NCBI RefSeq assembly: GCF_004354985.1
Contig: NZ_SMSK01000001.1
Span: forward strand, 62,001-126,000
Direction: 5' to 3'
DNA from: Segetibacter sp. 3557_3
GTDB taxonomy: Bacteria; Bacteroidota; Bacteroidia; Chitinophagales; Chitinophagaceae
Length of the DNA stretch: 64,000 nt
Below are positions 1 to 64,000 of the stretch, piece by piece (the stretch's first letter is position 1; each line of letters opens with the position of its first letter). The notes below the pieces were generated by a model. That model ran no database searches. It was not told where the DNA came from and was given only the letters and a program-made list of their open reading frames with translations. The translations under genes and the position numbers were made by a program.

Positions 1-474
1 ATTGCCTGCAATTCTAAAAAGAATACAAGCCTTCAAACGGCAAAAGTTGACTCTTCTGTTTTTTTAAGGGATAACACTGCAGCCGACTCCGCTGCAACGC
101 CACAACTTTCCCCCGGCACCCAGCAGGTTGTTGTGGTTGAACGTCGGGACCCGAATGGTTCAATTACGACTACGACTACCACCAGCAAAACCAGCAATCC
201 CACTAAACCTGCTTCAGGCGCAAGTACAACTTCTACTAAACCTGCGACTGCGCCGGGTGACAGACCTGATACAACTGTTACGCCCCCAGTGGTAGTAAAG
301 AAAAAGGGATGGAGTAACAAAGCTAAAGGTGCCGTTATAGGCGGAACAAGTGGTGCAGTTGTTGGAGCCGTGGTAAGTAAAAAGAAAGTCAAAGGAGCAA
401 TTATCGGGGGTGTTGTCGGTGCTGCAGGTGGCTATATCATTGGTGACGTAATAGATAAAAAACAAACTCCTTAA
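1..474 (+). CDS. Glycine-zipper lipoprotein, 5' end outside window
   Basis: The reading frame is open from base 1, so the start lies upstream of the window. The first residues read IACNSKK, which fits the end of a lipoprotein signal peptide with the lipidated Cys at codon 3. A Thr/Ser/Pro-rich linker follows, then a Lys-rich stretch and two Gly-zipper segments (GAVIGGTSGAVVGAVV and GAIIGGVVGAAGGYIIG) near the C-terminus. Such YMGG-like zippers occur in small envelope proteins of Bacteroidota and pack as membrane helices. Likely an outer-membrane or periplasmic envelope protein; its exact role is unknown. A GTG at 133 could be mistaken for a start but would discard the lipobox. Confidence 0.75.
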   Translation: MACNSKKNTSLQTAKVDSSVFLRDNTAADSAATPQLSPGTQQVVVVERRDPNGSITTTTTTSKTSNPTKPASGASTTSTKPATAPGDRPDTTVTPPVVVKKKGWSNKAKGAVIGGTSGAVVGAVVSKKKVKGAIIGGVVGAAGGYIIGDVIDKKQTP

Positions 475-521
475 CAGTTCTATTGTACCTGCTACTATCA
501 GTGTTACCATCGAATAAATTA

Positions 522-529
522 TAAGTTTT
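522..529 (+). promoter_or_regulatory. Candidate -7 element of the structured RNA
   Basis: TAAGTTTT matches the Bacteroidota -7 consensus TAnnTTTG at seven of eight positions and would place the start near 536, just before the closing stem of the RNA. No convincing -33 TTTG is seen. Confidence 0.3.
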
Positions 530-535
530 CCGGAG

Positions 536-682
536 TAAGGGTGTCGTTCCCCAAGAGAAATACTAACGGGGGTTCCGCTGATGATAAGCTTTTATTCCGC
601 CGGGCTGGTTAACACACCGGCCCAGCGCAAGAACGCCACACTCGAGTCTTCACGCGGTCACTTGGGGAAACAAAAAAGTTTT
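536..682 (+). ncRNA. Structured RNA candidate, 6S-like
   Basis: An outer 9-bp stem pairs 547-555 (TTCCCCAAG) with 661-669 (CTTGGGGAA). A largely unpaired bubble follows (about 556-568 and 638-660), then helices 569-575/631-637 and 576-580/623-627, and an apical hairpin 602-609/616-623 with loop 610-615. A long hairpin with a central bubble, about 130-180 nt long and followed at once by a terminator, is the architecture of 6S RNA, which mimics an open promoter and binds RNA polymerase; Bacteroidota have a described 6S-Flavo class. A Bacteroidota-like -7 element (TAnnTTT) sits at 522-529. Structure is read directly; the family is inferred. Ends are approximate. Confidence 0.5.
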
Positions 683-716
683 AAAGCCAGCAAGTCTTTG
701 ATTTAGCTGGCTTTTT
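683..716 (+). terminator. Rho-independent terminator
   Basis: A perfect 9-bp stem AAAGCCAGC (683-691) / GCTGGCTTT (706-714) with a 14-nt loop and a T run to 716. It follows the structured RNA by 13 nt and probably ends that transcript. Confidence 0.8.
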
Positions 717-1050
717 GCATTTTGGGAATATCAAGCTGAATCATTGTACATTCCGTTCTAAATGGCTGTGGCTTTCACACCAGGCTTCATTCTATGGGGG
801 TGTGGCCTCCACAAAGCAGGTAATAATGGCGGACAGTGATAACATCCACTATCTTTAATACCCGCTTAAATGCCGCACAAGGATTTGCAGTTGAACGGAG
901 CGTCGCAACCGGGGTATCATCAAGGTGATGTCGCCGGCGGCCAAAAAAAAGAGTATGGTACAGCAGTCAATTGTTCGGCGGGATTTATCTTACGTCGACA
1001 CAGCGGCAACAACTTAATCAAACTAAAATAATCTAACTATCAAGGGTCAT
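717..1050. other. Intergenic, no gene seen
   Basis: No credible coding frame. It holds one copy (885-909) of a 25-nt repeat that recurs at 10480-10504, and the leader of the GH9 gene, which ends in an A/T-rich stretch. Confidence 0.6.
885..909 (+). repeat. 25-nt dispersed repeat, copy 1
   Basis: The segment beginning TTGCAGTTGAACGGAGCG matches 10480-10504 at 24 of 25 bases. Both copies lie in gene-free DNA. Confidence 0.55.
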
Positions 1051-2841
1051 ATGAAAGTATTAAGCCAGCGTAGCGCATCAGCTTTACAATGTGTACTCAT
1101 TTGTTTTCTGGTGCTACCAACCCAACTATTTTCGCAAACCGTTACCAGCCGTATAAGCCTTAATCAACTTGGCTTTTACAATTTTTCTCCGAAAACAGCT
1201 GTGGTAACCGGACCCGTAAATGCGGTTAATTTTTACATTACTTCCACCAACCTCCGTGACACTTTGTATACCGGCACACTTGGCCCGGAAGTAAAGTCGG
1301 CTTATTCTAATACGATCACAAAGCAGGCTGTATTTTCGACATTTACCCGCAGCGGAAGTTATGTGGTAGTTGTTCCCGGCGTAGGCCACTCGTATGTATT
1401 TGAAATCGGCAACGGGGTAAACAGCCTGGCAGCGATATCAACAATAAAGGGTTACTATTACCAGCGCGTGTCGATGCCGTTGGAAGAAAAGTTTGCAGGC
1501 AAGTGGCACCGCTCCGCAGGACACCCCGATGCGGTGGTTTATATTCATGCTTCTGCGGCAACAAAGGAGCGGCCGGAAGGAACGATAATTTCTTCACCGG
1601 GTGGCTGGTACGATGCCGGTGATTACAACAAGTACATCGTGAATTCCGGAGTGTCGATGGGAACCATTTTTTCTGCTTACGAAGACTTTCCCGAATACTT
1701 TAAAACCCTTAACACCAACATACCCGAAAGCAATGATGCCATACCTGATATTCTAAACGAAGCCTTGTATAACCTACGCTGGATGTTAACCATGCAGGAC
1801 CCCAACGATGGTGGGGTTTATAACAAGTGTACCAATGCCGCTTTCGATGGAATGGTTATGCCAGGCATTACCAAAGCACCGCGTTACGTGGTACAAAAAG
1901 GAACTGCAGCAACACTCGATTTTGCCGCAGTGACCGCACAGGCGGCTCGTATTTTTAAGCAATATAAAAGGCAGTTCCCCGGGTTGGCCGATAGTTGCCT
2001 GCTTGCTGCAACGAAGGCCTGGCAATGGGCAGTTGATCACCCCGCAATGGAATACAACCAGGGAGCCATCAACCAGGTAAACAAACCCGAAATTTCGACC
2101 GGCGGTTATGGCGACCGCACCTTTAACGATGAATGGCTTTGGGCCGCAGCAGAACTATTTGTAACCACGAAGGAGGCCCGGTACAGCACCGTTGTAAATG
2201 AACAGATGAAGCACGGGGTTGGACTGCCATCATGGGCCAACGTGGGAATGCTTGGATACTATACCTACCTGCGATTCGCAACTCAACTACCTGCGGCTGC
2301 CCGTGATACGGCACTGCGTATGAAAGAAAGGATTTTGAACATCGCGAATGGCTACCTACAAGGTGTTAAGACCAATGCTTTTGCAACCGTGATGGGACAG
2401 TCGGCGAGGGACTTCAACTGGGGAGGCAATTCCAATGCGGCAAACCAGGGCAACCTGCTGATTAAGGCGTACCAGCTTACGGGCGAAAAGCATTATGTTG
2501 ACCATGCGCTTACAAACCTCGACTACCTGCTGGGCAGAAATGCAACCGGGTATTGCTTTGTAACGGGTCTTGGAAGCAAGTCGCCGATGCACCCGCATCA
2601 CCGCCCCTCCGTAGGCGATGGCATCATAGAACCTGTGCCCGGATTACTGGTAGGCGGACCAAACCCCGGGATGCAGGACAAGTGCCAATACGAGTTTACA
2701 GAACCTGAAACCGCTTATGCCGATATTGATTGTTCGTATGCTTCGAATGAGATTGCGATCAACTGGAATGCACCCATGGTGTACCTCGCAAATGCGGTTG
2801 AAGCTTTGAAAACAAAGGTGGGTTATGTAAGTAAGCAGTGA
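1051..2841 (+). CDS. Secreted GH9 endoglucanase (cellulase)
   Basis: Glycoside hydrolase family 9 enzyme, inverting hydrolysis of beta-1,4-glucan chains. Residues 1-29 form a signal peptide (LPTQLFSQ end). Residues ~33-120 resemble the CelD-type N-terminal Ig-like domain. The (alpha/alpha)6 catalytic domain follows. It carries GGWYDAGDYNKY at ~184-195 with the Asp pair that positions the nucleophilic water, HPHHRPS at ~514, and YASNEIAINWNAP at ~563 with the acid/base Glu at ~567. At 596 aa it is the usual length for an Ig-GH9 protein without a carbohydrate-binding module. A cellobiose 2-epimerase gene follows 180 bases downstream on the same strand, suggesting joint use of cello-oligosaccharides. 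The preceding A/T-rich leader has no Shine-Dalgarno. Confidence 0.93.
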   Translation: MKVLSQRSASALQCVLICFLVLPTQLFSQTVTSRISLNQLGFYNFSPKTAVVTGPVNAVNFYITSTNLRDTLYTGTLGPEVKSAYSNTITKQAVFSTFTRSGSYVVVVPGVGHSYVFEIGNGVNSLAAISTIKGYYYQRVSMPLEEKFAGKWHRSAGHPDAVVYIHASAATKERPEGTIISSPGGWYDAGDYNKYIVNSGVSMGTIFSAYEDFPEYFKTLNTNIPESNDAIPDILNEALYNLRWMLTMQDPNDGGVYNKCTNAAFDGMVMPGITKAPRYVVQKGTAATLDFAAVTAQAARIFKQYKRQFPGLADSCLLAATKAWQWAVDHPAMEYNQGAINQVNKPEISTGGYGDRTFNDEWLWAAAELFVTTKEARYSTVVNEQMKHGVGLPSWANVGMLGYYTYLRFATQLPAAARDTALRMKERILNIANGYLQGVKTNAFATVMGQSARDFNWGGNSNAANQGNLLIKAYQLTGEKHYVDHALTNLDYLLGRNATGYCFVTGLGSKSPMHPHHRPSVGDGIIEPVPGLLVGGPNPGMQDKCQYEFTEPETAYADIDCSYASNEIAINWNAPMVYLANAVEALKTKVGYVSKQ

Positions 2842-3021
2842 CGCCCGAAGGAGCGGAACGTACTTCAGATGAGTCGAAGGTGCTACCTTCAAACGCATCG
2901 GATCGCTGCACAAGACGATGCCGTAAACATTATTAGTAATCGTGCGAACCCCGTATGCACGTAGCGACCGGGATTTTACCAACGTATCGATGATGTATTG
3001 AACACACCCGAACGCAAATAC

Positions 3022-4212
3022 ATGGAACTAACATTACCCGCATTTAAGATAGAGGTTCAACAGGAACTGGATCGGATTTTAACCTATTGGTCGAATTATG
3101 CCGTTGACTTTAAGCATGGCGGGTTCGCTGGCAAGATCAGTAACGACAACCAGGTGGATGCCCGTGCCCCTAAAGGATCGGTACTGAACAGCAGGATACT
3201 TTGGAGTTATTCCGCCGCATACAACATCAACAAAAAAGCACAATACCTGCAATTAGCTGAACGGGCTTATAAATACATGGTCAACTATTTCATTGATGAA
3301 AGGTATGGCGGTGTATTCTGGACGGTTGACTTCGAGGGGAAGCCTTTAGATACAACAAAGCAGGTCTACGCTATCGCGTTTGCCATTTATGGCTTAAGTG
3401 AATATTACCGCGCCTCAGAAGAAGAGCAGGCAAAACAACTCGCGATGCGGTTGTATGATGTAGTAGTAAAACATAACTGCGACAGTCAGTACGGAGGTTA
3501 TACAGAAGCTTTCTCGAGGGAGTGGAAGGAATTGGAGGGACTGCCAGGGAGCCATAAGGATGCAAATGAAAATAAGTCGACGGACACACACCTCCATGTA
3601 CTGGAGGCCTTTGCAAACCTCTACCGTATCTGGCCCGATAAAGACCTGAAACAAAGGATTGTTGAACTTATTAAGCTCTTCCTAAACCAGATAATACACC
3701 CGGTAGGTAATCACCTCAGCCTGTTTTTCAACAAGCAATGGGTACCCCAGGGGAATACCCAATCATTCGGGCACGACATTGAAGCCGCCTGGCTGATACA
3801 GGAGGCGGCTGAGATCATCCAGGATGCGGCACTTGCTGAAGTTGTGAAAGCCCGGTGTGTTGAGGTTGCTAATGCTGCAAGCCGCGGATTAGATGTTGAC
3901 GGGGGTTTGTGGCTCGAATACACTTTTGATGATCAGCACTTGGGAAAAGAAAAGCTTTGGTGGCCCCAGGCGGAAGCAATGGTTGGTTATTACAATGTAT
4001 GGCAAATCACTGGTCAAGAGGACTACCTGCAAAAAGCGCAGGGCAGCTGGCAATTTATAAAGAAACACCTTTTGAGCCCGGAAGGTGAATGGTATTGGGG
4101 GGTAGACGCAAATAACGCAATTATGAAGGGGGAAGACAAAGTTGGCATGTGGAAGTGCCCTTATCATAACAGCAGGGCTTGTATGGAGATTATCTCGCGC
4201 ATAAAGTCATAA
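3022..4212 (+). CDS. Cellobiose 2-epimerase / AGE family
   Basis: (alpha/alpha)6-barrel enzyme of the N-acylglucosamine 2-epimerase superfamily; cellobiose 2-epimerases convert the reducing-end glucose of cello-oligosaccharides to mannose. The conserved catalytic histidines are seen in THLH (190/192), FGHDIEAAW (His251, with Glu254) and PYHNSRA (His382), a pattern fitting cellobiose rather than N-acetylglucosamine epimerases. No signal peptide, so cytoplasmic. I chose ATG 3022 (MELTLPAF); an in-frame TTG at 2998 would add eight poorly conserved residues. It follows the GH9 gene: the plausible route is glucan cleavage outside, uptake, then epimerisation before phosphorolysis. No mannosylglucose phosphorylase is in the window. 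Confidence 0.88.
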   Translation: MELTLPAFKIEVQQELDRILTYWSNYAVDFKHGGFAGKISNDNQVDARAPKGSVLNSRILWSYSAAYNINKKAQYLQLAERAYKYMVNYFIDERYGGVFWTVDFEGKPLDTTKQVYAIAFAIYGLSEYYRASEEEQAKQLAMRLYDVVVKHNCDSQYGGYTEAFSREWKELEGLPGSHKDANENKSTDTHLHVLEAFANLYRIWPDKDLKQRIVELIKLFLNQIIHPVGNHLSLFFNKQWVPQGNTQSFGHDIEAAWLIQEAAEIIQDAALAEVVKARCVEVANAASRGLDVDGGLWLEYTFDDQHLGKEKLWWPQAEAMVGYYNVWQITGQEDYLQKAQGSWQFIKKHLLSPEGEWYWGVDANNAIMKGEDKVGMWKCPYHNSRACMEIISRIKS

Positions 4213-4740
4213 GAAAGTCCGGTGCTAACTTGTATGCTTAGGAAAAGGTCGGGTCTATAGCTAATTAACGTAATGAGCTGATGGGTGCCGGTCATCCAGC
4301 TGGATTAGCAACCATGTTACCGTCAGGACTCACCCGCTCGCTAGTGTGTTCCAGCGAACATACCGAGGTGAGTAATATTGCCAGATCGGTTCCTGATCTT
4401 CAAGCGCCGGAAACATGTTGTTTAATACAGATCCGATAACAATGACGCTATTGTTTGACTTCCCACGCCAACATAATGCACGAAACATAGCGGACTTTCA
4501 AACAAAGCAACGATACCTTCATGGTTTGTAACGGACCCGCAATGTGTAATGTTCAGCAATATGTCTTCGTTCTACCATTGAAGCATTGCTGAAACGGACC
4601 GGCTTTCAGTTTTTTGATCATCGGCAGACTGGTGTAACCAGCTCCGCTGGTTGAAGAGGAGTGCGCAAAGTGCAATTTACCTTGAAGCCAGTTTTACCGA
4701 GCTCATGAAGCAGGGAAAAGAAGATTTTACCCGGTCAGTA
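4213..4740. other. Intergenic, no gene seen
   Basis: About 530 bases between converging genes. Short frames here have no family resemblance, and I see no strong terminator hairpin. Confidence 0.55.
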
Positions 4741-5217
4741 CTAATTGTACAATTTAATGTCTATTGCCTGTGCATCTTCAAACCTTCCCGTTTTTTCCGC
4801 TACCCTGATCCGGTAAACGTTTCCATCGCTTTCATGCGAGGCTGCTACCAACTTTGCCAGATCGCGTGAGAGTTGAACCGTTTCACTGGTTTCCTGTGGC
4901 AATGTTCTGTGTAGTAAAGCTTGCCACGCCTGGTTCCGATCCCCCGCATTGGTAATCTCCTCGAACGTGCCCCATAATATAACCGTTCTCCAATTGGCCA
5001 TATTCTCAAAGGCTTCTACTTCAAAACAAACATTTGGGTTTTTTTTCATTGCATCAATCTTCATCCCGCCTTTGCTGTGAATGAAAATGAATGTTCCGTC
5101 GTAAGAATAGCTTATCGGCACAATATAAGTGACCTGGTCAGCGTGACAGCCGATCCTTCCAATGACCTGGTCGCGAAGAACCTCTTCAATTTCGGTACTG
5201 TTTAATTTTCCTATCAT
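4741..5217 (-). CDS. Pyridoxamine 5'-phosphate oxidase-like FMN protein
   Basis: 158-aa split beta-barrel flavoprotein of the PPOX / nitroimidazole-resistance (NimA-like) class. It opens with LNSTEIEEVLRDQVIGRIGC, the typical N-terminal helix and first strand, followed by YIVPISYSYDGTFIFIHS and KIDAMKKNPNVCFEVE, the strands that hold FMN, and a WRTVILWGTFEE strand. These proteins bind FMN and reduce small molecules or quench radicals; true pyridoxal-phosphate synthesis is unlikely because the C-terminal substrate motif is missing. Cytoplasmic, stand-alone and transcribed leftward. Confidence 0.88.
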   Translation of the reverse strand: MIGKLNSTEIEEVLRDQVIGRIGCHADQVTYIVPISYSYDGTFIFIHSKGGMKIDAMKKNPNVCFEVEAFENMANWRTVILWGTFEEITNAGDRNQAWQALLHRTLPQETSETVQLSRDLAKLVAASHESDGNVYRIRVAEKTGRFEDAQAIDIKLYN

Positions 5218-5948
5218 CGGTTTTTATTGTGAAAATAGCCTGTCAGGCGACTGCGACATATGACCACCATCATCCTGATAAATGACCCTTGTTTCCCAGC
5301 TGCTGCAGCATATAGCAGGTAGTAGCCAAAACGTTCTTTAGGCTAATGCTATGTAATTAATCTTGCGATGCTTGTTAATGTATTAGAAAATCAGCAGGTA
5401 TATAAATCACTTGTTGTTGTCGATCAAAATAGTAGTATGTATTTGTATACGTAAGGTACCTGGATTACGAATAATGTGTTACATAGCTTTTTTTACAATG
5501 CAATACACCAGATAAAAACACAAGGCTTGCATAATTATTCAAGCTGGAAGCTGCTCCCGCTAAAATTAATTTGTTAGGGATTCAGGAATAAAAAGGCGCT
5601 TTGGGCGGTGAGTTCGTTAACAATGACTTTTATAGAAGGTGGGTAAGAATGTCGGCAAAAGCAAATAAATCTTCCAAAAAAAATATCTAATTTCTAAATC
5701 TTCAATTCATTTTTCAATTATTTATTAGAAAAGCATTGTGCCATAACCGAAGACTTTCACGCTATCCACAGTCTTAAAGCTGCGCAGATGCCCCATATCC
5801 GGGCCGGCTCAGATCCGGCTTTCATTTGAATAGTCGGGTTAAAGGTATGATTTTAGGACACTGAGGTGAAACTGATTGTATACCTGTAAAAAGCTTTTGT
5901 CAACAAATAAAAATTGTTTGCAGGAATTCTTCACCTTAAATGTATTGA
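5218..5948. other. Intergenic, no gene seen
   Basis: About 730 A/T-rich bases between divergent genes, probably holding promoters for both. Near 5893-5920 a CTTTTG and a GTTTGC box resemble weak -33/-7 elements for the rightward gene, but the -7 lacks its TA. No gene or RNA recognised. Confidence 0.5.
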
Positions 5949-6500
5949 ATGAAAAAAACGCTACAATTATTTTTTATTGCGATTGTTACTGTTCTAAGTT
6001 GTACCCCTGAAAAAACAACCTTCCAGGTAGTCAGGCATTCTTCAATGAGCTTCAATTACGACTCATCTTCAACATGGAAGGCTAAAACGTACGACATTTC
6101 TCCGCCCACTCAGGCAGTTGTTTATCCTGCTGATCCCCTTATTCCGGGAACATTATACAACAGGTACACATTACAGGCATTTGGTGTAGACGATAAAAAC
6201 AGAAACCTTCAAATTGTGATGGTGTTTGACACCAAGGAGCAGAAGGTTTTTACAGGGGAATACAAAACAGCTTACACCGGGGACAAAGGGCTAAAAGAAG
6301 TGCAGGTTTATGATATGGACAATGCCAGCCTCGCATTCTATCAGATGTATGATAACGCGTTTTCCACACTGAAAATCACCAAACAAAGTACTAGTGAACG
6401 ATTGATCGCCGGAACCTTTCAGATCATGCTTCGTGATGCGCGTGATACTACCAGGAAAATGACCATTACCAGTGGCACATTGACGGACGTAAGCTACTAA
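5949..6500 (+). CDS. Small lipoprotein, unknown function
   Basis: 183 aa. The N-terminus MKKTLQLFFIAIVTVLSC is a lipoprotein signal peptide with lipobox VLSC, so the mature protein starts at Cys18 and sits on a membrane facing the periplasm or surface. The rest alternates polar and hydrophobic residues in short strands (FQVVRHSSM, VVYPADPL, TMKMTITSGTL-like pattern), suggesting a beta-sandwich. I do not recognise a family. It is the first gene of a same-strand set with two predicted outer-membrane proteins 21 and 18 bases apart, so the three likely form an operon acting at the envelope. Confidence 0.75.
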   Translation: MKKTLQLFFIAIVTVLSCTPEKTTFQVVRHSSMSFNYDSSSTWKAKTYDISPPTQAVVYPADPLIPGTLYNRYTLQAFGVDDKNRNLQIVMVFDTKEQKVFTGEYKTAYTGDKGLKEVQVYDMDNASLAFYQMYDNAFSTLKITKQSTSERLIAGTFQIMLRDARDTTRKMTITSGTLTDVSY

Positions 6501-6521
6501 TTCACACATTAAACCTTATTC

Positions 6522-7448
6522 ATGAAATATATTTACCTAAGTATTATTACCATAGCATTTGTGCTAACATCAGGAAAAACGCATGCACAAACCAGCCAGA
6601 AACCTTTGGACTCATTACCCGCTGCTGTGAAAACCTCTAACTCCGGCTTCGACGTAATAATCCTGCATAATGGAGAAATCTTGCATGGTCTTGTAAAAGA
6701 GCTAGGGCTCCAGGTAATTAAATACCAACGTACCGACATACCAGATGGGCCCGTATATACCATCCCGCGTATTGATGTGTATGCGATTAGCTATAGGAAC
6801 CAGGTTAAAGAATACATGAGCCCGGTGATGGTTGAGCCAAATAACCAACTCCGCAATAAAGTTGATGCCAGAAGAGACCGTTGGAATGACTATCCGATCA
6901 ACAGAGAAGTGTTGTTGTTCAAAGAAAATAGCTTTCGTATTGGAGTTGGTTTTATAAGCGGCTATACAAAAGTTGCAAAAGCCGATAACTATGCAAAGAC
7001 GAGCGCTTCACCAGTTATTGCACTGGCTTATGACACCCGGTATCGCACAGACTTACGGCTGGGTTTACAAATGGCGTTTGGATCGCAGAAATTCTCGAAA
7101 CAGGAATTTAGTACATACGACAGCATACAAAGTGTAAGCAATTTAAAAGAAAACATTTTCACCTTTTCGCTCTACGGTAAATACAGTAGCAAGGCAAGCT
7201 ATGCTAATCTAAGACCTTATGTGATCCTGGGACTCGGCATCAACACGTCTAATGTACGTACCGAAAGCGAACTGAAACTTACCAGCAATCAAACTTTGTT
7301 GGTGAGTTCCGGCAGCCGTTCTGCCGGGTTGGGAATTCTTGCAAGGGTTGGTGCAGATTACTTTTTTGGCGGTCCTTATGGTTTGTTCGCTGATGTAGGT
7401 GCGGGAGCTTCTTTAATACAATTAGGTGCAATAATTAATTTACAATAA
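6522..7448 (+). CDS. Exported protein with outer-membrane beta-barrel region
   Basis: 308 aa. Signal peptide 1-23 ending THAQ. Residues ~45-95 (VIILHNGEILHGLVKELG ... GPVYTIPRIDVYAISYRN) match a short domain common in Bacteroidota exported proteins, where a GxI..G.V.e.....IkYk...GP.Y.ip..dV..I.Y pattern precedes other modules. From ~130 to the C-terminus the chain shows repeated amphipathic strands with aromatic girdles (FRIGVGFISGYTK, PVIALAYDTRYRTD, TFSLYGKYSS, YFFGGPYGLFADVGAG), typical of an outer-membrane barrel of about eight strands. Function unknown. Middle gene of the envelope cluster. Confidence 0.75.
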   Translation: MKYIYLSIITIAFVLTSGKTHAQTSQKPLDSLPAAVKTSNSGFDVIILHNGEILHGLVKELGLQVIKYQRTDIPDGPVYTIPRIDVYAISYRNQVKEYMSPVMVEPNNQLRNKVDARRDRWNDYPINREVLLFKENSFRIGVGFISGYTKVAKADNYAKTSASPVIALAYDTRYRTDLRLGLQMAFGSQKFSKQEFSTYDSIQSVSNLKENIFTFSLYGKYSSKASYANLRPYVILGLGINTSNVRTESELKLTSNQTLLVSSGSRSAGLGILARVGADYFFGGPYGLFADVGAGASLIQLGAIINLQ

Positions 7449-7466
7449 CAGCTATAAATCGATAAT

Positions 7467-8090
7467 ATGAAAAAACGTATACTTTCAATTGGTGTAATCA
7501 TGCTAATCGCAAATTACCCGCTTTTTGCCCAGGACAATAAAACGGAAAATCAAAAAAGCACCATTGCCGTTTCATTGGGAGCTGCGGCCAATTATTATTA
7601 TGGACAGGGCGACCGTAATTTTGGTGAGTTTGAAAATGAACGCGTAAACTGGCAAATAAATGGATTGTTAGGATTGACCATTTTACGGGATAAAAACGGG
7701 CGTAGAACAATGTTAGCAGGATTTGGCGCTTACGGATTTAATAATGAGTCGACAATAAAAAAAATCTTTTCAGATCAGCAATATGTAACTACCAGGATTA
7801 ACCAGGCAAAGCTGAATAATTTTTACCAGTTAGAAGGGGGCTTATTAATCGGCGAGGTATTGCGCCTCAGCACAGGTGTGGGTCAACAGCATTTCGAAGG
7901 GCAGGCTATTGCAGGGGCAAATGGTGATATACGCCTCGACGCAAAATCATTAAAGTACAATTCCACTACTGTTGGTTTCAATTTCAACCTTAGTGCTGTT
8001 GCTTTGATCATCAACGTAAACTTTGCGCACGGAATAGATTACGAAAAAACAATTGTTACCCCGTCAGCCGGTTTAATGCTTCGCCTGTAA
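7467..8090 (+). CDS. Exported outer-membrane beta-barrel-like protein
   Basis: 207 aa with a signal peptide ending LFAQ (residue ~22). Strands such as STIAVSLGAAANYYYG, WQINGLLGLTILRD, MLAGFGAYGFN, NFYQLEGGLLIGEVLRLSTGVGQQ, TTVGFNFNLSAVALIINVNFAHG and a C-terminus ending SAGLMLRL fit a small barrel. The terminal aromatic/Leu ending is usual for Bacteroidota barrels. It follows the preceding barrel gene by 18 bases and ends the cluster. No specific family recognised. Confidence 0.72.
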   Translation: MKKRILSIGVIMLIANYPLFAQDNKTENQKSTIAVSLGAAANYYYGQGDRNFGEFENERVNWQINGLLGLTILRDKNGRRTMLAGFGAYGFNNESTIKKIFSDQQYVTTRINQAKLNNFYQLEGGLLIGEVLRLSTGVGQQHFEGQAIAGANGDIRLDAKSLKYNSTTVGFNFNLSAVALIINVNFAHGIDYEKTIVTPSAGLMLRL

Positions 8091-8329
8091 GCAGTGCCTC
8101 ATGCCGGAACGATTTTATCGGACTTGTCATCGATGGTTAGATATGCCCGCTCATGTGCACCCGGCAAGATGATGCAGTTCACATATGCTTGATAAGATCG
8201 GGAGTAACAGTTTATCTGTTCGTTTGGTTATTTGTATAGGTTCAGATTTCCTAAAAGAGCTAAATTTTCTTCTTGTGCCTTTTTTGAGTAGGAGTACAGT
8301 TACTGCATTTTACTGATTATAGCCGTTGT

Positions 8330-9928
8330 TTATCCAAACAAGTGACCGGCCAGGTCTTTATCGTGATTATAGATGTCGTCAACAAAGTGTATAATGCCTT
8401 CATGGTCGACCCATGAGGTAAAATAAGTGATGAATACCGGAACTGGTTTATCCAGTTCCACCCACTTTTCAGTTGTTTGGTTCATTGCAGACCTTATCTT
8501 TTCCTGGGTCCATTCGGATTGATCCCGTAGCAGGTATGCAGCCAGATCAAAAGGTTTGTGCAACCGGATACAACCATGACTAAAGGCTCGCTGTTGTTTA
8601 TTGAACAGGCTTTTGGATGGCGTGTCGTGAAAGTAAATGTTGTATTTATTTGGAAAAATAAATTTGACCTTACCCAACGCATTTCCTTTGCCTGGCTTTT
8701 GACGTACAACAGGTAGGTTTCCGCTGTAACCGGTAATTTCCATATTATTCCTGGCTAAATACCCCCCGTTACGTTTTATCGCCGGTAGTATTTCATTTCT
8801 TACAATGCTTTGCGGAATATTCCAGTATGGGCTAAAGACAACATATTTTAGTTTATCTGAGAATATAACGGTGCGGTTTGCTGATTTACCCACAACGATG
8901 TCCATCCCCGAAACCCATTTTCTATTTTCGATGATGTGTAGCCTAAACTCAGGAATGTTAGCCAATAAATAATTTTCGGGCAATTCGGGCATCCACTTCA
9001 TTCTTTCAAGATTGACAAGCATTTGCCTGATTCTTTGTTCGACCGGAACATTTAGTGCGCTGATTAGTTCGGTTCTTATTATTCCATCTTCCTTGAACCC
9101 AAAAGTTCGTTCTGCCTGTTTTACTGCAAGCACCAGGTCTTCTGAATACGTTGACGAGGTATCACTGCCTGCGTAGTTGCCGGAGGAACTCAGGCGTTTT
9201 TTCAATTGGATGATAGACGGATCATCGTCCCCAACCCCCAGTGTTCTTTTACTAACGGGTATCTCGCCCCATCCCCCAAGTTGTTGAATTTTACGATAAC
9301 GGAACAGTTGGGATTGCAGCCCTTGAAAAGCTTTGTTAAGTGGTTTCCATTCACCTGTTCTGCCGGAAAGCACGGTGTCGAGTAGTGCAATAGCTTTTAA
9401 TTTCCGCCTTGGAATATGCCATTGAACCGTTGCGGGATCAACCTTGCCCCCATAAACGAAGTCGACATATTCAAAAAAGTGCATGGTAAAACGGAGTTCA
9501 ACTGAAGCACTCGCCTTGTTTTGGCTGATGATCAAACTATCGTTTGTCAATAATGTGTCAATTAACTCGTGGAGTTCCCTATCGTAAATGCCGCTGTCGG
9601 CAATTTGGCGGGCCTCGTTATTGTGCGCATACCAAAATCCCTGCGCCTGGCTTGTAAGCCCGTTTTCATCAAACCATGCGGTACTGTAGTTACGGGCATT
9701 GTAAAAGCTCCGCATGTGATTTTTGATACTATCGGATGGTACGTTTTTATCGAGGAAATTTTCCAGGATAGTGCTGTCAATAAATACCGGGGTGTAAGCG
9801 TTTGACTTATTGATGGTGGTATCACGGGGAGTTATTGAAGGCCGTGCTTGCCGTTCATTACATGCCACTGTCAATAGGATGGAAAGTGAAATAGTGGTAA
9901 AAATATGGATATACCTCAGTTTTGTCAT
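8330..9928 (-). CDS. L,D-transpeptidase lipoprotein, YcbB-like
   Basis: About 532 aa. I start it at 9928 (MTKLRYIHIF...), because this gives a clean lipoprotein signal peptide with lipobox TVAC; a start at 9988 would put 20 residues ahead of it. Domains: an N-terminal scaffold region, a peptidoglycan-binding-like segment (~195-260, DDDPSIIQLKKRLSS ... GIIRTELISALNVP), then the YkuD catalytic domain with SHGCIRLH, the nucleophilic Cys at ~453. YcbB/LdtD enzymes make 3-3 crosslinks in peptidoglycan from tetrapeptide donors in the periplasm, giving beta-lactam-insensitive crosslinking. Domain order and length fit the LdtD group. Transcribed alone leftward. Confidence 0.9.
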   Translation of the reverse strand: MTKLRYIHIFTTISLSILLTVACNERQARPSITPRDTTINKSNAYTPVFIDSTILENFLDKNVPSDSIKNHMRSFYNARNYSTAWFDENGLTSQAQGFWYAHNNEARQIADSGIYDRELHELIDTLLTNDSLIISQNKASASVELRFTMHFFEYVDFVYGGKVDPATVQWHIPRRKLKAIALLDTVLSGRTGEWKPLNKAFQGLQSQLFRYRKIQQLGGWGEIPVSKRTLGVGDDDPSIIQLKKRLSSSGNYAGSDTSSTYSEDLVLAVKQAERTFGFKEDGIIRTELISALNVPVEQRIRQMLVNLERMKWMPELPENYLLANIPEFRLHIIENRKWVSGMDIVVGKSANRTVIFSDKLKYVVFSPYWNIPQSIVRNEILPAIKRNGGYLARNNMEITGYSGNLPVVRQKPGKGNALGKVKFIFPNKYNIYFHDTPSKSLFNKQQRAFSHGCIRLHKPFDLAAYLLRDQSEWTQEKIRSAMNQTTEKWVELDKPVPVFITYFTSWVDHEGIIHFVDDIYNHDKDLAGHLFG

Positions 9929-10648
9929 TTTGGTAATGGATTTATTGATGACTTTATCCGGTGCAACAGGAATGTTTGCCATTAGCATACAAGTTTTTCA
10001 ACATTTACTTTGGAAACATCAGAATGAACTAAATCACATTGGCACCATTAATCAGCATAAAATTAATAACCAGTGCTATCGCCCGGAAATGTCGCATGAC
10101 GGTGATGATGTGCAATTTACGAAAAGCCGAGCCGATAAAACCGTGCATCAACCGGAGTCAAACACTTTAGCACGATCTTATGAAAGTGGCATGCCCGTGC
10201 TTCAAATGATCGTTTCGGCTCGTTATATATTGCAGGCCTTATTGCCACACGCATTTAGATAGCGCCGATATCAATCAGGACAGTAAGCACCCACGATCTC
10301 TGCAATTGTTATTGGAGCCCTATCCATGATGTGCCTTACTTGATAATTGTTGCCTTAAAAGGTCTTTTACCTAAGCTGCGGGGTTCAGCTGTTTGATTTC
10401 GGAATGGTGGACCATACTATTGGAATAATGCATAGGATCGTGGACAAATGGAGATCTGAAAACCTGCTCTACCGGAGCGTTGCAGTTAAACGGAGCGTCG
10501 CAACGATGAAACATCAGGGAACTACCGATGACCCACAAAAAACTCCACTTGCGCTGCATCGCTCAACCCGCTTTATCTTTATAAGCGCTCATTTAAATGC
10601 TTGCTTTAGCCATAGTGCCTGATACAATTGCTATTTTATTGTCGACGA
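9929..10648. other. Intergenic, no gene seen
   Basis: About 720 bases. A 150-codon frame at 9810-10262 mostly overlaps the transpeptidase gene and resembles nothing. The 25-nt repeat recurs at 10480-10504. No terminator or RNA recognised. Confidence 0.5.
10480..10504 (+). repeat. 25-nt dispersed repeat, copy 2
   Basis: TTGCAGTTAAACGGAGCG plus the next seven bases; differs from 885-909 only at position 9 (A for G). A degenerate relative (GAGCGCGACGCAAC) lies near 33041-33054. Confidence 0.55.
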
Positions 10649-11947
10649 TTACTGTTTTGCTTTTAACCAGCTCCACCGCTTTGCCCAGTCCTGTAAAACC
10701 TGCTGCCGCCATTGCTTTACCGTTATCCCGCCCTGGATTTTGCCATCATACAACAAAGGGTTGCTCCGATCGGTGTACCAGTTCGCGCCAAGAGGGTAAT
10801 CTGTTTTCCTGGATTTACCAGGCCATTGATTATCTACCACCAACTGACCTGGTTGTTCTGGAAAACCGGGGATAGCAGAGCTAACCGTGTAGGAAAGATT
10901 TTCCGATTGTTTGGGGGCATACCTGACCACATAATTGCCATCGCCCATGTAATAGCCTGCCCATTTTTGTTCCCCAATACCGGCGGTTACATTTAGCGTG
11001 AAGCAAGTAGAGTCTGCAGCGATACTTACCCGGGGTCCTTTGAAATGAAACTCGAGAATTGAGCAAACCGTTACCGTATCGGCAAGAGATGTTGTGCGAT
11101 TGATTATTTGCCGTGAACTATGATTAAACTTTTCGAAGCTGCCACCCCAACTATCTTTTAATGGGTTGTCGGGATTTCCATCCATCATGTATAGCAGGGA
11201 AGGGGTATCGCCCATCTTTACGTTTCCCCGGTAATAGTTTACAAAATCTTTTCCCATGTAACCCGCACCACGGATGTACTCACTGTAGTAATTCGTTGTT
11301 TTTACACTGTCCGGCATTCCGCTGTTGGAGAAGAAACCGTAGTAGGAGGAATTTACTTCGATAAACCACAAGTCCGGAAAGTTTTTTACAATGTAGGCAT
11401 AGCTGTTGGCACTCCATTTTTTGTTGGGTCCACCGATCCAATAAACTTTTATTTGGCTGCGGATGTCTGGGGCATCGTGTAAGGCCTGGGCAAGATCATC
11501 AAGGCCGCCCCAGACCAACACCCATAATGGCGGTTTGCTCTTCTTCCTGGCTGATCGAATGATCCAATCAGAACCTTCTGTAGCGCTGGTGTAACCGGCA
11601 AATGGGGCGGCGCCCTGACGACCTTGTTTGCATATTGCGCGTAAGGCATCCGGCTTGGGAAAGTCCCTGCTATGTTGTAACAATTTGGGTAAGTCTTTCT
11701 CGTATAGCGCAATCATATCAAGTAGGTTTTGCTTTGAGCCAAAACCATAAGAAGGAGATGAAATGAGTCCTTCGGTGTTGAACTTATCGCTGTACATAAG
11801 AAAGTGGATCATCGACTGGTTGTCGTCGGGATCTGTGCCACCAATATCGGTACTGATAAGTATGCGGGGCTTATTCGGAACTGGCTTTTGCGCAACTGTT
11901 GCCAACATACAAACGAGGCTAGTTAGGAGAACAATCAGTTTTTCCAT
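10649..11947 (-). CDS. Secreted DUF1593 nucleoside-hydrolase-like protein
   Basis: 432 aa. Signal peptide 1-19 (LVCMLATVAQ). The N-terminal part has a nucleoside-hydrolase-like fold: PRILISTDIGGTDPDDNQSM (residues ~27-46) matches the Asp-rich Ca/ribose-binding motif DTDxGxDDD, and WVLVWGGLDDLAQAL and VYWIGGPNKKW are the next conserved strands. The C-terminal third (LADTVTVCSILEFHFKGPRVSI onward) is a beta-sandwich typical of this family. DUF1593 proteins in Bacteroidota are exported and often linked to plant-polymer use; the substrate is not established. Single gene, transcribed leftward. Confidence 0.85.
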   Translation of the reverse strand: MEKLIVLLTSLVCMLATVAQKPVPNKPRILISTDIGGTDPDDNQSMIHFLMYSDKFNTEGLISSPSYGFGSKQNLLDMIALYEKDLPKLLQHSRDFPKPDALRAICKQGRQGAAPFAGYTSATEGSDWIIRSARKKSKPPLWVLVWGGLDDLAQALHDAPDIRSQIKVYWIGGPNKKWSANSYAYIVKNFPDLWFIEVNSSYYGFFSNSGMPDSVKTTNYYSEYIRGAGYMGKDFVNYYRGNVKMGDTPSLLYMMDGNPDNPLKDSWGGSFEKFNHSSRQIINRTTSLADTVTVCSILEFHFKGPRVSIAADSTCFTLNVTAGIGEQKWAGYYMGDGNYVVRYAPKQSENLSYTVSSAIPGFPEQPGQLVVDNQWPGKSRKTDYPLGANWYTDRSNPLLYDGKIQGGITVKQWRQQVLQDWAKRWSWLKAKQ

Positions 11948-12708
11948 GCTTATGCGGAATTAAGATGCTGTTTTTTTAGTTGCTCTGCTCCTACCAAACA
12001 GTGCCTTACTAAACAGCCAATTACCTATAGTTAACCCTGTTGCCCCAGAGGTCTACCCCAGCAAGGGACACAATACCGGGTAGTTTGAATGCTATGCTGC
12101 CATAGACGTAATTGAACAGGCCCTATGATCAATGGGCAGAAGAAGGCGAGGGATTACCTGTGCTCAAATGTATCAACAATTGCGCTTACCTGCTCCAATT
12201 TGGCTTGCACGGCGGATAGCTAATTCATTGGGTTTGCATTGAAGTAACGGTAATCGTCAAGCTGAACAACATTGAACATTTGCGCATTCACAAGTTTATG
12301 AAATTACGCGGGACAAAGCGGGCCTATGGTATCATAAACATCAGGTTTTGTCATCGAGTAGTACCCATTATGATGCGCGATTGCGGGGATAGCGGCAATG
12401 CTTACGTGGTTGCTCCAACAATTACTGACTTATTAAGCAGCCATAAAACGGGCGTACAACAAGGGTGAACTATGAGGAAGAGATCGTAATTATGGCCGCA
12501 GGAATAGTGGCAGAGCACAGGATTATAGATGAGCTTTGCCAACGATGGTGTTCCTGCATGATGGCGTTAGATGTGTTGATCTTTGGCGGGATTTCCCGCA
12601 AGCCCTGGTGAATTGACAAACTGCAACGTGCTGGTTTATGACCGTGAAGGTCATCGTAAATCTGGCCCGACGCATACGGTTTGCAGCCTGGACTGGGAAG
12701 CAAATTTA
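11948..12708. other. Intergenic, possibly decayed sequence
   Basis: About 760 bases without a convincing gene. Short frames on both strands (for example 12280-12468 and 12470-12703) have no recognisable family. Some stretches look coding-like when read across frames, which would fit old gene remnants, but I cannot name one. Confidence 0.4.
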
Positions 12709-12996
12709 TCAGGAAAGGTCAGCCACTTTTCTCCTTCCAATTAACATATAGTATATACCAGTAATGCTGCTCATCGTGATAAAGCCGATGGTCCACAAAG
12801 CTTTTGCCCTGGAGTCGATCCGGTTAGACGTGCGTACCTCGTAGATTGCGGAAACGATGAATACGAGGTAAGCAAGAAGCCCGGTAACCAACAAGAAGTC
12901 AGTTCCTTCACGATGTAAGATTCTCAGGTATGCGCCTGCGATTATCGTGAGAAAACCAACTAAAAAACTCCATGTGACAACGGTTCCGATCTTCAT
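12709..12996 (-). CDS. Small three-helix membrane protein
   Basis: 95 aa with three hydrophobic segments: ~7-24 (VTWSFLVGFLTIIAGAYL), ~34-50 (FLLVTGLLAYLVFIVSA) and ~70-86 (WTIGFITMSSITGIYYML). An RRKVADLS tail suggests a positive cytoplasmic C-terminus. Similar short proteins of unknown role, related in outline to GldL-type N-terminal hairpins, are widespread in Bacteroidota. No partner gene is evident. Confidence 0.65.
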   Translation of the reverse strand: MKIGTVVTWSFLVGFLTIIAGAYLRILHREGTDFLLVTGLLAYLVFIVSAIYEVRTSNRIDSRAKALWTIGFITMSSITGIYYMLIGRRKVADLS

Positions 12997-13207
12997 ACTT
13001 CAGATATTTATTTAGCCTAAGTAGCCAGGTAATGAAACTACTTTAACAGTGTTTTATTCCCCGTTCCCTGGCGTGCGTTTACAGTAAGGATAAATTGATG
13101 TCTTCCGTAGTTCTAACCCAAAGTGCTGGTTTTTTAAAGATATAAAATGAAGCTGACAAAACCCCCTTGAGACCTGTGTTTGCATGTTGTTCAAGCGATA
13201 ATATAGG

Positions 13208-13732
13208 CTATTGCTGCAAAATTTTCAGATACGCAGTCCAGGGTCCAACCGCAGCTGCATATTGCTTTGCCATTACACGGGAGATTTGTGCAATGTGATT
13301 TAGATCGTGTACCGTCCATGTTGAAAGCAATTGCGATAAGGTGACCGGCCCGAAGTCGGGGTGAACTCCTGTTCGTTCAAAATCTTTCCCGGTAAGGTGC
13401 CGTGAGTGTATGATTTCTAAATTTTTAGCCCGCAATGCTGCAAACTCGCTCAATAGTTCTGCCAGTGATCTGTTTTTATTTGCCTTAACCTGGGCAAAGC
13501 GGTCAAAAGGGATGAATGTTTTATCCTGCTGATCTGAAAGAATTATCTCCATCCTTGGGATCCAATCCGTCTTTTCACCTTCAATAAGATGCCCAACGAT
13601 GTCATAAACACTCCAGGTACCCGGCCCTTCGTTGGCAGATGTCCATTCAGCAGCAAGGTCTTGCAACATTAATAGCAGTACAGCGGGGGTGCGTTCAAGG
13701 ATTTCTAATGAACGGGCCAGGTTAAACAGCAT
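13208..13732 (-). CDS. DinB-family protein
   Basis: 174 aa four-helix-bundle protein of the DinB_2 group. GTWSVYDIVGHLIEGEKTDWIPRM (positions ~38-61) carries the first metal His, and TVHDLNHIAQISRVMAKQY near the C-terminus the HDxxH pair, giving the usual three-His site for Ni/Zn. The superfamily includes thiol-dependent transferases and damage-inducible proteins; the particular reaction here is unknown. Stand-alone. Two further DinB genes occur in the window. Confidence 0.88.
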   Translation of the reverse strand: MLFNLARSLEILERTPAVLLLMLQDLAAEWTSANEGPGTWSVYDIVGHLIEGEKTDWIPRMEIILSDQQDKTFIPFDRFAQVKANKNRSLAELLSEFAALRAKNLEIIHSRHLTGKDFERTGVHPDFGPVTLSQLLSTWTVHDLNHIAQISRVMAKQYAAAVGPWTAYLKILQQ

Positions 13733-14038
13733 AGTGATAAGTTTAGAAAATTTTCAAACAGGTGACCATCAGCTTATGCAACCGGGCAAGGCATGCATTA
13801 TTCTATGGCACCTGGTTCAGTTTTGCTCATTAGCTCAAAGTGTTGTTTGCAGGAACTTCGAAAGCGCCTTCAGGGACGACATTTTACAAGGTAAACTATA
13901 ATTGATTTAAGCGTTAGCTTCAAAATCTTCCAACCGGATGTCTTCCAATCAATACTCCAAGAAAGGGCCAGGTAGAATGTGGGGTTCTACTTCTGTTTTC
14001 AGGTACCTTTAGAGCTTAGCATATTCTACTCAACATAT
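13733..14038. other. Intergenic between divergent genes
   Basis: About 306 bases holding promoters for the DinB and PAS-kinase genes. No consensus -33/-7 pair or RNA element recognised. Confidence 0.45.
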
Positions 14039-16237
14039 ATGAACAAAAACGATGCAATCGACTTCCGTCAGATTGTTACGCAGGCACGCGATGCTATCTT
14101 TTCAACGAACGAGTCGTTTGTAATAACCAGCTGGAACCCCGCAGCAGAAAGATTGTACGGGTACAAAGCGCAAACTGTCATTGGCACCCCGCTTGGTTTA
14201 CTCCTGAGAAGCAGCATTTCAAAACTGGAACGATCACTTCAGTTAGAGGCCCTTCAGAGAGATGGTTATCATAAGGGCGATTACGAGTTCTTCGATAAGG
14301 ACGGAAGCCCATTATACATCCATGCATCCATTACGGTGTTGAAAGGACCAAGGGGCGAAATCATTGGTTATGTTGCCATACACCAGAATATATCAGACAG
14401 GAAAATGGTGGAGGAACACCTGAAGCAATTTAACTCTGCGCTGGAAGAACAAGTGATTAACAAATCTGCACAACTCACCAGCATATTTGAACGGATCACT
14501 GATGCCTTTGTCGCCCTTGATATGAACATGTGTTATACCTACATGAACAGGAAGGCAGGTGAGATTTTTCACCGAAATCCTGCCCTTATGTTGGGTAAGC
14601 ATATCTGGACTGAATTCCCGGAAGGAGTCGGGCTCCCTTTTTACCACGCTTATCATGAAGCGATGAAGAAGCAGGCTTATATCCGGCTCGAAGATTATTA
14701 TCCACCCTATGACCGCTGGTTTGAAAATCATATTTACCCGTCTCCTGATGGCTTGAGTATTTTCTTTAGGGATATCACCGAGCAAAAGCTAATAGAACAA
14801 CAGGCAAGGTTAAGCTCCCAGCGCCTTTCTTTACACCTTACCAATTCACCTTTAGCCGTAGTAGAGTGGGATACCGAATCGATTATCACCACGTGGTCCG
14901 AACAAGCGCAGCGCATTTTTGGCTGGAGTAAGGAGGAGGCACAAGGAAAGTCGATCGAGGAACTAAAGCTCGTTCACGAAGAAGATGTAACGGACGTAAA
15001 CAATGTTATCGGGGAACTTTTCAAGGGTGCCACGGCAACATTCAAGGGGGTAAATAAAAATTATACAAAGGATGGCAACGTAATATTTTGTGAATGGTAT
15101 AGTTCGGTATTAACGGACCACGAGGGAAAGATCATCTCTTGTATGTCGTTGGTGCAAGACATCACAGAAAGGAGAAAAGCAGAAGAGGCACTAAAGGTAA
15201 ACGAACATCAGTTATCACTCATCTACAATTCAGGAACCGATATTCTCTTTCTGCTACAGGTAGATGGCGAACGTTACCGGTTTATTTCTGTAAATGAAGC
15301 TTTCAAAAAGGCGACCGGTTTACCGGCAGAACGAATCCTAAACAAGTTTGTTGAAGAGGTTATCCCATCTCCATCGTCGGAACTGGTAATGGAGAAATAC
15401 CGGGAGGCCATCCAAACCGGCCAGGCCGTTTCATGGGAGGAGGAAACGGAATATCCTGCAGGAGTAAAGACTGGTCTTGTTAACGTTACCCCTGTTTATG
15501 ATGAGCGGGGGCACTGCATTCGCCTGGTAGGATCGGTTCATGATATCACCCCGGGCAAGATTGCCCAGGCGGAGCTCAGGGAAAAAAATGAGCAATTAAG
15601 GCAGTTGTCGGCACATTTGCAGGAAATCCGTGAAGAGGAGCGTGCAAATATTGCCCGTGAAATTCATGATGAGCTGGGTGAACGGTTGACCGGTATACGC
15701 CTGGATATATCCTGGTTACAGAATCACCTGCCATCCTCGGCAAATGAAGTTCAGAAGAAGTTTCCCGATCTGCTCCAGATGGTTGACGACACCATCAAGA
15801 CCGTGAGAAAAATCTCTTCTGACTTGCGACCAAGCATCCTGGACGATTTTGGGCTTGTTGATGCATTGGAATGGCAGGCCATGGAATTTCAGAAAAGAAC
15901 AGGTATCGTGTGTGGGGTTAAATCTTTTTTGAAAAGGAACATCAATAACAAGAAGATCGATATCACCTTATTCAGGATCTTCCAGGAAAGCCTTACCAAT
16001 GTATTGCGACATTCCCATGCAAAAAGTGTTTGCGCGCAACTACTTGAGCAAGACAACCATCTCGAATTTACGATAACCGACAATGGTGTAGGTATGGATC
16101 TGGAGACAATCCGCGAGAAGAAAACTTTGGGGTTGATCGGTATGAAAGAACGGGTTTTTATGGTGAACGGGGATTATAATATTTCAAGTGAACCGGGTAA
16201 AGGCACGACCATTACCGTGTTGGTGCCAGTCAGTTAA
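14039..16237 (+). CDS. Multi-PAS sensor histidine kinase, NarX-type
   Basis: About 732 aa from ATG 14039; a GTG at 13979 would add 20 residues not resembling PAS sequence. Four PAS modules are visible: ~10-125 (IFSTNESFVITSWNPAAERLYGY), ~150-255 (FVALDMNMCYTYMN), ~265-385 (ITTWSEQAQRIFGWS) and ~390-510 (ILFLLQVDGERYRFISVN). The transmitter is HisKA_3: REEERANIAREIHDELGERL with the phosphorylated His at 543. A HATPase_c domain follows with ESLTNVLRHSHA, TDNGVGMD and LGLIGMKERV. No membrane segment, so it is a cytosolic sensor of an unknown signal. Its regulator gene begins 10 bases after the stop, so the pair is an operon. Confidence 0.93.
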   Translation: MNKNDAIDFRQIVTQARDAIFSTNESFVITSWNPAAERLYGYKAQTVIGTPLGLLLRSSISKLERSLQLEALQRDGYHKGDYEFFDKDGSPLYIHASITVLKGPRGEIIGYVAIHQNISDRKMVEEHLKQFNSALEEQVINKSAQLTSIFERITDAFVALDMNMCYTYMNRKAGEIFHRNPALMLGKHIWTEFPEGVGLPFYHAYHEAMKKQAYIRLEDYYPPYDRWFENHIYPSPDGLSIFFRDITEQKLIEQQARLSSQRLSLHLTNSPLAVVEWDTESIITTWSEQAQRIFGWSKEEAQGKSIEELKLVHEEDVTDVNNVIGELFKGATATFKGVNKNYTKDGNVIFCEWYSSVLTDHEGKIISCMSLVQDITERRKAEEALKVNEHQLSLIYNSGTDILFLLQVDGERYRFISVNEAFKKATGLPAERILNKFVEEVIPSPSSELVMEKYREAIQTGQAVSWEEETEYPAGVKTGLVNVTPVYDERGHCIRLVGSVHDITPGKIAQAELREKNEQLRQLSAHLQEIREEERANIAREIHDELGERLTGIRLDISWLQNHLPSSANEVQKKFPDLLQMVDDTIKTVRKISSDLRPSILDDFGLVDALEWQAMEFQKRTGIVCGVKSFLKRNINNKKIDITLFRIFQESLTNVLRHSHAKSVCAQLLEQDNHLEFTITDNGVGMDLETIREKKTLGLIGMKERVFMVNGDYNISSEPGKGTTITVLVPVS

Positions 16238-16247
16238 TCGTAGACTT

Positions 16248-16886
16248 ATGATAAAGATTTTAATTGCTGATGATCATACCATTGTAAGAAAAGGCATCAT
16301 ACAAATATTAACCGCCGAATTCACGAACGCCCAAATAGAAGAAGCTTCTTCGGCCGAAGAGTTGATCGAAAGAGCTGTGAGCAAAAACTGGGATATCGTG
16401 ATAACCGACATTTCGATGCCCGGGAGAAGCGGGCTCGATGCATTACAACAAATTAAACTGAGCAAACCACACCTGCCCGTATTGGTATTGAGTATGTACC
16501 CCGAGGAACAATATGCAGTAAGGGTGCTAAAGGCCGGTGCTTCAGGTTACCTGAACAAAGAGGTTGCACCTGTTCAGCTTATTCATGCAATCCAGCAAAT
16601 TCTGTCCGGACGAAAATATATCAGTCCGGCTGTAGCAGAAACCATGACCAATTACCTTTTCAAGGAACAACGAAAGCAAGCACATGAATACCTTTCCAAC
16701 AGGGAGTTTGAAGTCATGAAACTTCTTGCAGCAGGAAAGTCTATTGGTGAAATTGCTACTGTGCTAAAATTGAGTGTTTCTTCTATCAGCACGTACAGGT
16801 CGCGCATATTTTCGAAAATGGAAGTCACCAACACCGCTGCGCTAACAGTTTACGTAATTGATCATAAACTGGATGACCGCATGTAG
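16248..16886 (+). CDS. NarL/FixJ-type response regulator
   Basis: 212 aa. Start at ATG 16248 (MIKILIADDHTIVRKG); a longer frame starting at 16188 overlaps the kinase and has no receiver-like sequence. Receiver domain 1-~120: acidic pair D8/D9, phosphoacceptor Asp54 in ITDISMPG, the conserved Thr/Ser strand VLVLSMYPEEQY and Lys in YLNKEV. LuxR-type HTH at ~145-205: YLSNREFEVMKLLAAGKSIG ... VSSISTYRSRIFSKM. The partner of the PAS kinase just upstream; it should bind DNA as a dimer after phosphorylation. Targets unknown. Confidence 0.94.
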   Translation: MIKILIADDHTIVRKGIIQILTAEFTNAQIEEASSAEELIERAVSKNWDIVITDISMPGRSGLDALQQIKLSKPHLPVLVLSMYPEEQYAVRVLKAGASGYLNKEVAPVQLIHAIQQILSGRKYISPAVAETMTNYLFKEQRKQAHEYLSNREFEVMKLLAAGKSIGEIATVLKLSVSSISTYRSRIFSKMEVTNTAALTVYVIDHKLDDRM

Positions 16887-16998
16887 GATATGTTACCACG
16901 TACGTTTCCTTTTCCATGATGCAGTTTGTAGTTGATCTGCTACAAAGCACCTGAAATACTACTACTACAATATTGCTTTTCTGCTACCTCCCGGGTAG

Positions 16999-17427
16999 AT
17001 GAATTGGTTTTCTTTTGCACCAGCAATGAAAAGAGGCATTTCTGTTTTGTTGATAGATCGTTCTGCAATCACTTCCATACGGATGGCGGAATGGTTGAGC
17101 AACCTGGATTGGGTTGCAGGGGTCTATAGATGTGCCGAGGTAAATGAAAGTGCAGCAATCCTGGACGATCAGGCCGTTCAACTGGTCATACTTGCCAACC
17201 ATGTTTCTAAACCGGAACTTTCCAATCTTGCTATTGCTTGTGGCCGCTCTAAGTGCGCTTTAACGTTGTTCTCAGTTTATCTGCACGACAGTTATCGCGA
17301 GTGGTGCCGGCAAATTGGAATCGACCACCTTCTCGATACATTTTCGCAAACCAACGAGGTTGAAGAAATTATCAGAACAATATATACATCCTTGAAAGAC
17401 GAATACCGTGAAAATCCAATTTCCTGA
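16999..17427 (+). CDS. Stand-alone pseudo-receiver domain protein
   Basis: 142 aa resembling a response-regulator receiver: the first strand reads ISVLLIDRSAITSIRMAEWL, the third AVQLVILANHVSKPEL, the fifth ALTLFSVYLHDSYREWCRQI, ending GIDHLLDTFSQTNEVEEII. The phosphoacceptor Asp expected after the third strand is Ala, and the conserved Lys of the fifth strand is replaced by Asp. One acidic residue remains in the first strand. So it likely cannot be phosphorylated and may act by protein contact. Chitinophagaceae carry related single receivers ending in a FFDKS/FLDKS motif. ATG 17026 (MKRGISVLLID) is an alternative start. It follows the NarL regulator by 112 bases and ends at a clear terminator. 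Confidence 0.7.
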   Translation: MNWFSFAPAMKRGISVLLIDRSAITSIRMAEWLSNLDWVAGVYRCAEVNESAAILDDQAVQLVILANHVSKPELSNLAIACGRSKCALTLFSVYLHDSYREWCRQIGIDHLLDTFSQTNEVEEIIRTIYTSLKDEYRENPIS

Positions 17428-17451
17428 TTAAAAGCCTTTAAATTTTAACAT

Positions 17452-17484
17452 GGGAGTTGGGGTTAGCCACAACTCCCTTTTTTT
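17452..17484 (+). terminator. Rho-independent terminator
   Basis: Perfect 8-bp stem GGGAGTTG (17452-17459) / CAACTCCC (17470-17477) with a 10-nt loop and seven T residues. It ends the kinase-regulator-pseudo-receiver unit. Confidence 0.85.
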
Positions 17485-17553
17485 ATCGCCAACATCCATT
17501 TGCAAGCTATTGCAAACAATACAATTTAAGCAATCAACCATTATACAAGCGAA

Positions 17554-17880
17554 ATGAAGAGGGCATGGATAAGATTGTTTCGTCGGAATCGCAAGGATAA
17601 GTATGGATTTCCAGCTAACTCCATTTTAATTGATGTAAGCTTAAAAGAGGATTATGAGCAAGCCCACCTTGTAGAGGCAATCAGTGTTCCGGTAGATATG
17701 ATCAATGAGCTTTTTGAGTCATTACAAAAGATGCCTGCAACCATAGTAGTGCTGAGCACTTCAGACGAAGTAAGTAACCTGGCATGTAAAGTTTTAAACC
17801 GCAGAGGCCTGGTGGTGTTCAACGGTGGCGACTGGCGACGATTTCGTAACGAATTCGCTTATTACAGCAAATCGAATTGA
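17554..17880 (+). CDS. Rhodanese-like protein lacking catalytic Cys
   Basis: 108 aa. The chain follows the rhodanese fold: ILIDVSLKEDYEQAHLVEAI (usual form LIDVRxxxEYxxGHIxGAxN), a VPVDMI strand, then TIVVLSTSDEVSNLACKVLNRRG where active rhodaneses have a VxYCxxGxRS loop, then VFNGGDWRRF. The loop holds Ser/Thr instead of the sulfur-carrying Cys, so sulfurtransfer is unlikely; a binding or regulatory role is inferred. The basic N-terminus (KRAWIRLFRRNRKDK) is not a signal peptide. It lies downstream of the pseudo-receiver gene after a terminator. Confidence 0.68.
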   Translation: MKRAWIRLFRRNRKDKYGFPANSILIDVSLKEDYEQAHLVEAISVPVDMINELFESLQKMPATIVVLSTSDEVSNLACKVLNRRGLVVFNGGDWRRFRNEFAYYSKSN

Positions 17881-18282
17881 CCCGAACCTCAACCTGGCTA
17901 ACATCTTAACATCGAGTCTCTCTCTTCCCGCAGGCCCCATTACAGCAAATTTTTCTGTGTAGCCTTTTCATAAATCCAGCAAGCCAAACAGCACTACAAC
18001 TATCCAAATCACCTCTCCTCAACGGTTCACTCGTGGTAATGGTCAGGCAAGCGTGCTGTTGTGGCATTCGTGGTATAACAATGCCTCTCATGACCGGCAG
18101 CATACCTCCAAACTCTGTTTACTACCTTCGCAGCTTGTTTAATCTAAATTTGTCGTTGAGCCCGTTTTGTCTGAATTTACACCCGGTAAGCACGTTATGC
18201 GTATTGGTTGCTTTTGCGGGTCCATCGCTGTGTTTGCCGCTACACCGGGCTCGATCAGGCACTTACTTAAACCAAAGCGAAC
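17881..18282. other. Intergenic, no gene seen
   Basis: About 400 bases. No frame with family resemblance, no strong hairpin and no consensus promoter recognised upstream of the enolase-superfamily gene. Confidence 0.5.
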
Positions 18283-19377
18283 ATGGGTATATCTTCTACC
18301 AAAATACACGACTATAAAGTTTATAAAGCAAAGGCCAGGTTGAAAAAGCCGATTGCTGATGCTACCCATACCTTATACGAGATTTCATTTCTTGTATTGC
18401 GGTTGCAACTTGAAAACGGTATTGTTGGTGAAAGTTACCTGCTGTCGTTCCAGTATTCCCCAAATGCAATCCTCGGTGCTTTAAAGGACTTGTTGCCAGG
18501 CACAATTGGTTACGAGGCTTTCGAGACCGGAAAGGTCTTCCGGATGCACAGTCATGATGCGGAATACTTTGGTAACAACGGGATCAACCGTTGGGCACAG
18601 GCTGCGGTAAACATTGCCATGTGGGATGCCTGGGCAAAAACACTGGAGCAACCTGTTTGGAAATTGTTTGGCTCGCACCACGAGAAATGCGCTATCTATG
18701 GAAGCGGCGGCTGGCTTTCTTACACTACGGATGAGTTAATTACCGAAGTTACCGGCTATAAAGAAAGGGGTTTCCAGGCAGTAAAAATAAAAGTCGGCTC
18801 TTCCGATTGGCGAACCGATGTGCAGCGTTTAAAAAGGGTGCGGGAAGCAGTAGGCGACGACCTGAATATCATGATGGATGCAAACCAGGGCATGCAGTTA
18901 CCGGCAGCGATCCGGCTGGCAAACGCAGCCAATGAACTTGGCATCTACTGGTTTGAGGAGCCACTTGACCACCAGCATTTCGACGGATACCAGGTATTAA
19001 AGGAGCAAACCGGTATTTCCCTGGCTATGGGCGAAAGGGAGTTTGATACCCTGCCATTGGTAGCATTGATTCAACGTAATGCGATCGACATATGGCAACC
19101 CGACATTTTGCGTATTGGTGGGGTGGAAGCCTGGCGCGAAAGTGCCGCACTGGCCAACTGTCATAAACTGCCGATATTGCCCCATTATTACAAAGACTAT
19201 GATGTGCCACTGGTCTGTTCAATTCCAAATGGTGCCGGGGTTGAATTTTTTGACTGGATCGATCCGCTGATTGATCAGCCGATGACCGTAAAAGATGGCT
19301 TTGCATACCCACACAACCGGCCCGGATGGGGTTTCAATTTCATCGATGACCAATTGGAAGCGATCAATGTTCACTAG
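18283..19377 (+). CDS. Mandelate racemase/muconate lactonizing-type enzyme
   Basis: 364 aa enolase-superfamily enzyme. The N-terminal capping domain (~1-125) is followed by the barrel with the mandelate-racemase-subgroup signature: KIK at 168-170, metal ligands Asp199 (MDANQG), Glu225 (YWFEEPL) and Glu251 (GERE), Asp274 in WQPDILRIGG and His301 in LPHYY. These abstract an alpha-proton of a carboxylate with Mg, commonly dehydrating acid sugars or racemising. The substrate cannot be read from the motifs. The start has no Shine-Dalgarno but matches the family N-terminus. No sugar-acid pathway genes adjoin it. Confidence 0.9.
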   Translation: MGISSTKIHDYKVYKAKARLKKPIADATHTLYEISFLVLRLQLENGIVGESYLLSFQYSPNAILGALKDLLPGTIGYEAFETGKVFRMHSHDAEYFGNNGINRWAQAAVNIAMWDAWAKTLEQPVWKLFGSHHEKCAIYGSGGWLSYTTDELITEVTGYKERGFQAVKIKVGSSDWRTDVQRLKRVREAVGDDLNIMMDANQGMQLPAAIRLANAANELGIYWFEEPLDHQHFDGYQVLKEQTGISLAMGEREFDTLPLVALIQRNAIDIWQPDILRIGGVEAWRESAALANCHKLPILPHYYKDYDVPLVCSIPNGAGVEFFDWIDPLIDQPMTVKDGFAYPHNRPGWGFNFIDDQLEAINVH

Positions 19378-19500
19378 CAGTGACCGCTTAGGAGTGTAAT
19401 GGTCGCTTTAACCCCGCTTGCGTTTGACCTTGTAAATATTACATAGCGCCAAACAAATATGGTGATCGGGTGTTTGAATGAAAATCAAACCTTATACGTT

Positions 19501-19734
19501 ATGGCAAAAGCTACTAAAACGCTTAAACAGGGCGACGAGGTGGAGTGGAAAACTCCCCAGGGGAAAACTTCTGGAACAGTTAAGAAAAAGCTTACCGCAC
19601 CAATGAAAATCAAGGGTCATGAAGTAGCCGCATCTGCAGAAAACCCTGAGTACCTGGTCGAAACCAGCAAGAGTAAAAAGCTGGCCGCTCATAAACCGGA
19701 AGCATTGACAAAAAAAACGAAGAAGGATGAGTGA
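19501..19734 (+). CDS. DUF2945 (HVA1/TUDOR-like) protein
   Basis: 77 aa from ATG 19501; an in-frame GTG-type extension to 19459 adds 14 residues outside the domain. TLKQGDEVEWKTPQGKTSGT, VKKKLTAPMKIKGHEVAAS and ENPEYLVETSKSKKLAAHKP follow the DUF2945 pattern, a small SH3/Tudor-like barrel. Function not established, though the family is often stress-linked and neighbours DUF3140. Here a broken DUF3140 gene starts at or just after its stop, which supports an ancestral two-gene operon. Confidence 0.87.
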   Translation: MAKATKTLKQGDEVEWKTPQGKTSGTVKKKLTAPMKIKGHEVAASAENPEYLVETSKSKKLAAHKPEALTKKTKKDE

Positions 19735-20059
19735 TGATGACAAACACACATTAAGCACTTCAGGGAAGCTGTAAACATGCCATCTACGAAATTTGCCGAA
19801 TGGCTTAAGTCGGCGGAGCCAACAGCGTAGGCTTTCGTAAACCAGGAAAAGACGAGTCGGTTGAGCACGAGTCTGGTCGGCACATCGTACAAATACTAAA
19901 CAAACGTCAGGCGGATTATACAGCAGCCCATATCACCCATATGCGTACGGTAGTTGGGTATATTATCGTCACCTTGTACAGCGCCCTGTTGGCGACATCA
20001 GCCATACAAATTGGCGTTACAGCCTGGTGAACCGGGGATACGATCGGAGCATAAGGTAA
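19734..20059 (+). pseudogene. Frameshifted DUF3140 gene remnant
   Basis: Reading across three frames restores a DUF3140 protein. Frame A from 19750 gives IKHFREAVNMPSTKFAEWLK and ends at a TAG at 19828. Frame B from 19827 gives VGFRKPGKDESVEHESGRHI then VQILNKRQADYT and HMRTVVGYI. Frame C from 19967 gives RHLVQRPVGDISHTNWRYSL then VNRGYD, stopping at 20059. These match the family signature (FxxAVNM, WL, ESxGHxSGRRIVxIL, HMRKVVGYVxRHLAQRP, WRYSLxNWGHD). A possible ATG at 19734 overlaps the DUF2945 stop and needs one more frame change. DUF3140 usually follows DUF2945. Either a decayed gene or sequencing indels. Confidence 0.8.
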
Positions 20060-20286
20060 TGCTATAGCGTCTTGCAGTTGCCCGTGGGAGAGCCTGAAGA
20101 GCTGGGTTCGACTCGTCCTAATTTATTGTTCCTAAGCTTGTTTATACCTGGCCGTGCGGTTTCCAGGAACTTGTCAGCGGGCTCTTCCGGGTGGCATAGC
20201 TTATACTGTGTAATCATCATGCATGGCATTGTTTTTTAAGGTGTATTGTACAATTAAACATTCAACCACGTTTAAAACACCGTTTT

Positions 20287-20961
20287 ATGAATTACGAATC
20301 AACAGACTTTAACGACGACCATTATGTTTCAACAACTAGTGGAGACTCAAACGATATCACAAAACTGGTAATTGGCGCCCTCGCCGGGGCCGCTGTAGGC
20401 TCGCTTGTAGCAGGTGCTTTTACCGAAAAAGGTGTGGAAATTAGGCACCGCGCAGCCGAGAGCGGAAAGAAAGTTGCTGACAACCTGAAGCACAAGGTGT
20501 CTGGGGTGACCGACGCTGTAGCAAACAAATTTGAGGCAGCAAAAGAAGGTGCAGCAGACCTGATCGAAAAAGGAAAACAGAAGTTGGGAATGTCAAAAGG
20601 TAGCAGTACTGGTTCATCTTATCCCAACGAAAATAATTATGCTACCAGTAGCTTATACGAGTCAGACTATTCTGACGAGGATCATAACAACAAGTTGCTG
20701 GTGAGCGCAGTCATCGCAGGTGTTGCAGGCGCTATCATCTGGAGTTTGACAACTGAAAAAGGTAAACAGACCAGGACACGCTTAGCAGCAAAAGGTAAAG
20801 AACTCGCCCATAACCTTCAGGAGAAAGCCTCCCATTTGCAGGAAGAGTATAGCGAGACCATAGACGCAGCAAAAGACATCGCTGTAGACCTGATTAAAAA
20901 AGAATTTGGTCGTTCAGGTGATGAGGGAAATGCCTCTACTACCGGTTCCGCTCATCCATAA
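20287..20961 (+). CDS. Duplicated YtxH-like stress protein
   Basis: 224 aa built from two similar halves. Each has a glycine/alanine-rich hydrophobic helix (LVIGALAGAAVGSLVAGAF at ~27-45; LLVSAVIAGVAGAIIWSL at ~138-155), then TEKGxxxRxRxAxxGKxxAxNL and an amphipathic helix (DAVANKFEAAKEGAADLIEK; YSETIDAAKDIAVDLIKKEF). YtxH-domain proteins usually have one such unit of about 100 aa and are stress-induced, membrane-associated proteins of unknown mechanism. The tandem arrangement suggests internal duplication. A strong hairpin lies downstream at 21031-21061. Confidence 0.8.
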   Translation: MNYESTDFNDDHYVSTTSGDSNDITKLVIGALAGAAVGSLVAGAFTEKGVEIRHRAAESGKKVADNLKHKVSGVTDAVANKFEAAKEGAADLIEKGKQKLGMSKGSSTGSSYPNENNYATSSLYESDYSDEDHNNKLLVSAVIAGVAGAIIWSLTTEKGKQTRTRLAAKGKELAHNLQEKASHLQEEYSETIDAAKDIAVDLIKKEFGRSGDEGNASTTGSAHP

Positions 20962-21351
20962 GCTAGTTGACACCTTAGTTTAAGGCAGGCGAATATTAGC
21001 CTTAAATACCGTACCATTGGGGTCTATGATAAAGGGCTGCTTCGAACCGAAGCAGCCCTTTATGTTTTTACTGAATTAGCGGTTGCTGTAAAGCAAAAAC
21101 TTGGTCGTAGCGTGCAATGATTAGTTGATTTTGAACCTGGATCAGGCAATCATTTATTTGTAAGCGGTTAAAACAAACCTGTTCCAATTTCAGGTTATCT
21201 TGTGCATGTCTGTTTTATTCAATATATGCCAATACGTGATGCATTGGCGATATCTTTTTGTTTATAAATTAGAAGCCGTCATCTTATTACGGGCGTAATT
21301 ATCCATGCTGGATTTGCACCTACAATGCCTTTTTCAACCAACCAATATTAT
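20962..21351. other. Intergenic with terminator hairpin
   Basis: About 390 bases. Apart from the hairpin at 21031-21061 I see only A/T-rich leader DNA for the following lipoprotein gene. Confidence 0.5.
21031..21068 (+). terminator. Strong hairpin terminator
   Basis: A perfect 13-bp stem AAAGGGCTGCTTC (21031-21043) / GAAGCAGCCCTTT (21049-21061) with a 5-nt loop, followed by TATGTTTTT. It lies 70 bases after the YtxH-like gene. Confidence 0.8.
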
Positions 21352-22038
21352 ATGAACAAACTATTTTATTTTACGCTCACTGTGCTTGTACTGTTGTCGG
21401 GATGCAAAAATACCCCGGTGGCAAAAGGGGAGGAATGTTCAGTAAAACTTCCGGGTATTGAGTTCACGAAGTCCCTTAATAACGCCAGCTCATTGGTAAG
21501 TATAGAAAGCGGCAGGCTCATCCTTAAAGCCAATGCCAAATCCGACAACTTCAATGATCCCGACGGAAAGCTTTCCAATAACACCGCTCCTGTGCTGCTT
21601 GCCCGGCTCGATAACAGCAAGCCTTTCACGTTTATAAGTAAGGTCACACCAACTTTCAACGATGTTTACGACGCCGGCACGATGTACATCTATATGAACC
21701 AGAACAAATGGTTCAAGTTTGCATTCGAGCGGGATGAAAGGATGCTTACCCGTGCAGTAACCGTGCGAACCATCGAAACTTCGGACGATAACAACCATGA
21801 TGTGATTGACAGCGCAAGCATGTACATGAAGATCTCTTCAGACACAAAAACGATTGGCTTTTACTATTCAATCGACAAAAAAACCTGGCAATTGGTTAGG
21901 CTATTCCGTAACGATTACCCGGCTGAGGCCTGGATAGGTGTCAGTACACAGGCCCCTGTCGGTAATGGAACAAGCGCTGTTTTTGAAGATTTTTCGTTAA
22001 CGCAAAACAGCATCAAAGATTTTCGCATGGGAATATAA
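21352..22038 (+). CDS. DUF1349 lipoprotein, concanavalin-like fold
   Basis: 228 aa from ATG 21352, which gives a lipoprotein signal peptide (MNKLFYFTLTVLVLLSGC); the frame start at 21325 would bury it. The mature protein matches DUF1349, a concanavalin-type beta-sandwich: FTFISKVTPTFNDVYDAGTM, MNQNKWFKFAFERDE, WQLVRLFRND, WIGVSTQAPVGNGTSAVFED. These domains often bind or hydrolyse carbohydrate, but the role is not assigned. Probably surface- or periplasm-anchored through Cys18 of the signal peptide. Confidence 0.85.
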   Translation: MNKLFYFTLTVLVLLSGCKNTPVAKGEECSVKLPGIEFTKSLNNASSLVSIESGRLILKANAKSDNFNDPDGKLSNNTAPVLLARLDNSKPFTFISKVTPTFNDVYDAGTMYIYMNQNKWFKFAFERDERMLTRAVTVRTIETSDDNNHDVIDSASMYMKISSDTKTIGFYYSIDKKTWQLVRLFRNDYPAEAWIGVSTQAPVGNGTSAVFEDFSLTQNSIKDFRMGI

Positions 22039-22208
22039 TTCCCGAAATGCTTTACCAATCACTACAACAGGCTCAGTAATCCGGGTCACATAATTGTTGC
22101 TGCCCACGGTGCGCAGTGCTTACCTATTGTGCCACCAGCCACTACAGGAATGGCTCGCCCGGTAATCACAGTATTGGGTCGCTCGCTTAATTAACAACAA
22201 CTTTCCCA

Positions 22209-22688
22209 ATGGTGCTATCCAACAAGCTTGTGGTCCTTCACCCCCTAACCATTGCTGATCACACAGCCTTTTTTCGGGTTAATACGCACCCGGAGGTAAG
22301 CAAGTATTTCGACGAAGGAGCTTTAAAGGGGAATGAAACGTCGTTAGAATTTACGCTACGGCTCATCAGGAGCTGCGAATACATCTTTACCATAAGGTCA
22401 ATAGAAAAACCAGGTCTCATAATTGGCGACTGTGCGTTGCACGATTGGAACAAACAAGCAAACGAAATAGAGATGGGTGGCGCACTACTTCCTGAATATT
22501 GGGGACTTGGACTAATGCAATCAGCGCTGGACCTGCTTACCCACTTTGCCAACCAGGAATTGGGAATAAAAACCGTATTGGCCTCGACAACTTCAGCGAA
22601 TTCGAAAGCCATACGCCTCATAGAAAAGATGGGTTTTAAAAAGACATCGGCCGATGATGTAAATACCATGTTTCGTAAAGTGGTTTGA
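22209..22688 (+). CDS. GNAT acetyltransferase, RimJ/RimL-like
   Basis: 159 aa N-acetyltransferase. The N-terminus LVVLHPLTIADHTAFFRVN and EVSKYFDEG are typical of the RimJ/RimL branch; IIGDCALHDWNKQANEIEMG then ALLPEYWGLGLMQSAL hold the acetyl-CoA-binding beta4/alpha3 region (GLGLMQ in place of RGKGxG/A), and SANSKAIRLIEKMGFKKTS is the C-terminal motif B. These enzymes acetylate amino groups of proteins, antibiotics or metabolites; the acceptor is unknown. Stand-alone, cytoplasmic. Confidence 0.88.
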   Translation: MVLSNKLVVLHPLTIADHTAFFRVNTHPEVSKYFDEGALKGNETSLEFTLRLIRSCEYIFTIRSIEKPGLIIGDCALHDWNKQANEIEMGGALLPEYWGLGLMQSALDLLTHFANQELGIKTVLASTTSANSKAIRLIEKMGFKKTSADDVNTMFRKVV

Positions 22689-22735
22689 TTGCATCTGAAC
22701 GGGGTAGTTGAAGCAAATAGCAGCTTATATTTTTG

Positions 22736-22876
22736 GGCGTGCCCCCCAACAGGGGTTGGGGTCGGGCTTTTGTTCCAAGTCCTCACCCCGCTAAGGCGGG
22801 GCTGCGGGCTTTCCACGCAATCCCTCACGCGGGCTCACGATCTCGAATTTTTGCTCGTGAGCCCGTGTGATCACAC
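22736..22876. repeat. Palindromic intergenic repeat tract
   Basis: Three nested or adjacent palindromes: CCCCAAC...GTTGGGG near 22748-22766, CCCCGC...GCGGGG near 22788-22802, and a 15-bp arm pair 22826-22840 / 22855-22869 that includes the perfect 10-bp GGGCTCACGA (22831-22840) / TCGTGAGCCC (22855-22864). The start (GGCGTGCCCC ... GGTCGGGCTTT) and the CCACGCAATCCCTCACGC segment resemble REP-like intergenic repeats common in Bacteroidota genomes. A 12-base perfect palindrome GTGTGATCACAC closes it at 22865-22876. No coding content. Confidence 0.65.
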
Positions 22877-22981
22877 ACGTATGCTTACCTGCATGGGAAT
22901 GGTAGCGGACTTATTCCTATTTCTGCTACGAAGCAGTATGGAAATTGCCTAGCTTCTGTATCTATGCAGGAAACATACAAG

Positions 22982-23239
22982 ATGAAGTACCTGATCTTAG
23001 CCATCCTGGTAACGAGTTTTTCCACACGCTGCATTGCTCAAAAACAGGCAGACTCCACTACCGTGAAGTTTAAACCACCGGTCATCGTAAAAAATGACGA
23101 AGCTCCGCGGCATCAAAAGGGTAGAATAGTAAAGTTCAATCCGCCTACAATAGTTCGCGATAAGCCATCCCGAAAAAAGGCGCAAAAGCCTGTACGTTTT
23201 AAACCTCCGGTAATCGTGAAAGATTCCGTGGAGAACTAG
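22982..23239 (+). CDS. Small exported protein with three VKFKPPVIVK repeats
   Basis: 85 aa from ATG 22982; the frame can extend to 22964, but the shorter start gives a cleaner signal peptide (MKYLILAILVTSFSTRCIAQ). The mature ~65 residues are three copies of one motif separated by basic linkers: VKFKPPVIVKN, VKFNPPTIVRD, VRFKPPVIVKD. Linkers contain KG, PSRKKAQK. No Cys in the mature part and no membrane segment. I do not recognise a family. Repeat spacing of about 22 residues suggests beta-strand or polyproline-like units exported to the periplasm or surface. It lies directly after a palindromic repeat tract. Confidence 0.65.
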   Translation: MKYLILAILVTSFSTRCIAQKQADSTTVKFKPPVIVKNDEAPRHQKGRIVKFNPPTIVRDKPSRKKAQKPVRFKPPVIVKDSVEN

Positions 23240-23477
23240 GGTGATGACCTGGCAAGTGGGGACAGTAAGGCAGGCATACTTTACTGTTCCGATATGTTGG
23301 AAAAAGCATACTTGTGAAACCGAAGGGAAGTAGTTTGATGGACCTTAGGAGGGCTTTCCTGCGGGTTACCAAGGTATGCACTATTCAATGCATCTAAGCC
23401 TGAAAATACCTGGATCGGTTAAGGTCAGCCTGCCGTTACCTGTTGCAAATATCACACTCCAGACACGCTAATCGCTT

Positions 23478-23486
23478 TAGATTTGC
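23478..23486 (+). promoter_or_regulatory. Consensus -7 box next to start codon
   Basis: TAGATTTGC is a perfect match to the Bacteroidota -7 consensus TAnnTTTGY, ending 3 bases before the ATG at 23490. No TTTG at the usual -33 spacing is seen. If real, the mRNA would be nearly leaderless. Confidence 0.3.
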
Positions 23487-23489
23487 GCC

Positions 23490-24278
23490 ATGGAAGCTGC
23501 GGGATATATCGCATCATTGTTTATTGGGGTTACCCTCGGCCTTATTGGTGGAGGCGGTTCTATTTTAACCGTGCCCGTGTTGGTTTACCTGTTTGCTATT
23601 TCACCTACAATTGCCATTTCTTACTCGCTGTTTATTGTAGGCTTAACAAGCCTGATAGGTGCATTCAATAATTATCGAAAGGGTCTGGTCAATTTCAGAA
23701 CGGTACTGCTATTTGGATCATCTTCTATAACCACGGTGTTTATCGCCCGTAAGTTTATAATTCCTTTTCTGCCCGATGTGTTTTTTACCATTGGTCATTT
23801 CAAAGTTACCCATAGCCTTTTTGTAATGGTCGTATTTGCCATGCTGATGTTAGCTGCTTCAGGCTCTATGATCAGCAGCAGGAATATCGAACCAGGCGAA
23901 AGGATGAACGCCAAACCAGCGAGGTTAGTAGCATACGGATTTATGATTGGCCTTGTTACGGGTTTTCTCGGCGCGGGCGGAGGATTCCTGTTAATTCCTG
24001 CTTTGGTTTTACTTATGAAGTTGCCAATCAAAGAAGCGATCGGCACATCTCTCTTAATCATTGCACTAAATTCGCTCATTGGTTTCGTGGGCGACATTGG
24101 CCGCCACCCAATCGATTGGATGTTTATTATGCTTATTTCAGCCATTGCCATCGCAGGAATTTTCATTGGCGGGTATTTCAACCAGCGGGTAAATAGCGAA
24201 AAGTTGAAAAAAGGGTTTGGCTGGTTCGTGCTGGTGATGGGCATTTACATTATCATCAGGGAAACCATCCTGAACTAG
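23490..24278 (+). CDS. TauE/SafE sulfite exporter-family protein
   Basis: 262 aa, about eight membrane helices in two repeats. Each repeat starts with the family's glycine signature: GVTLGLIGGGGSILTVPVLV (~13-32) and GLVTGFLGAGGGFLLIPALV (~154-173). The family exports sulfite, sulfoacetate or related anions across the inner membrane. The next gene, 52 bases on, encodes a persulfide dioxygenase-rhodanese fusion, whose product is sulfite. The pair therefore reads as a sulfide/persulfide detoxification unit: oxidise to sulfite, then export. That coupling is inference; TauE proteins vary in substrate. Confidence 0.9.
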   Translation: MEAAGYIASLFIGVTLGLIGGGGSILTVPVLVYLFAISPTIAISYSLFIVGLTSLIGAFNNYRKGLVNFRTVLLFGSSSITTVFIARKFIIPFLPDVFFTIGHFKVTHSLFVMVVFAMLMLAASGSMISSRNIEPGERMNAKPARLVAYGFMIGLVTGFLGAGGGFLLIPALVLLMKLPIKEAIGTSLLIIALNSLIGFVGDIGRHPIDWMFIMLISAIAIAGIFIGGYFNQRVNSEKLKKGFGWFVLVMGIYIIIRETILN

Positions 24279-24330
24279 GCTCGCAGGTTTGGTCCTGATC
24301 AGCGTAGGTTTGCTTAAAACCGCTACCACC

Positions 24331-25692
24331 ATGCAAATACGACAATGGGAAGATGAGGACCTTGCGCAATTTAGCTACGCAATACTCAGCGACTGTGAAC
24401 GCAAGATTATTCTGGTCGACCCGCTTCGTGATCCGAAACAATACCTCGATTATGCTGAGCAGAACCATGCTTCCATTACGGGTATCCTTGAAACACATCC
24501 CCATGCTGACTTTGTAAGCGGGCATGCAGAACTCAGCAATATCACCGGCGCAAACATATATACGGGCAACCTGGCCCGGGCGGCATATCCGCACATCCCG
24601 GTATTTGACGCAGACACTATTGAACTTGGAAAAATTACACTCAGGATTTTACATACCCCCGGCCACTCAGCCGATAGTATCTCCATTTTAATGGAACACG
24701 GTGGGCGTCAAAAAGCCCTATTTACAGGGGATACGCTCTTTATTGGCGACTGCGGCCGGCCAGACTTACGTGAGGAACCAGGTAAGCCAAACAGCATGAA
24801 GGTGGAGCTCGCCCGGCAGATGTATCACACTTTAAGAGACAAGTATATGGATCTTAAAGATGATGTTGTCGTTTATCCTGCTCATGGTGCCGGTAGTTTA
24901 TGTGGGAAAGGCATCAGCAAAGCCAGCAGCAGTACAATAGGGCAGGAGAAGCACGCAAATTGGTCGCTTCAACCCATGTCGGAAAGCGAGTTTATACAAG
25001 CTTTGTTAAGCGACCAACCATTCGTGCCCGCTTACTTTCCCTACGATGTAGCCTTAAACCTTGAAGGTGCACCAGCATTCAGAAAGAGTATACAGGCCGT
25101 CAAATCAGGTGATCCGATAAGAAATGACCATGATGCTAAAAGGCTGGATGCCGGCACGATCATCATCGACGCCAGAAATGAACGCGCGTATAAATTGGGG
25201 CACCTGCCCAATGCCATAAATCTGATGGAAGGTCCAAAGTTTGAAACGTGGTTAGGCAGTGTAATAAAGCCACATGAATCTTTTTACCTGGCAGGCGATA
25301 ATACAACCCAGTTACAACACCTGCTGGAGCGCGCAGCAGCTATAGGTTATGAACCACAGATACAGGAAACCTTTGTTATAGAGAATGCACCGGGAACCTC
25401 ACCGATTCTCGATGTTGAGGTATTCAGGCAACGGGTAGAGCACTATACAATTGTTGATGTCAGGAATACTTCGGAGGTGAAAGATGGAAAAGTATTTCAA
25501 ACGAGCCTGCCAATTCCCTTGCACGAATTACGAGACAGGTTGGATGAGATACCTGTTGACAAACCAATCGTGGTACACTGCGCCGGCGGGTATCGCAGCG
25601 CAGCAGGGGCTTCGATTATCCAAGTTAAGCTAAACGGGAACATCCCTGTATTCGACCTTGGCGATGCGGTGAAAGCATTTCAACATGCCTGA
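24331..25692 (+). CDS. Persulfide dioxygenase-rhodanese fusion
   Basis: 453 aa from ATG 24331 (MQIRQWEDEDLAQFSYAI, the usual ETHE1-type start); the open frame to 24289 adds residues not conserved. Residues ~1-240 are an MBL-fold domain: THPHADFVSGH, LHTPGHS, FTGDTLFIGDCGRPDL, and YPAHGAGSLCG, which supply the iron ligands of persulfide dioxygenases. Two rhodanese domains follow. The first (~250-345; IIIDARNERAYKLGHLPNAI) has AGDNTT in place of the Cys loop and is probably structural. The second (~360-453; VDVRNTSEVKDG, VVHCAGGYRSAAG) keeps the catalytic Cys. Expected role: oxidise glutathione or protein persulfide to sulfite. Follows the TauE exporter on the same strand. Confidence 0.9.
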   Translation: MQIRQWEDEDLAQFSYAILSDCERKIILVDPLRDPKQYLDYAEQNHASITGILETHPHADFVSGHAELSNITGANIYTGNLARAAYPHIPVFDADTIELGKITLRILHTPGHSADSISILMEHGGRQKALFTGDTLFIGDCGRPDLREEPGKPNSMKVELARQMYHTLRDKYMDLKDDVVVYPAHGAGSLCGKGISKASSSTIGQEKHANWSLQPMSESEFIQALLSDQPFVPAYFPYDVALNLEGAPAFRKSIQAVKSGDPIRNDHDAKRLDAGTIIIDARNERAYKLGHLPNAINLMEGPKFETWLGSVIKPHESFYLAGDNTTQLQHLLERAAAIGYEPQIQETFVIENAPGTSPILDVEVFRQRVEHYTIVDVRNTSEVKDGKVFQTSLPIPLHELRDRLDEIPVDKPIVVHCAGGYRSAAGASIIQVKLNGNIPVFDLGDAVKAFQHA

Positions 25693-25738
25693 TTGGGATT
25701 GTAGTGCTGCGTTCCAAAGTCTATTGGCAGCATGGGCG

Positions 25739-26779
25739 CTAAACGGATTTTTGCAGTATGGGATGGTCGATTGTGATGTCCGTTTTAAAGCCGATGGTAT
25801 GCTTCCTTATGCGGTATAGGTAACGGGCAAGTAAACGATTTGATGAATTCATGCCATTGAAGATGTTGTAAACAAATTCGAGCTTTCCCGTGCCTGCGAA
25901 CTTTGCGAATTCTGATACATTGGAATTTCCACACAATAACCCGGTGCAGTCAGCCAGCAGCAAAGTATCGGTTAAAACCTCAAGGCCCAGCAGGTACCGG
26001 TGATGTTTACGGGGATCTTGATTGTAGGCGTTCTCACCCCGGGTGCGGAAGCTATCAGTATAAATAAGTTTGTCTCCGTAGTGCTTTTTAAAAAGATCCA
26101 GGTATGGCTCATGTTCGGTCACAAGAAACAATTTGTCGATATGGTTTTTGCTGATGATTTCTGCAGTGTAAGCAAGCATCTGTTTTTCGGTCGGCGGCAA
26201 TGGATGAGCAGCTGCTATCTTCATCTCCTGCCCGCGAAAGTGAATGCCCAGCACCCTTCCCCGGAACTTATCTTTATAGCGGTTAATCCGCTCGGTTAAG
26301 GCAGGTGAAAACTGCACCAGGCTATTGTACAACGGAAAAAGTTGAGTTAGTTCGCTGAGGTTGTAAGAAAATTGCGGTGGGTAGTGCCCGCTACAGAAAA
26401 ACACGTTTTTGCTGGTGTAAACTTCCTCAGGCGTAAAGTTCGACACCGGCTTAAAATAATACTCCCAGGCGTTTGAAGTGCCATTTACTTCGTCGGCGAC
26501 ATTATAGATGGTTTTGAATTGCCGGAAATCAATCACGGGTATCATGTTAAGACTTTCGGCTATGTACAGGTGGCATAATACGTTAGCAAAATTTGAGAAA
26601 AAACCCGATCCTCCATTTGCCAGCCAGATTACATAGAACATTTTATCGCTGTTGTTGGTGCCAAATGAATGGAAATACCCTGGAGTAAAGTCCGTCACGT
26701 TTATGGAACTGCCTGCAGGTGAGCTCACAAACGGGCGAGTCAGATGTGAATGAAGTAGCTTGCCCAGTATCTTTTTCAT
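25739..26779 (-). CDS. NodZ/FUT8-like fucosyltransferase superfamily protein
   Basis: 346 aa. The central motif LGIHFRGQEM (~178-187) resembles the H-x-R-G donor-binding motif of alpha-1,6-fucosyltransferases (NodZ, FUT8) and related GT23/GT65/GT68 enzymes. VTEHEPYLDLFKKHYGDKLI and DTLLLADCTGLLCGNSNVSEFA match the second Rossmann half, where a Ser/Asn contacts GDP. N-terminal MFYVIWLANGGSGFFSNFANVL fits the fold's first strand. No signal peptide. It likely transfers fucose or another sugar during surface-glycan or oligosaccharide synthesis. It stands alone, with no GDP-fucose genes nearby, so donor and acceptor are unknown. Converges with the sulfur module. Confidence 0.75.
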   Translation of the reverse strand: MKKILGKLLHSHLTRPFVSSPAGSSINVTDFTPGYFHSFGTNNSDKMFYVIWLANGGSGFFSNFANVLCHLYIAESLNMIPVIDFRQFKTIYNVADEVNGTSNAWEYYFKPVSNFTPEEVYTSKNVFFCSGHYPPQFSYNLSELTQLFPLYNSLVQFSPALTERINRYKDKFRGRVLGIHFRGQEMKIAAAHPLPPTEKQMLAYTAEIISKNHIDKLFLVTEHEPYLDLFKKHYGDKLIYTDSFRTRGENAYNQDPRKHHRYLLGLEVLTDTLLLADCTGLLCGNSNVSEFAKFAGTGKLEFVYNIFNGMNSSNRLLARYLYRIRKHTIGFKTDITIDHPILQKSV

Positions 26780-26970
26780 GCAATAATTTCAAGGCTAAGA
26801 TAATGTTATATCTGCCGGTACTTTGCCAGCTATATTGATCATTGCTTCAAATCTATGCAAGGACCTGGAAAGCGACATTGCCTCAACATCAACTTGCACA
26901 CCAGGGAATGTAATCGGCATCAGTTGCCAGAGCAGCTTTAGCGATGCGAGTAGATTGAACCCCGGAAACT

Positions 26971-27345
26971 CTACTTTAATCTCCAGGGCGGGTTTCTCCT
27001 GTTTTCCCCCGCGTGATAAAGTATGATAATGTTATCGTCAGGATCACGAAGCCTCGCCTCCCTCCACAGCCAGGGCTTATCATTTGGAAGTTCCTCAAAG
27101 CGCACTCCCTTGCTGAGAAGGCTTTGTACAAAAAGGTCGAGATCATCGAGTTCAAAGTAGACCCAGGTTGCAGAACCATCGGGTGGCTTTCCAACTTTAT
27201 GTAGTGAGAACGTTGCATCACCATCGCAAATGAACCTTGCATAATGCGGCAGCGCTTCTACGATCATTTCCAATCCAAGCATTTGGTAGAACCGGATCGA
27301 CCGCTCAACATCTGTTACCGAAATGGTAACCTGGTTTAAGTTCAT
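26971..27345 (-). CDS. VOC-family (glyoxalase-like) protein
   Basis: 124 aa from ATG 27345 (MNLNQVTISVTDVERSIRFY), the typical VOC N-terminus; the open frame to 27549 adds 68 residues with no family match. Two beta-alpha-beta-beta-beta modules: VTDVERSIRFYQMLGLEMIV and ATWVYFELDDLDLFVQSLLSKG, ending LRDPDDNIIILYHAGENRRN. These proteins bind a metal and act in dioxygenase, isomerase or drug-binding roles; the substrate is unknown. An unexplained open frame continues downstream on the same strand (about 26810-26980). Confidence 0.87.
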   Translation of the reverse strand: MNLNQVTISVTDVERSIRFYQMLGLEMIVEALPHYARFICDGDATFSLHKVGKPPDGSATWVYFELDDLDLFVQSLLSKGVRFEELPNDKPWLWREARLRDPDDNIIILYHAGENRRNPPWRLK

Positions 27346-27567
27346 CGTTTTAGTTGATATTTTTAATTGTAGGTTTACGGAATCGCAACGGAAATCTTGG
27401 GCAGTCAAAATGCTGCAAACAAGCATCGTGATCAGTTGATCAGCCAATTGCAATCCCGGTAATACAACAGCCGCAATCGTCTTAATAGTGAGCAAGTCAC
27501 TCCCCTGCAAAAACCAAAGGCTTATTGCCCCAACAAGCCTTTGGTTCACGGAATAAAAGATTGCAGG

Positions 27568-28008
27568 TTAATCAACAATCGGCTTATGCGTGCTGACCGC
27601 GATCCTGTTCCAGGCATTCATGGTTATCGCCGACATGATGATCTGGCCAATCACTTCAGGGCTGAAATACTTTCCCGCTTCCTGGTAGGTTTGGTCCGAC
27701 ACACCGTGGTTATGGATTAATGTGACCTCTTCTGTTAATCGTAGCATGGCTTTTTCTTCCGGTGTAAACAGGTCGGTCTCATTCCATGCACTTAGCAGAA
27801 ACAAACGCTGCTGTGTTTCGCCCGATCTAAGGGCCTCTTTCGTGTGCATGTTGATACAGTACGCACATCCATTTATCTGCGATACCCTTACTTTAATCAG
27901 GTGCTTTTGAATAGGGGATAGGTCGTACTTGCTGGTAATTACCGACAGGGCATACAAGGCTTTCCATGCTTCGGAAGATGCCGTTTCGATGTTTATTCTT
28001 TGTTCCAT
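27568..28008 (-). CDS. AhpD-like carboxymuconolactone decarboxylase-family protein
   Basis: 146 aa all-helical protein. QINGCAYCINMHTKEALRSG (~45-64) contains the CxxC redox pair and the following His of AhpD-type peroxidase-linked proteins. The surrounding helices (KYDLSPIQKHLIKVRVSQ, LTEEVTLIHNHGVSDQTYQE, GQIIMSAITMNAWNRIAV) fit the family. Such proteins reduce peroxides or act as alkylhydroperoxidase partners. A Crp-family regulator gene lies 57 bases upstream on the same strand and probably controls it. Confidence 0.9.
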   Translation of the reverse strand: MEQRINIETASSEAWKALYALSVITSKYDLSPIQKHLIKVRVSQINGCAYCINMHTKEALRSGETQQRLFLLSAWNETDLFTPEEKAMLRLTEEVTLIHNHGVSDQTYQEAGKYFSPEVIGQIIMSAITMNAWNRIAVSTHKPIVD

Positions 28009-28065
28009 ATTTTTTATTTTAGATCAAAGCTAAACAGGGGTGGTGCGGAACATGCTTAAACTGGT

Positions 28066-28641
28066 TTAAGAAATTCTTTTACTTCTTATCTCGCTAAGGT
28101 ATTCTGGTGTAAATCCTAAAAATGAAGCAAGGAGGTATTGTGGTATCCGTTGTACAAAATCGGGGTAGTTACTGGCGAATTGATGATACATTTGTTCGCG
28201 CGAAAAATTATACAGGGTTTTGATTCTGAATTGTGCGGCAGCATGTGCCCGTTGATGGATCAACCTGAAGTACCTTTCCATGATTGGATAGGTTGTCAGC
28301 AACTTTTCCTGCTCCTCTGCAGTGATGGTTAACACGTTTGATTTTTCTACTGCCTGTATATAGAATTCGGAAGGTTGCCTTGTTGAGAAGGAAATATAAT
28401 CGGCGAGCCACCAGTGCTCAAGCGCAAACTGTATGGTTTGTTCAACGCCTTTTTCGTTTACGAAAAACATCCGCAAACAACCCTTGACAACAAAACTGTT
28501 GCTGTTACAAATTCTTCCTTCAACATGTAAGTTTTGCTTTTTATCAAGGTCAACAGCTACAAAATAGGCGAGCACACCAGCAAAATCTTCATCGCTGAGC
28601 TTGATGAACTTTCTAATGTGCTGTTTTAAAATATCTGACAT
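28066..28641 (-). CDS. Crp/Fnr-family regulator, Bacteroidota type
   Basis: 191 aa. Residues 1-~115 form a cyclic-nucleotide-binding-type beta-roll (FVVKGCLRMFFVNEKGVEQT, IQFALEHWWLADYISFS), and the C-terminal helix region (YHQFASNYPDFVQRIPQYLLASFLGFTPEYLSEIRSKR; cited in pieces) is the winged-helix reader with QYLLASFLGFTPEYLSEIR as recognition helices. The cAMP-binding Arg-Ser/Thr motif is not obvious, as is common in this Bacteroidota group, so the ligand is unclear. It is upstream of the AhpD-like gene and may form a unit with it and the VOC gene. Confidence 0.87.
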   Translation of the reverse strand: MSDILKQHIRKFIKLSDEDFAGVLAYFVAVDLDKKQNLHVEGRICNSNSFVVKGCLRMFFVNEKGVEQTIQFALEHWWLADYISFSTRQPSEFYIQAVEKSNVLTITAEEQEKLLTTYPIMERYFRLIHQRAHAAAQFRIKTLYNFSREQMYHQFASNYPDFVQRIPQYLLASFLGFTPEYLSEIRSKRIS

Positions 28642-28850
28642 AAGGGGTAGATGCGGATACAGCTGGTGCTGTTAATCCTCACCGGTTGAACGTAATTGTA
28701 ATCAGGTTGGCTACCCCCGCAGGATAACAGTTCGGGTTAATGGCAGTTGGCGGTAGCTTTACCATAATGCGTTAAGGTGTAATAAAATTTTGTTTGTTCC
28801 AGGAAGCCAATCGTTTCAAAAAGGGCCATGTTTAAGGGATCCGTTAGTAG

Positions 28851-29414
28851 TCACACCCGGAGTAGTCCCCGGAAACCACGTGCCGCATAATACGACTGGG
28901 CACCGTTGTGGTACAGGAAAACGTGCCCATAACGGTAGTCACAGAATAGGGCACCCCCAAGTTCCCTGATGTCATCCGGTGTCTTTACCCAGCTTGAAGT
29001 TTTCATATCAAAAGGCCCGACCTGTTGAAGTTCCCGGTATTGTGCCTCCGATAGCAGCTCTATGCCCATAGCGGCAGCCATATCAACTGCGGTATTTTCC
29101 GGCTTAAACTCTTTCCTTGCTTCAAGCGCCTCATAGTCGTAGCATACACTTCTGCGACCTTTTGGGCTTTCGGCAGAACAATCATAAAAAAGGTATTCTC
29201 CGGTTACTTTGTCGGTGCCAATTACATCTGGTTCCCCACCGGTGTTTTCCATTTCCTGTAGCGACCAAAGTTTGTCACTGTGTAATTCCAGTCTTTGCTG
29301 CACTTTGCTCCATTCCAAACCCTTGTGCCGTTTACCATTTTTTTGGAACCGGGTTTTTAGAATTTGAATCAGGGCCTCACGATCAGCCTGTGATAATTGT
29401 TTTGTTTCTGCCAT
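28851..29414 (-). CDS. DUF4256 protein
   Basis: 187 aa matching DUF4256 over nearly its full length: LIQILKTRFQKNGKRHKGLE, WSKVQQRL, LWSLQEMENTGGEPDVIG, EYLFYDCSAESPKGRRSVCY, and MGIELLSEAQYRELQQVGPF. Function not known for the family. Cytoplasmic, no signal peptide. Last of three same-strand small genes (VOC, DUF1801, DUF4256) with gaps of about 90 and 140 bases. Confidence 0.88.
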   Translation of the reverse strand: MAETKQLSQADREALIQILKTRFQKNGKRHKGLEWSKVQQRLELHSDKLWSLQEMENTGGEPDVIGTDKVTGEYLFYDCSAESPKGRRSVCYDYEALEARKEFKPENTAVDMAAAMGIELLSEAQYRELQQVGPFDMKTSSWVKTPDDIRELGGALFCDYRYGHVFLYHNGAQSYYAARGFRGLLRV

Positions 29415-29552
29415 TGTTATAAAATTAAAATGGTTGCAGTTCGAAGATGGTAGTTTACCAAATCGGGGGTTTTAGGCTAATGTACTATGTATTGATTTCG
29501 GCAAGTATGTACGGCAAACTGTGGTTTCCAGGCTTTATTAAGTCATTGTAGA

Positions 29553-29954
29553 TTATGGTTTCGCTGCGGCAACAATCATGTCTTTAAGAACGTCCATATT
29601 TACATCGGATAATTTGTTGATGTACAAACAGCCAACCCCTGTTTTGTATTTCCCAAGCTTTTTAAGAGCCGCTGCATGCTGCTGCACATTAAGTCCCAGG
29701 TACAAGGATAGGTTTGCTTTCCGGGGAGAGAACCCTATTACAAACCAGTCTACCTCTCTACCTGATGTGGGGCTCTTATACCGGAGGTCGCCAAAGCCAA
29801 CAATCGAGCTGCCCCACATCTTAGGTTGCTCACCCCTCGCTTCCTTCATGATCTCAAGAATGGTAAAGCTATCGGCTCTTTTCTGTGGACTCTCTACTGA
29901 ATTGATAAAGTCGATCACGTCAACTGCCGTAGGCTTTGTTTTTATTTCTGCCAT
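29553..29954 (-). CDS. DUF1801 protein
   Basis: 133 aa. Opens with AVDVIDFINSVESPQKRADS, FTILEIMKEARGEQPKMWGS and GFGDLRYKSPTSGREVDWFV, which are the DUF1801 (YdhG-like) pattern, then SLYLGLNVQQHAAALKKLGK and GVGCLYINKLSDVNMDVL. Family function is not established; the fold is small alpha/beta and probably ligand binding. Middle gene of the leftward trio. Confidence 0.88.
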   Translation of the reverse strand: MAEIKTKPTAVDVIDFINSVESPQKRADSFTILEIMKEARGEQPKMWGSSIVGFGDLRYKSPTSGREVDWFVIGFSPRKANLSLYLGLNVQQHAAALKKLGKYKTGVGCLYINKLSDVNMDVLKDMIVAAAKP

Positions 29955-30042
29955 GGATTAAAGTGTTGGTTCGGGATAATCTGCAACGCTGGTTATGTGT
30001 ATCAATGTAAGTGGTGCCGTCACTAAAGTAGACGCAGTCGAA

Positions 30043-30567
30043 TTATTTGGTTGTTGTGCTCCCAAGCTTGTTGCCCATTTTTTCATACTCAATATCATTT
30101 GGCTCCCAAAGTTCAACCTTGTTGCCTTCGACATCAAGAATATGCACAAACTTGCCATATTCAACAACCTGGATGCTGTCCATTACCTGAACCCCTTCGT
30201 TTTTCAGCTGCTTTACCAATTGGTCCATATTGGCTACCCGGTAGTTGATCATAAATGTTCGTTCGGCAGGGCCAAAGTATTTGGTGGTTTCGGCAAATGG
30301 ACTCCACTGGGTAAAGCCCTTTTTACTGCTGTCTGCACCTTGCCTCCACTCGAACACCGTTCCATATTTATCGGAATTTAAACCCAGGTGAGTTTTATAC
30401 CAATCGCGTACTTTCCCAGGGTCTTTGCATTTAAAAAAGATCCCACCAATCCCGGTCACCCGTTTGAGCGGCGCTTCATCTTTTGCCGGTGTTATGTACG
30501 ACTTAAATGCGAACCCAAGACAAAACATCAACAATAGTGGCAAAGTAGAAACAACCGATTTTTTCAT
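30043..30567 (-). CDS. Exported VOC-family protein
   Basis: 174 aa. The N-terminus MKKSVVSTLPLLLMFCLGFA is a signal peptide or anchor, unusual for VOC proteins, which are mostly cytoplasmic. The domain follows: GIGGIFFKCKDPGKVRDWYK, THLGLNSDKYGTVFEWR, ERTFMINYRVANMDQLVKQL, HILDVEGNKVELWEPND with the metal-binding Glu in VELWEP. The preceding conserved His may be replaced. Likely a periplasmic small-molecule binder or enzyme. First of three same-strand genes. Confidence 0.83.
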   Translation of the reverse strand: MKKSVVSTLPLLLMFCLGFAFKSYITPAKDEAPLKRVTGIGGIFFKCKDPGKVRDWYKTHLGLNSDKYGTVFEWRQGADSSKKGFTQWSPFAETTKYFGPAERTFMINYRVANMDQLVKQLKNEGVQVMDSIQVVEYGKFVHILDVEGNKVELWEPNDIEYEKMGNKLGSTTTK

Positions 30568-31009
30568 GGTTAGTGTCGTTTATGAATAATGCATTTTGTG
30601 GAAAACGACCCCTGGTCTTTCCTGGTGCTCCCCGGCTATAGTACAGCGACGTTTAAGTATTCCGGTCTCGTTTGGCGCCGCATGTTCCTCTTCCGTTTTT
30701 CAACTTTTCTTTTAAAGCAGGATGACTTGCTCCAATGCGTGTGTTGTACCCCGACAAAGTAATAATATTAGCTGAGCCGCGCTAGTGCAGCCTTAAACAT
30801 TTAATGTGTACAACCGCCTGTAGGCTTTCCGAGACAGGTGTAGAAGATGTTATACATAAGATTTGATCAGGAAATGCCATGGCCAGCGGTCTCTTCGGGG
30901 TGTAGTTTTTGTCGCCAGGTACCCCAAAGCCCAATGATAAAACCTGTGTTAGTATGGCGTGTCTTTGACTGGGCGACGATTAAACAAATTAAACAATCAA
31001 CTATTTTCT
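30568..31009. other. Intergenic between divergent genes
   Basis: About 440 bases. No coding frame beyond shadows. It should hold promoters for the exported VOC and SDR genes, but I see no consensus pair. Confidence 0.45.
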
Positions 31010-32062
31010 ATGACAAAAGCAGAAATTAACGGAACCGAAGGTTCGCAGGAAGTACTATCAGAAACAGCAGATCAAGCCATAAGCCGGCGTAAGGCAATCG
31101 GTGGCCTGGGTGCCGGCCTGGCGGCAGCAATGGTTGCACCTGTTTTGCCGGCAAGCGCTGCCCCATATGCAGGCGCACCGGATAAATTAGAGGATCCGAC
31201 CACAAAGTATCCCAGGCCTCCCTTTAAAGAACAATCACAACCCTGGCCGGGACTCGGAAGCAAAATGGATCCCCGTCCGGACCATGGCGAAAAAAGTTAC
31301 AAAGGCTCAGGACGCCTGAATGGCCGAAAGGCATTGATTACAGGTGGAGACTCGGGTATCGGCCGTGCGGCGGCGATTGCTTATGCACGTGAAGGCGCAG
31401 ACGTAGCTATCAATTATCATCCACTCGAGGAAGAGGATGCAAAAGAAGTAATAGCCCTGATTAAGGCGGAAGGCCGCAAAGCGGTTGCCATTCCCGGTGA
31501 TTTGAGAGAAGAGGCTTTTTGTAAAAGACTGGTAGCAGAAGCGATCCAGGCACTTGGTGGACTCGACATATTGATAAGCAATGCCGCGCACCAGCAGACA
31601 AAAGCCTCAATCCTGGATATCAGCACCGAAGACTTTGATGCAACCATGAAGACAAACATATATGCACCTTTCTGGATCATCAAAGCGGCGCTGCCGAGTT
31701 TGAAGCCCGGTTCCTGCATCATCGGAACAACATCGGTACAAGCCACTGATCCTTCGCCCGATTTATACGACTATGCGCAGACTAAGGCAGCAACGACAAG
31801 TTTTGTAAGATCTCTTGCAAAGCAACTTGCGCCAAAGGGCATCAGGGTTAATGGGGTTGCGCCAGGGCCAATCTGGACGCCATTGCAGGTTAGTGGTGGA
31901 GCCACGATGGAAAAGCTGAAGCAATTCGGCGGCGACACGCCTATGGCCAGGCCAGGGCAGCCTGCTGAGCTTGCTTCGATATTTGTACAGCTTGCAGCAA
32001 GCGATGCGAGTTATTCAACAGGGCAGGTCTACGGTGCAGCAGGTGGAAGCGGACAGCCTTAA
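31010..32062 (+). CDS. SDR oxidoreductase with Tat-like signal
   Basis: 350 aa from ATG 31010; the open frame to 30959 is not conserved-looking. Residues ~25-53 read SRRKAIGGLGAGLAAAMVAP then VLPASAAP, a twin-arginine-type signal with an Ala-rich core and AxA exit. A Pro-rich linker (KYPRPPFKEQSQPWPG) leads to a classical SDR domain: cofactor motif TGGDSGIGRAAAIAYAREGA, SNAAH, catalytic Ser in TTSVQ and YAQTK. This is the glucose-dehydrogenase/general-stress-protein branch (YghA/GSP39-like), normally cytoplasmic. An exported form would need the folded NAD(P)-bound enzyme to cross by Tat. The substrate is unknown. Confidence 0.87.
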   Translation: MTKAEINGTEGSQEVLSETADQAISRRKAIGGLGAGLAAAMVAPVLPASAAPYAGAPDKLEDPTTKYPRPPFKEQSQPWPGLGSKMDPRPDHGEKSYKGSGRLNGRKALITGGDSGIGRAAAIAYAREGADVAINYHPLEEEDAKEVIALIKAEGRKAVAIPGDLREEAFCKRLVAEAIQALGGLDILISNAAHQQTKASILDISTEDFDATMKTNIYAPFWIIKAALPSLKPGSCIIGTTSVQATDPSPDLYDYAQTKAATTSFVRSLAKQLAPKGIRVNGVAPGPIWTPLQVSGGATMEKLKQFGGDTPMARPGQPAELASIFVQLAASDASYSTGQVYGAAGGSGQP

Positions 32063-32389
32063 TGGCGATCTATAAACATGTTCAAAGCCGGCTATTCATT
32101 ACCTAACGGTTTTTCTTTTGATTTCGCGATAGCAAACTCACAGATCAAAGGACAACGTTTTTTAGGGATGTATCGCCGGCTTTTTTTATTTACCATATAA
32201 ATGCTCCAGGCAGTTGTACCCGCCACCATGGTTGGGGCTCTGCAGCACAACTGTTGCCTAACAAAGCACATTCGTCGGTTTTACGGCAAATGCTTGAGTA
32301 ATTCCGGGCTGTTTACATCATCCCGCAGCAGTAGCCGATCCCACCTGCTCTGTTACAAGCAGTAGTGCCTGACAGGATACGAAACCTTA
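32063..32389. other. 3' region with long-range stem
   Basis: About 330 bases between convergent genes. A perfect 9-bp complement AAAGCCGGC (32084-32092) / GCCGGCTTT (32175-32183) is followed by TTTT, with an 82-nt loop. No gene seen. Confidence 0.5.
32084..32187 (+). terminator. Possible long-loop terminator
   Basis: The 9-bp perfect stem with a T run resembles an intrinsic terminator of the SDR transcript, but the 82-nt loop is far longer than usual, so an internal structure or small 3' RNA is possible. Confidence 0.4.
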
Positions 32390-32980
32390 CTATTTTATCT
32401 CCCCCAACTGGTTTGAAGTATTGTTCTGTACAATGGTCTTCAACGATTGCTCATCAAGCCCGGCCGTTTTGAGCACCTCCACGATAAATCCTGTTTTGCC
32501 ACTAACATATTCATCCATGTTTGTACAGTTTTTTGCGAGGGAACGTTTCAGTTCGCCATATTGGGTCGCCAGCTTACGATCTTTTCTTAGTTGATCACGA
32601 AAATGAAGGTGATTTGATAAGGCAACGTTATGCTGCTCACAAACATACAAGTGATGTTTCGGCCAGTTTCGCGCAGGATTTAGCTGATTATCAGGTACCA
32701 GCACCTGTTTAAAAGCATATCGACCTGTGATGCCCATTTCACCCAAAGGGATGTATCCGAGTTCCCCCAGTTGCTGGATAATGGCCGGTAACACATTCAT
32801 ATTGTCGATGACCAGGTCTATGTCAAGCACGGGCTTTGCTCCCAGGCCGGGCACCGAAGTACTGCCGACGTGTTGAATATCAATGATGAGTTTTCCCAGG
32901 TGTGCTTTGTAAACGAGCTTAATTGCCTCGAATGCTGCCGGCCACCCGGGATCATAATCCACTATCCTTAATTCCATCAT
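32390..32980 (-). CDS. GrpB/UPF0157 family protein
   Basis: 196 aa. IVDYDPGWPAAFEAIKLVYK (N-terminus), IQHVGSTSVPGLGAKPVLDI then DLVIDN (~36-62), and YAFKQVLV with NWPKHHLYVC and HLHFRDQLRKDRKLATQYGE are the GrpB signature of a nucleotidyltransferase-like fold with Ser-Thr-Ser and Asp-x-Asp residues. Some members are fused to dephospho-CoA kinase; the function of stand-alone members is unknown. Single gene, transcribed leftward. Confidence 0.9.
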   Translation of the reverse strand: MMELRIVDYDPGWPAAFEAIKLVYKAHLGKLIIDIQHVGSTSVPGLGAKPVLDIDLVIDNMNVLPAIIQQLGELGYIPLGEMGITGRYAFKQVLVPDNQLNPARNWPKHHLYVCEQHNVALSNHLHFRDQLRKDRKLATQYGELKRSLAKNCTNMDEYVSGKTGFIVEVLKTAGLDEQSLKTIVQNNTSNQLGEIK

Positions 32981-33394
32981 CTATGTCGTTTCGTTAGGGC
33001 CAGGATGGCATTTCGCTCAGTAATGTTATCATAGTACAAGAGCGCGACGCAACAATGTTCAATAATGTTACCACCGCCTGGTCCATAAAAATTAAAAATG
33101 TAAAATGTAAAAAGGTTGGTTGCGCTGATACTATCAGCATACTTACCAGAACTCTTTCCGTAGTTACCGCTGCCTGAAAATTGTCATTGCGCCCCCTTAC
33201 GACTCATATCTCATCTCTCATATCTCATCTCTCATCTCCCTGTTAACGCTCATCTCTACCTTGAAGGGTTTTCGTAATCTGATATCCCGAAAAATTGTAC
33301 TATGAAAATTGGTAACAATGTATTAATATCAACTTACAAAGCAATCAAAGGACCACCCATAGTTTCGCCGCCCAAACCTTCAACCCAAAACACC
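32981..33394. other. Leader region with short tandem repeats
   Basis: About 410 bases before the TonB receptor gene. It holds A/T-rich DNA with ATGTAAA repeats near 33097-33115 and pyrimidine-rich tandem units at 33204-33239. The region 33302-33394 is in frame with the receptor but reads as leader. Confidence 0.5.
33204..33254. repeat. TCATATCTCATCTC tandem repeats
   Basis: Near-perfect short units: TCATATC, TCATCTC, TCATATC, TCATCTC, TCATCTCC in a row, then a detached CTCATCTC near 33249. Simple slippage-prone repeat upstream of the receptor gene. Confidence 0.7.
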
Positions 33395-36300
33395 ATGAGA
33401 AAAAGTGTACTGCTTTTAGTATTGCTGCTAACCTGTTTGATGGGCCCGGCCGCTTTTGCCCAAACAACCCAGGCATCAATATCCGGAACCGTAACCAACA
33501 ACGAAAAGAAGCCACAAGCCGGCGCTTCTGTTTCCGTTCGGAATGAGTCTACAGGGTTTACCACCAAAACGGCTACCAACGCACAAGGCGAATTTACGTT
33601 TAAGGAGTTGCCCCTTGGTGGACCCTATACCGTTAACGTTACCTACATTGGTTATGGCGAGCAAAAAGTAAGCGGCTATTCACTTAACCAGGGCGACGCC
33701 GTGAAAGTGGAGATTACCATGCAGCAGCAGGAAAACACACTTGAAGTTGTGCAGGTAGTAGCATCGGGCCTGAAAAACAAAATTGAAAACATTGGCGCAG
33801 CAACTGCGATTTCGTCGCGCACAATGACCAGGCTGCCGGTGAATGGCCGGAATTTTACCACGCTGATGGATCTTTCGCCGCTGAGCCGCGGGGGCAATAT
33901 CGCGGGGCAACTGGGTTCTTCTACCAACTACACGATTGACGGTATGAATGCTAAAAATCCAACCTCGGCAGGTTCAACAACCAGCCGGAGTGGTGCACCA
34001 TATTCGATTTCTATTGAAGCTGTACGTGAATTTAAAGTGGTAACCAACCAGTACGATGTTACTTACGGCCGCGCAGGTGGTGGTACAGTAAGTGCCGTTA
34101 CCAAATCTGGTACAAATACACTTAGCGGAAGTGTATTCGGGTATGGCAGGGCCGACTGGCTGGCAAGCAATTACGATATCCGGGGTAACCGCCGGAACAA
34201 CAATTACTCTACCTACCAATATGGCTTTTCGCTTGGTGGCCCGATTATCAAAGACAAACTCCATTTCTTTATGGCCTGGGATCACCAGCAGGATAACCGT
34301 TCACTCGTAATTGCAGATGTTCAATCGCCTGCTGACGAAACCCGGTTTAACGTTACCAAGGCGACCCTGGATAACTTTGTTAGTATTGCAAGGGCCAAAT
34401 ATGGGGTTTCCAGCAAACAACAATATGGATCCTTCGATAAAAACCGCGCTTCCGATGCTGCATTTCTTCGTTTGGACTGGCAGATCAACAGCAGGAACTT
34501 GCTGACCATCAGGAACAACTTTACCAACGACAAAAATAAACTTGGGCTTACCGACAACACCGCTATCAACTTATATGAGTCTACGGGCAACGACTATAAC
34601 CGCGACAATAGCTTGCTCGCAACCTTGCGTACTTCAATAAGCTCACGTTTTACCAACGAGCTTAAAGTGCAACACCTGTATACCTACCAATCCAGTGAGC
34701 CGGGCGATGATCTGCCATCCGCAAATATTCCGCGTGCAATCGTTGAGAATGTAACCTCTTCCATCGGAGGTGTAACCAGGTCCACTAACATACAAATTGG
34801 CGGACACCGCTTTGCCCAGGAAAACTTTGACAACAATGTACTGCAGGTGGTTGACAACCTTTATTACAACACCAATAAGGTAAAATATACTTTCGGGATC
34901 GACGCTATGAACACCCGTTCACATTCAAGATACGGCAGCGAGGTAAACGGGCGCTTTCATTACATCAGCCTGGCAGCTTTCGAAAACAATCAACCTTACC
35001 GTTACTATCGCGAAGTTCCGATTGTGCCCGATCCAAGTGTAATCGGCAACATACAAAACCTGGGGGTTTATGCGCAGATGCAAACCACCCTTGCAACAGG
35101 TCTTGACCTTACAGCGGGTCTTCGTTTCGACTATGCACACTACCCGACATCTCCCTTAAACCAAATGGTACTGGACGAACTTGAATTGCGTACCGATAAC
35201 AAACTCAGGTCTTCGGTTATACAACCACGCTTTCAGTTTACCTGGGATGTGAACGACAAGCATACCGACTTTGTTCGTTTCGGTGCAGGGGTATTTGCTT
35301 CCGACATTAATAACTACGCACTTATCAATAACCTGGTATTCGACGGTAAACATTCTGCTACGGTAGATGTAAGGGCACCGAATATCCCGGTAGTAAATTT
35401 TAATGGTTACCGCGCCGATCCGTCTACCATTCCGACACTATCGGCCTACCAGTTGCCAACAATCAACACCAATGCAACCGACGCACAGGTTCCTGTGATG
35501 TACAAAGCCAATTTTTCGTACAGTCATTATTTTACCGGCAAGTTCAAGCTAACCATTTCGGGGTATGCGACACTCGGACGGAACAACTACATGTACGTTG
35601 ACCGTAACATGGTTGCTGAACCTTTCTTCAGGCTTGCAAATGAAGACAATCGTGGAGTATACGTGCCGCTTAACACCATGCCAACAAATGGCGCCGGCGA
35701 CTGGCTGGAAGGTCGTGTTAGCAAAAAGTTGGGACGTGTACTGGAACTTAATAGCAAAGGAAAAGTAAACCAGTTTGCGGTAGTGTTTGATGGAACCTAC
35801 CAGTACTATAAAGATGGCGACATTTCTTTTAGTTATACCTGGAATGACACCCGCGACAATACCTCTTACAATGGAAACGTTGCGAATACAGCAACCCTTT
35901 CGCTACCCGTTAAAGATGATCCGCGCGACCTTAGCATTATGCGGTATTCAGACAACCAGTTCAGGCACAAAGTTGTGATTTTCGGTACTTTGCCAACCTT
36001 TTTTGGGGTAAATATCGGCGTTCGTTATTCAGGTATAGGCGGCACCCGGTATAGTTTACTCTCCGGTGCAAACAGTAATGCGGATTTTGTTTCCAACACC
36101 AACGACCTTGCATTTGTATTTGATCCCAATAACCCGGAAGTTCCTCAGAATGTACGAACAGGGTTACAAGCGATCTTAGACAACCCGGACGCCAGTGGCA
36201 GTATCAAAGAATATATCAGGCGATACTTTGGAAGGATTGCGGACAGGAATGCGGGCATAAATGATTTCTTTGGCACAATCGATCTCAGGGTTACAAAGAA

Positions 36301-36568
36301 GTTCAAATTATACAGGAGTCATCATATCGAATTATCTGCCGATGTGTTCAACTTCGCTAATATGCTCAACAAAAGTTGGGGGGTTAATAAATCATTGGGC
36401 AACCAGGCACTGTATGCCATTGGCATACCTGCTTCCGGAACAAACCCTGCGGTTCCCGCTTTTGATGCCGTAAACAAAAGATTCAATTACCGGGTAAACA
36501 CTGCAGGGGTAGTTACACCATCTGGTGACCCGTTTCAGATGCAGGTTGGTTTGAGGTATAGCTTTTAA
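33395..36568 (+). CDS. Oar-like TonB-dependent receptor
   Basis: About 1057 aa from ATG 33395, which starts a clear signal peptide (RKSVLLLVLLLTCLMGPAAF, cleaved after AFAQ); the open frame to 33302 would hide it. Residues ~22-110: CarboxypepD_reg-like domain (ASISGTVTNNEKKPQAGASV). ~130-240: plug domain (NFTTLMDLSPLSRGGNIAGQ, TIDGMNAKNP, YDVTYGRAGGGTVSAVTKSG). The rest is the outer-membrane barrel, ending MQVGLRYSF with terminal Phe. Oar-type receptors import or export large substrates such as polypeptides by TonB energy. No SusD gene adjoins, so this is not a SusC/D pair. A LacI-family gene follows downstream after a strong hairpin. Confidence 0.92.
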   Translation: MRKSVLLLVLLLTCLMGPAAFAQTTQASISGTVTNNEKKPQAGASVSVRNESTGFTTKTATNAQGEFTFKELPLGGPYTVNVTYIGYGEQKVSGYSLNQGDAVKVEITMQQQENTLEVVQVVASGLKNKIENIGAATAISSRTMTRLPVNGRNFTTLMDLSPLSRGGNIAGQLGSSTNYTIDGMNAKNPTSAGSTTSRSGAPYSISIEAVREFKVVTNQYDVTYGRAGGGTVSAVTKSGTNTLSGSVFGYGRADWLASNYDIRGNRRNNNYSTYQYGFSLGGPIIKDKLHFFMAWDHQQDNRSLVIADVQSPADETRFNVTKATLDNFVSIARAKYGVSSKQQYGSFDKNRASDAAFLRLDWQINSRNLLTIRNNFTNDKNKLGLTDNTAINLYESTGNDYNRDNSLLATLRTSISSRFTNELKVQHLYTYQSSEPGDDLPSANIPRAIVENVTSSIGGVTRSTNIQIGGHRFAQENFDNNVLQVVDNLYYNTNKVKYTFGIDAMNTRSHSRYGSEVNGRFHYISLAAFENNQPYRYYREVPIVPDPSVIGNIQNLGVYAQMQTTLATGLDLTAGLRFDYAHYPTSPLNQMVLDELELRTDNKLRSSVIQPRFQFTWDVNDKHTDFVRFGAGVFASDINNYALINNLVFDGKHSATVDVRAPNIPVVNFNGYRADPSTIPTLSAYQLPTINTNATDAQVPVMYKANFSYSHYFTGKFKLTISGYATLGRNNYMYVDRNMVAEPFFRLANEDNRGVYVPLNTMPTNGAGDWLEGRVSKKLGRVLELNSKGKVNQFAVVFDGTYQYYKDGDISFSYTWNDTRDNTSYNGNVANTATLSLPVKDDPRDLSIMRYSDNQFRHKVVIFGTLPTFFGVNIGVRYSGIGGTRYSLLSGANSNADFVSNTNDLAFVFDPNNPEVPQNVRTGLQAILDNPDASGSIKEYIRRYFGRIADRNAGINDFFGTIDLRVTKKFKLYRSHHIELSADVFNFANMLNKSWGVNKSLGNQALYAIGIPASGTNPAVPAFDAVNKRFNYRVNTAGVVTPSGDPFQMQVGLRYSF

Positions 36569-37000
36569 GCATTCAGTATGGAACCTTGCTGATGGAAGTT
36601 GATTAGCCCATGGTAATCCTCGTTTATTCGCAGGTTTTTGCGAAGCAAAAATGCTTCAGGCAGCATGCTCATCAACGGGAAATGCCCGGCGTATTTCGCC
36701 GGAAGAACTTATTGCCGACAAAGAGGCTGTCTCAACAATCTGAGGCAGCCTCTTTCTATTCGGATCATTTTTTCGGAACATGAGTCGTTGTGCTATTCTA
36801 TCGATTTATATAATTACGAGGCATCCAGTTTGGGTCAAACATCACTCTGTTGTGCTTATCATAACGCTCAGCAGATTACTGATTAAACCACATGGGTTAC
36901 CTTAATACCAAGCGGAAGGGGTTAGCTACTTTTCGCACAAAGTGATAACTTTCGTATTACAAACCGTGTTACTTTGCACGTTTCTGATAACCTACCATCT
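36569..37000. other. Intergenic with terminator hairpin
   Basis: About 430 bases. Besides the hairpin at 36720-36755 I see only leader DNA for the LacI gene; near 36969-36976 TTACTTTG is one mismatch from the -7 consensus. Confidence 0.5.
36720..36760 (+). terminator. Hairpin terminator after TonB receptor
   Basis: 15-bp stem AAAGAGGCTGTCTCA (36720-36734) / TGAGGCAGCCTCTTT (36741-36755), one G-U pair, 6-nt loop, followed by CTATT. The U tail is weak but the stem is very stable. Confidence 0.78.
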
Positions 37001-38029
37001 ATGACACCGGCAAAAGAAGCTACCATATACGATATAGCGCGGGCACTGAAAATATCTACTGCAACGGTGAGCCGGGGACTACAGGGTAATGAAGCCGTAA
37101 AAGAAAAAACACGCAAAAGAATTCTCGACAAAGCAAAAGAACTTGGCTACCGGTACAACAGTTTCGCAAGTAACCTTCGACGGAATAAAACGCATACCAT
37201 TGGGGTGCTTATGCATGAACTCAACAGTTCATTTATGCTATCGGTGCTTGCAGGTATAGAAGCCGTTACCGCCGAGGCCAAATACGACATCCTTATTACA
37301 CATAGTGCGGAGTCGGGTTCAAAAGAGATTGCAAATGTTCAGAACCTGTTTAACAAGCGGGTTGACGGACTTATTGCCTCGCTTGCGTTTGACACTCCAG
37401 ATATTTCCCACTTCGACGCTTTTACCGATAAAAAAATACCGGTGATATTTTTTGACCGGGTAGAAGAAAATAAGGGCGGCACAAAAATCATCATAGATAA
37501 TTATAAGGCCGCTTACGCGGTCACCCAACACCTGGTTGACCAGGGTTGCAAAAGAATAGCGCACGTTACGGGTAGCAGGTCGCGCAACGTGTACGACCAG
37601 CGCTACAAGGGCTATGTTGCTGCGTTAAGGGACAACAAAATCAAAGTTGACGAAAAGCTGATTTTTATCAACGATCTTCAAAAAGACTCCTGTGTAGCAG
37701 CGGCAAAACAGATGATGCAGATGAAACAACGGCCCGACGGGCTTTTTACTACAGGAGATTTAGCAGCGGCAATTTGCATCCAGGCATTTAAAGAAGGTGG
37801 GTGGAAGATCCCGGATGATATCGCCGTGGCCGGGTTTAATAACGACATGGTAAGTACGATCATAGAACCAAATCTTACAACGGTAAACTATTCTGGGTTT
37901 AATATGGGCAAGGTTGCTGCACGGATGTTAATCGGCCACCTTACCGGAAAAAACGAAATTTCTTTTACCAGCACGGTAGTGCTTAATGCCGAGTTGGTGA
38001 TCAGGGATTCTACATTGAGAAAAAAGTGA
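37001..38029 (+). CDS. LacI-family transcriptional regulator
   Basis: 342 aa from ATG 37001 (MTPAKEATIYDIARAL); the frame runs back to 36974 without a conserved start. HTH at ~8-27 (IYDIARALKISTATVSRGL), hinge to ~60, then the periplasmic-binding-protein-like effector domain: HTIGVLMHELNSSFMLSVLA, KRVDGLIASLAFD, FFDRVEENKGGTKIIIDNY, ITHVTGSRSR-like IAHVTGSRSRN, DGLFTTGDLAAAI, and DDIAVAGFNNDMVSTIIEPN. It should repress or activate sugar-use genes in response to a sugar ligand. Targets are not visible; the TonB receptor just upstream is a candidate. No operator is identified. Confidence 0.93.
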   Translation: MTPAKEATIYDIARALKISTATVSRGLQGNEAVKEKTRKRILDKAKELGYRYNSFASNLRRNKTHTIGVLMHELNSSFMLSVLAGIEAVTAEAKYDILITHSAESGSKEIANVQNLFNKRVDGLIASLAFDTPDISHFDAFTDKKIPVIFFDRVEENKGGTKIIIDNYKAAYAVTQHLVDQGCKRIAHVTGSRSRNVYDQRYKGYVAALRDNKIKVDEKLIFINDLQKDSCVAAAKQMMQMKQRPDGLFTTGDLAAAICIQAFKEGGWKIPDDIAVAGFNNDMVSTIIEPNLTTVNYSGFNMGKVAARMLIGHLTGKNEISFTSTVVLNAELVIRDSTLRKK

Positions 38030-38068
38030 GTCAAATGCCTGCAGCGGAAAGGAACATCGCTACAAATA

Positions 38069-38542
38069 ATGCCAATGACCATAACAGAGCAAATATCCGG
38101 GCAACTCAGGGAAGTGTTTTTCGGGAAAAACTGGACAGCATCAAACCTGCAACAACATGTTGCTGGCATAAGCTGGGTAGATGCAACTACCAAAGTACAT
38201 TCGTTTAACACGATTGCTGCTCTTGTATACCACAGCTATTATTATGTAGCTGCAAACCTCCAGGTATTAAAGGGTAATCCGCTGGACGCCCACGACAAGT
38301 ATAGTTTTGATCATCCCGCTATCTATAGCCAGGAAGATTGGGACGGTTTTCTTAACAAAGTCTGGCTCGACGTGGAGGAGCTGGCTACCTTAACAGCAGC
38401 GCTGCCGGATGATCAATTATGGAACACTTTTGTAAACGAAGCATACGGTAATTACTACAGGAACCTTAATGGTGTAATCCAGCATACCCACTACCATTTA
38501 GGACAGATTGTACTAATAAAGAAGTTATTGGCTGAGCAATAA
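38069..38542 (+). CDS. DinB-family protein
   Basis: 157 aa (ATG 38069; a second Met at codon 3). Opens ITEQISGQLREVFFGKNWTA and has HSFNTIAALVYHSYYYVAAN with the first metal His, and GVIQHTHYHLGQIVLIKKLL with HxxYH at the C-terminus. A DinB_2-type four-helix bundle with a probable Ni/Zn site; reaction unknown. It begins 39 bases after the LacI stop on the same strand and may be cotranscribed. Confidence 0.85.
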   Translation: MPMTITEQISGQLREVFFGKNWTASNLQQHVAGISWVDATTKVHSFNTIAALVYHSYYYVAANLQVLKGNPLDAHDKYSFDHPAIYSQEDWDGFLNKVWLDVEELATLTAALPDDQLWNTFVNEAYGNYYRNLNGVIQHTHYHLGQIVLIKKLLAEQ

Positions 38543-38751
38543 TAAGAAAACCCGGTAAGCTATCCCTCTCTGCTTTCGAGCAGGACTCGCCTCATTCTGA
38601 AGCCCTCTCTAACGTCTTAAACCTTCCTGCTTTTCACAGCGAACAAGGACCATGTGGCTCCACGATCCCTTCCTCACACTGCAACAAATCGGCGTGATTA
38701 TACGTCTTTACTTGCACTTCAGTATTTTAAGTACCAGAAACTTTTGCTACC

Positions 38752-39081
38752 ATGACCGATTGTTTGTATGAGCTCACCGATGCCGATATCCAGGCGGTAA
38801 GCAAGTTATCGGAGCTCTATGACAAATATTCCCCGGCAATATACAGGTTGGTATTATCGGCGAACTTCAGCCCGGAGTTGGCTCAGCAGATCATGGTTAA
38901 AGTGTACCTGGCTACCTTTCGGGCATTGCGCAGTCAACTATTTGACTTTAGCACAACCTTTCTAAACCTTCGTTGGGAAACTTTAAAACAAATCAGGCAA
39001 GCTTTAGCTGAGGGCCACAAAACAGCTGAGTCAACAGCGTTCGAAGCAATAAACAGGAGATCCCTGCTGTCGATGTTATAA
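38752..39081 (+). CDS. Sigma-70 region-2-like stand-alone protein
   Basis: 109 aa. LSELYDKYSPAIYRLVLSAN then FSPELAQQIMVKVYLATFRA resembles region 2 of ECF sigma factors (xxLYxxYxxxLYxxxLRxxxxxxxAEDVxQEVFxxxW), and FDFSTTFLNLRWETLKQIRQ the 2.3-2.4 helices. The usual Glu-Asp-Val-Leu-Gln pattern is replaced by QQIMVK. The chain ends after a short tail, with no region 4 to read the -35 box. It could be a decayed sigma factor or a partner that competes for RNA polymerase. Codons look normal; no anti-sigma gene adjoins. Confidence 0.6.
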   Translation: MTDCLYELTDADIQAVSKLSELYDKYSPAIYRLVLSANFSPELAQQIMVKVYLATFRALRSQLFDFSTTFLNLRWETLKQIRQALAEGHKTAESTAFEAINRRSLLSML

Positions 39082-39137
39082 GCAGGATACAAGATTGTTC
39101 CATTTAATATCGTATCTGCAATAAAGAATGGGGTTGA

Positions 39138-40403
39138 TTATTCGATCCCCCATGCTTTTCGGATGGGTTTTATTTGAAGCAGGAGTTTTTGCAGGAAGCC
39201 GACACTTTTTTCAACGTCAAAGAAAGACACACGCATTCGTTCGTAGCCCGCGGCTACCAGCTCCTGCCTGCACTGTTCCTGCAGCACTTGCTGCATTGCA
39301 GCCTTAATCGACTCAACCTCGGAAGGATTGAAATACAGTGCAGCATTGCCCATTATCTCTTTATGACCCTTTAGCGCCGTACAAAGCACCGGACAGCCCA
39401 ACTTTGCAGCTTCTATTAATGGAATATTAGTAGGTCCTAAAAAGGTGGGCATAATCATAGCCACCGCATTTTTGTATAACGAGTAGAGCGCTTTGTAGCT
39501 GATAAATCCGGGAAACAGCACCCTGGAGGTCAGTCCCAGGCTCTCGACCAGTTTTTTGATATACCTGAGGTTGCCTTTGTCGGAACCACACAATACCAAC
39601 TTCAGTTGCTCGCCACCAGGTTCGCGGGTTAATGCAAAAAACGCTTTAACGAGGTTGTAGTGATTTTTGTGTGCCCAAAACTGCGCAGGATACAAGAAAA
39701 AACTGCCCTTTACCAAACCAATCTGCGATAAGATTGCCTGTTGTTCCGTTTCTGAGACTTCCTGCTTTACCACTTCCCCGCTAAACAAGGGTAGCATTTT
39801 AACCTTTTCGGGATTGATGGGGTAGTAGTTCAATAGTTCTTCAATCCCCGCCTGAGACTCGCACAGGATCAAAAATGCCTTATTGACCATGCTGATGTAG
39901 TAGGTCTCCCGCTTTTTGAAATTTGCCTTGTCGGCCACTTCAGGAAATGGGTACATCGATTTATGACCGACGTCCCAATGGGTGATGATCGCAGGATAAT
40001 CAATAATGTTACTTACTGGTCTAAGGTAATAGACCATGTCGATATTTTCCTTTTTAAGCACATTAATGATACACTTGTTCCGTATGCCGTCCATCACGTT
40101 CATAATGGAATCACCCAGCGAAACATAGGCTTTTCTTACTGTTCGGTACCACACCCGGTATAACACGTCGAACGCGGTATACATAACGGCCGGTGCGAAA
40201 TCTTTTTTGATTAATATCGTTTGCTTAAGGTTGGGGAGACTCTCTTTGGCTTTCTTGGAGAAAACAATATTGATTATTTCGATCTCGGGGTAGAAATCGT
40301 AATGGTTTATCGTGTGTAATAATGTTTGATAATAAGTATATCCACCACCTTCTGTTGGTACAGCATTGTGATCAACGATAATTCCGATTCTTAACTTATC
40401 CAT
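39138..40403 (-). CDS. GT4-type glycosyltransferase
   Basis: 421 aa, start at ATG 40403 (MDKLRIGIIVDHNAVPTEGG); the open frame to 40424 adds seven residues. GT-B fold: N-terminal RIGIIVDHN...GGGYTYYQTLL, linker with a predicted helix pair, and C-terminal donor half with SFFLYPAQFWAHKNHYNLVK, LKLVLCGSDKGN, VLFPGFISYKALYSLYKNAV and FLGPTNIPLIEAAKLGCPVL (usual EGxGLPxLEAxAxGxPV; here Pro-Thr-Asn-Ile replaces the Gly-Leu). Transfers a sugar from a nucleotide-sugar, probably to a lipid-linked or surface glycan. Neighbours (cupin, ATP-grasp) on the same strand suggest a small glycan module. Confidence 0.9.
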   Translation of the reverse strand: MDKLRIGIIVDHNAVPTEGGGYTYYQTLLHTINHYDFYPEIEIINIVFSKKAKESLPNLKQTILIKKDFAPAVMYTAFDVLYRVWYRTVRKAYVSLGDSIMNVMDGIRNKCIINVLKKENIDMVYYLRPVSNIIDYPAIITHWDVGHKSMYPFPEVADKANFKKRETYYISMVNKAFLILCESQAGIEELLNYYPINPEKVKMLPLFSGEVVKQEVSETEQQAILSQIGLVKGSFFLYPAQFWAHKNHYNLVKAFFALTREPGGEQLKLVLCGSDKGNLRYIKKLVESLGLTSRVLFPGFISYKALYSLYKNAVAMIMPTFLGPTNIPLIEAAKLGCPVLCTALKGHKEIMGNAALYFNPSEVESIKAAMQQVLQEQCRQELVAAGYERMRVSFFDVEKSVGFLQKLLLQIKPIRKAWGIE

Positions 40404-40616
40404 CGACATGTATGTGGTCAGCAAATATACCTATTGGATAGGTGATGTTTTTTATGAAGCCGTTGGCCGGCTGCGAAATAGCTATGACTGGCTTAACCAA
40501 ATTGGCCCTCGATAGGGTGCCTTCAACATCTGCGTTGAACGTTGTCCTCATAACGCTTTGTGCTATTATCGGCCGAAAATAAACAATAGTTTAGCTGAAA
40601 GCGCATAGTTTAATAC

Positions 40617-41021
40617 CTAGGTTACCGGGAATTGTACTTTGTCGTTTTGATCCGTATACGGTCCTTGTTTAACTTCGATCATTTCTGTAGGCTCAAGAAA
40701 CTCAAAACCATGACCGCCGCATGCAAGTAATATTACGTCGCCTTTACTGATTACCACGCTTTCGAGAAAAGCCTGGTTATCGTTGAAGAAGTCAACCCGC
40801 ACTTTGCCAGACTTAACAATCAACACCTCCTGTGTAAGGTTAACCTTCCGGTCGGTGTGCACGTGAATATGGGGCTCAACCACATAGCCTTTAGGCCTGT
40901 TCATATAAGCGAGCTGTTGCGAAAATTCTCCCGGTGTAAAAAATTCTATACCGTCCGACCTGAATTCAGCCCGGATGATAATGGCAAAGATTTTTTGATT
41001 ACATACAACTTTCTCGATCAT
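40617..41021 (-). CDS. Cupin-fold protein of glycan-cluster type
   Basis: 134 aa. A single cupin: YVVEPHIHVHTDRKVNLTQE carries the HxHxH metal site, VLIVKSGKVRVDFFNDN the next strand with Glu in TQE, and VISKGDVILLACGGHGFEFL the second motif with its His. Small cupins of this type accompany glycosyltransferase genes in polysaccharide loci, where they act as sugar isomerases or unknown metal proteins. Which reaction it performs cannot be told. It lies between the GT4 and ATP-grasp genes, same strand. Confidence 0.82.
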   Translation of the reverse strand: MIEKVVCNQKIFAIIIRAEFRSDGIEFFTPGEFSQQLAYMNRPKGYVVEPHIHVHTDRKVNLTQEVLIVKSGKVRVDFFNDNQAFLESVVISKGDVILLACGGHGFEFLEPTEMIEVKQGPYTDQNDKVQFPVT

Positions 41022-41767
41022 GTTTCATAAGTATAAGCTACTTAGTTGCTTTTTCAACTGGAAATTGGTTTCAGCCTGGTTATACTTTGATCACCTAAAG
41101 TTAACCCGACGTTGCCTCGTGTTTGGCATTAATCCCCCGCCGTTGACTCCGGCCAGGCAGTTTACAAAACGTAAAATGGCTTGTTATGTTGTTTGGCGCT
41201 GAACAGGCAACTTTACGTTCAGCCATAGGCTGCCGACCTGTTCACCAACGACTGTTGTACTTAAGCGTACACAGGGAGGTTTATATCGTCCCTGTAATCA
41301 CAGGCAGTAGATTTTCGAAAGAATATTGATTCATATGAACCACACCGATTTCAACGCGTGCAATATATTAAAGTTTGTTTGCCTGCTTAAATTTATCTGT
41401 TCTATGTGCGTAATTGCAAATGCCCAGCGATATTTCCGAGGTTAGGTGTATAGAAATGGCACGATGATCTTATTCAACTATGGACGACACCAGCTTCGTT
41501 GTTTCCATTGCTAAACATTATGGGGCAGTCGCAATACAAACAGGTATTTATCCACGTTTTCGTGCAGTACCCAACTTACGATAGCCGGTACGATCCTGCC
41601 ACTGAAAGCTTTTATGTGAAGTATGGCTGGAGTGGCGACCGGGTGGCAACCGATACATTTACCTACTGTGGCCCGCGGTAAGCGTAGTGCAGGCCGCACC
41701 GTAGGTCAGTGTCAGTTTCAATCACCCGCCTTAACAGCACCAGGAAATCCATGCGTCTGCAGCTGAC
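41022..41767. other. Intergenic with possible gene fragment
   Basis: About 745 bases. 41499-41681 on + encodes a 60-aa frame whose end (YDPATESFYVKYGW then TFTYCGPR) resembles the C-terminus of Bacteroidota exported surface proteins (DUF1735/DUF4361-like). The rest shows nothing recognisable. Confidence 0.4.
41499..41681 (+). pseudogene. Possible C-terminal remnant of surface protein
   Basis: Sixty codons ending in TAA. The last ~40 residues contain TYDSRYDPATESFYVKYGW and DRVATDTFTYCGPR, similar to the closing strands of exported glycan-binding proteins, where YDPATxxFxLxYxW...TDTxxxxGPR is common. No start, signal or upstream domain is found in any frame, so if real it is a fragment. Confidence 0.3.
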
Positions 41768-42577
41768 TCAACCGGCAGTTTCCAGGGCTATAACCAGGTC
41801 ATCTATAAAGCGATTGCGTATTTCCTCGGAAAGCAAGCCCACCGACAGGTACGGATTTAAGTCTTCCAATTCAACCAGCAGCAGTCGTCCATCCGGCATT
41901 CGACAGGCATCAACACGCGATATGCCGCGTTTCAAGGTGTTCCATCGTATGAACTTATTTGCGAATTCGAGATCGTCGGCGCTGGCGTCGTATAGCCTGA
42001 GCTCCCATCGCCTGGCTACATCCGGCGCATACAATGCATACTGAAACGACTCGTTCATGTAGTAAAAGGACACCTCGTATTCAAAATCCAATAGGGGTTG
42101 GATGAGCTTTCCCCCGGGCAGTACAGTCGACAGTTCCGATTTTGTGAGTATCTCCATACCAATGGAATCAGCTCCGTCCAGTAGCTTAACAACGTATCTT
42201 TCGGGCTTTCCCAGCTTGTCAATATCGTTTATCGTGTCAACGGTTGGAATAACCGGGTACCCGGCGTTCCACAGATCAGGCAGGTATTGTTTGCCCCGGA
42301 TGTCGGCTTTACCGTCAAAAGAGTTGAAGGTCAGCACGCCCGTCCGTTCCACGGCATCCAAAAACGCGTTGAAGTTTTCTTTGTAATAGATCACCGGACC
42401 CGTGTTTCTGAAGACAACAATGTCGGCGCGGTCCAAAAAGGAGATAGCCTGTATCGGATGACAGATCATTACACTAAAATGCGCCATTAGCTTCGAAGTG
42501 ATATATAAGTCCTCTTCGTAATAGTTGCGGCCCTTTGCTTCATAGTACAGGTCTGTCAGGTATAATATTGTTTTCAC
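41768..42577 (-). CDS. ATP-grasp protein
   Basis: 269 aa RimK/glutathione-synthetase-like protein. N-terminal MKTILYLTDLYYEAKGRNYY precedes the ATP-grasp core: NSFDGKADIRGKQYLPDLWN, YVVKLLDGADSIGMEIL (Lys and Gly-rich loop), KLIQPLLDFEYEVSFYYMNE (Gln/Glu hinge), and GISRVDACRMPDGRLLLVEL with EDLNPYLSV, giving the Mg-binding Glu and Asn. Forms amide or ester bonds through an acyl phosphate; the substrate is unknown. Shorter than usual (300-330 aa). Last of the small glycan module on this strand, but 746 bases from the cupin. Confidence 0.85.
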   Translation of the reverse strand: MKTILYLTDLYYEAKGRNYYEEDLYITSKLMAHFSVMICHPIQAISFLDRADIVVFRNTGPVIYYKENFNAFLDAVERTGVLTFNSFDGKADIRGKQYLPDLWNAGYPVIPTVDTINDIDKLGKPERYVVKLLDGADSIGMEILTKSELSTVLPGGKLIQPLLDFEYEVSFYYMNESFQYALYAPDVARRWELRLYDASADDLEFANKFIRWNTLKRGISRVDACRMPDGRLLLVELEDLNPYLSVGLLSEEIRNRFIDDLVIALETAG

Positions 42578-43307
42578 CGGCGGTGGTTAAGATTTCCACG
42601 AAGATGCTGTTTTCTGCCGCAATACGATGGCTGCGGGCGATCCAAATATAAACTGGTGCCTTTAACCAGGCGCTATCGTGCGTACTACCCCAACTTGCTA
42701 CAGGAAGATCTCGTTGTAAGATGCTAACGCGTATGCGGTTGCATAGGCGAGCGCTGAAATTTGTATATAATTACTACCCGGGGTCAAACATAGCCGACTT
42801 ATAAAAGTCAATATCAGCTAAGCCTGGATCATAGGCGACACTTATGTTAGTGTGCCGCCTCAACAACATGTTTTTTTATGGACCTGGCTACGGTAGCTCC
42901 GGTTGAGCAGCCGTTGCGTCGCACAGCGTATACGGTAGTACTTACAGCGGCCAACATAACAATACAATGCAAATCTTACCGTGAATAGTAATTCCATTGT
43001 GGCTGCATTTACTATAGTAGGTCATATCTACGAACCGGCAAAACATTAACTGATTGCGGCCTCGTGCTCCACCACACCGCCAGCCGAACTAGCGCAGCCC
43101 GGCGGCTAGTGTCACAACTTAAAGTTCGTAAGCGGGTACTAATTCAATGTCAGGATTAAACAGCGGCACCAGGTACTATTGGCATTTTGATAAACGAAGC
43201 GCGTGCAGAAGATGCAAATGCTAATCCGTGTTCGGTTTCAACTTTACACTGCTGTGTAACAAGATTACGATAGGATAGCATGCCGGTTTTACTTTGAGGG
43301 CATAGAA
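42578..43307. other. Intergenic, no gene seen
   Basis: About 730 bases. Frequent stops in all frames, no family resemblance and no strong hairpin with a T run. Confidence 0.5.
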
Positions 43308-43643
43308 TTATTTTCTGGACGCTTTGGCAATTTTGTTGTAGTCAAGTGCGAGTCGTAACCAATAGGCGAAATCATCTTCGTTGGCAAGGTTGGTGGTTGC
43401 AACATGTACGTACCCTTTATATTGGCGCCCACCCATGCTTACGGTACTGCAACCCGGCTTTGAAACTGCTTCTTCGTGGAGTACAGGATTTATTCGAAAC
43501 ATCATTCGATCGGCGCCAACGGTAACGCACATCTTCTTGTCGACCATAAATGCAAGTCCGCCAAACATCCTTTTTTCTTCCACGTCTGGCAACGGGGAGA
43601 GTGCCTGTCTAACCCGTTGGGCAAATGGTTCGTTATATGCCAT
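43308..43643 (-). CDS. TfoX N-terminal domain protein
   Basis: 111 aa covering only the TfoX_N domain: AQRVRQALSPLPDVEEKRMF, GGLAFMVDKKMCVTVGADRM, MFRINPVLHEEAVSKPGCST and KGYVHVATTNLANEDDFAYW. In gamma-proteobacteria TfoX regulates competence, but single-domain homologs in Bacteroidota are of unknown role. No C-terminal half is present. Cytoplasmic. Confidence 0.9.
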   Translation of the reverse strand: MAYNEPFAQRVRQALSPLPDVEEKRMFGGLAFMVDKKMCVTVGADRMMFRINPVLHEEAVSKPGCSTVSMGGRQYKGYVHVATTNLANEDDFAYWLRLALDYNKIAKASRK

Positions 43644-43821
43644 AATATAATTTTGTTTCCACGATAAAATCGGCAGTTTCCGCGAGTATAGAGCCTGGCT
43701 TAATCCGGGCAGGGTAGTAGTGCCACCCCTTATGATTTTGTCTACTTTGAAAATACGCTATTGAATGTATATTCAAATATTCTGTAAATTATTTACTAAG
43801 TCAGGCGCAGCCATTTTTTGA

Positions 43822-44199
43822 TTATAGTTCTGGCCGCGGGTTAAATTGTCCAAAGTGCCAGAGAACTCCCGATGGATCATGTAAGAAACACTCTTTCCCC
43901 CAGTTTTCATATCGAATGGGTGTAAGTTTTGATCCCTCATATTTAGCCGGCAGGTTTAACGTCAACAGTTCGATGTAATATGCCTCAACATCTTCTACTT
44001 CTAAAAACAACATTGTGTTATCAATCCAGTCCCGCACATATGCATCCTGTAAGTAAAAGCCCAGTTCTCCCATGCTGAAGTACGACATAACATGGGATAT
44101 GCTATTCTCCACGAAACCAAGTTCCTGGTAAAAGGCCCTGGAGAGCCCGAAGTTTTTTGCTCCAATAAATGCGCGGATTGAACGGGGTTTTTGGGGCAT
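43822..44199 (-). CDS. VOC-family (glyoxalase-like) protein
   Basis: 125 aa. RAFIGAKNFGLSRAFYQELG (first module), FSMGELGFYLQDAYVRDWID, and NTMLFLEVEDVEAYYIELLT then GKECFLHDPSGVLWHFGQFN (second module). The C-terminal H-D-P-S-G and LWHF positions follow VOC resistance and binding proteins, with His where Glu is often the metal ligand. Substrate unknown. Confidence 0.87.
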   Translation of the reverse strand: MPQKPRSIRAFIGAKNFGLSRAFYQELGFVENSISHVMSYFSMGELGFYLQDAYVRDWIDNTMLFLEVEDVEAYYIELLTLNLPAKYEGSKLTPIRYENWGKECFLHDPSGVLWHFGQFNPRPEL

Positions 44200-44338
44200 T
44201 GAAATTAGTTGTATTGGTTATTGTTTCTATTGAAGTCCATGCTACTATTCGCATAACGGTATACGCTTCCGGGCTTTCGTTAACCTGTTCAACGCATTGT
44301 CGGAAGTTGTTCTTACTACCGGGAAAACTACTTGCTGC

Positions 44339-45472
44339 TTACTTTATACCAACCCACCATTGTTTAAATACCTGCTTAATGTTATTCAATTGAACCACTT
44401 CTCCTATCATTGGGGTTACCAGTGGAAAATGGTAGGCTTCATTTAGTTTGCTGATCTCAACGAGTGGTTCGTCCCAGGGGTGATTAGCAAGTACAAACTT
44501 CGACGAGTGCACGGGAAAAAGCCTGCGGGCCTTAAGGTCGCGAGCTGCCATCAAAACCTCACCCGGAAGGGTATGCACATACCTCCATGCTGAGTCATAT
44601 TGACCATTGTCGATGATGGCCAGGTCTATCGGGCCATAGCGATTACCAATATCTGCAAAGTGTGTATCATAGCCACTGTCGCCGCCAATATAGATTTTCA
44701 TAGTAGGACTCTGTAAAACATACGACATCCACAGTGTAGTATTTCTCGCAAAGGTTCTACCCGAAAAGTGTCGTGCAGGGGTACTAACGGCAGTAAAGCC
44801 ATCGCCAAGTTCAATCTGCTCGTACCAGTCTTTTTCAATGATGCTTTCGGCAGGGTAACCCCAATACTCAAAGTGGGCACCGACGCCAAGGCCACATATC
44901 ACCTTTTTTACTTTGCTTTTCAACGCCAGCAGCGTTTCATGGTCAACATGATCATAATGGTCATGTGATAAAAAAAGGTAATCAATAGGCGGAAGTTCAG
45001 CAGCGGTATAGATGTCTGTGCCATCAAATGCATTGACTGTTCCGGGTACCGGGGATGCATTGCCGCTAAATACAGGATCCACTAAAATCCGTTTACCATC
45101 AAGCTGGATAAAATAGGAGGAATGCCCAAACCATACTAAAACATTTGTATCCGCTGGCAAACTAAGCAGGTTGGTTTTGATGGAAGGAATGCGATCGATG
45201 GGGGTACGCCTCGGAGCTTTGCGGAACAGTTGGGTATACGTCACGCCGGCCATTGAATAGCCTTCCGTTAACTCCGGTGTTATACTCAGGTTTTGAAATT
45301 TCCCCTCTTTATAACGGGGCGATTTTTGGATGGTTGCCAATCTTGCTCCTTCAGGAGCTTTCCCGAACGTAGCTTTTTGCATATAAGCAACCGTAACGAT
45401 CGTTAGCACCATTGCAATGATCAGGATTACGACTACCGTTCTTTTTAATATGCTGGAGATTTTACGAGGCAT
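44339..45472 (-). CDS. Membrane-anchored MBL-fold hydrolase, NAPE-PLD-like
   Basis: 377 aa. One N-terminal hydrophobic helix (~10-30, VVVILIIAMVLTIVTVAYM) anchors or exports it. The metallo-beta-lactamase fold is complete: NVLVWFGHSSYFIQLDGKRI, LFLSHDHYDHVDHETLLAL (HxHxDH), STPARHFSGR (His), IGGDSGYDTHF (Asp) and LFPVHSSKFVLANHPWDEPL (His). This pattern fits the NAPE-PLD/UlaG branch that acts on phosphodiesters or lactones, here probably facing the periplasm. Overlaps no neighbours; a DUF3995 gene is 24 bases upstream on the same strand. Confidence 0.9.
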   Translation of the reverse strand: MPRKISSILKRTVVVILIIAMVLTIVTVAYMQKATFGKAPEGARLATIQKSPRYKEGKFQNLSITPELTEGYSMAGVTYTQLFRKAPRRTPIDRIPSIKTNLLSLPADTNVLVWFGHSSYFIQLDGKRILVDPVFSGNASPVPGTVNAFDGTDIYTAAELPPIDYLFLSHDHYDHVDHETLLALKSKVKKVICGLGVGAHFEYWGYPAESIIEKDWYEQIELGDGFTAVSTPARHFSGRTFARNTTLWMSYVLQSPTMKIYIGGDSGYDTHFADIGNRYGPIDLAIIDNGQYDSAWRYVHTLPGEVLMAARDLKARRLFPVHSSKFVLANHPWDEPLVEISKLNEAYHFPLVTPMIGEVVQLNNIKQVFKQWWVGIK

Positions 45473-45496
45473 AATGATTAAACCAAAGCCGATAAT

Positions 45497-45976
45497 TTAG
45501 CGGCCCTTTTTACCGCTTTCATCATTTCGGGCTAAGAAAAATATATTAAGACTGATTACAGCAATAAATACACACAATGGTGAAAAGAACAGGGTATCAT
45601 TTACTGCAAACTTTGTGACTTTTATTGTTTTGAAAAATCCAAAAAACCTGAAGTCTCCAATTGCCCTCAGGATAAAGATACCGGCAATGATCAAAGCTCC
45701 GTACTGAAAGTACTTTGTCTTTATGTGTTTATGAAACCAGCCTAAGTTGCCAACACTGATAAAGGCCAGTACTGCCAGGCCACTGGCCACAATAATCCCT
45801 GTGGTCATCCCGGGGTTTAACTTTTTTGAACCACTGGAGTTTGTAGGTAAAACCTCGTCATACCAAAATGTGCCTCCAAATGCCCAGTAGAAATGCAAAA
45901 GGGAAAGTAATGCAAATATTGCCGTGTTGATTATTACGGGTATGAAAATGCGGCGGTTTAGTTGATTGTTGTTCAT
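45497..45976 (-). CDS. DUF3995 membrane protein
   Basis: 159 aa from ATG 45976 (MNNNQLNRRIFIPVIINTAI). Four hydrophobic segments: ~10-28, ~60-80 (GIIVASGLAVLAFISVG), ~90-107 (YGALIIAGIFILRAIGDF) and ~125-145 (FFSPLCVFIAVISLNIFFLA). HFYWAFGG near residue 35 and FRAIGDFR-like LRAIGDFRFFGFF are DUF3995 hallmarks. Function unknown. Likely cotranscribed with the MBL hydrolase 24 bases downstream. Confidence 0.85.
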   Translation of the reverse strand: MNNNQLNRRIFIPVIINTAIFALLSLLHFYWAFGGTFWYDEVLPTNSSGSKKLNPGMTTGIIVASGLAVLAFISVGNLGWFHKHIKTKYFQYGALIIAGIFILRAIGDFRFFGFFKTIKVTKFAVNDTLFFSPLCVFIAVISLNIFFLARNDESGKKGR

Positions 45977-46058
45977 GAATAGCAGTTTCGGTGAAGTTGA
46001 AAACAACCATCAAAATCGTCAAGGCAGGCTGATTACCTGGTAGGAATTCGGATCGTTG

Positions 46059-46889
46059 TCAGATCCCCTCGTTCTTCACCTTGATCAGCAGTTTGGGATC
46101 ATTCGTGTATATTCTTTCAATCCCCATTCTTAATAATTGGCCCATCATCTTTGGGTCATCAACCGTCCATGCGCCCACCTGAATACCTGCTGACTTTATC
46201 TTGTTGATTTTTTCAGTTGTAATGGTTGAGAAGTGCAGTACCATCCTTTCAAAACCTCTTTCCTTCGCAATCGTTATGTCGGCATCGATGTCTGCTGTTG
46301 CAGGACGGTCCCAAAAAACAGGGATCGATGGTGCCAGTGTTTTTACTTTCGACATTAAAGGCAGGCTTGCATCATTGAAGCCAACGATTTTTTCCGCATT
46401 CAATTTTCTAACAATGGCAATGGCTTCTGCTACGCAATCCATTTTCGGCTGGATGGACAACCGTACTTTGCTTTGCCTTAACATCAATTTCAAAGCTTCA
46501 GACAACAGTGGCATACGCTCTGGTGGACATTCTTGTATGGTGAGCTTGTTTTTATTCCTAAACTCAGTTGCAACATCCACCTTCAAAAGCTCAGCATAGG
46601 TGGTATTGGCAATCTCAAGGTCAATTTCACTTGCGCGTTTGGTGTTTTTGTCATGGCTTACCACAATTTGCCCGTCTTTACTTTTATGAATATCCAGTTC
46701 AACCCAATCAGCGCGCGCATCAATACCTGCCTGGAATGCCTTTAGCGTATTTTCGGGATATGCCATTGAGTATCCCCTGTGAGCAGTAACCCCGGGTACC
46801 ATTGCGGCTGGGGTATTGCGGTTAACCTGCGACATCGAGGCAAGCGGTATGCACACAAACAATACAAAGTAGGTGAGGAGAATTCTCAT
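46059..46889 (-). CDS. Exported glycerophosphodiester phosphodiesterase
   Basis: 276 aa from ATG 46889 (MRILLTYFVLFVCIPLASMS); a frame to 46985 would precede the signal peptide. GDPD TIM-barrel: TAHRGYSMAYPENTLKAFQA (His-Arg and Glu-Asn metal site), ADWVELDIHKSKDGQIVVSH (Glu-x-Asp and His), RLSIQPKMDC near KVRLSIQPK, and GAWTVDDPKMM at the end. Cleaves glycerophosphodiesters to glycerol-3-phosphate and an alcohol in the periplasm, for phosphate or glycerol scavenging. The usual Glu in VxxEIK is Gln (SIQPK), a small departure from the norm. Confidence 0.9.
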   Translation of the reverse strand: MRILLTYFVLFVCIPLASMSQVNRNTPAAMVPGVTAHRGYSMAYPENTLKAFQAGIDARADWVELDIHKSKDGQIVVSHDKNTKRASEIDLEIANTTYAELLKVDVATEFRNKNKLTIQECPPERMPLLSEALKLMLRQSKVRLSIQPKMDCVAEAIAIVRKLNAEKIVGFNDASLPLMSKVKTLAPSIPVFWDRPATADIDADITIAKERGFERMVLHFSTITTEKINKIKSAGIQVGAWTVDDPKMMGQLLRMGIERIYTNDPKLLIKVKNEGI

Positions 46890-47027
46890 AATATTTTTCT
46901 GAAAATCAGTAATGTTAAACAACATTAACGACGCACAAAGTAGCATCTTCCGGCGATTAATCAACCCTGTAGTTGCCGCAACCAACGTGCTTTACTACCA
47001 ACAACATCGCTGGTAGAAACTGTCTTT

Positions 47028-48143
47028 TTAGTTCCGAACAGACCTGTCGGTTTGCAAATATTTTTTCAAAAAACTATTTTCATCATTCACCCGGCTATTG
47101 AACCTGAACAATGCGGCATTAATATCGGTCAGCAACCTTTTTTGTTCATCGGTGTTTGCCAGCACAGTTGATAACATTGCATAAGCGTTTTGGATGTGTC
47201 GCAGAACACTGTCCATCATACCGCGGATCTCCAGATCATCCCGAACCGACGTAAATCGCTGGTTTTTGTGGGCAATGTATTTATTAAAGATGTCGGTAGC
47301 TTGTTTAAACTCGCTGACTGCACCAGTATAACCCAATTTAGACTCGCCTGCGCGTTGGTTTTTGGTCAGCACGGTGAGCATCTCATTAACGATTGGCTTC
47401 TTTTCACCGTTGTTATTTATCCGGCGTGCTGCACTGATAAATTGGTTCAGCGTGTCCAGTGAATTGAAATGCGTAATGGTGTCAGTATAATTAAAGAACG
47501 GTTTCGACGTTTTAATTTCGGCATTGCCGGAATTAAATTCGTCATACAAAACAGGATAGTTCAGGAATTGATACATGGGATCAAAGGGCATATGATCCTT
47601 AATCATCTCCTCTGGTGCAACTTTGTAAAAGCGGTTGGTAAAACGTTTTGTAAACTGCAGATCCTTAACCATGCCCGATGACCATGTCGGGTCAAAAAGA
47701 TACCATTTGTCGTTAAGTTGAGCAGCAACCCATGCATGCGATAAATCTGCAATGGTGCCATCCTGCACCTTTGTATACCCGGGAACCAGGACCCCTTTGA
47801 TATTACAAGTCCTGAACAGTTCAACCAATAACTCCGCATAACCCTGGCAAACAGCTCTTCGTGACTTCAGCACATCGGTTAGGGGTATTTTCTCCAACGG
47901 ACTACGTGTGCGCAGCCTTTCTACATCATACACGATATTGTTTGCTACCCAAACAAAAAGGGCACGTACCCGGTCAGAGTCTGACGTAAAATGCGACTTC
48001 ACATAATTACTGATACCCTCAGTTGAATAAGTATCTTTTTTCGGAATACTCAACGCTACACGATCGGCTGCTGAGACTCCCTGGCTATAACTCGTGTACC
48101 CGAACAGAAGAACAACGAGTACGGTCACTAAAATTTTTTTCAT
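47028..48143 (-). CDS. Exported transglutaminase-like protein
   Basis: 371 aa. Signal peptide ending SYSQ (~21). Transglutaminase-core fold with the Cys-His-Asp triad in SRRAVCQGYAELLVELFRTC (Cys ~98), LSHAWVAAQLNDKWYLFDPT (His ~137, Asp ~151). It begins RVRALFVWVANNIVYDVERL as in the Kyphoscoliosis-type peptidase family. Helical C-terminal half (~200-371) is unassigned. Probably a periplasmic protease or crosslinking enzyme acting on cell-wall or surface peptides. Single gene on this strand, 140 bases from the diesterase gene. Confidence 0.88.
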   Translation of the reverse strand: MKKILVTVLVVLLFGYTSYSQGVSAADRVALSIPKKDTYSTEGISNYVKSHFTSDSDRVRALFVWVANNIVYDVERLRTRSPLEKIPLTDVLKSRRAVCQGYAELLVELFRTCNIKGVLVPGYTKVQDGTIADLSHAWVAAQLNDKWYLFDPTWSSGMVKDLQFTKRFTNRFYKVAPEEMIKDHMPFDPMYQFLNYPVLYDEFNSGNAEIKTSKPFFNYTDTITHFNSLDTLNQFISAARRINNNGEKKPIVNEMLTVLTKNQRAGESKLGYTGAVSEFKQATDIFNKYIAHKNQRFTSVRDDLEIRGMMDSVLRHIQNAYAMLSTVLANTDEQKRLLTDINAALFRFNSRVNDENSFLKKYLQTDRSVRN

Positions 48144-48445
48144 ATCAATCCTGGTCCCGTATATAATTTCCTGGAAATGTTTCGGCTCCTTACGTTATAG
48201 CATCCCGAATTGTTGATAATGCAAGATGTTATAACAGCCCTGAAATTCTGTTTAAACTTACATTCAATCAGCATGCTGAAACCCCTGCATGTCCTAATTA
48301 TTGCTTAATTTTTAGCGCTGCTTATACCCACTTCCATTTGCCTCTATGCCCACGAAGGTTTAAAAGGCGCAGCATATTACCCCGTTCCAATCGCATTTGC
48401 ATTTACAATCAAGCGTATACTAGGGAGCTTAAGGCAAGTCATACC
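48144..48445. other. Intergenic, no gene seen
   Basis: About 300 A/T-rich bases upstream of the transglutaminase-like gene and downstream of the beta-helix gene. No hairpin or promoter stands out. Confidence 0.45.
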
Positions 48446-50965
48446 TTAGTTCCATCTCACCTTTAAAGTTTTAATCAGCGTGGGTGAGCCACCATTATAC
48501 TGTATTCCTATTCCGCCGTATTTCCCGGGAACGATTGTGCCCTCCATTATTACCTCGTGAACCATGTTTGCCCTGGCTGGTCCAGGATCCCTGCGCGCCA
48601 GGGTGGTAACATGTGCCGACAGCTTATTGCCGCTTACGTTAAGTTTAATCGTACACGGGGTTTTGTAGCTTGTTGTAGTTACAGGTTCGCTGATCATTAT
48701 GGCTTTCCCGTCTTCATATTTCACCAGAATGCAATCAACGGCGTCGTGGTGTTTCGTTGTCCTTATAAACCGTAGCCCATAGCCTGTCATCGTACGGGTG
48801 TCCAGTTTTAAAAGTACATCCATATAGAGATGTGCAACACTAAATCCCTGGCCTGCGGCTTTAAAAGGCGCTACGGTCATGGTAAGTTCCATATCGGAAA
48901 AGTTTTCTCCCACGGGGGTATAGCGCATTGCAGCACTTCTACCTTGTAACAAGCCGGTAAGATTTGCTGCGCCGTCAACGCCTTCGCCATAATACCAGGC
49001 GTCGCGGGCTGGGCCGGTATTCCCGGTTTCGTTAGATGAAGACTGAAGTTGTTCCCACGTCCAAAAGCCCGGGAGCACTTTTGGCTGGTTGCGGGTTGAT
49101 GTATTACTGAAATCAGTGGACAACACTTTGGCATTGGTCCTTACATCAGCGGCAACAATTCTTTCGGGCAGTACAAAACGCACGGACTTGCCGGCACCAG
49201 ATCGGATATGTTTCGGCGCCACTTCTGCCATCAAGTAATAGCCAATATCCCCGGTAGTTAAAGTATAATCGACAAAAGGCTTGTCAAACCTTGAAACGGC
49301 AACTTCAATGGCATCATTACCCATTGCGTCACTACTACGGTACCATGTAACTATTGACTCGTCTTTGTATAGTGCGTCAAGTTGGTAGTCGAGCCGGAGT
49401 TTGCCATTTACAGATGGGTTGATTTTCGGCTGGGAGGCAAAAGCCGGGGGCGCCAGGATTGCAGGTGAAACAGTAAGCAAACTTGCTGCTTCAAGGCCTG
49501 AAGCATCTGATGCTACCACTACTACTTTCCGTTTTTCATCATTGTTGTTTGCAGGAATAACTTTACAGCTCAACCCGCCTTCGCTTACTTCCAGTCTGAC
49601 CAGGTTCTTGTATTCGTTAGCGACCTTCCATTGCACCGGTTCGCCCGAATAAGCGAAATTGCCAAAGCGCATCCGTTTTGCCGTTAACACGGCGGTATCC
49701 TTACCAGTTTCGATAGTTGCCGATGTAGAGAAAACCAACATTTGCACGGGTAAATTGGTGAGTTTTTTGTTAATTTCTTTTTCTGCTTCAATCACCAGTT
49801 GTTTAACCCTCATCGGATCCCAGTCATCATCTCCGGCTAACAGGTTATAAGTGTTGTAAACAATTTTTCCATCATGCAGAAGCCGGTAAGCCGCAAGAAC
49901 ACCTCTTCCGGTCATGTCTATGGTTGATGATGGGTTATTCTTGCCAATTACGGCACCCTTGCCATTTTGTACAATATTGTATTGATAATTGCGCGTTTCT
50001 AAAGGTAGTACATCTCTCCATCCGAGATATGTGCCCGGTAAGGTTTTGAAACGGGTATCAACAACTGCTACCTTCCCGTTAGCTTTTGTAAAGAATTGTT
50101 CATCCCGTACAAACGAATTGATCATGCAGTTTAAGAAAACCGCTCCGGTGCCGCTCGTGCTGTAAAAAGGTTTCGAACCATAAACGTCGAGCGAACAATC
50201 TAGGTAAACCCCGGTGCCGCACAAGGCATCATCTGTTGACTCAAAATGACAACGGTCGAACAGCACCCGTTTGCCACCGGTGAAGGGGCACAAGTTTAGC
50301 CGGCTGACAAACCTTGTATTACGGGCAACAATTTTGTCGCCGTTGCAATGGATTAGTTGTGCCTGCACAATTGCGGATGCCCGCTTAGGCCGGTTTAGCC
50401 GGGGGAGTAGAGGAAAAACAAGATCAATATTACAGTAGTTGCCGAATGTGATGTTTTCAGACCCCGTACCCTGCCCGATAAACCGGAACATGGTAAAGTT
50501 TCCCTGTGCGCCTATTGTTTGCCCGCGATTGCAGGCGAGTACTACGTTTTCCGGATTGTTGGTGAGACCATGAAACTTCAGCCATTCACATTTCACAATC
50601 TTACCGTAAGGTGATCCCCCATCAGCTGCAACCCGGATTGCGGAGTCATCGGGATTGTCGATCCAATAAACATATGGCGCGATATAAAGTACCATTGGTT
50701 GCTGTTCGGTACCATCCTGGAGATGATCAAGAGCCTTCGTTGCTGAATTATATACAAAAGGTTGCCCGGCAATCTCAGTATCCGACAATTGACCATCAAC
50801 AAATAGCGCCCGCGGTCCTAAGGAGATGGTATCTTTTTGATAAACGATGTACTTGCCTTTAAACTGAATGGGGTGTTTGGGGTCAAGCGCTTTATATGTG
50901 CTTTGCTGAGCTGTTGAAAAAAATACGAATAAAGAGGAAATCGTGGCAAGTAGCGCCTTGTGCAT
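48446..50965 (-). CDS. Exported beta-helix (pectin-active-like) multidomain protein
   Basis: 839 aa from ATG 50965 (MHKALLATISSLFVFFSTAQ), a clean signal peptide; the frame reaches 50998 upstream. Residues ~60-340 read as a right-handed parallel beta-helix of the pectinesterase/pectate-lyase type (MFRFIGQGTGSENITFGNYC, GKRVLFDRCHFESTDDALCG, SGTGAVFLNCMINSF). Pectinesterase Asp-Asp and Arg motifs are only partly seen, so activity is unsure. Residues ~470-650 are Ig-like (LTVSPAILAPPAFASQP, YDLTTGDIGYYLMAE-like VDYTLTTGDIGYYLM). The C-terminus (~680-839) is a concanavalin-type domain (HLYMDVLLKLDTRTMTGYGL, GGIGIQYNGGSPTLIK). Likely surface polysaccharide (pectin) handling. No nearby SusC/D or lyase genes. 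Confidence 0.7.
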   Translation of the reverse strand: MHKALLATISSLFVFFSTAQQSTYKALDPKHPIQFKGKYIVYQKDTISLGPRALFVDGQLSDTEIAGQPFVYNSATKALDHLQDGTEQQPMVLYIAPYVYWIDNPDDSAIRVAADGGSPYGKIVKCEWLKFHGLTNNPENVVLACNRGQTIGAQGNFTMFRFIGQGTGSENITFGNYCNIDLVFPLLPRLNRPKRASAIVQAQLIHCNGDKIVARNTRFVSRLNLCPFTGGKRVLFDRCHFESTDDALCGTGVYLDCSLDVYGSKPFYSTSGTGAVFLNCMINSFVRDEQFFTKANGKVAVVDTRFKTLPGTYLGWRDVLPLETRNYQYNIVQNGKGAVIGKNNPSSTIDMTGRGVLAAYRLLHDGKIVYNTYNLLAGDDDWDPMRVKQLVIEAEKEINKKLTNLPVQMLVFSTSATIETGKDTAVLTAKRMRFGNFAYSGEPVQWKVANEYKNLVRLEVSEGGLSCKVIPANNNDEKRKVVVVASDASGLEAASLLTVSPAILAPPAFASQPKINPSVNGKLRLDYQLDALYKDESIVTWYRSSDAMGNDAIEVAVSRFDKPFVDYTLTTGDIGYYLMAEVAPKHIRSGAGKSVRFVLPERIVAADVRTNAKVLSTDFSNTSTRNQPKVLPGFWTWEQLQSSSNETGNTGPARDAWYYGEGVDGAANLTGLLQGRSAAMRYTPVGENFSDMELTMTVAPFKAAGQGFSVAHLYMDVLLKLDTRTMTGYGLRFIRTTKHHDAVDCILVKYEDGKAIMISEPVTTTSYKTPCTIKLNVSGNKLSAHVTTLARRDPGPARANMVHEVIMEGTIVPGKYGGIGIQYNGGSPTLIKTLKVRWN

Positions 50966-51776
50966 AGTTGATGATTGTAAGGTGTTGATCCATTGCAATA
51001 AAGGTTTACCTGGCTCTATTGTGGAGTATAAATCGTAGCAATGAAATTAGGGTAATAAGCACCAGTAGTGGTCGACGCATAAAAGTTTTTCTAACTAGGT
51101 TGTTGTAATAAGTTTTCGTCCGGGGATTGCTTCTCCAACGTAGACACCGGCTTTGGTAAATTGTTGGTGTCGCGGATTACGCTATCCCGCCTACGGCGAT
51201 CTGCCGTCGCACCGGGTGTACAATCAGAAATCGATGTCGTTTAGTTAAGCCCTTTGCTGGTTTTATTTGCCGAGTAATGGTAAACATTACAAGCCCCCGC
51301 AGGGCTAAAGTCGTTCGGACGGGAGCGCGACTTACCGATTAATTGGGGGCACAGCGCAACGATCTACAATTGAAGAACCGGGGCTTGGTTCCCAAAAGAT
51401 TGCTTACCTAAACGACATTGAATCCAGCTTTAGCATATTTATGGATTTTGCCACAGATTTCGTTGGAAATAGTATTCACTATTGTCGGCGCGGTAACGGC
51501 ATACAATGATAGATGCAGGTATTCCTTTGAACGATGCCGGGTTTGTTCCCATTTAATTTAGCAGCTTGGTTCGCACTGCGTTGGTATGTTGCATTGGACT
51601 CAACCAAAGGCTTCAGATCAAAGCAGGCGAGTCAAAATCCTGTGGTAGTAACTAAATATTGTACCGTAGGTGCTACATCATTTTAGCCTATTACTATTTT
51701 ATTTCATATCAATGTTTTAAGCTGCTGCTGGCATGATAATTTATCCTATATGGGCTAATCATTAATCTTCAATAGT
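50966..51776. other. Long intergenic region
   Basis: About 810 bases between divergent genes, the longest gap in the window. It has a short AGCCC/GGGCT hairpin near 51291-51305, no coding frame with family resemblance and no consensus promoter. Confidence 0.5.
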
Positions 51777-52706
51777 ATGTTTTATCACGTCCAATCACTA
51801 ATCAATCCCATTGTTGCCGATGAGCCAGATCCGTCCGCAGCAAATGCATTACAGGAAGGCCTCGGAGGTCAGTTTGGTGAAATGCGCACCATGATGCAAT
51901 ATCTTTTTCAGAGTTTCAACTTCAGGGGCAATGCAGTTCCTTACCTTGATTTAATACAGGGTGTTGGAATTGAAGAGATCAGCCACGTGGAGTTGATCTC
52001 AAAAACAATTGCGCAGTTGCTTGATGGTGCACCTGAATATCATGGAAAGAAGTTCGAAACACCGGGTAAGGGTGGCGAAGCAACAATGGGAATGGCGAAA
52101 GAGCAACAAAACCCACATCACTTTATTGTTGGTGCACAAGGAGCATTGCCGGTTGACGCAGCAGGAAACCCGTGGGTAGGCTCATATGTACACAGCCATG
52201 GCAACCTTGTACTTGATTTGATGGATAACCTGGTACTTGAGGCTACTGGTCGTTTACAGAAATGCCGGATCTACCAGATGTCTGAGAATAAAACATTACG
52301 GGCAACTGTTGCCTTTTTGATTGTGCGGGATGAAGCGCACCAGGCGGCTTTTGCAAAAGCACTTGAAACACTTGGTGTAGACTGGGGTAAGGCATTGCCA
52401 ATACCGAAGTTTGACTCTTCTAAATTTCCCGAAGTAAAGACATTACTTGATGCTGGTATACACCGCGAACAATATCATTTCAGGTTAGACAGTTCGCAAA
52501 TGGAGAAAATATTTGCCGGAAGCGCTCCTTTTAATGATGGTACAGAACTGGTTACCATGAAAGAGCCCCGGGAAAGCTATCCTATTCCTATGGCACCAGA
52601 GCGCCCGGAAGAATTTGCTCCGGGATTAGATCCTGAATTGCAGAAATTGGCCGATGCACTGACAGATTTTAAAGAAAACCTGCTGTCGCCAAAGAAAAAG
52701 AAATAA
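51777..52706 (+). CDS. Manganese catalase
   Basis: 309 aa di-manganese catalase that dismutates hydrogen peroxide. Metal ligands are visible: Glu35 in GQFGEMRTMM, Glu67 and His70 in GIEEISHVELIS, Glu in NLVLEATGRL and His in VRDEAHQAAF. The long tail (RPEEFAPGLDPELQKLADAL) is typical of the longer bacterial group. ATG 51777 gives the conserved start MFYHVQSLINPIV. Cytoplasmic. A hairpin terminator follows directly. Confidence 0.96.
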   Translation: MFYHVQSLINPIVADEPDPSAANALQEGLGGQFGEMRTMMQYLFQSFNFRGNAVPYLDLIQGVGIEEISHVELISKTIAQLLDGAPEYHGKKFETPGKGGEATMGMAKEQQNPHHFIVGAQGALPVDAAGNPWVGSYVHSHGNLVLDLMDNLVLEATGRLQKCRIYQMSENKTLRATVAFLIVRDEAHQAAFAKALETLGVDWGKALPIPKFDSSKFPEVKTLLDAGIHREQYHFRLDSSQMEKIFAGSAPFNDGTELVTMKEPRESYPIPMAPERPEEFAPGLDPELQKLADALTDFKENLLSPKKKK

Positions 52707-52735
52707 GGTTACGATTAAGCGACCTCTGTAGCGAT

Positions 52736-52762
52736 AAATGCCTGGCTTTGCCAGGCATTTTC
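52736..52762 (+). terminator. Rho-independent terminator
   Basis: 11-bp perfect stem AAATGCCTGGC (52736-52746) / GCCAGGCATTT (52750-52760), 3-nt loop. It ends the Mn-catalase transcript. Confidence 0.82.
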
Positions 52763-53133
52763 GTTGGGAGCAGGTTAAGCAGTTTTTGAAAATTAGATTG
52801 CAGGGGATTAGAATGCAAGGGGTTCTATAGCTTGTTCCGGGATCACACAAGCGGGCCAGTTATCCAAATAATGAGCGTGGAACAAAGAATGCTTTTTTAA
52901 AGATTGATTCAAAAAAAGAATGCTTTTTTATGCCTCAGATCGTTATAATTTTCGGTTAGAATAGATGGTATTCAGTAAGGCAATAATTTAATAACACTGA
53001 CGCCAACTTTGATCGTGTTAATTGCTGAGCACTCCATTGCGTGCATTCTGCTCATGGAAATTTTGCCTGTATTCCTGTTGGAACAATTATATCAGCAACA
53101 GTCAACAACATTAAATAGCTTACAACAAAAACG
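52763..53133. other. Intergenic with short direct repeat
   Basis: About 370 bases. Two copies of AAAGAATGCTTTTTTA (52884-52899 and 52915-52930), spaced 31 bases. Otherwise A/T-rich leader of the basic-protein gene. Confidence 0.5.
52884..52930. repeat. Tandem 31-base direct repeat
   Basis: The 16-mer AAAGAATGCTTTTTTA occurs at 52884-52899 and again at 52915-52930. Could be slippage or an operator pair. Confidence 0.6.
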
Positions 53134-53559
53134 ATGGCCAAATCAATACGCAAGCCGGTGCGCGGAGGCACTTCAGCTAAGCGCACCACTATCGCGCCCA
53201 GAGGGGATAAGCGTTATATAAAACGTAATGAAAAAGGGCAAATTGTAGAAAGTGATGACGTGGGTAAATCGCTCAGCCGCGATATAAAACAGCGGGCCAA
53301 AAAACGCGTCAAACCGGGCCAGGGTGATCAGGGTGACCAGTCCCGGCGAAAACCAGCAAAAGCTTCTGCAAAAAAAGCGGTGCCTGCAGGAGCCCCATCT
53401 AAAAAGTCGGGCTTAAAAAAATCCGCCCCAAAGAAATATGCCTCCGGAAAACCCGTTGCAAAAAAAGCTGCAGCGAAGCGGTCCGGTCCTCCAAACCCAG
53501 GGGCTACAAAGCCTTCAAAAAGTAAATACAGCGCTTTTAGAAAAAGAGGTAATAAGTAA
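53134..53559 (+). CDS. Lys/Ala/Pro-rich basic protein, histone H1-like
   Basis: 141 aa, very basic. N-terminal ~45 residues hold a conserved-looking block (GDKRYIKRNEKGQIVESDDV and GKSLSRDIKQRAKKRVKPGQ) found in small bacterial Lys-rich proteins; the rest is repetitive Lys/Ala/Pro/Ser (SAKKAVPAGAPSKKSG, KKYASGKPVAKKAAAKR), like histone H1 tails. No signal or membrane segment. Probably binds DNA or RNA nonspecifically; no direct evidence. It stands alone before a DinB gene on the other strand. Confidence 0.75.
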   Translation: MAKSIRKPVRGGTSAKRTTIAPRGDKRYIKRNEKGQIVESDDVGKSLSRDIKQRAKKRVKPGQGDQGDQSRRKPAKASAKKAVPAGAPSKKSGLKKSAPKKYASGKPVAKKAAAKRSGPPNPGATKPSKSKYSAFRKRGNK

Positions 53560-53591
53560 AACCTGAATGGATTAACCCCTGGGATATTGAA

Positions 53592-54098
53592 TTAGCGTTG
53601 TAGTAAATAGTGATCAATCCGTGATTTTTGTTTTAAGTGGTGCCGGAAATGTATGTCCGCAAACAGCAGCCATTCCCGGGCATCAAAAAAACCAAAGCCA
53701 GGGTGTTCGGTTTTGCCCATGAATACCGAGCTATATACGGCTTCACCGAGCAAATCATATGCAGCTTCTAATGATGTAAAACGATTTACCAATTGAGCTT
53801 TTCCTGGTGGTTGTGGAATAAGTGCATGTTCTGGTGAGCCCAATACCTGCTCCAGGGGAAATCGTAAATTTTCAAGAATGAACCTGCCGTTGGGGGAAGT
53901 GTGTTTATCTGCATTTTCGTTGGTGCCAATACACCGTTTTACCTGCTGCAAGTAAAACGATGTATCCTCGACCAGGTGAATATAGAGCTGCCCCATTGAC
54001 CAGCTCCCAGGTGAAGGCGGTACGCACAGCTCCTCGAGGCTATAATCTTTGAGACATCCTGACCAGATTTTAATGGTATTATTGGAATGGTTGTTCAT
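53592..54098 (-). CDS. DinB-family protein
   Basis: 168 aa from ATG 54098 (MNNHSNNTIKIWSGCLKDYS); the frame extends to 54155. WSMGQLYIHLVEDTSFYLQQ holds the first metal His, and LLFADIHFRHHLKQKSRIDH the C-terminal His pair of the DinB_2 site. Third DinB gene in this window. Reaction unknown; may be a stress-linked transferase. Confidence 0.85.
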   Translation of the reverse strand: MNNHSNNTIKIWSGCLKDYSLEELCVPPSPGSWSMGQLYIHLVEDTSFYLQQVKRCIGTNENADKHTSPNGRFILENLRFPLEQVLGSPEHALIPQPPGKAQLVNRFTSLEAAYDLLGEAVYSSVFMGKTEHPGFGFFDAREWLLFADIHFRHHLKQKSRIDHYLLQR

Positions 54099-54256
54099 AG
54101 TGTGTAATCGCTTGACGCGAAAGGAAATCAAAATTGTACCTGCTTCTTGCGACACCGAAGTTAAACAAAGTGCCGCACCTTACTTCACCGGTGATTTACC
54201 CCTCATGTTAAAATGGCTTAAAAGAGTCTATTGGCATTTATTTGTAATTTGTCGCT

Positions 54257-54877
54257 ATGATCGACCAGCCTGATACACTTTCCCTGCTCAAACGCATCGA
54301 AGATCTCGAAGCTGAAAACCAGGTTCTTCGTGGCAGGTTTCACGTAAAACCCGGTGATGTTTGTGTGGTGGTTCCAAAGGAACTAAGGCCTCATTTCGAT
54401 GCCGCAGAACAAACGGTAGGTGAATACTTCAAGCACTTGAAAATGGACCCCACGAAAGGTACCATAGAGATCAACGACCAACGTTATATTCTTGTTAGAG
54501 CATCGGCCTTATCAAAGGATTTTCTTGATACGGTTCAGAACCTTTATGCAGATCGCGGCGAACAGGCGGCACTTGCCATTGGCAAAAATTTTCTTTTTGA
54601 TATTGCCCACGTAATCGGGATGAACGATGCAAAAAACTTTCATTCAAAAATGAACCTCAGCGATCCGATTGCCCGGCTGTCGGCAGGACCTGTGTTGTTT
54701 GCGCATACCGGCTGGGCGTTTGTTGATATCTCTGGTGAAAGCAACCCTGAACCAAACGAAAACTTCGTTTTATTTTATACCCATCCTTACTCGTTTGAAG
54801 CTGACTCGTGGGTTCGGTCGGGAAAAAGGTCCGATACTCCTGTATGCATCATGAACGCCGGCTATTCGTCGGGCTAG
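54257..54877 (+). CDS. XylR_N/V4R sensor part of interrupted kinase
   Basis: 206 aa. Coiled start (LSLLKRIEDLEAENQVLRGR), then the XylR-N domain (DQRYILVRASALSKDFLDTV, RGEQAALAIGKNFLFDIAHV, ARLSAGPVLFAHTGWAFVDI) and the first half of the V4R domain, which binds small aromatic or heavy-metal-related ligands through its Cys/His. The frame ends at a UAG (54875-54877) after NAGYSSG, exactly inside V4R. The downstream kinase frame is in the same register and resumes with CEESFGLPLTAVEVSCIARG, so this is the sensor half of one gene. See the joining feature. Confidence 0.85.
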   Translation: MIDQPDTLSLLKRIEDLEAENQVLRGRFHVKPGDVCVVVPKELRPHFDAAEQTVGEYFKHLKMDPTKGTIEINDQRYILVRASALSKDFLDTVQNLYADRGEQAALAIGKNFLFDIAHVIGMNDAKNFHSKMNLSDPIARLSAGPVLFAHTGWAFVDISGESNPEPNENFVLFYTHPYSFEADSWVRSGKRSDTPVCIMNAGYSSG

Positions 54878-54958
54878 TGCGAAGAAAGCTTTGGGTTACC
54901 CCTGACCGCAGTAGAAGTAAGCTGCATTGCCAGGGGAGATAAACAGTGTAGGTTTATT
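54875..54958 (+). other. In-frame UAG joining the two kinase halves
   Basis: Codon 207 counted from 54257 is TAG in the context TAT TCG TCG GGC TAG TGC GAA. After it the frame stays open for 27 codons (CEESFGLPLTAVEVSCIARG, DKQCRFI) and enters the kinase ORF at ATG 54959. V4R domains carry an aromatic after the YxSG and before the SFG and CRF motifs, so one base (TGG or TAT/TAC to TAG) explains the split. Confidence 0.82.
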
Positions 54959-56611
54959 ATGTCGCCACCGGAGAAAATTCAGCTTCACCTCGAAAGGTAC
55001 CATCAGCGCTCAAATTACAAATACGGCCGGGCCGAACGGTATGAAGTGCCAACATTTTTCGATCGAAAGAGGGTAGAAGAGGAGATGCAGAAATCGCGGC
55101 TGTCGGCAGAGGAGTCAGCAAAACTAAAGTCGGATTTCGTTGCGAATATGAGTCATGAACTACGCACACCGCTGGGCACAATCCTCGGATTTAGCGATCT
55201 GCTGAAGAAAACTGCGCTTACTGCACAACAGCAAGAGTACCTGGAAGCAATCAATACCTCAGGTCGAAATTTGCTGTCTATCATCAACAACATTCTGGAC
55301 TTATCGAAACTTGATGCAGGAAAGTTTGTCGTAGACAATGTTTCATTTGATCTCGCCGAACTCCTGCACGGCATACGACTGATGTTTGGCAACGAGGCAA
55401 AGCAGAAGGGCCTGAGGTTTAATTTGCTCCTGGACTCAGCCATCAATTACCCGGTTCTCGGCGATCCTACCCGTATGACCCAGATCCTCTTAAACCTGAT
55501 CGGCAATGCCATCAAGTTTACCGAAACCGGCGGTGTTACCGTAAGCTGTATCGGGGCAGAAGAGGAGAATGATTCCGTTATATTGAATTTTTCGGTTGAG
55601 GACAGCGGTATCGGCATCGACGAACTTCAGCTGGAAACAATTTTTGAGCGGTTTACCCAGGCTGACTCAAATACCACCCGTAAGTATGGCGGCACAGGCC
55701 TTGGGCTCTCGATTACCCGGCAGCTGATCGGGTTAATGGGCGGAGCGATTTCGGTAAAAAGTTGTCGCGGCCAGGGAACAACTTTCGAGTTTACAATACC
55801 TGTTACCCGGGCAAATGCTGCGGTAACTGTCCAGGCGGATATGGAAGGTCAACAACTGCATTTCACGACACCCAAACGCATCCTGCTGGTGGAAGACACA
55901 CTGCTCAATCAAAAACTTACCTCTATCATTCTTCAGAATAATGGCTTTATAGTAGACGTTGCTGAAAACGGCAGGCAGGCTATTGATATCCTACGCGGGG
56001 AACAGTACGACCTCATCCTGATGGATATACAAATGCCTGAAATGGATGGATATGAGGCAACCTGTTATATCCGGGATACCATGAAGATAGCAATACCAAT
56101 CATTGCAATGACTGCGCACGCTCTGGCTGGCGAGCGGGAAAAGTGTTTTCAACAGGGAATAAACGACTACCTCGCTAAACCATTCTCCGAAAGCGACCTC
56201 CTTTTTAAACTTTCGCTTTGGCTGGTGGAAAAAAGATCTTCAGAAGCCGTTAACCCGGAGGACAGCCCGGTTGCTATTATCGATCTTGGCTTCTTGAAAA
56301 AACAAACCCGGAACAATGCGGCTGTCATGTCGGATCTGATCCGGATTTTTCGTGAAGAAAACCCTAAAGACATTTCAAAGTTGTCTGTCGCAATAGCCCG
56401 GTCGGATTACACAACCATTTATAAAACCGTGCATTCTTTGAAAAGTGAAACCAGCATGTTTGGATTACGCCCACTTGTTAGTCATGACCTCACCAGTATA
56501 GAGGAACTTGCACGGGCAGGAGGCGACATCGAAGAAGTCAAAAAGTGTTTTAGTCGTGTAGAACAGGTTTGTAAGCAGGCCGTGGAAGAACTGGCACTTC
56601 TACAACCCTGA
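54959..56611 (+). CDS. Hybrid histidine kinase half (HisKA-HATPase-REC-Hpt)
   Basis: 550 aa if translated from ATG 54959. A linker helix (FFDRKRVEEEMQKSRLSAEE) leads to HisKA with FVANMSHELRTPLGTILGFS (His300 in joint numbering), HATPase_c (DPTRMTQILLNLIGNAIKFT, EDSGIGI, GGTGLGLSITRQLIGLMGG), a receiver (RILLVEDTLLNQKL, phosphoacceptor Asp590 in LILMDIQMPEMDG, DYLAKPF) and an Hpt domain (TVHSLKSETSMFGLRP, His726). A complete phosphorelay, missing only its sensor, which is the preceding 206-aa frame. It is probably one gene with it. No output regulator gene adjoins. Confidence 0.9.
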   Translation: MSPPEKIQLHLERYHQRSNYKYGRAERYEVPTFFDRKRVEEEMQKSRLSAEESAKLKSDFVANMSHELRTPLGTILGFSDLLKKTALTAQQQEYLEAINTSGRNLLSIINNILDLSKLDAGKFVVDNVSFDLAELLHGIRLMFGNEAKQKGLRFNLLLDSAINYPVLGDPTRMTQILLNLIGNAIKFTETGGVTVSCIGAEEENDSVILNFSVEDSGIGIDELQLETIFERFTQADSNTTRKYGGTGLGLSITRQLIGLMGGAISVKSCRGQGTTFEFTIPVTRANAAVTVQADMEGQQLHFTTPKRILLVEDTLLNQKLTSIILQNNGFIVDVAENGRQAIDILRGEQYDLILMDIQMPEMDGYEATCYIRDTMKIAIPIIAMTAHALAGEREKCFQQGINDYLAKPFSESDLLFKLSLWLVEKRSSEAVNPEDSPVAIIDLGFLKKQTRNNAAVMSDLIRIFREENPKDISKLSVAIARSDYTTIYKTVHSLKSETSMFGLRPLVSHDLTSIEELARAGGDIEEVKKCFSRVEQVCKQAVEELALLQP

Positions 56612-56748
56612 CAATTCCTGTTTGGTATCCCGGAGTTTCATCTATTTATAACCCGTCCACATCAGATTGGTAATACGCACAAAACTGGCCAGACTTACAG
56701 GTGGGCTTACAATTTGTCGGTAGCGCCTGGTGTTTAGTCGGCTGGCAG

Positions 56749-57507
56749 TTACAACAACCTTTGCCCGATTTGTGTCATAAACTCGTCCCGCTTTTTTGGT
56801 GAAATTGCAATTGTTGATTCGTCATTCATCACGGCATACCCGCCATCAGTCTTAATCATCCTTTTCACTTCTTTTAGGTTTATGATGTGTGAATTATGTA
56901 CCCGGAAAAAATTGTGATCGCCCAACATGGTTTCATACTCTTTAAGGTTTTTGCTTACCATTATTTTTCTGCCTTCTTTTAAAAAGAAATGGGTATATGG
57001 TCCTGAAGCCTCCAGCCGGATTATATTTTGTATTGGTACAAATTCAAGTCCTTCAGATGTTGCCAGTGTTATTGAAAAGTCGCTGTTTGCAGGTTTGCGA
57101 ATGTTTTGCAATAACCTATCGATCGTTTGTTTGCTGGAGTTGTTTTCCACCCGCGACTTTGCTTTTTCTATGGCTAATTGCAACTCTTCAATATCTATTG
57201 GTTTTAGCAGGTAATCGATCGCGCTAAACTTAATCGCTCTTATGGCATAGTGGTCGTAAGCCGTGGTAAAGATTACCTGGAATTGTGGATCAATGAAATG
57301 CTGCAATACATCGAAACCCGTTCCGGTTTGAAGCTCGATGTCGAGGAAAACCACGTCCGGCTTATGCGTGTTGATCAACGCCACAGCTTCAGGTACGTTG
57401 GCCGCCAACCCGGCAACTTTCACGTCGGTACAAAATTCCTCCACAAGAGTTCTCAGAAATTCACGACTCCTGGTTTCATCATCAACAATGACTGCTTTCA
57501 GAACCAT
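56749..57507 (-). CDS. LytTR-type response regulator
   Basis: 252 aa. Receiver ~1-120: KAVIVDDETRSREFLRTLVE (acidic pair), PDVVFLDIELQTGTGFDVLQ (phosphoacceptor Asp), VIFTTAYDHYAIRAIKFSAI and DYLLKPID (Lys). LytTR DNA-binding domain ~150-250: GLEFVPIQNIIRLEASGPYT, KNLKEYETMLGDHNFFRVHN, SHIINLKEVKRMI, GGYAVMNDESTIAISPKKRD. Partner of the sensor kinase gene 19 bases upstream on the same strand. Binds direct-repeat sites in target promoters; targets unknown. Confidence 0.95.
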   Translation of the reverse strand: MVLKAVIVDDETRSREFLRTLVEEFCTDVKVAGLAANVPEAVALINTHKPDVVFLDIELQTGTGFDVLQHFIDPQFQVIFTTAYDHYAIRAIKFSAIDYLLKPIDIEELQLAIEKAKSRVENNSSKQTIDRLLQNIRKPANSDFSITLATSEGLEFVPIQNIIRLEASGPYTHFFLKEGRKIMVSKNLKEYETMLGDHNFFRVHNSHIINLKEVKRMIKTDGGYAVMNDESTIAISPKKRDEFMTQIGQRLL

Positions 57508-57526
57508 ATATAAATTGGTTGACTAT

Positions 57527-59314
57527 TTATAAATTACCGCCGTCCCGTGGTTGGGGAACCAGCAACCTCACCTCGTTAACAAATGTTGTTTCAGCAGGCA
57601 ATTCTTCCTGATGCACCACTTCTATTTTGCGCTCCGTATTATTGTTGTACAATGTGAGCCTTTTGTGCAGGATAGCTGAAGCGTTCATTTCATTATCCAG
57701 CCCTTTGGATTGTTGTCTTGCAATGGCTGTGGTTCGGTTAAGACCATTGTCGCTAACAGTTACCTGCAACTGACTTCCAGCCATCTCAAATAATATACAC
57801 AGTCTGCCGGTCTCGCCACTATCCAAATTCAAAATTCCCAGGTACAACGCATCTTCAACCAGGCTGTGGACCATCATTGGTGGCAATAACGCAGAACGGG
57901 TAACACCATTGCCACTGAAATGTACACTATATTCAAAGCGGTCGGGGAAACGACATTGCTCCAGCCATAAGTATTGTTCAAGCAGCACGGCTTCTTGTGC
58001 TGCCGTTATCAAAAGGTCGTCGCCATAGTTAAGCACATTTCTCAAGAAGGAGGCAAAACGGGTGAGGTAAAGTAATGCACTCTTGCGGTCGTTTAGCCCA
58101 ATAAAGTACTGTAGTGAATTAAGTGAATTAAAAATGAAGTGTGGATTTAGCTTCGCTTGAAGAATCTTCATTTTTAGATGTTCATTGATCCCCTCAATCG
58201 TTTGCTTTTGTTCCGCTATCAGCTTGTTCCGTTCTTTCAGTTCGTCGTGGAGTCTCTTTTTTTCGCGAAACCTTAGGTACAGACCACCTGCAAACAAGAT
58301 TACCATCGCCCCTATGGCAAGTGCAATATTGCGATATGTTTTTTCCCGCTGAACTTCCAGGGCGGTGTCGATCAATCGTTGGGTAACAATCTCGCGTTCT
58401 TTTGTAAGTAACTCGATATCGCCCGGCTTGCCCCTTGAGCTATCTGCGTTGGACACGTTTAATACGATATTTGCCACCTCTTCACCAAGGTATTTTTTAA
58501 TGAGCCGGTTAACCAATAGTTTGCATTCAACACTATTAAAATAACTATTTACCGGTTCACTCCAGTCGCTTTCCTTTGAATATATGGCGGCAAAACCTTC
58601 CCGGCGCGTAGCAAGTACCTGTTGTCGCTTGACTTTAATCCCCCGTTGCAAGGCTATTACATATATGCTTACCGGAACATAGCCAAACGCATTTTGTACC
58701 GTAGCAATTTGTTTCAGCACTTCGTAATCATCTACCTGGTTGTAGACCGGTAGTTCTGGATAGTAATCTTGTTTAAGTCTGAGAAGGTCTTTTTCCATGG
58801 TGGTATGTTCCATAGTATAACCTTTCATTCGTTTAAGGTCGCCGACGAAGTCATGCTCGCTTTTGTAAACAGGTAAACTGTTGTTAGACACCACAATGTT
58901 TAGATCGGGCATATAGGGCGGAGAAAATTTCACTTCGCGCTTACGTTCGTCCGTGATAGAATAAAATGAAAGTCCAAACAGGCCCTTGTAATGCGACCTA
59001 CTAATAAACGGGTATATATTTTTGAACGATTTTGCATCAACCCAATTAACTTCTAAGTCAACGCCATAATGTTTTTTCAGAAAAGGCTTAAATCCTTCCA
59101 TTAGCTCATATTCTACCCCGATGATTTCACCACTGCGTGTACGGTAGATAAATGGCTCAATGTCGTACCACAATACACTGATTACCCCCCTTTTTTTCGC
59201 CTTTGTTTCTTTCCATGAATCTTCCTTTATACGGTATTGTGCAGTTAGCAACGCTGGAAACAGCATCCAGCACAATACAAGAGCGACTGAGCGGTATTGG
59301 CAATTAAACTTCAA
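57527..59314 (-). CDS. LytS-type kinase with solute-binding sensor
   Basis: 595 aa. Signal peptide (SVALVLCWMLFPALLTAQ), then a periplasmic bacterial extracellular solute-binding-3 domain (~40-280; VISVLWYDIEPFIYRTRSGE, FSPPYMPDLNIVVS, AFGYVPVSIYVIAL, FAAIYSKESDW), one membrane helix (~325-345, NIALAIGAMVILFAGGLYLR), a coiled linker and a His_kinase domain (QAKLNPHFIFNSLNSLQYFI). ATP-binding boxes are altered: the usual ENAxxHG reads EDALYLG, and DNGxG reads DNGLN. It may have weak or no kinase activity, or sense a periplasmic amino acid or similar ligand and control its LytTR partner by contact. Confidence 0.88.
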   Translation of the reverse strand: MKFNCQYRSVALVLCWMLFPALLTAQYRIKEDSWKETKAKKRGVISVLWYDIEPFIYRTRSGEIIGVEYELMEGFKPFLKKHYGVDLEVNWVDAKSFKNIYPFISRSHYKGLFGLSFYSITDERKREVKFSPPYMPDLNIVVSNNSLPVYKSEHDFVGDLKRMKGYTMEHTTMEKDLLRLKQDYYPELPVYNQVDDYEVLKQIATVQNAFGYVPVSIYVIALQRGIKVKRQQVLATRREGFAAIYSKESDWSEPVNSYFNSVECKLLVNRLIKKYLGEEVANIVLNVSNADSSRGKPGDIELLTKEREIVTQRLIDTALEVQREKTYRNIALAIGAMVILFAGGLYLRFREKKRLHDELKERNKLIAEQKQTIEGINEHLKMKILQAKLNPHFIFNSLNSLQYFIGLNDRKSALLYLTRFASFLRNVLNYGDDLLITAAQEAVLLEQYLWLEQCRFPDRFEYSVHFSGNGVTRSALLPPMMVHSLVEDALYLGILNLDSGETGRLCILFEMAGSQLQVTVSDNGLNRTTAIARQQSKGLDNEMNASAILHKRLTLYNNNTERKIEVVHQEELPAETTFVNEVRLLVPQPRDGGNL

Positions 59315-59485
59315 TAAGCTTTTATTAATAACTAAAGATGATAAATTCCCGGCACTCTTTGCTATGTAGGACCAAAGGGTAGGTGCTGATCGTAGACTGC
59401 AAACTGTACTTCAGCTTAGTTTCGAGCACCACCTGTTCTATAATGTCGAAACATTGCTGATTAGTACGCAAGCTTCGCAATTCAA

Positions 59486-60391
59486 TTAAACTTGTACGTG
59501 TAAAAATAGATTTACGCCCTCCAGTTCCTGACCAACATGGATCTGTTCTTTATTTGCGCCTGCCTTTATAGCCAGTTCAACCAATTGTTCTTTTGACCGG
59601 TGTTGCAAATACCAATCGCCAACCAATTCCATATAGTTCCTGCTCGGATTTTCATTGCTGAAGTTTCCAATTATTACCTCTCCACCCTGTTTTGTCCAGC
59701 TCATGAATTTAGTCAGCAGCCGGATAAAAACCTTTTCGTCGAAGTAGTCAAACAGTCCGGCACTCCAAACCACATCAAACTTGTCCTCGGGGGTAAAACG
59801 AAAAACGTTTTTGTGTATAAAGGATACCATTGAGGCATTGGATGCATTGAGTTCTTTGGCGTAGTTGATTGCAGTTGCATCCGCTTCTACGCATACCGTA
59901 TGGAGTTTTGCACTATCGATGGTGCCATAAAGTTCAGCAATATCCCGGGCTGGTCCGCTCGCAACGTTTAACAGGTGCAGGGAAGGGTTGGTGACCAGCT
60001 TGTGGGTCATCATACTTATAAAATAGTCCTTCCTATTGCGCACTGCCCTTGCTGCAGCGTGATTATTCCAGAATATGTCCCACTTTTCGAAACGCTGATC
60101 TGTAGTTACCTGCTCGCGATAGATCTTATCGATGATCAGGAAATCCCCGGCATAACCAAACGGTTTCAGTTTAACGTGTCCATGGAGGGTATTTTCCATG
60201 CATTCATCACCAAAACCCTCCTGTAATAGCTGTACTTCCTGTTCGCTCATTTTACCGGATTTGTAATCAGCGGAAATGTCGTCGAAGATTGTATTCAACA
60301 CGGCGTACTCGCCTGTTTCCGGGCCTCCTTTTTTTATGATGTTTTGCAAAAAGGAAAGCGCATTTGTACGTGTATTAACTGCTGTGTTCAT
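59486..60391 (-). CDS. SAM-dependent methyltransferase, PhcB-like
   Basis: 301 aa. The N-terminal ~100 residues (LHGHVKLKPFGYAGDFLIID, KIYREQVTTDQRFEKWDIFW) hold a GYAGD motif seen in enzymes near 3-hydroxypalmitate methyl ester synthase (PhcB). The C-terminal Rossmann fold has LHLLNVASGPARDIAELYG (SAM site), HTVCVEADATAINYAKEL, VSFIHKNVFRFTPEDKFDVV, WSAGLFDYFDEKVFIRLL. A fatty-acid-ester quorum signal is a possible product; the alternative is another small-molecule methylation. No PhcS/PhcR sensor genes adjoin, so this is a family hint only. Confidence 0.72.
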   Translation of the reverse strand: MNTAVNTRTNALSFLQNIIKKGGPETGEYAVLNTIFDDISADYKSGKMSEQEVQLLQEGFGDECMENTLHGHVKLKPFGYAGDFLIIDKIYREQVTTDQRFEKWDIFWNNHAAARAVRNRKDYFISMMTHKLVTNPSLHLLNVASGPARDIAELYGTIDSAKLHTVCVEADATAINYAKELNASNASMVSFIHKNVFRFTPEDKFDVVWSAGLFDYFDEKVFIRLLTKFMSWTKQGGEVIIGNFSNENPSRNYMELVGDWYLQHRSKEQLVELAIKAGANKEQIHVGQELEGVNLFLHVQV

Positions 60392-60817
60392 GTTTTAATT
60401 TTTCTTGGTTATTGATGAGACAAAGCTCGTGAGGAAACCGCCTGGTTAAAATACCCGCTTAACGGATGGGCAGTTTCACTTAACGGATATGCCGCATATG
60501 CCAGGCCTTTGTGCCAGGCGCATGTTAACACAGGCACCAGGGTCGTATTCGAGAGCGCTAACAAAAACCGCTGATTGTGCAAATGAAAGCACCAGACAAT
60601 GTTGTCACGCATAACGACCAATTTTTAAGGCCGTCTTTTGAAGAAATGATATATCGGGTAAAGCTGTCACGAAACCGCGAAGGTCTATTCCGAGCGCTGC
60701 TAAACCTGGGTTGATGGGTTGTAATTGCCGTTTTGTTAACCCAATTGCCGGATTCGTTAACCACCGCAATAGCGCTACATAAGCGGGTTTACTTTAGCGG
60801 AAATAATTCTTAGCAAT
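60392..60817. other. Intergenic between divergent genes
   Basis: About 426 bases with promoters for the methyltransferase and monooxygenase genes. No coding frame or consensus pair recognised. Confidence 0.45.
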
Positions 60818-62320
60818 ATGAAAAAGGTTGGAATCATCGGGGCTGGAATAAGCGGCCTCACCACTGCAAAAGCTTTTTTAAACAAGGGCTATGCTGTTAC
60901 AATTATCGAGAAAGCGGCATCTATTGGTGGCGTTTGGGAGAAAAGCCGGTCATACCTTGGGGTTACTACCCAAACAACCCGCGATGAATATGCCTACTCC
61001 GACTTCCCCATGCCAGCCCATTATCCTTTGTGGCCGTCGGGTGCCCAGGTGCAGGCATATCTCGAAAGTTATGCAGCAGCATTCGACATCAGCAGGCACA
61101 TTCGTTTTAATACCCAGGTAACCGATCTGCGCTATGAGCATGGCCGTTGGTTGATGCGTATCAATAATGTTGACAATACCAATGCAGGTACGTTGACATT
61201 TGACTTTGTTGCAATTTGCACCGGGACCTTTCACAAACCCTATGTTCCAGAGTACCCGGGAGCACAGCAGTTTGTTGAAGCTGGCGGAAGTATCCTGCAT
61301 TCTAGCCAGGTGAAAAACGAGTCTTTGCTAAAAAATAAGGCTGTTGCTGTCGTGGGCTTTGCCAAGTCTGCAACAGATATTGCCACCCTCGCTGCAGACC
61401 TGGGCACAAGTTGTACCCTGTTATACCGGAAGGCCCAGTGGAAAGTTCCGCGCTTCTTTGGTAACAAGGTCAATCTGAAGTACCTGTTGTTCTCGCGCTT
61501 TTCTGAAGCGTTTTTCAACGGGCCTGAAAAACCATTATTCGAGAAAATCTTGCATTCTATTGGTAAGCCATTGGTTTGGGGACAGTGGCGAGCCCTTGAG
61601 GCGCTGCTTAAAATGCAGTTCAAACTAAAAGCCTGTAATATGATCCCCGATCATAAGATTGAGGACCAGATTAGTTGCGCACTGGGCATTGCACCCGAAG
61701 GTTTTTACGAGAAGGTGCGCACTGGTAAAATAGCTGCGAAATGTACTGTTATCGACCACTTCGATGGAAAGAAGGTGGTCTTAAAGAATGGCGAAACGCT
61801 TACACCGGATCTCATTATCTATGGTACGGGCTTTAGCCAGTCGCTACCTTTCCTGGAAGAACGATATAGGAACCTCGTGGTCGATGAGAGCGGACGCTAC
61901 CAACTATACCGGAATATCGTTAACCCCGACATACCGCAACTGGGATTTGTGGGTTTCAACTCCAGCCTTTTCAGTACACTTACTTCAGAAGTTGCGGCTC
62001 ACTGGCTTGTGGCGTATGCATCAGGTACGATCAAACTTCCAACCAGTGAACGTATCCGGCAGGATATTACATTTATGGATAACTGGCGTAGAAGCCGTGT
62101 ATCGGCCTCAGTATTCAGTGGTACATGTGTTGCGCCGTTCAACTTTAAGCACATTGATCAATTAATGAACGACATGGGGCTTCCTACACGCATTAGCCGG
62201 TCGCCGCTCCAGTTTTTCAAACCCATAAACCCGGGCGACTACCGGAGGTTGTTGCAAATCAAAACTACACCTCCGAGGGTAAAGTCAGCCGTGCACGAAA
62301 TGGAAGCGGAAGCATTTTGA
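60818..62320 (+). CDS. Flavin-containing monooxygenase
   Basis: 500 aa. Two Rossmann motifs: FAD-binding KVGIIGAGISGLTTAKAF (~3-20) and NADPH-binding AVAVVGFAKSATDIATLAAD (~175-194; the Gly-x-Gly is GFAKSA). TQTTRDEYAYSDFPMP and FVAICTGTFHKPYVPE match the FMO / Baeyer-Villiger-related branch, and IYGTGFSQSLPFLEERYR the C-terminal ATG motif. Oxygenates a soft nucleophile (N or S) or a ketone using NADPH and O2. Substrate unknown; it lies divergently from the methyltransferase gene, which may hint at a shared small-molecule pathway. Confidence 0.9.
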   Translation: MKKVGIIGAGISGLTTAKAFLNKGYAVTIIEKAASIGGVWEKSRSYLGVTTQTTRDEYAYSDFPMPAHYPLWPSGAQVQAYLESYAAAFDISRHIRFNTQVTDLRYEHGRWLMRINNVDNTNAGTLTFDFVAICTGTFHKPYVPEYPGAQQFVEAGGSILHSSQVKNESLLKNKAVAVVGFAKSATDIATLAADLGTSCTLLYRKAQWKVPRFFGNKVNLKYLLFSRFSEAFFNGPEKPLFEKILHSIGKPLVWGQWRALEALLKMQFKLKACNMIPDHKIEDQISCALGIAPEGFYEKVRTGKIAAKCTVIDHFDGKKVVLKNGETLTPDLIIYGTGFSQSLPFLEERYRNLVVDESGRYQLYRNIVNPDIPQLGFVGFNSSLFSTLTSEVAAHWLVAYASGTIKLPTSERIRQDITFMDNWRRSRVSASVFSGTCVAPFNFKHIDQLMNDMGLPTRISRSPLQFFKPINPGDYRRLLQIKTTPPRVKSAVHEMEAEAF

Positions 62321-62649
62321 TGAACGAGGCTTTAATCCTAAGAATAGGTAAAGGAAGTGTTTCCGTTTTCACGATAAACCACCATGCTTGCAGGGCAAAG
62401 CAATTCAAAACAAAACTTGAATTTCTTGATCACCAGGTAGGGTAGCACCAACTCTTTATTGCCTGTACGCTACTCATAAGCCGACGAGCGGTAACATGGT
62501 TACGAAACTCCGCTAAATAAATACGCGGTAAGTTTAGTCCCGGGGCTTGAAAATCCATTGCTTGTTTTATCTTCAATCAACAACCATAAACAGCATGCTG
62601 AAAATTGGTTGCCTGTTTTGTGAATTACGCCGAACCCAACTTTTTTCCT
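62321..62649. other. Intergenic, no gene seen
   Basis: About 330 bases between same-strand genes. No frame, hairpin with T run, or consensus promoter recognised. Confidence 0.45.
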
Positions 62650-63774
62650 ATGATTGAACTGAAGCACCAAAAGGTTTTTAAGGCCGCGGCAATACTTGCC
62701 ATACTTGTATTGATTGTTGTTATTCTCGTTTACGCTAAATCATTCCTGGTACCGCTGACATTTGCAGCCATCCTGTCGATGTTGTTACTGCCTGTTACTA
62801 AATGGCTGCAATCAAAGGGTGTTAACCACGCGGTGGCAATAATATCATCCATTCTTGTGCTCGTGAGCTTTTTTGGGTTGGTCATTTTTTTTGTGAGTTA
62901 CCAGGTGGCCGACATTGCTGGTAATACTGCCAAAATAGAACAACAGTTTACCAGCAAATACCATCAACTGCAACAGTTTACCAGCGAAAAGCTCGGCATA
63001 TCACCCGATAAACAGCAGCAGATGTTAAAGGAGCAGCAATCATCCTCACAGGGGAAAACCTCCTCGATGATAACCGGGTTGCTGGCCGGACTTGGCGGGT
63101 TTCTGACAGATAGCCTGCTGGTGCTGGTGTACATCTTTTTATTTATTTATTTTCGGGGAAGACTTAAAGGTTTTATCATCCGCCTGGTGCCTAAGGAGCA
63201 GGAAGGCAATGCCGTGGAGATCGTTGATGGATCCCAGAAGGTATCGCAACAGTATTTGACCGGAATGTTTTTCATGATTGTGTGTTTGTGGGTGATGTAC
63301 TTTATCGGCTTCTCGATAGTGGGTGTAAAGAATGCAATCTTTTTTGCTATCCTTTGTGGGGTACTTGAAATCGTGCCCTTTGTTGGTAACCTATTTGGCA
63401 CAGCACTTACCTTGATCATGTCGCTTGCCCAGGGTGGGGGAGGCTCCAACCTCATTATCGGTATACTTATCACTTATGCGGTCGTGCAATTTCTGCAGAG
63501 TTATATTCTTGAACCTATGATCGTAGGAGCAGAGGTAAGTATTAATCCTTTGTTTACGATTGTGGGTTTAATCGCTGGTGAGACTCTGTGGGGCATTGCG
63601 GGCATGGTGCTGGCAATACCCTTATTGGGAATGGCAAAAATCGTTTTTGACCACGTGGAATCCCTTAAGCCTTATGGTTACCTGGTCGGCCAGGATAAAG
63701 AAGAGGAAGAATCCGGCATGAAGCAGAAACTCAAGGGTCTTACGGGCAAGCTTAAGACCCTCTTTAGGAAATAA
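62650..63774 (+). CDS. AI-2E-family transporter (PerM-like)
   Basis: 374 aa from ATG 62650 (MIELKHQKVFKAAAILAILV); the frame runs back to 62605. About eight membrane helices: ~12-32, ~38-56, ~68-92, ~150-175, ~210-230, ~240-262, ~270-290, ~305-335. GVLEIVPFVGNLFGTALTLI and SYILEPMIVGAEVSINPLFT are the family's signature region. Members export small molecules (AI-2) or act as Na+/H+ antiporters; no luxS or quorum gene is nearby. A 9-bp inverted repeat (63734-63742 / 63753-63761) within the last codons may help end transcription. Confidence 0.92.
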   Translation: MIELKHQKVFKAAAILAILVLIVVILVYAKSFLVPLTFAAILSMLLLPVTKWLQSKGVNHAVAIISSILVLVSFFGLVIFFVSYQVADIAGNTAKIEQQFTSKYHQLQQFTSEKLGISPDKQQQMLKEQQSSSQGKTSSMITGLLAGLGGFLTDSLLVLVYIFLFIYFRGRLKGFIIRLVPKEQEGNAVEIVDGSQKVSQQYLTGMFFMIVCLWVMYFIGFSIVGVKNAIFFAILCGVLEIVPFVGNLFGTALTLIMSLAQGGGGSNLIIGILITYAVVQFLQSYILEPMIVGAEVSINPLFTIVGLIAGETLWGIAGMVLAIPLLGMAKIVFDHVESLKPYGYLVGQDKEEEESGMKQKLKGLTGKLKTLFRK

Positions 63775-64000
63775 ACCCCATCAGTAAATGCAAGCCGTTT
63801 CGCTTGGTTTACCTCGTGCGCGATAAACAGATTCTGCCCGGCTATACAGAAACAGACCTAACGATGTTGATCGCTTATCCCACTGTCCTCACAGCAGAGT
63901 TGGTGCATTATGCACGAAGTATTTTGACCGCTACATCGTTATTAAAATATCTGCACTAATCAATTCTTTTAGATTCCCAATTTCCGTCTTGTATTGTGGG

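Follow-up and report, generated by a model that had tools for sequence, protein, structure and literature searches.

The single in-frame TAG at positions 54875-54877 of the window (the whole stretch of 64,000 nucleotides of Segetibacter sp. 3557_3 that was analysed) interrupts a gene which, judging from its domains, is a hybrid histidine kinase gene with HisKA, HATPase_c, REC and Hpt domains and their phospho-acceptor residues. The most likely reading is that a recent nonsense mutation has hit a V4R hybrid histidine kinase which is ordinary in all other respects, and the comparison with homologous sequences makes us regard this as probable. The gene is laid out in one frame of the forward strand: an ATG at 54257, the TAG at codon 207, a second ATG at 54959 and a TGA whose last base is 56611. 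A sequence-only reading of the window had described two frames in one register separated by one TAG only, and the coordinates agree with it: the two starts are 702 bases apart, the TAG is the sole stop between them, and 27 codons lie between the TAG and the second ATG. The upstream frame (54257-54877, 206 aa, terminated by the TAG) contains XylR_N (residues 59-157) followed by the beginning of V4R (residues 183-206). The downstream frame (54959-56611, 550 aa, its ATG being M235) contains HisKA, HATPase_c, REC and Hpt in this order.

When the TAG was read as X, the V4R domain (Pfam PF02830) scored 37.4 bits (cut-off 31) at residues 183-236 (54803-54964), thus across the stop, and XylR_N matched with 26.8 bits against a cut-off of 23. 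This means that the 27 intervening codons do encode the rest of V4R, as had been proposed from the sequence alone, and that the continuity of the two frames is beyond chance. The description of the upstream frame as an XylR_N/V4R frame stands for XylR_N alone: taken on its own, this fragment matched XylR_N with 30.2 bits (cut-off 23) and no other Pfam family, since V4R is cut in two by the TAG and is recovered only when the TAG is bridged. A family search of the 6.75-Mb genome itself found V4R here, with one TAG inside, as its sole V4R match at E <= 0.001. The downstream fragment matched HisKA, HATPase_c, REC and Hpt, and the phospho-acceptors H300, D590 and H726, which were picked by eye, are kept in all 20 rows of the alignment.

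Out of 394 genomes of the family that were searched with a profile of the sensor half, 20 gave a match, the genome of the window included. The 19 other loci have open frames of 773-808 codons with zero stops, from which ORFs of 768-806 aa were taken; these proteins are 47-60% identical to the window protein, bear the sensor and the kinase halves in a single frame and have similar neighbours. The column of the TAG is Trp in all 19, preceded by Gly and followed by Cys every time. The alignment to relatives which the sequence-only reading had proposed thus gives a sense codon at this column in 19 of 19 cases, and two separate genes, which that reading had considered for the relatives, were seen at none of these loci, all of them being uninterrupted single genes. 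The window copy differs from all the others by its stop, and also by Leu147, where all 19 have His. Chitinophaga barathri has a further orthologue, open over 782 codons and with Trp at the TAG column, which is not one of the 19, its identity to each of them being 69% or less. One of the orthologues (genome G011) passes the Pfam cut-off for V4R at 35.5 bits, has XylR_N slightly under the cut-off at 22.2 bits and Hpt below it (19.8 against 24.6).

The gene was found in none of the nine other genomes of the genus of the window, and when 395 genomes of the phylum were searched, three weak matches only turned up besides the genome of the window, in frames of 211-242 aa. With the nearest orthologue 60% identical and no congener among these nine carrying the gene, the stop cannot be dated. 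A scan of contigs of named genomes had also left 80 loci, which were not used as orthologues because kinase patterns prevailed among them: 77 of the 80 matches start at or after residue 230 of the query, and the three others at residues 176, 180 and 202. Ten of these loci served solely to reach genomes, one of which has an orthologue.

Decay elsewhere in the gene was measured by leaving out one row at a time and counting the columns, invariant in the remaining rows, which are broken in that row. The window gene breaks 5 of 159 such columns, the changes being V78I, H147L, T450S, N548T and M635I. In the seven rows of comparable isolation, with a closest relative at 51-59% identity, the counts are 3/157 for L171, 4/158 for both L159 and L168, 5/159 for L170, 8/162 for L172, 15/169 for L173 and 16/170 for L174; the other 12 rows have their closest relative at 77-97% identity and break 0 or 1 column, as is expected with close kin. 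Just past the TAG, at residues 208-268, none of the 19 invariant columns is broken. The earlier remark that nothing else in the gene looks decayed is therefore borne out, the count for the window gene being no higher than in some intact orthologues that are about as divergent. In the tree, the end branch of the window gene (0.92) is comparable to those of L168 (0.90) and L170 (1.02), with which it forms one poorly resolved group, and those of L171, L172 and L173 are longer (1.87-2.05). As there is no excess of broken columns and the end branch is not unusually long, the lesion looks recent, unless it is a base error. The neighbouring genes in the window are open.

Among the changes listed above, the one at residue 147 (54695-54697) adjoins the column of the His which contacts phenol in MopR, close to the pocket of the ligand, and is a point against the reading as a recent nonsense mutation. 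The Leu found here could reflect a changed choice of ligand, or a retuning, or else an early relaxation of constraint.

The profile of the sensor was compared with the solved structures of MopR (PDB 5kbe and 7vqf), PoxR (5fru) and DmpR (6iy8), and matched MopR with E-values of 4.3e-11 and 5.1e-11, PoxR with 1e-5 and CapR/DmpR with 0.0056. The match runs over XylR_N and V4R, and the residues C197, E220, C223 and C231 align to the Cys, Glu, Cys and Cys which are the zinc ligands of MopR, PoxR and DmpR; all four are invariant in the 19 orthologues. According to PMC7264223, the zinc of DmpR is held by Cys151, a Glu printed as Glu172, Cys177 and Cys185; the aligned Glu would count as residue 174 of DmpR instead of the printed 172. 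The N-terminal module resembles, in this respect, the zinc-containing sensors of small molecules such as MopR, PoxR and DmpR. Two differences must be noted. The output of the window gene is that of a hybrid histidine kinase, whereas DmpR is an AAA+ bacterial enhancer-binding protein (PMC7264223), and the chains of MopR, PoxR and DmpR have Tyr at the column of the stop instead of the Trp of the 19 orthologues. As to the ligand, the phenol hydroxyl is held by a His and a Trp, which PMC7264223 numbers His100 and Trp128. This His and this Trp are absent from the aligned positions of the window protein, which are F148 and H176 when counted along the MopR alignment, and the 19 orthologues have the same two residues. 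The label of phenol sensor is therefore not transferable, and the protein probably does not bind phenol as its ligand in the manner of these sensors.

The TAG falls among the zinc ligands. C197 (54845-54847), the counterpart of the first zinc cysteine, is the only one of the four kept in the upstream product. The three others, E220, C223 and C231 (54914-54949), are encoded within the 27 codons that belong to neither ORF, which means that neither product has a complete sensor by itself. If a nonsense mutation is indeed at the origin of the TAG, it would have changed residue 207, a Trp codon in the compared relatives, and would halt translation within V4R. The 206-aa product, deprived of three zinc ligands, would presumably be non-functional, and the ligand-responsive kinase would not be made, or would be made in traces only, by natural misreading of UAG. 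A kinase without sensor, uncoupled from the ligand, may arise by restart at the ATG 54959 or at a second internal in-frame ATG, M277 (55085-55087), a putative start preceded by a purine-rich stretch; such a restart is possible as an accident. The nonsense mutation is what the open Trp orthologues (19/19) and the lack of other excess decay argue for. Of the four meanings which the sequence-only reading had listed for the TAG, the recent nonsense mutation is thus the one that we retain, or else the base error.

The latter would mean that a base call or the assembly is wrong and that the true gene of the strain is open and ordinary. The remainder of the gene looks functional and the relatives found are open, as one would expect of such an error; we nevertheless consider it unlikely. 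The arguments for this are weak ones: the assembly has good figures (6.75 Mb in 35 contigs, completeness 100, contamination 0.25), and other long genes of the same genome are nearly always open. Thus 55 of the 56 SusC/RagA matches are free of internal stops (56 of 135 candidates were scored), and so are all nine ACR_tran matches, three of which are partial.

The one SusC/RagA match that does contain an internal TAG is the second TAG-broken gene of this genome (L181:1470-4574; contig G000:C1, 72969-76073), a TonB receptor gene with its TAG at L181:1878-1880, which separates frames of 136 aa and 881 aa; it is followed by a 467-aa ORF which is SusD-like by eye. The 16 foreign matches to its downstream frame lie in stop-free frames of 976-1121 codons, and the TAG column is Tyr, Tyr and Phe in the three relatives that are readable at this column. 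One TAG among the 56 matches scored fits ordinary pseudogenes. The fact that both interruptions found in the genome are TAG counts against the nonsense-mutation reading. On the other side, the relatives of the one amber-broken gene do not have the same residue at the site as those of the other, which speaks for ordinary mutation rather than for a code in which UAG stands for one amino acid, two cases being few. Codon-based scans for further interrupted genes in 444 kb of the contig of the window gave 2 candidates with one model and 8 with the second, to which no weight is given: the second model missed the kinase gene itself, which it scored -0.9 and 1.8 on either side of the stop, under its own threshold of 4.

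One may also suppose that the split was accidental and has since been retained, the downstream frame being kept by selection as a sensorless kinase, either constitutive or differently controlled. In-frame ATGs do exist at 54959 and 55085, and the phospho-acceptor residues of the kinase, REC and Hpt parts are intact. Several observations make this very unlikely. The kinase is in the frame of the sensor at all 19 loci, as found by a search which is based on the sensor and is blind to kinases without one; when the kinase half was compared with 59 genomes, its two best foreign matches were the same fused genes. M235 never varies among the orthologues, where it belongs to the C-terminal end of V4R; its presence calls for no function in restart, and its origin is not that of a start codon. 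E220, C223 and C231 are unspoiled, despite the fact that neither frame would need them. Between 53900 and 56800 we counted 5 promoter-like sites where 3.5 +/- 2.2 are expected by chance, with a consensus which is a poor guide in Bacteroidota. The idea of a meaningful arrangement with two products, which the sequence-only reading had also entertained, finds no support, as a split is seen at none of the 19 loci with the sensor and both products lose three of the four zinc ligands.

Programmed readthrough of the UAG, by which a tuned fraction of the ribosomes would make the full kinase and the stop would set its dose or make it conditional, appears to us still more improbable. The columns past the stop are fully conserved, and the absence of decay would be equally expected of a gene that is still translated by readthrough. 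The stop is, however, private to the genome of the window (0 of the 19 orthologues), and the machinery points the other way. Among the 43 matches to tRNA models in the genome, 39 of them above the cut-off (150 of 356 candidates were scored), none was read by ARAGORN as having a CTA anticodon; three of the four matches below the cut-off yielded no ARAGORN gene. No Ala(TGC) tRNA is among those found, from which it follows that the assembly may miss tRNAs of rRNA operons. Release factor RF1 is present, as an uninterrupted match of 494 bits. The suppression of UAG that had been proposed from the sequence alone thus finds neither a suppressor among the tRNA genes found nor a missing release factor. 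The RNA downstream of the stop is unremarkable, the fold of 54866-54985 being no better than that of shuffled sequences (z = -0.13), and the TAG is followed by a U, UAG-U being a context of efficient termination.

Three side observations were made on the tRNA genes. A 96-nt tRNA-Ile(GAT) candidate (L051, G000:C23:8480-8574) scores 27.3 bits, under the cut-off, and is possibly inserted or degenerate. Two more tRNA-Cys(GCA) genes lie at G000:C6:57903-57973 (L040) and G000:C33:224240-224310 (L047), and a third adjoins tRNA-Phe on contig C26.

The literature can be read on both sides of the readthrough question. The survey PMC7918605 argues that many prokaryotes have in-frame stops in genes which are still under constraint, which is in favour of readthrough; it also holds that such stops tend to persist only briefly, and its authors assume that the vast majority of them are without functional recoding, which is against it and agrees with the case of the window. 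The genes of that survey resemble ours by their single in-frame stop, their constraint and their open relatives; the survey was centred on stops found in at least 2 species, whereas the stop of the window is found in one genome only. It is just as improbable that the amber acts as a live switch of dose or condition, giving a trace of full-length kinase by misreading of UAG together with a restarted sensorless kinase, in which case the efficiency of termination would determine the balance between the kinase that senses and the kinase that does not. Neither programmed readthrough nor a two-product design is supported, and both are left with a small probability.

Downstream of the kinase gene lie a convergent LytTR response regulator gene (56749-57507, reverse strand), an SBP_bac_3/His_kinase sensor kinase gene (57527-59314, reverse strand) and a gene for an FMO-like flavin monooxygenase (60818-62320, forward strand), homologues of which are close to the kinase in 18, 16 and 11 of the 19 orthologue loci respectively. 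The LytTR homologues are 52-66% identical, while the best paralogue in the genome of the window reaches 43%; L162 has no such homologue. The sensor kinase homologue at L168 has just 31% identity and is encoded on the opposite strand, and none was seen at L161 and L171, which are short contigs. A methyltransferase homologue is close to the kinase in 3 of the 19 loci, and the order and orientation of the neighbours vary among loci. The recurrence of this set in genomes of the family (in the window at 54257-62320, the V4R hybrid kinase with the LytTR regulator, the SBP-type histidine kinase and the FMO-like enzyme) suggests a module of response to small molecules. In the open-licence literature that was searched, V4R-histidine kinases of Bacteroidota are undescribed in titles and openings of abstracts; PMC5847659 mentions V4R and MopR in its account of an archaeal domain.

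The window gene as found is thus, on the reading as a recent nonsense mutation, an ordinary lesion by a single nonsense codon. For annotation, this means that both ORFs should be taken as one broken V4R hybrid kinase, and not as a free V4R protein beside an orphan kinase. The intact family is of modest interest in itself, with a MopR-like sensor set on a hybrid histidine kinase in a recurrent neighbourhood.
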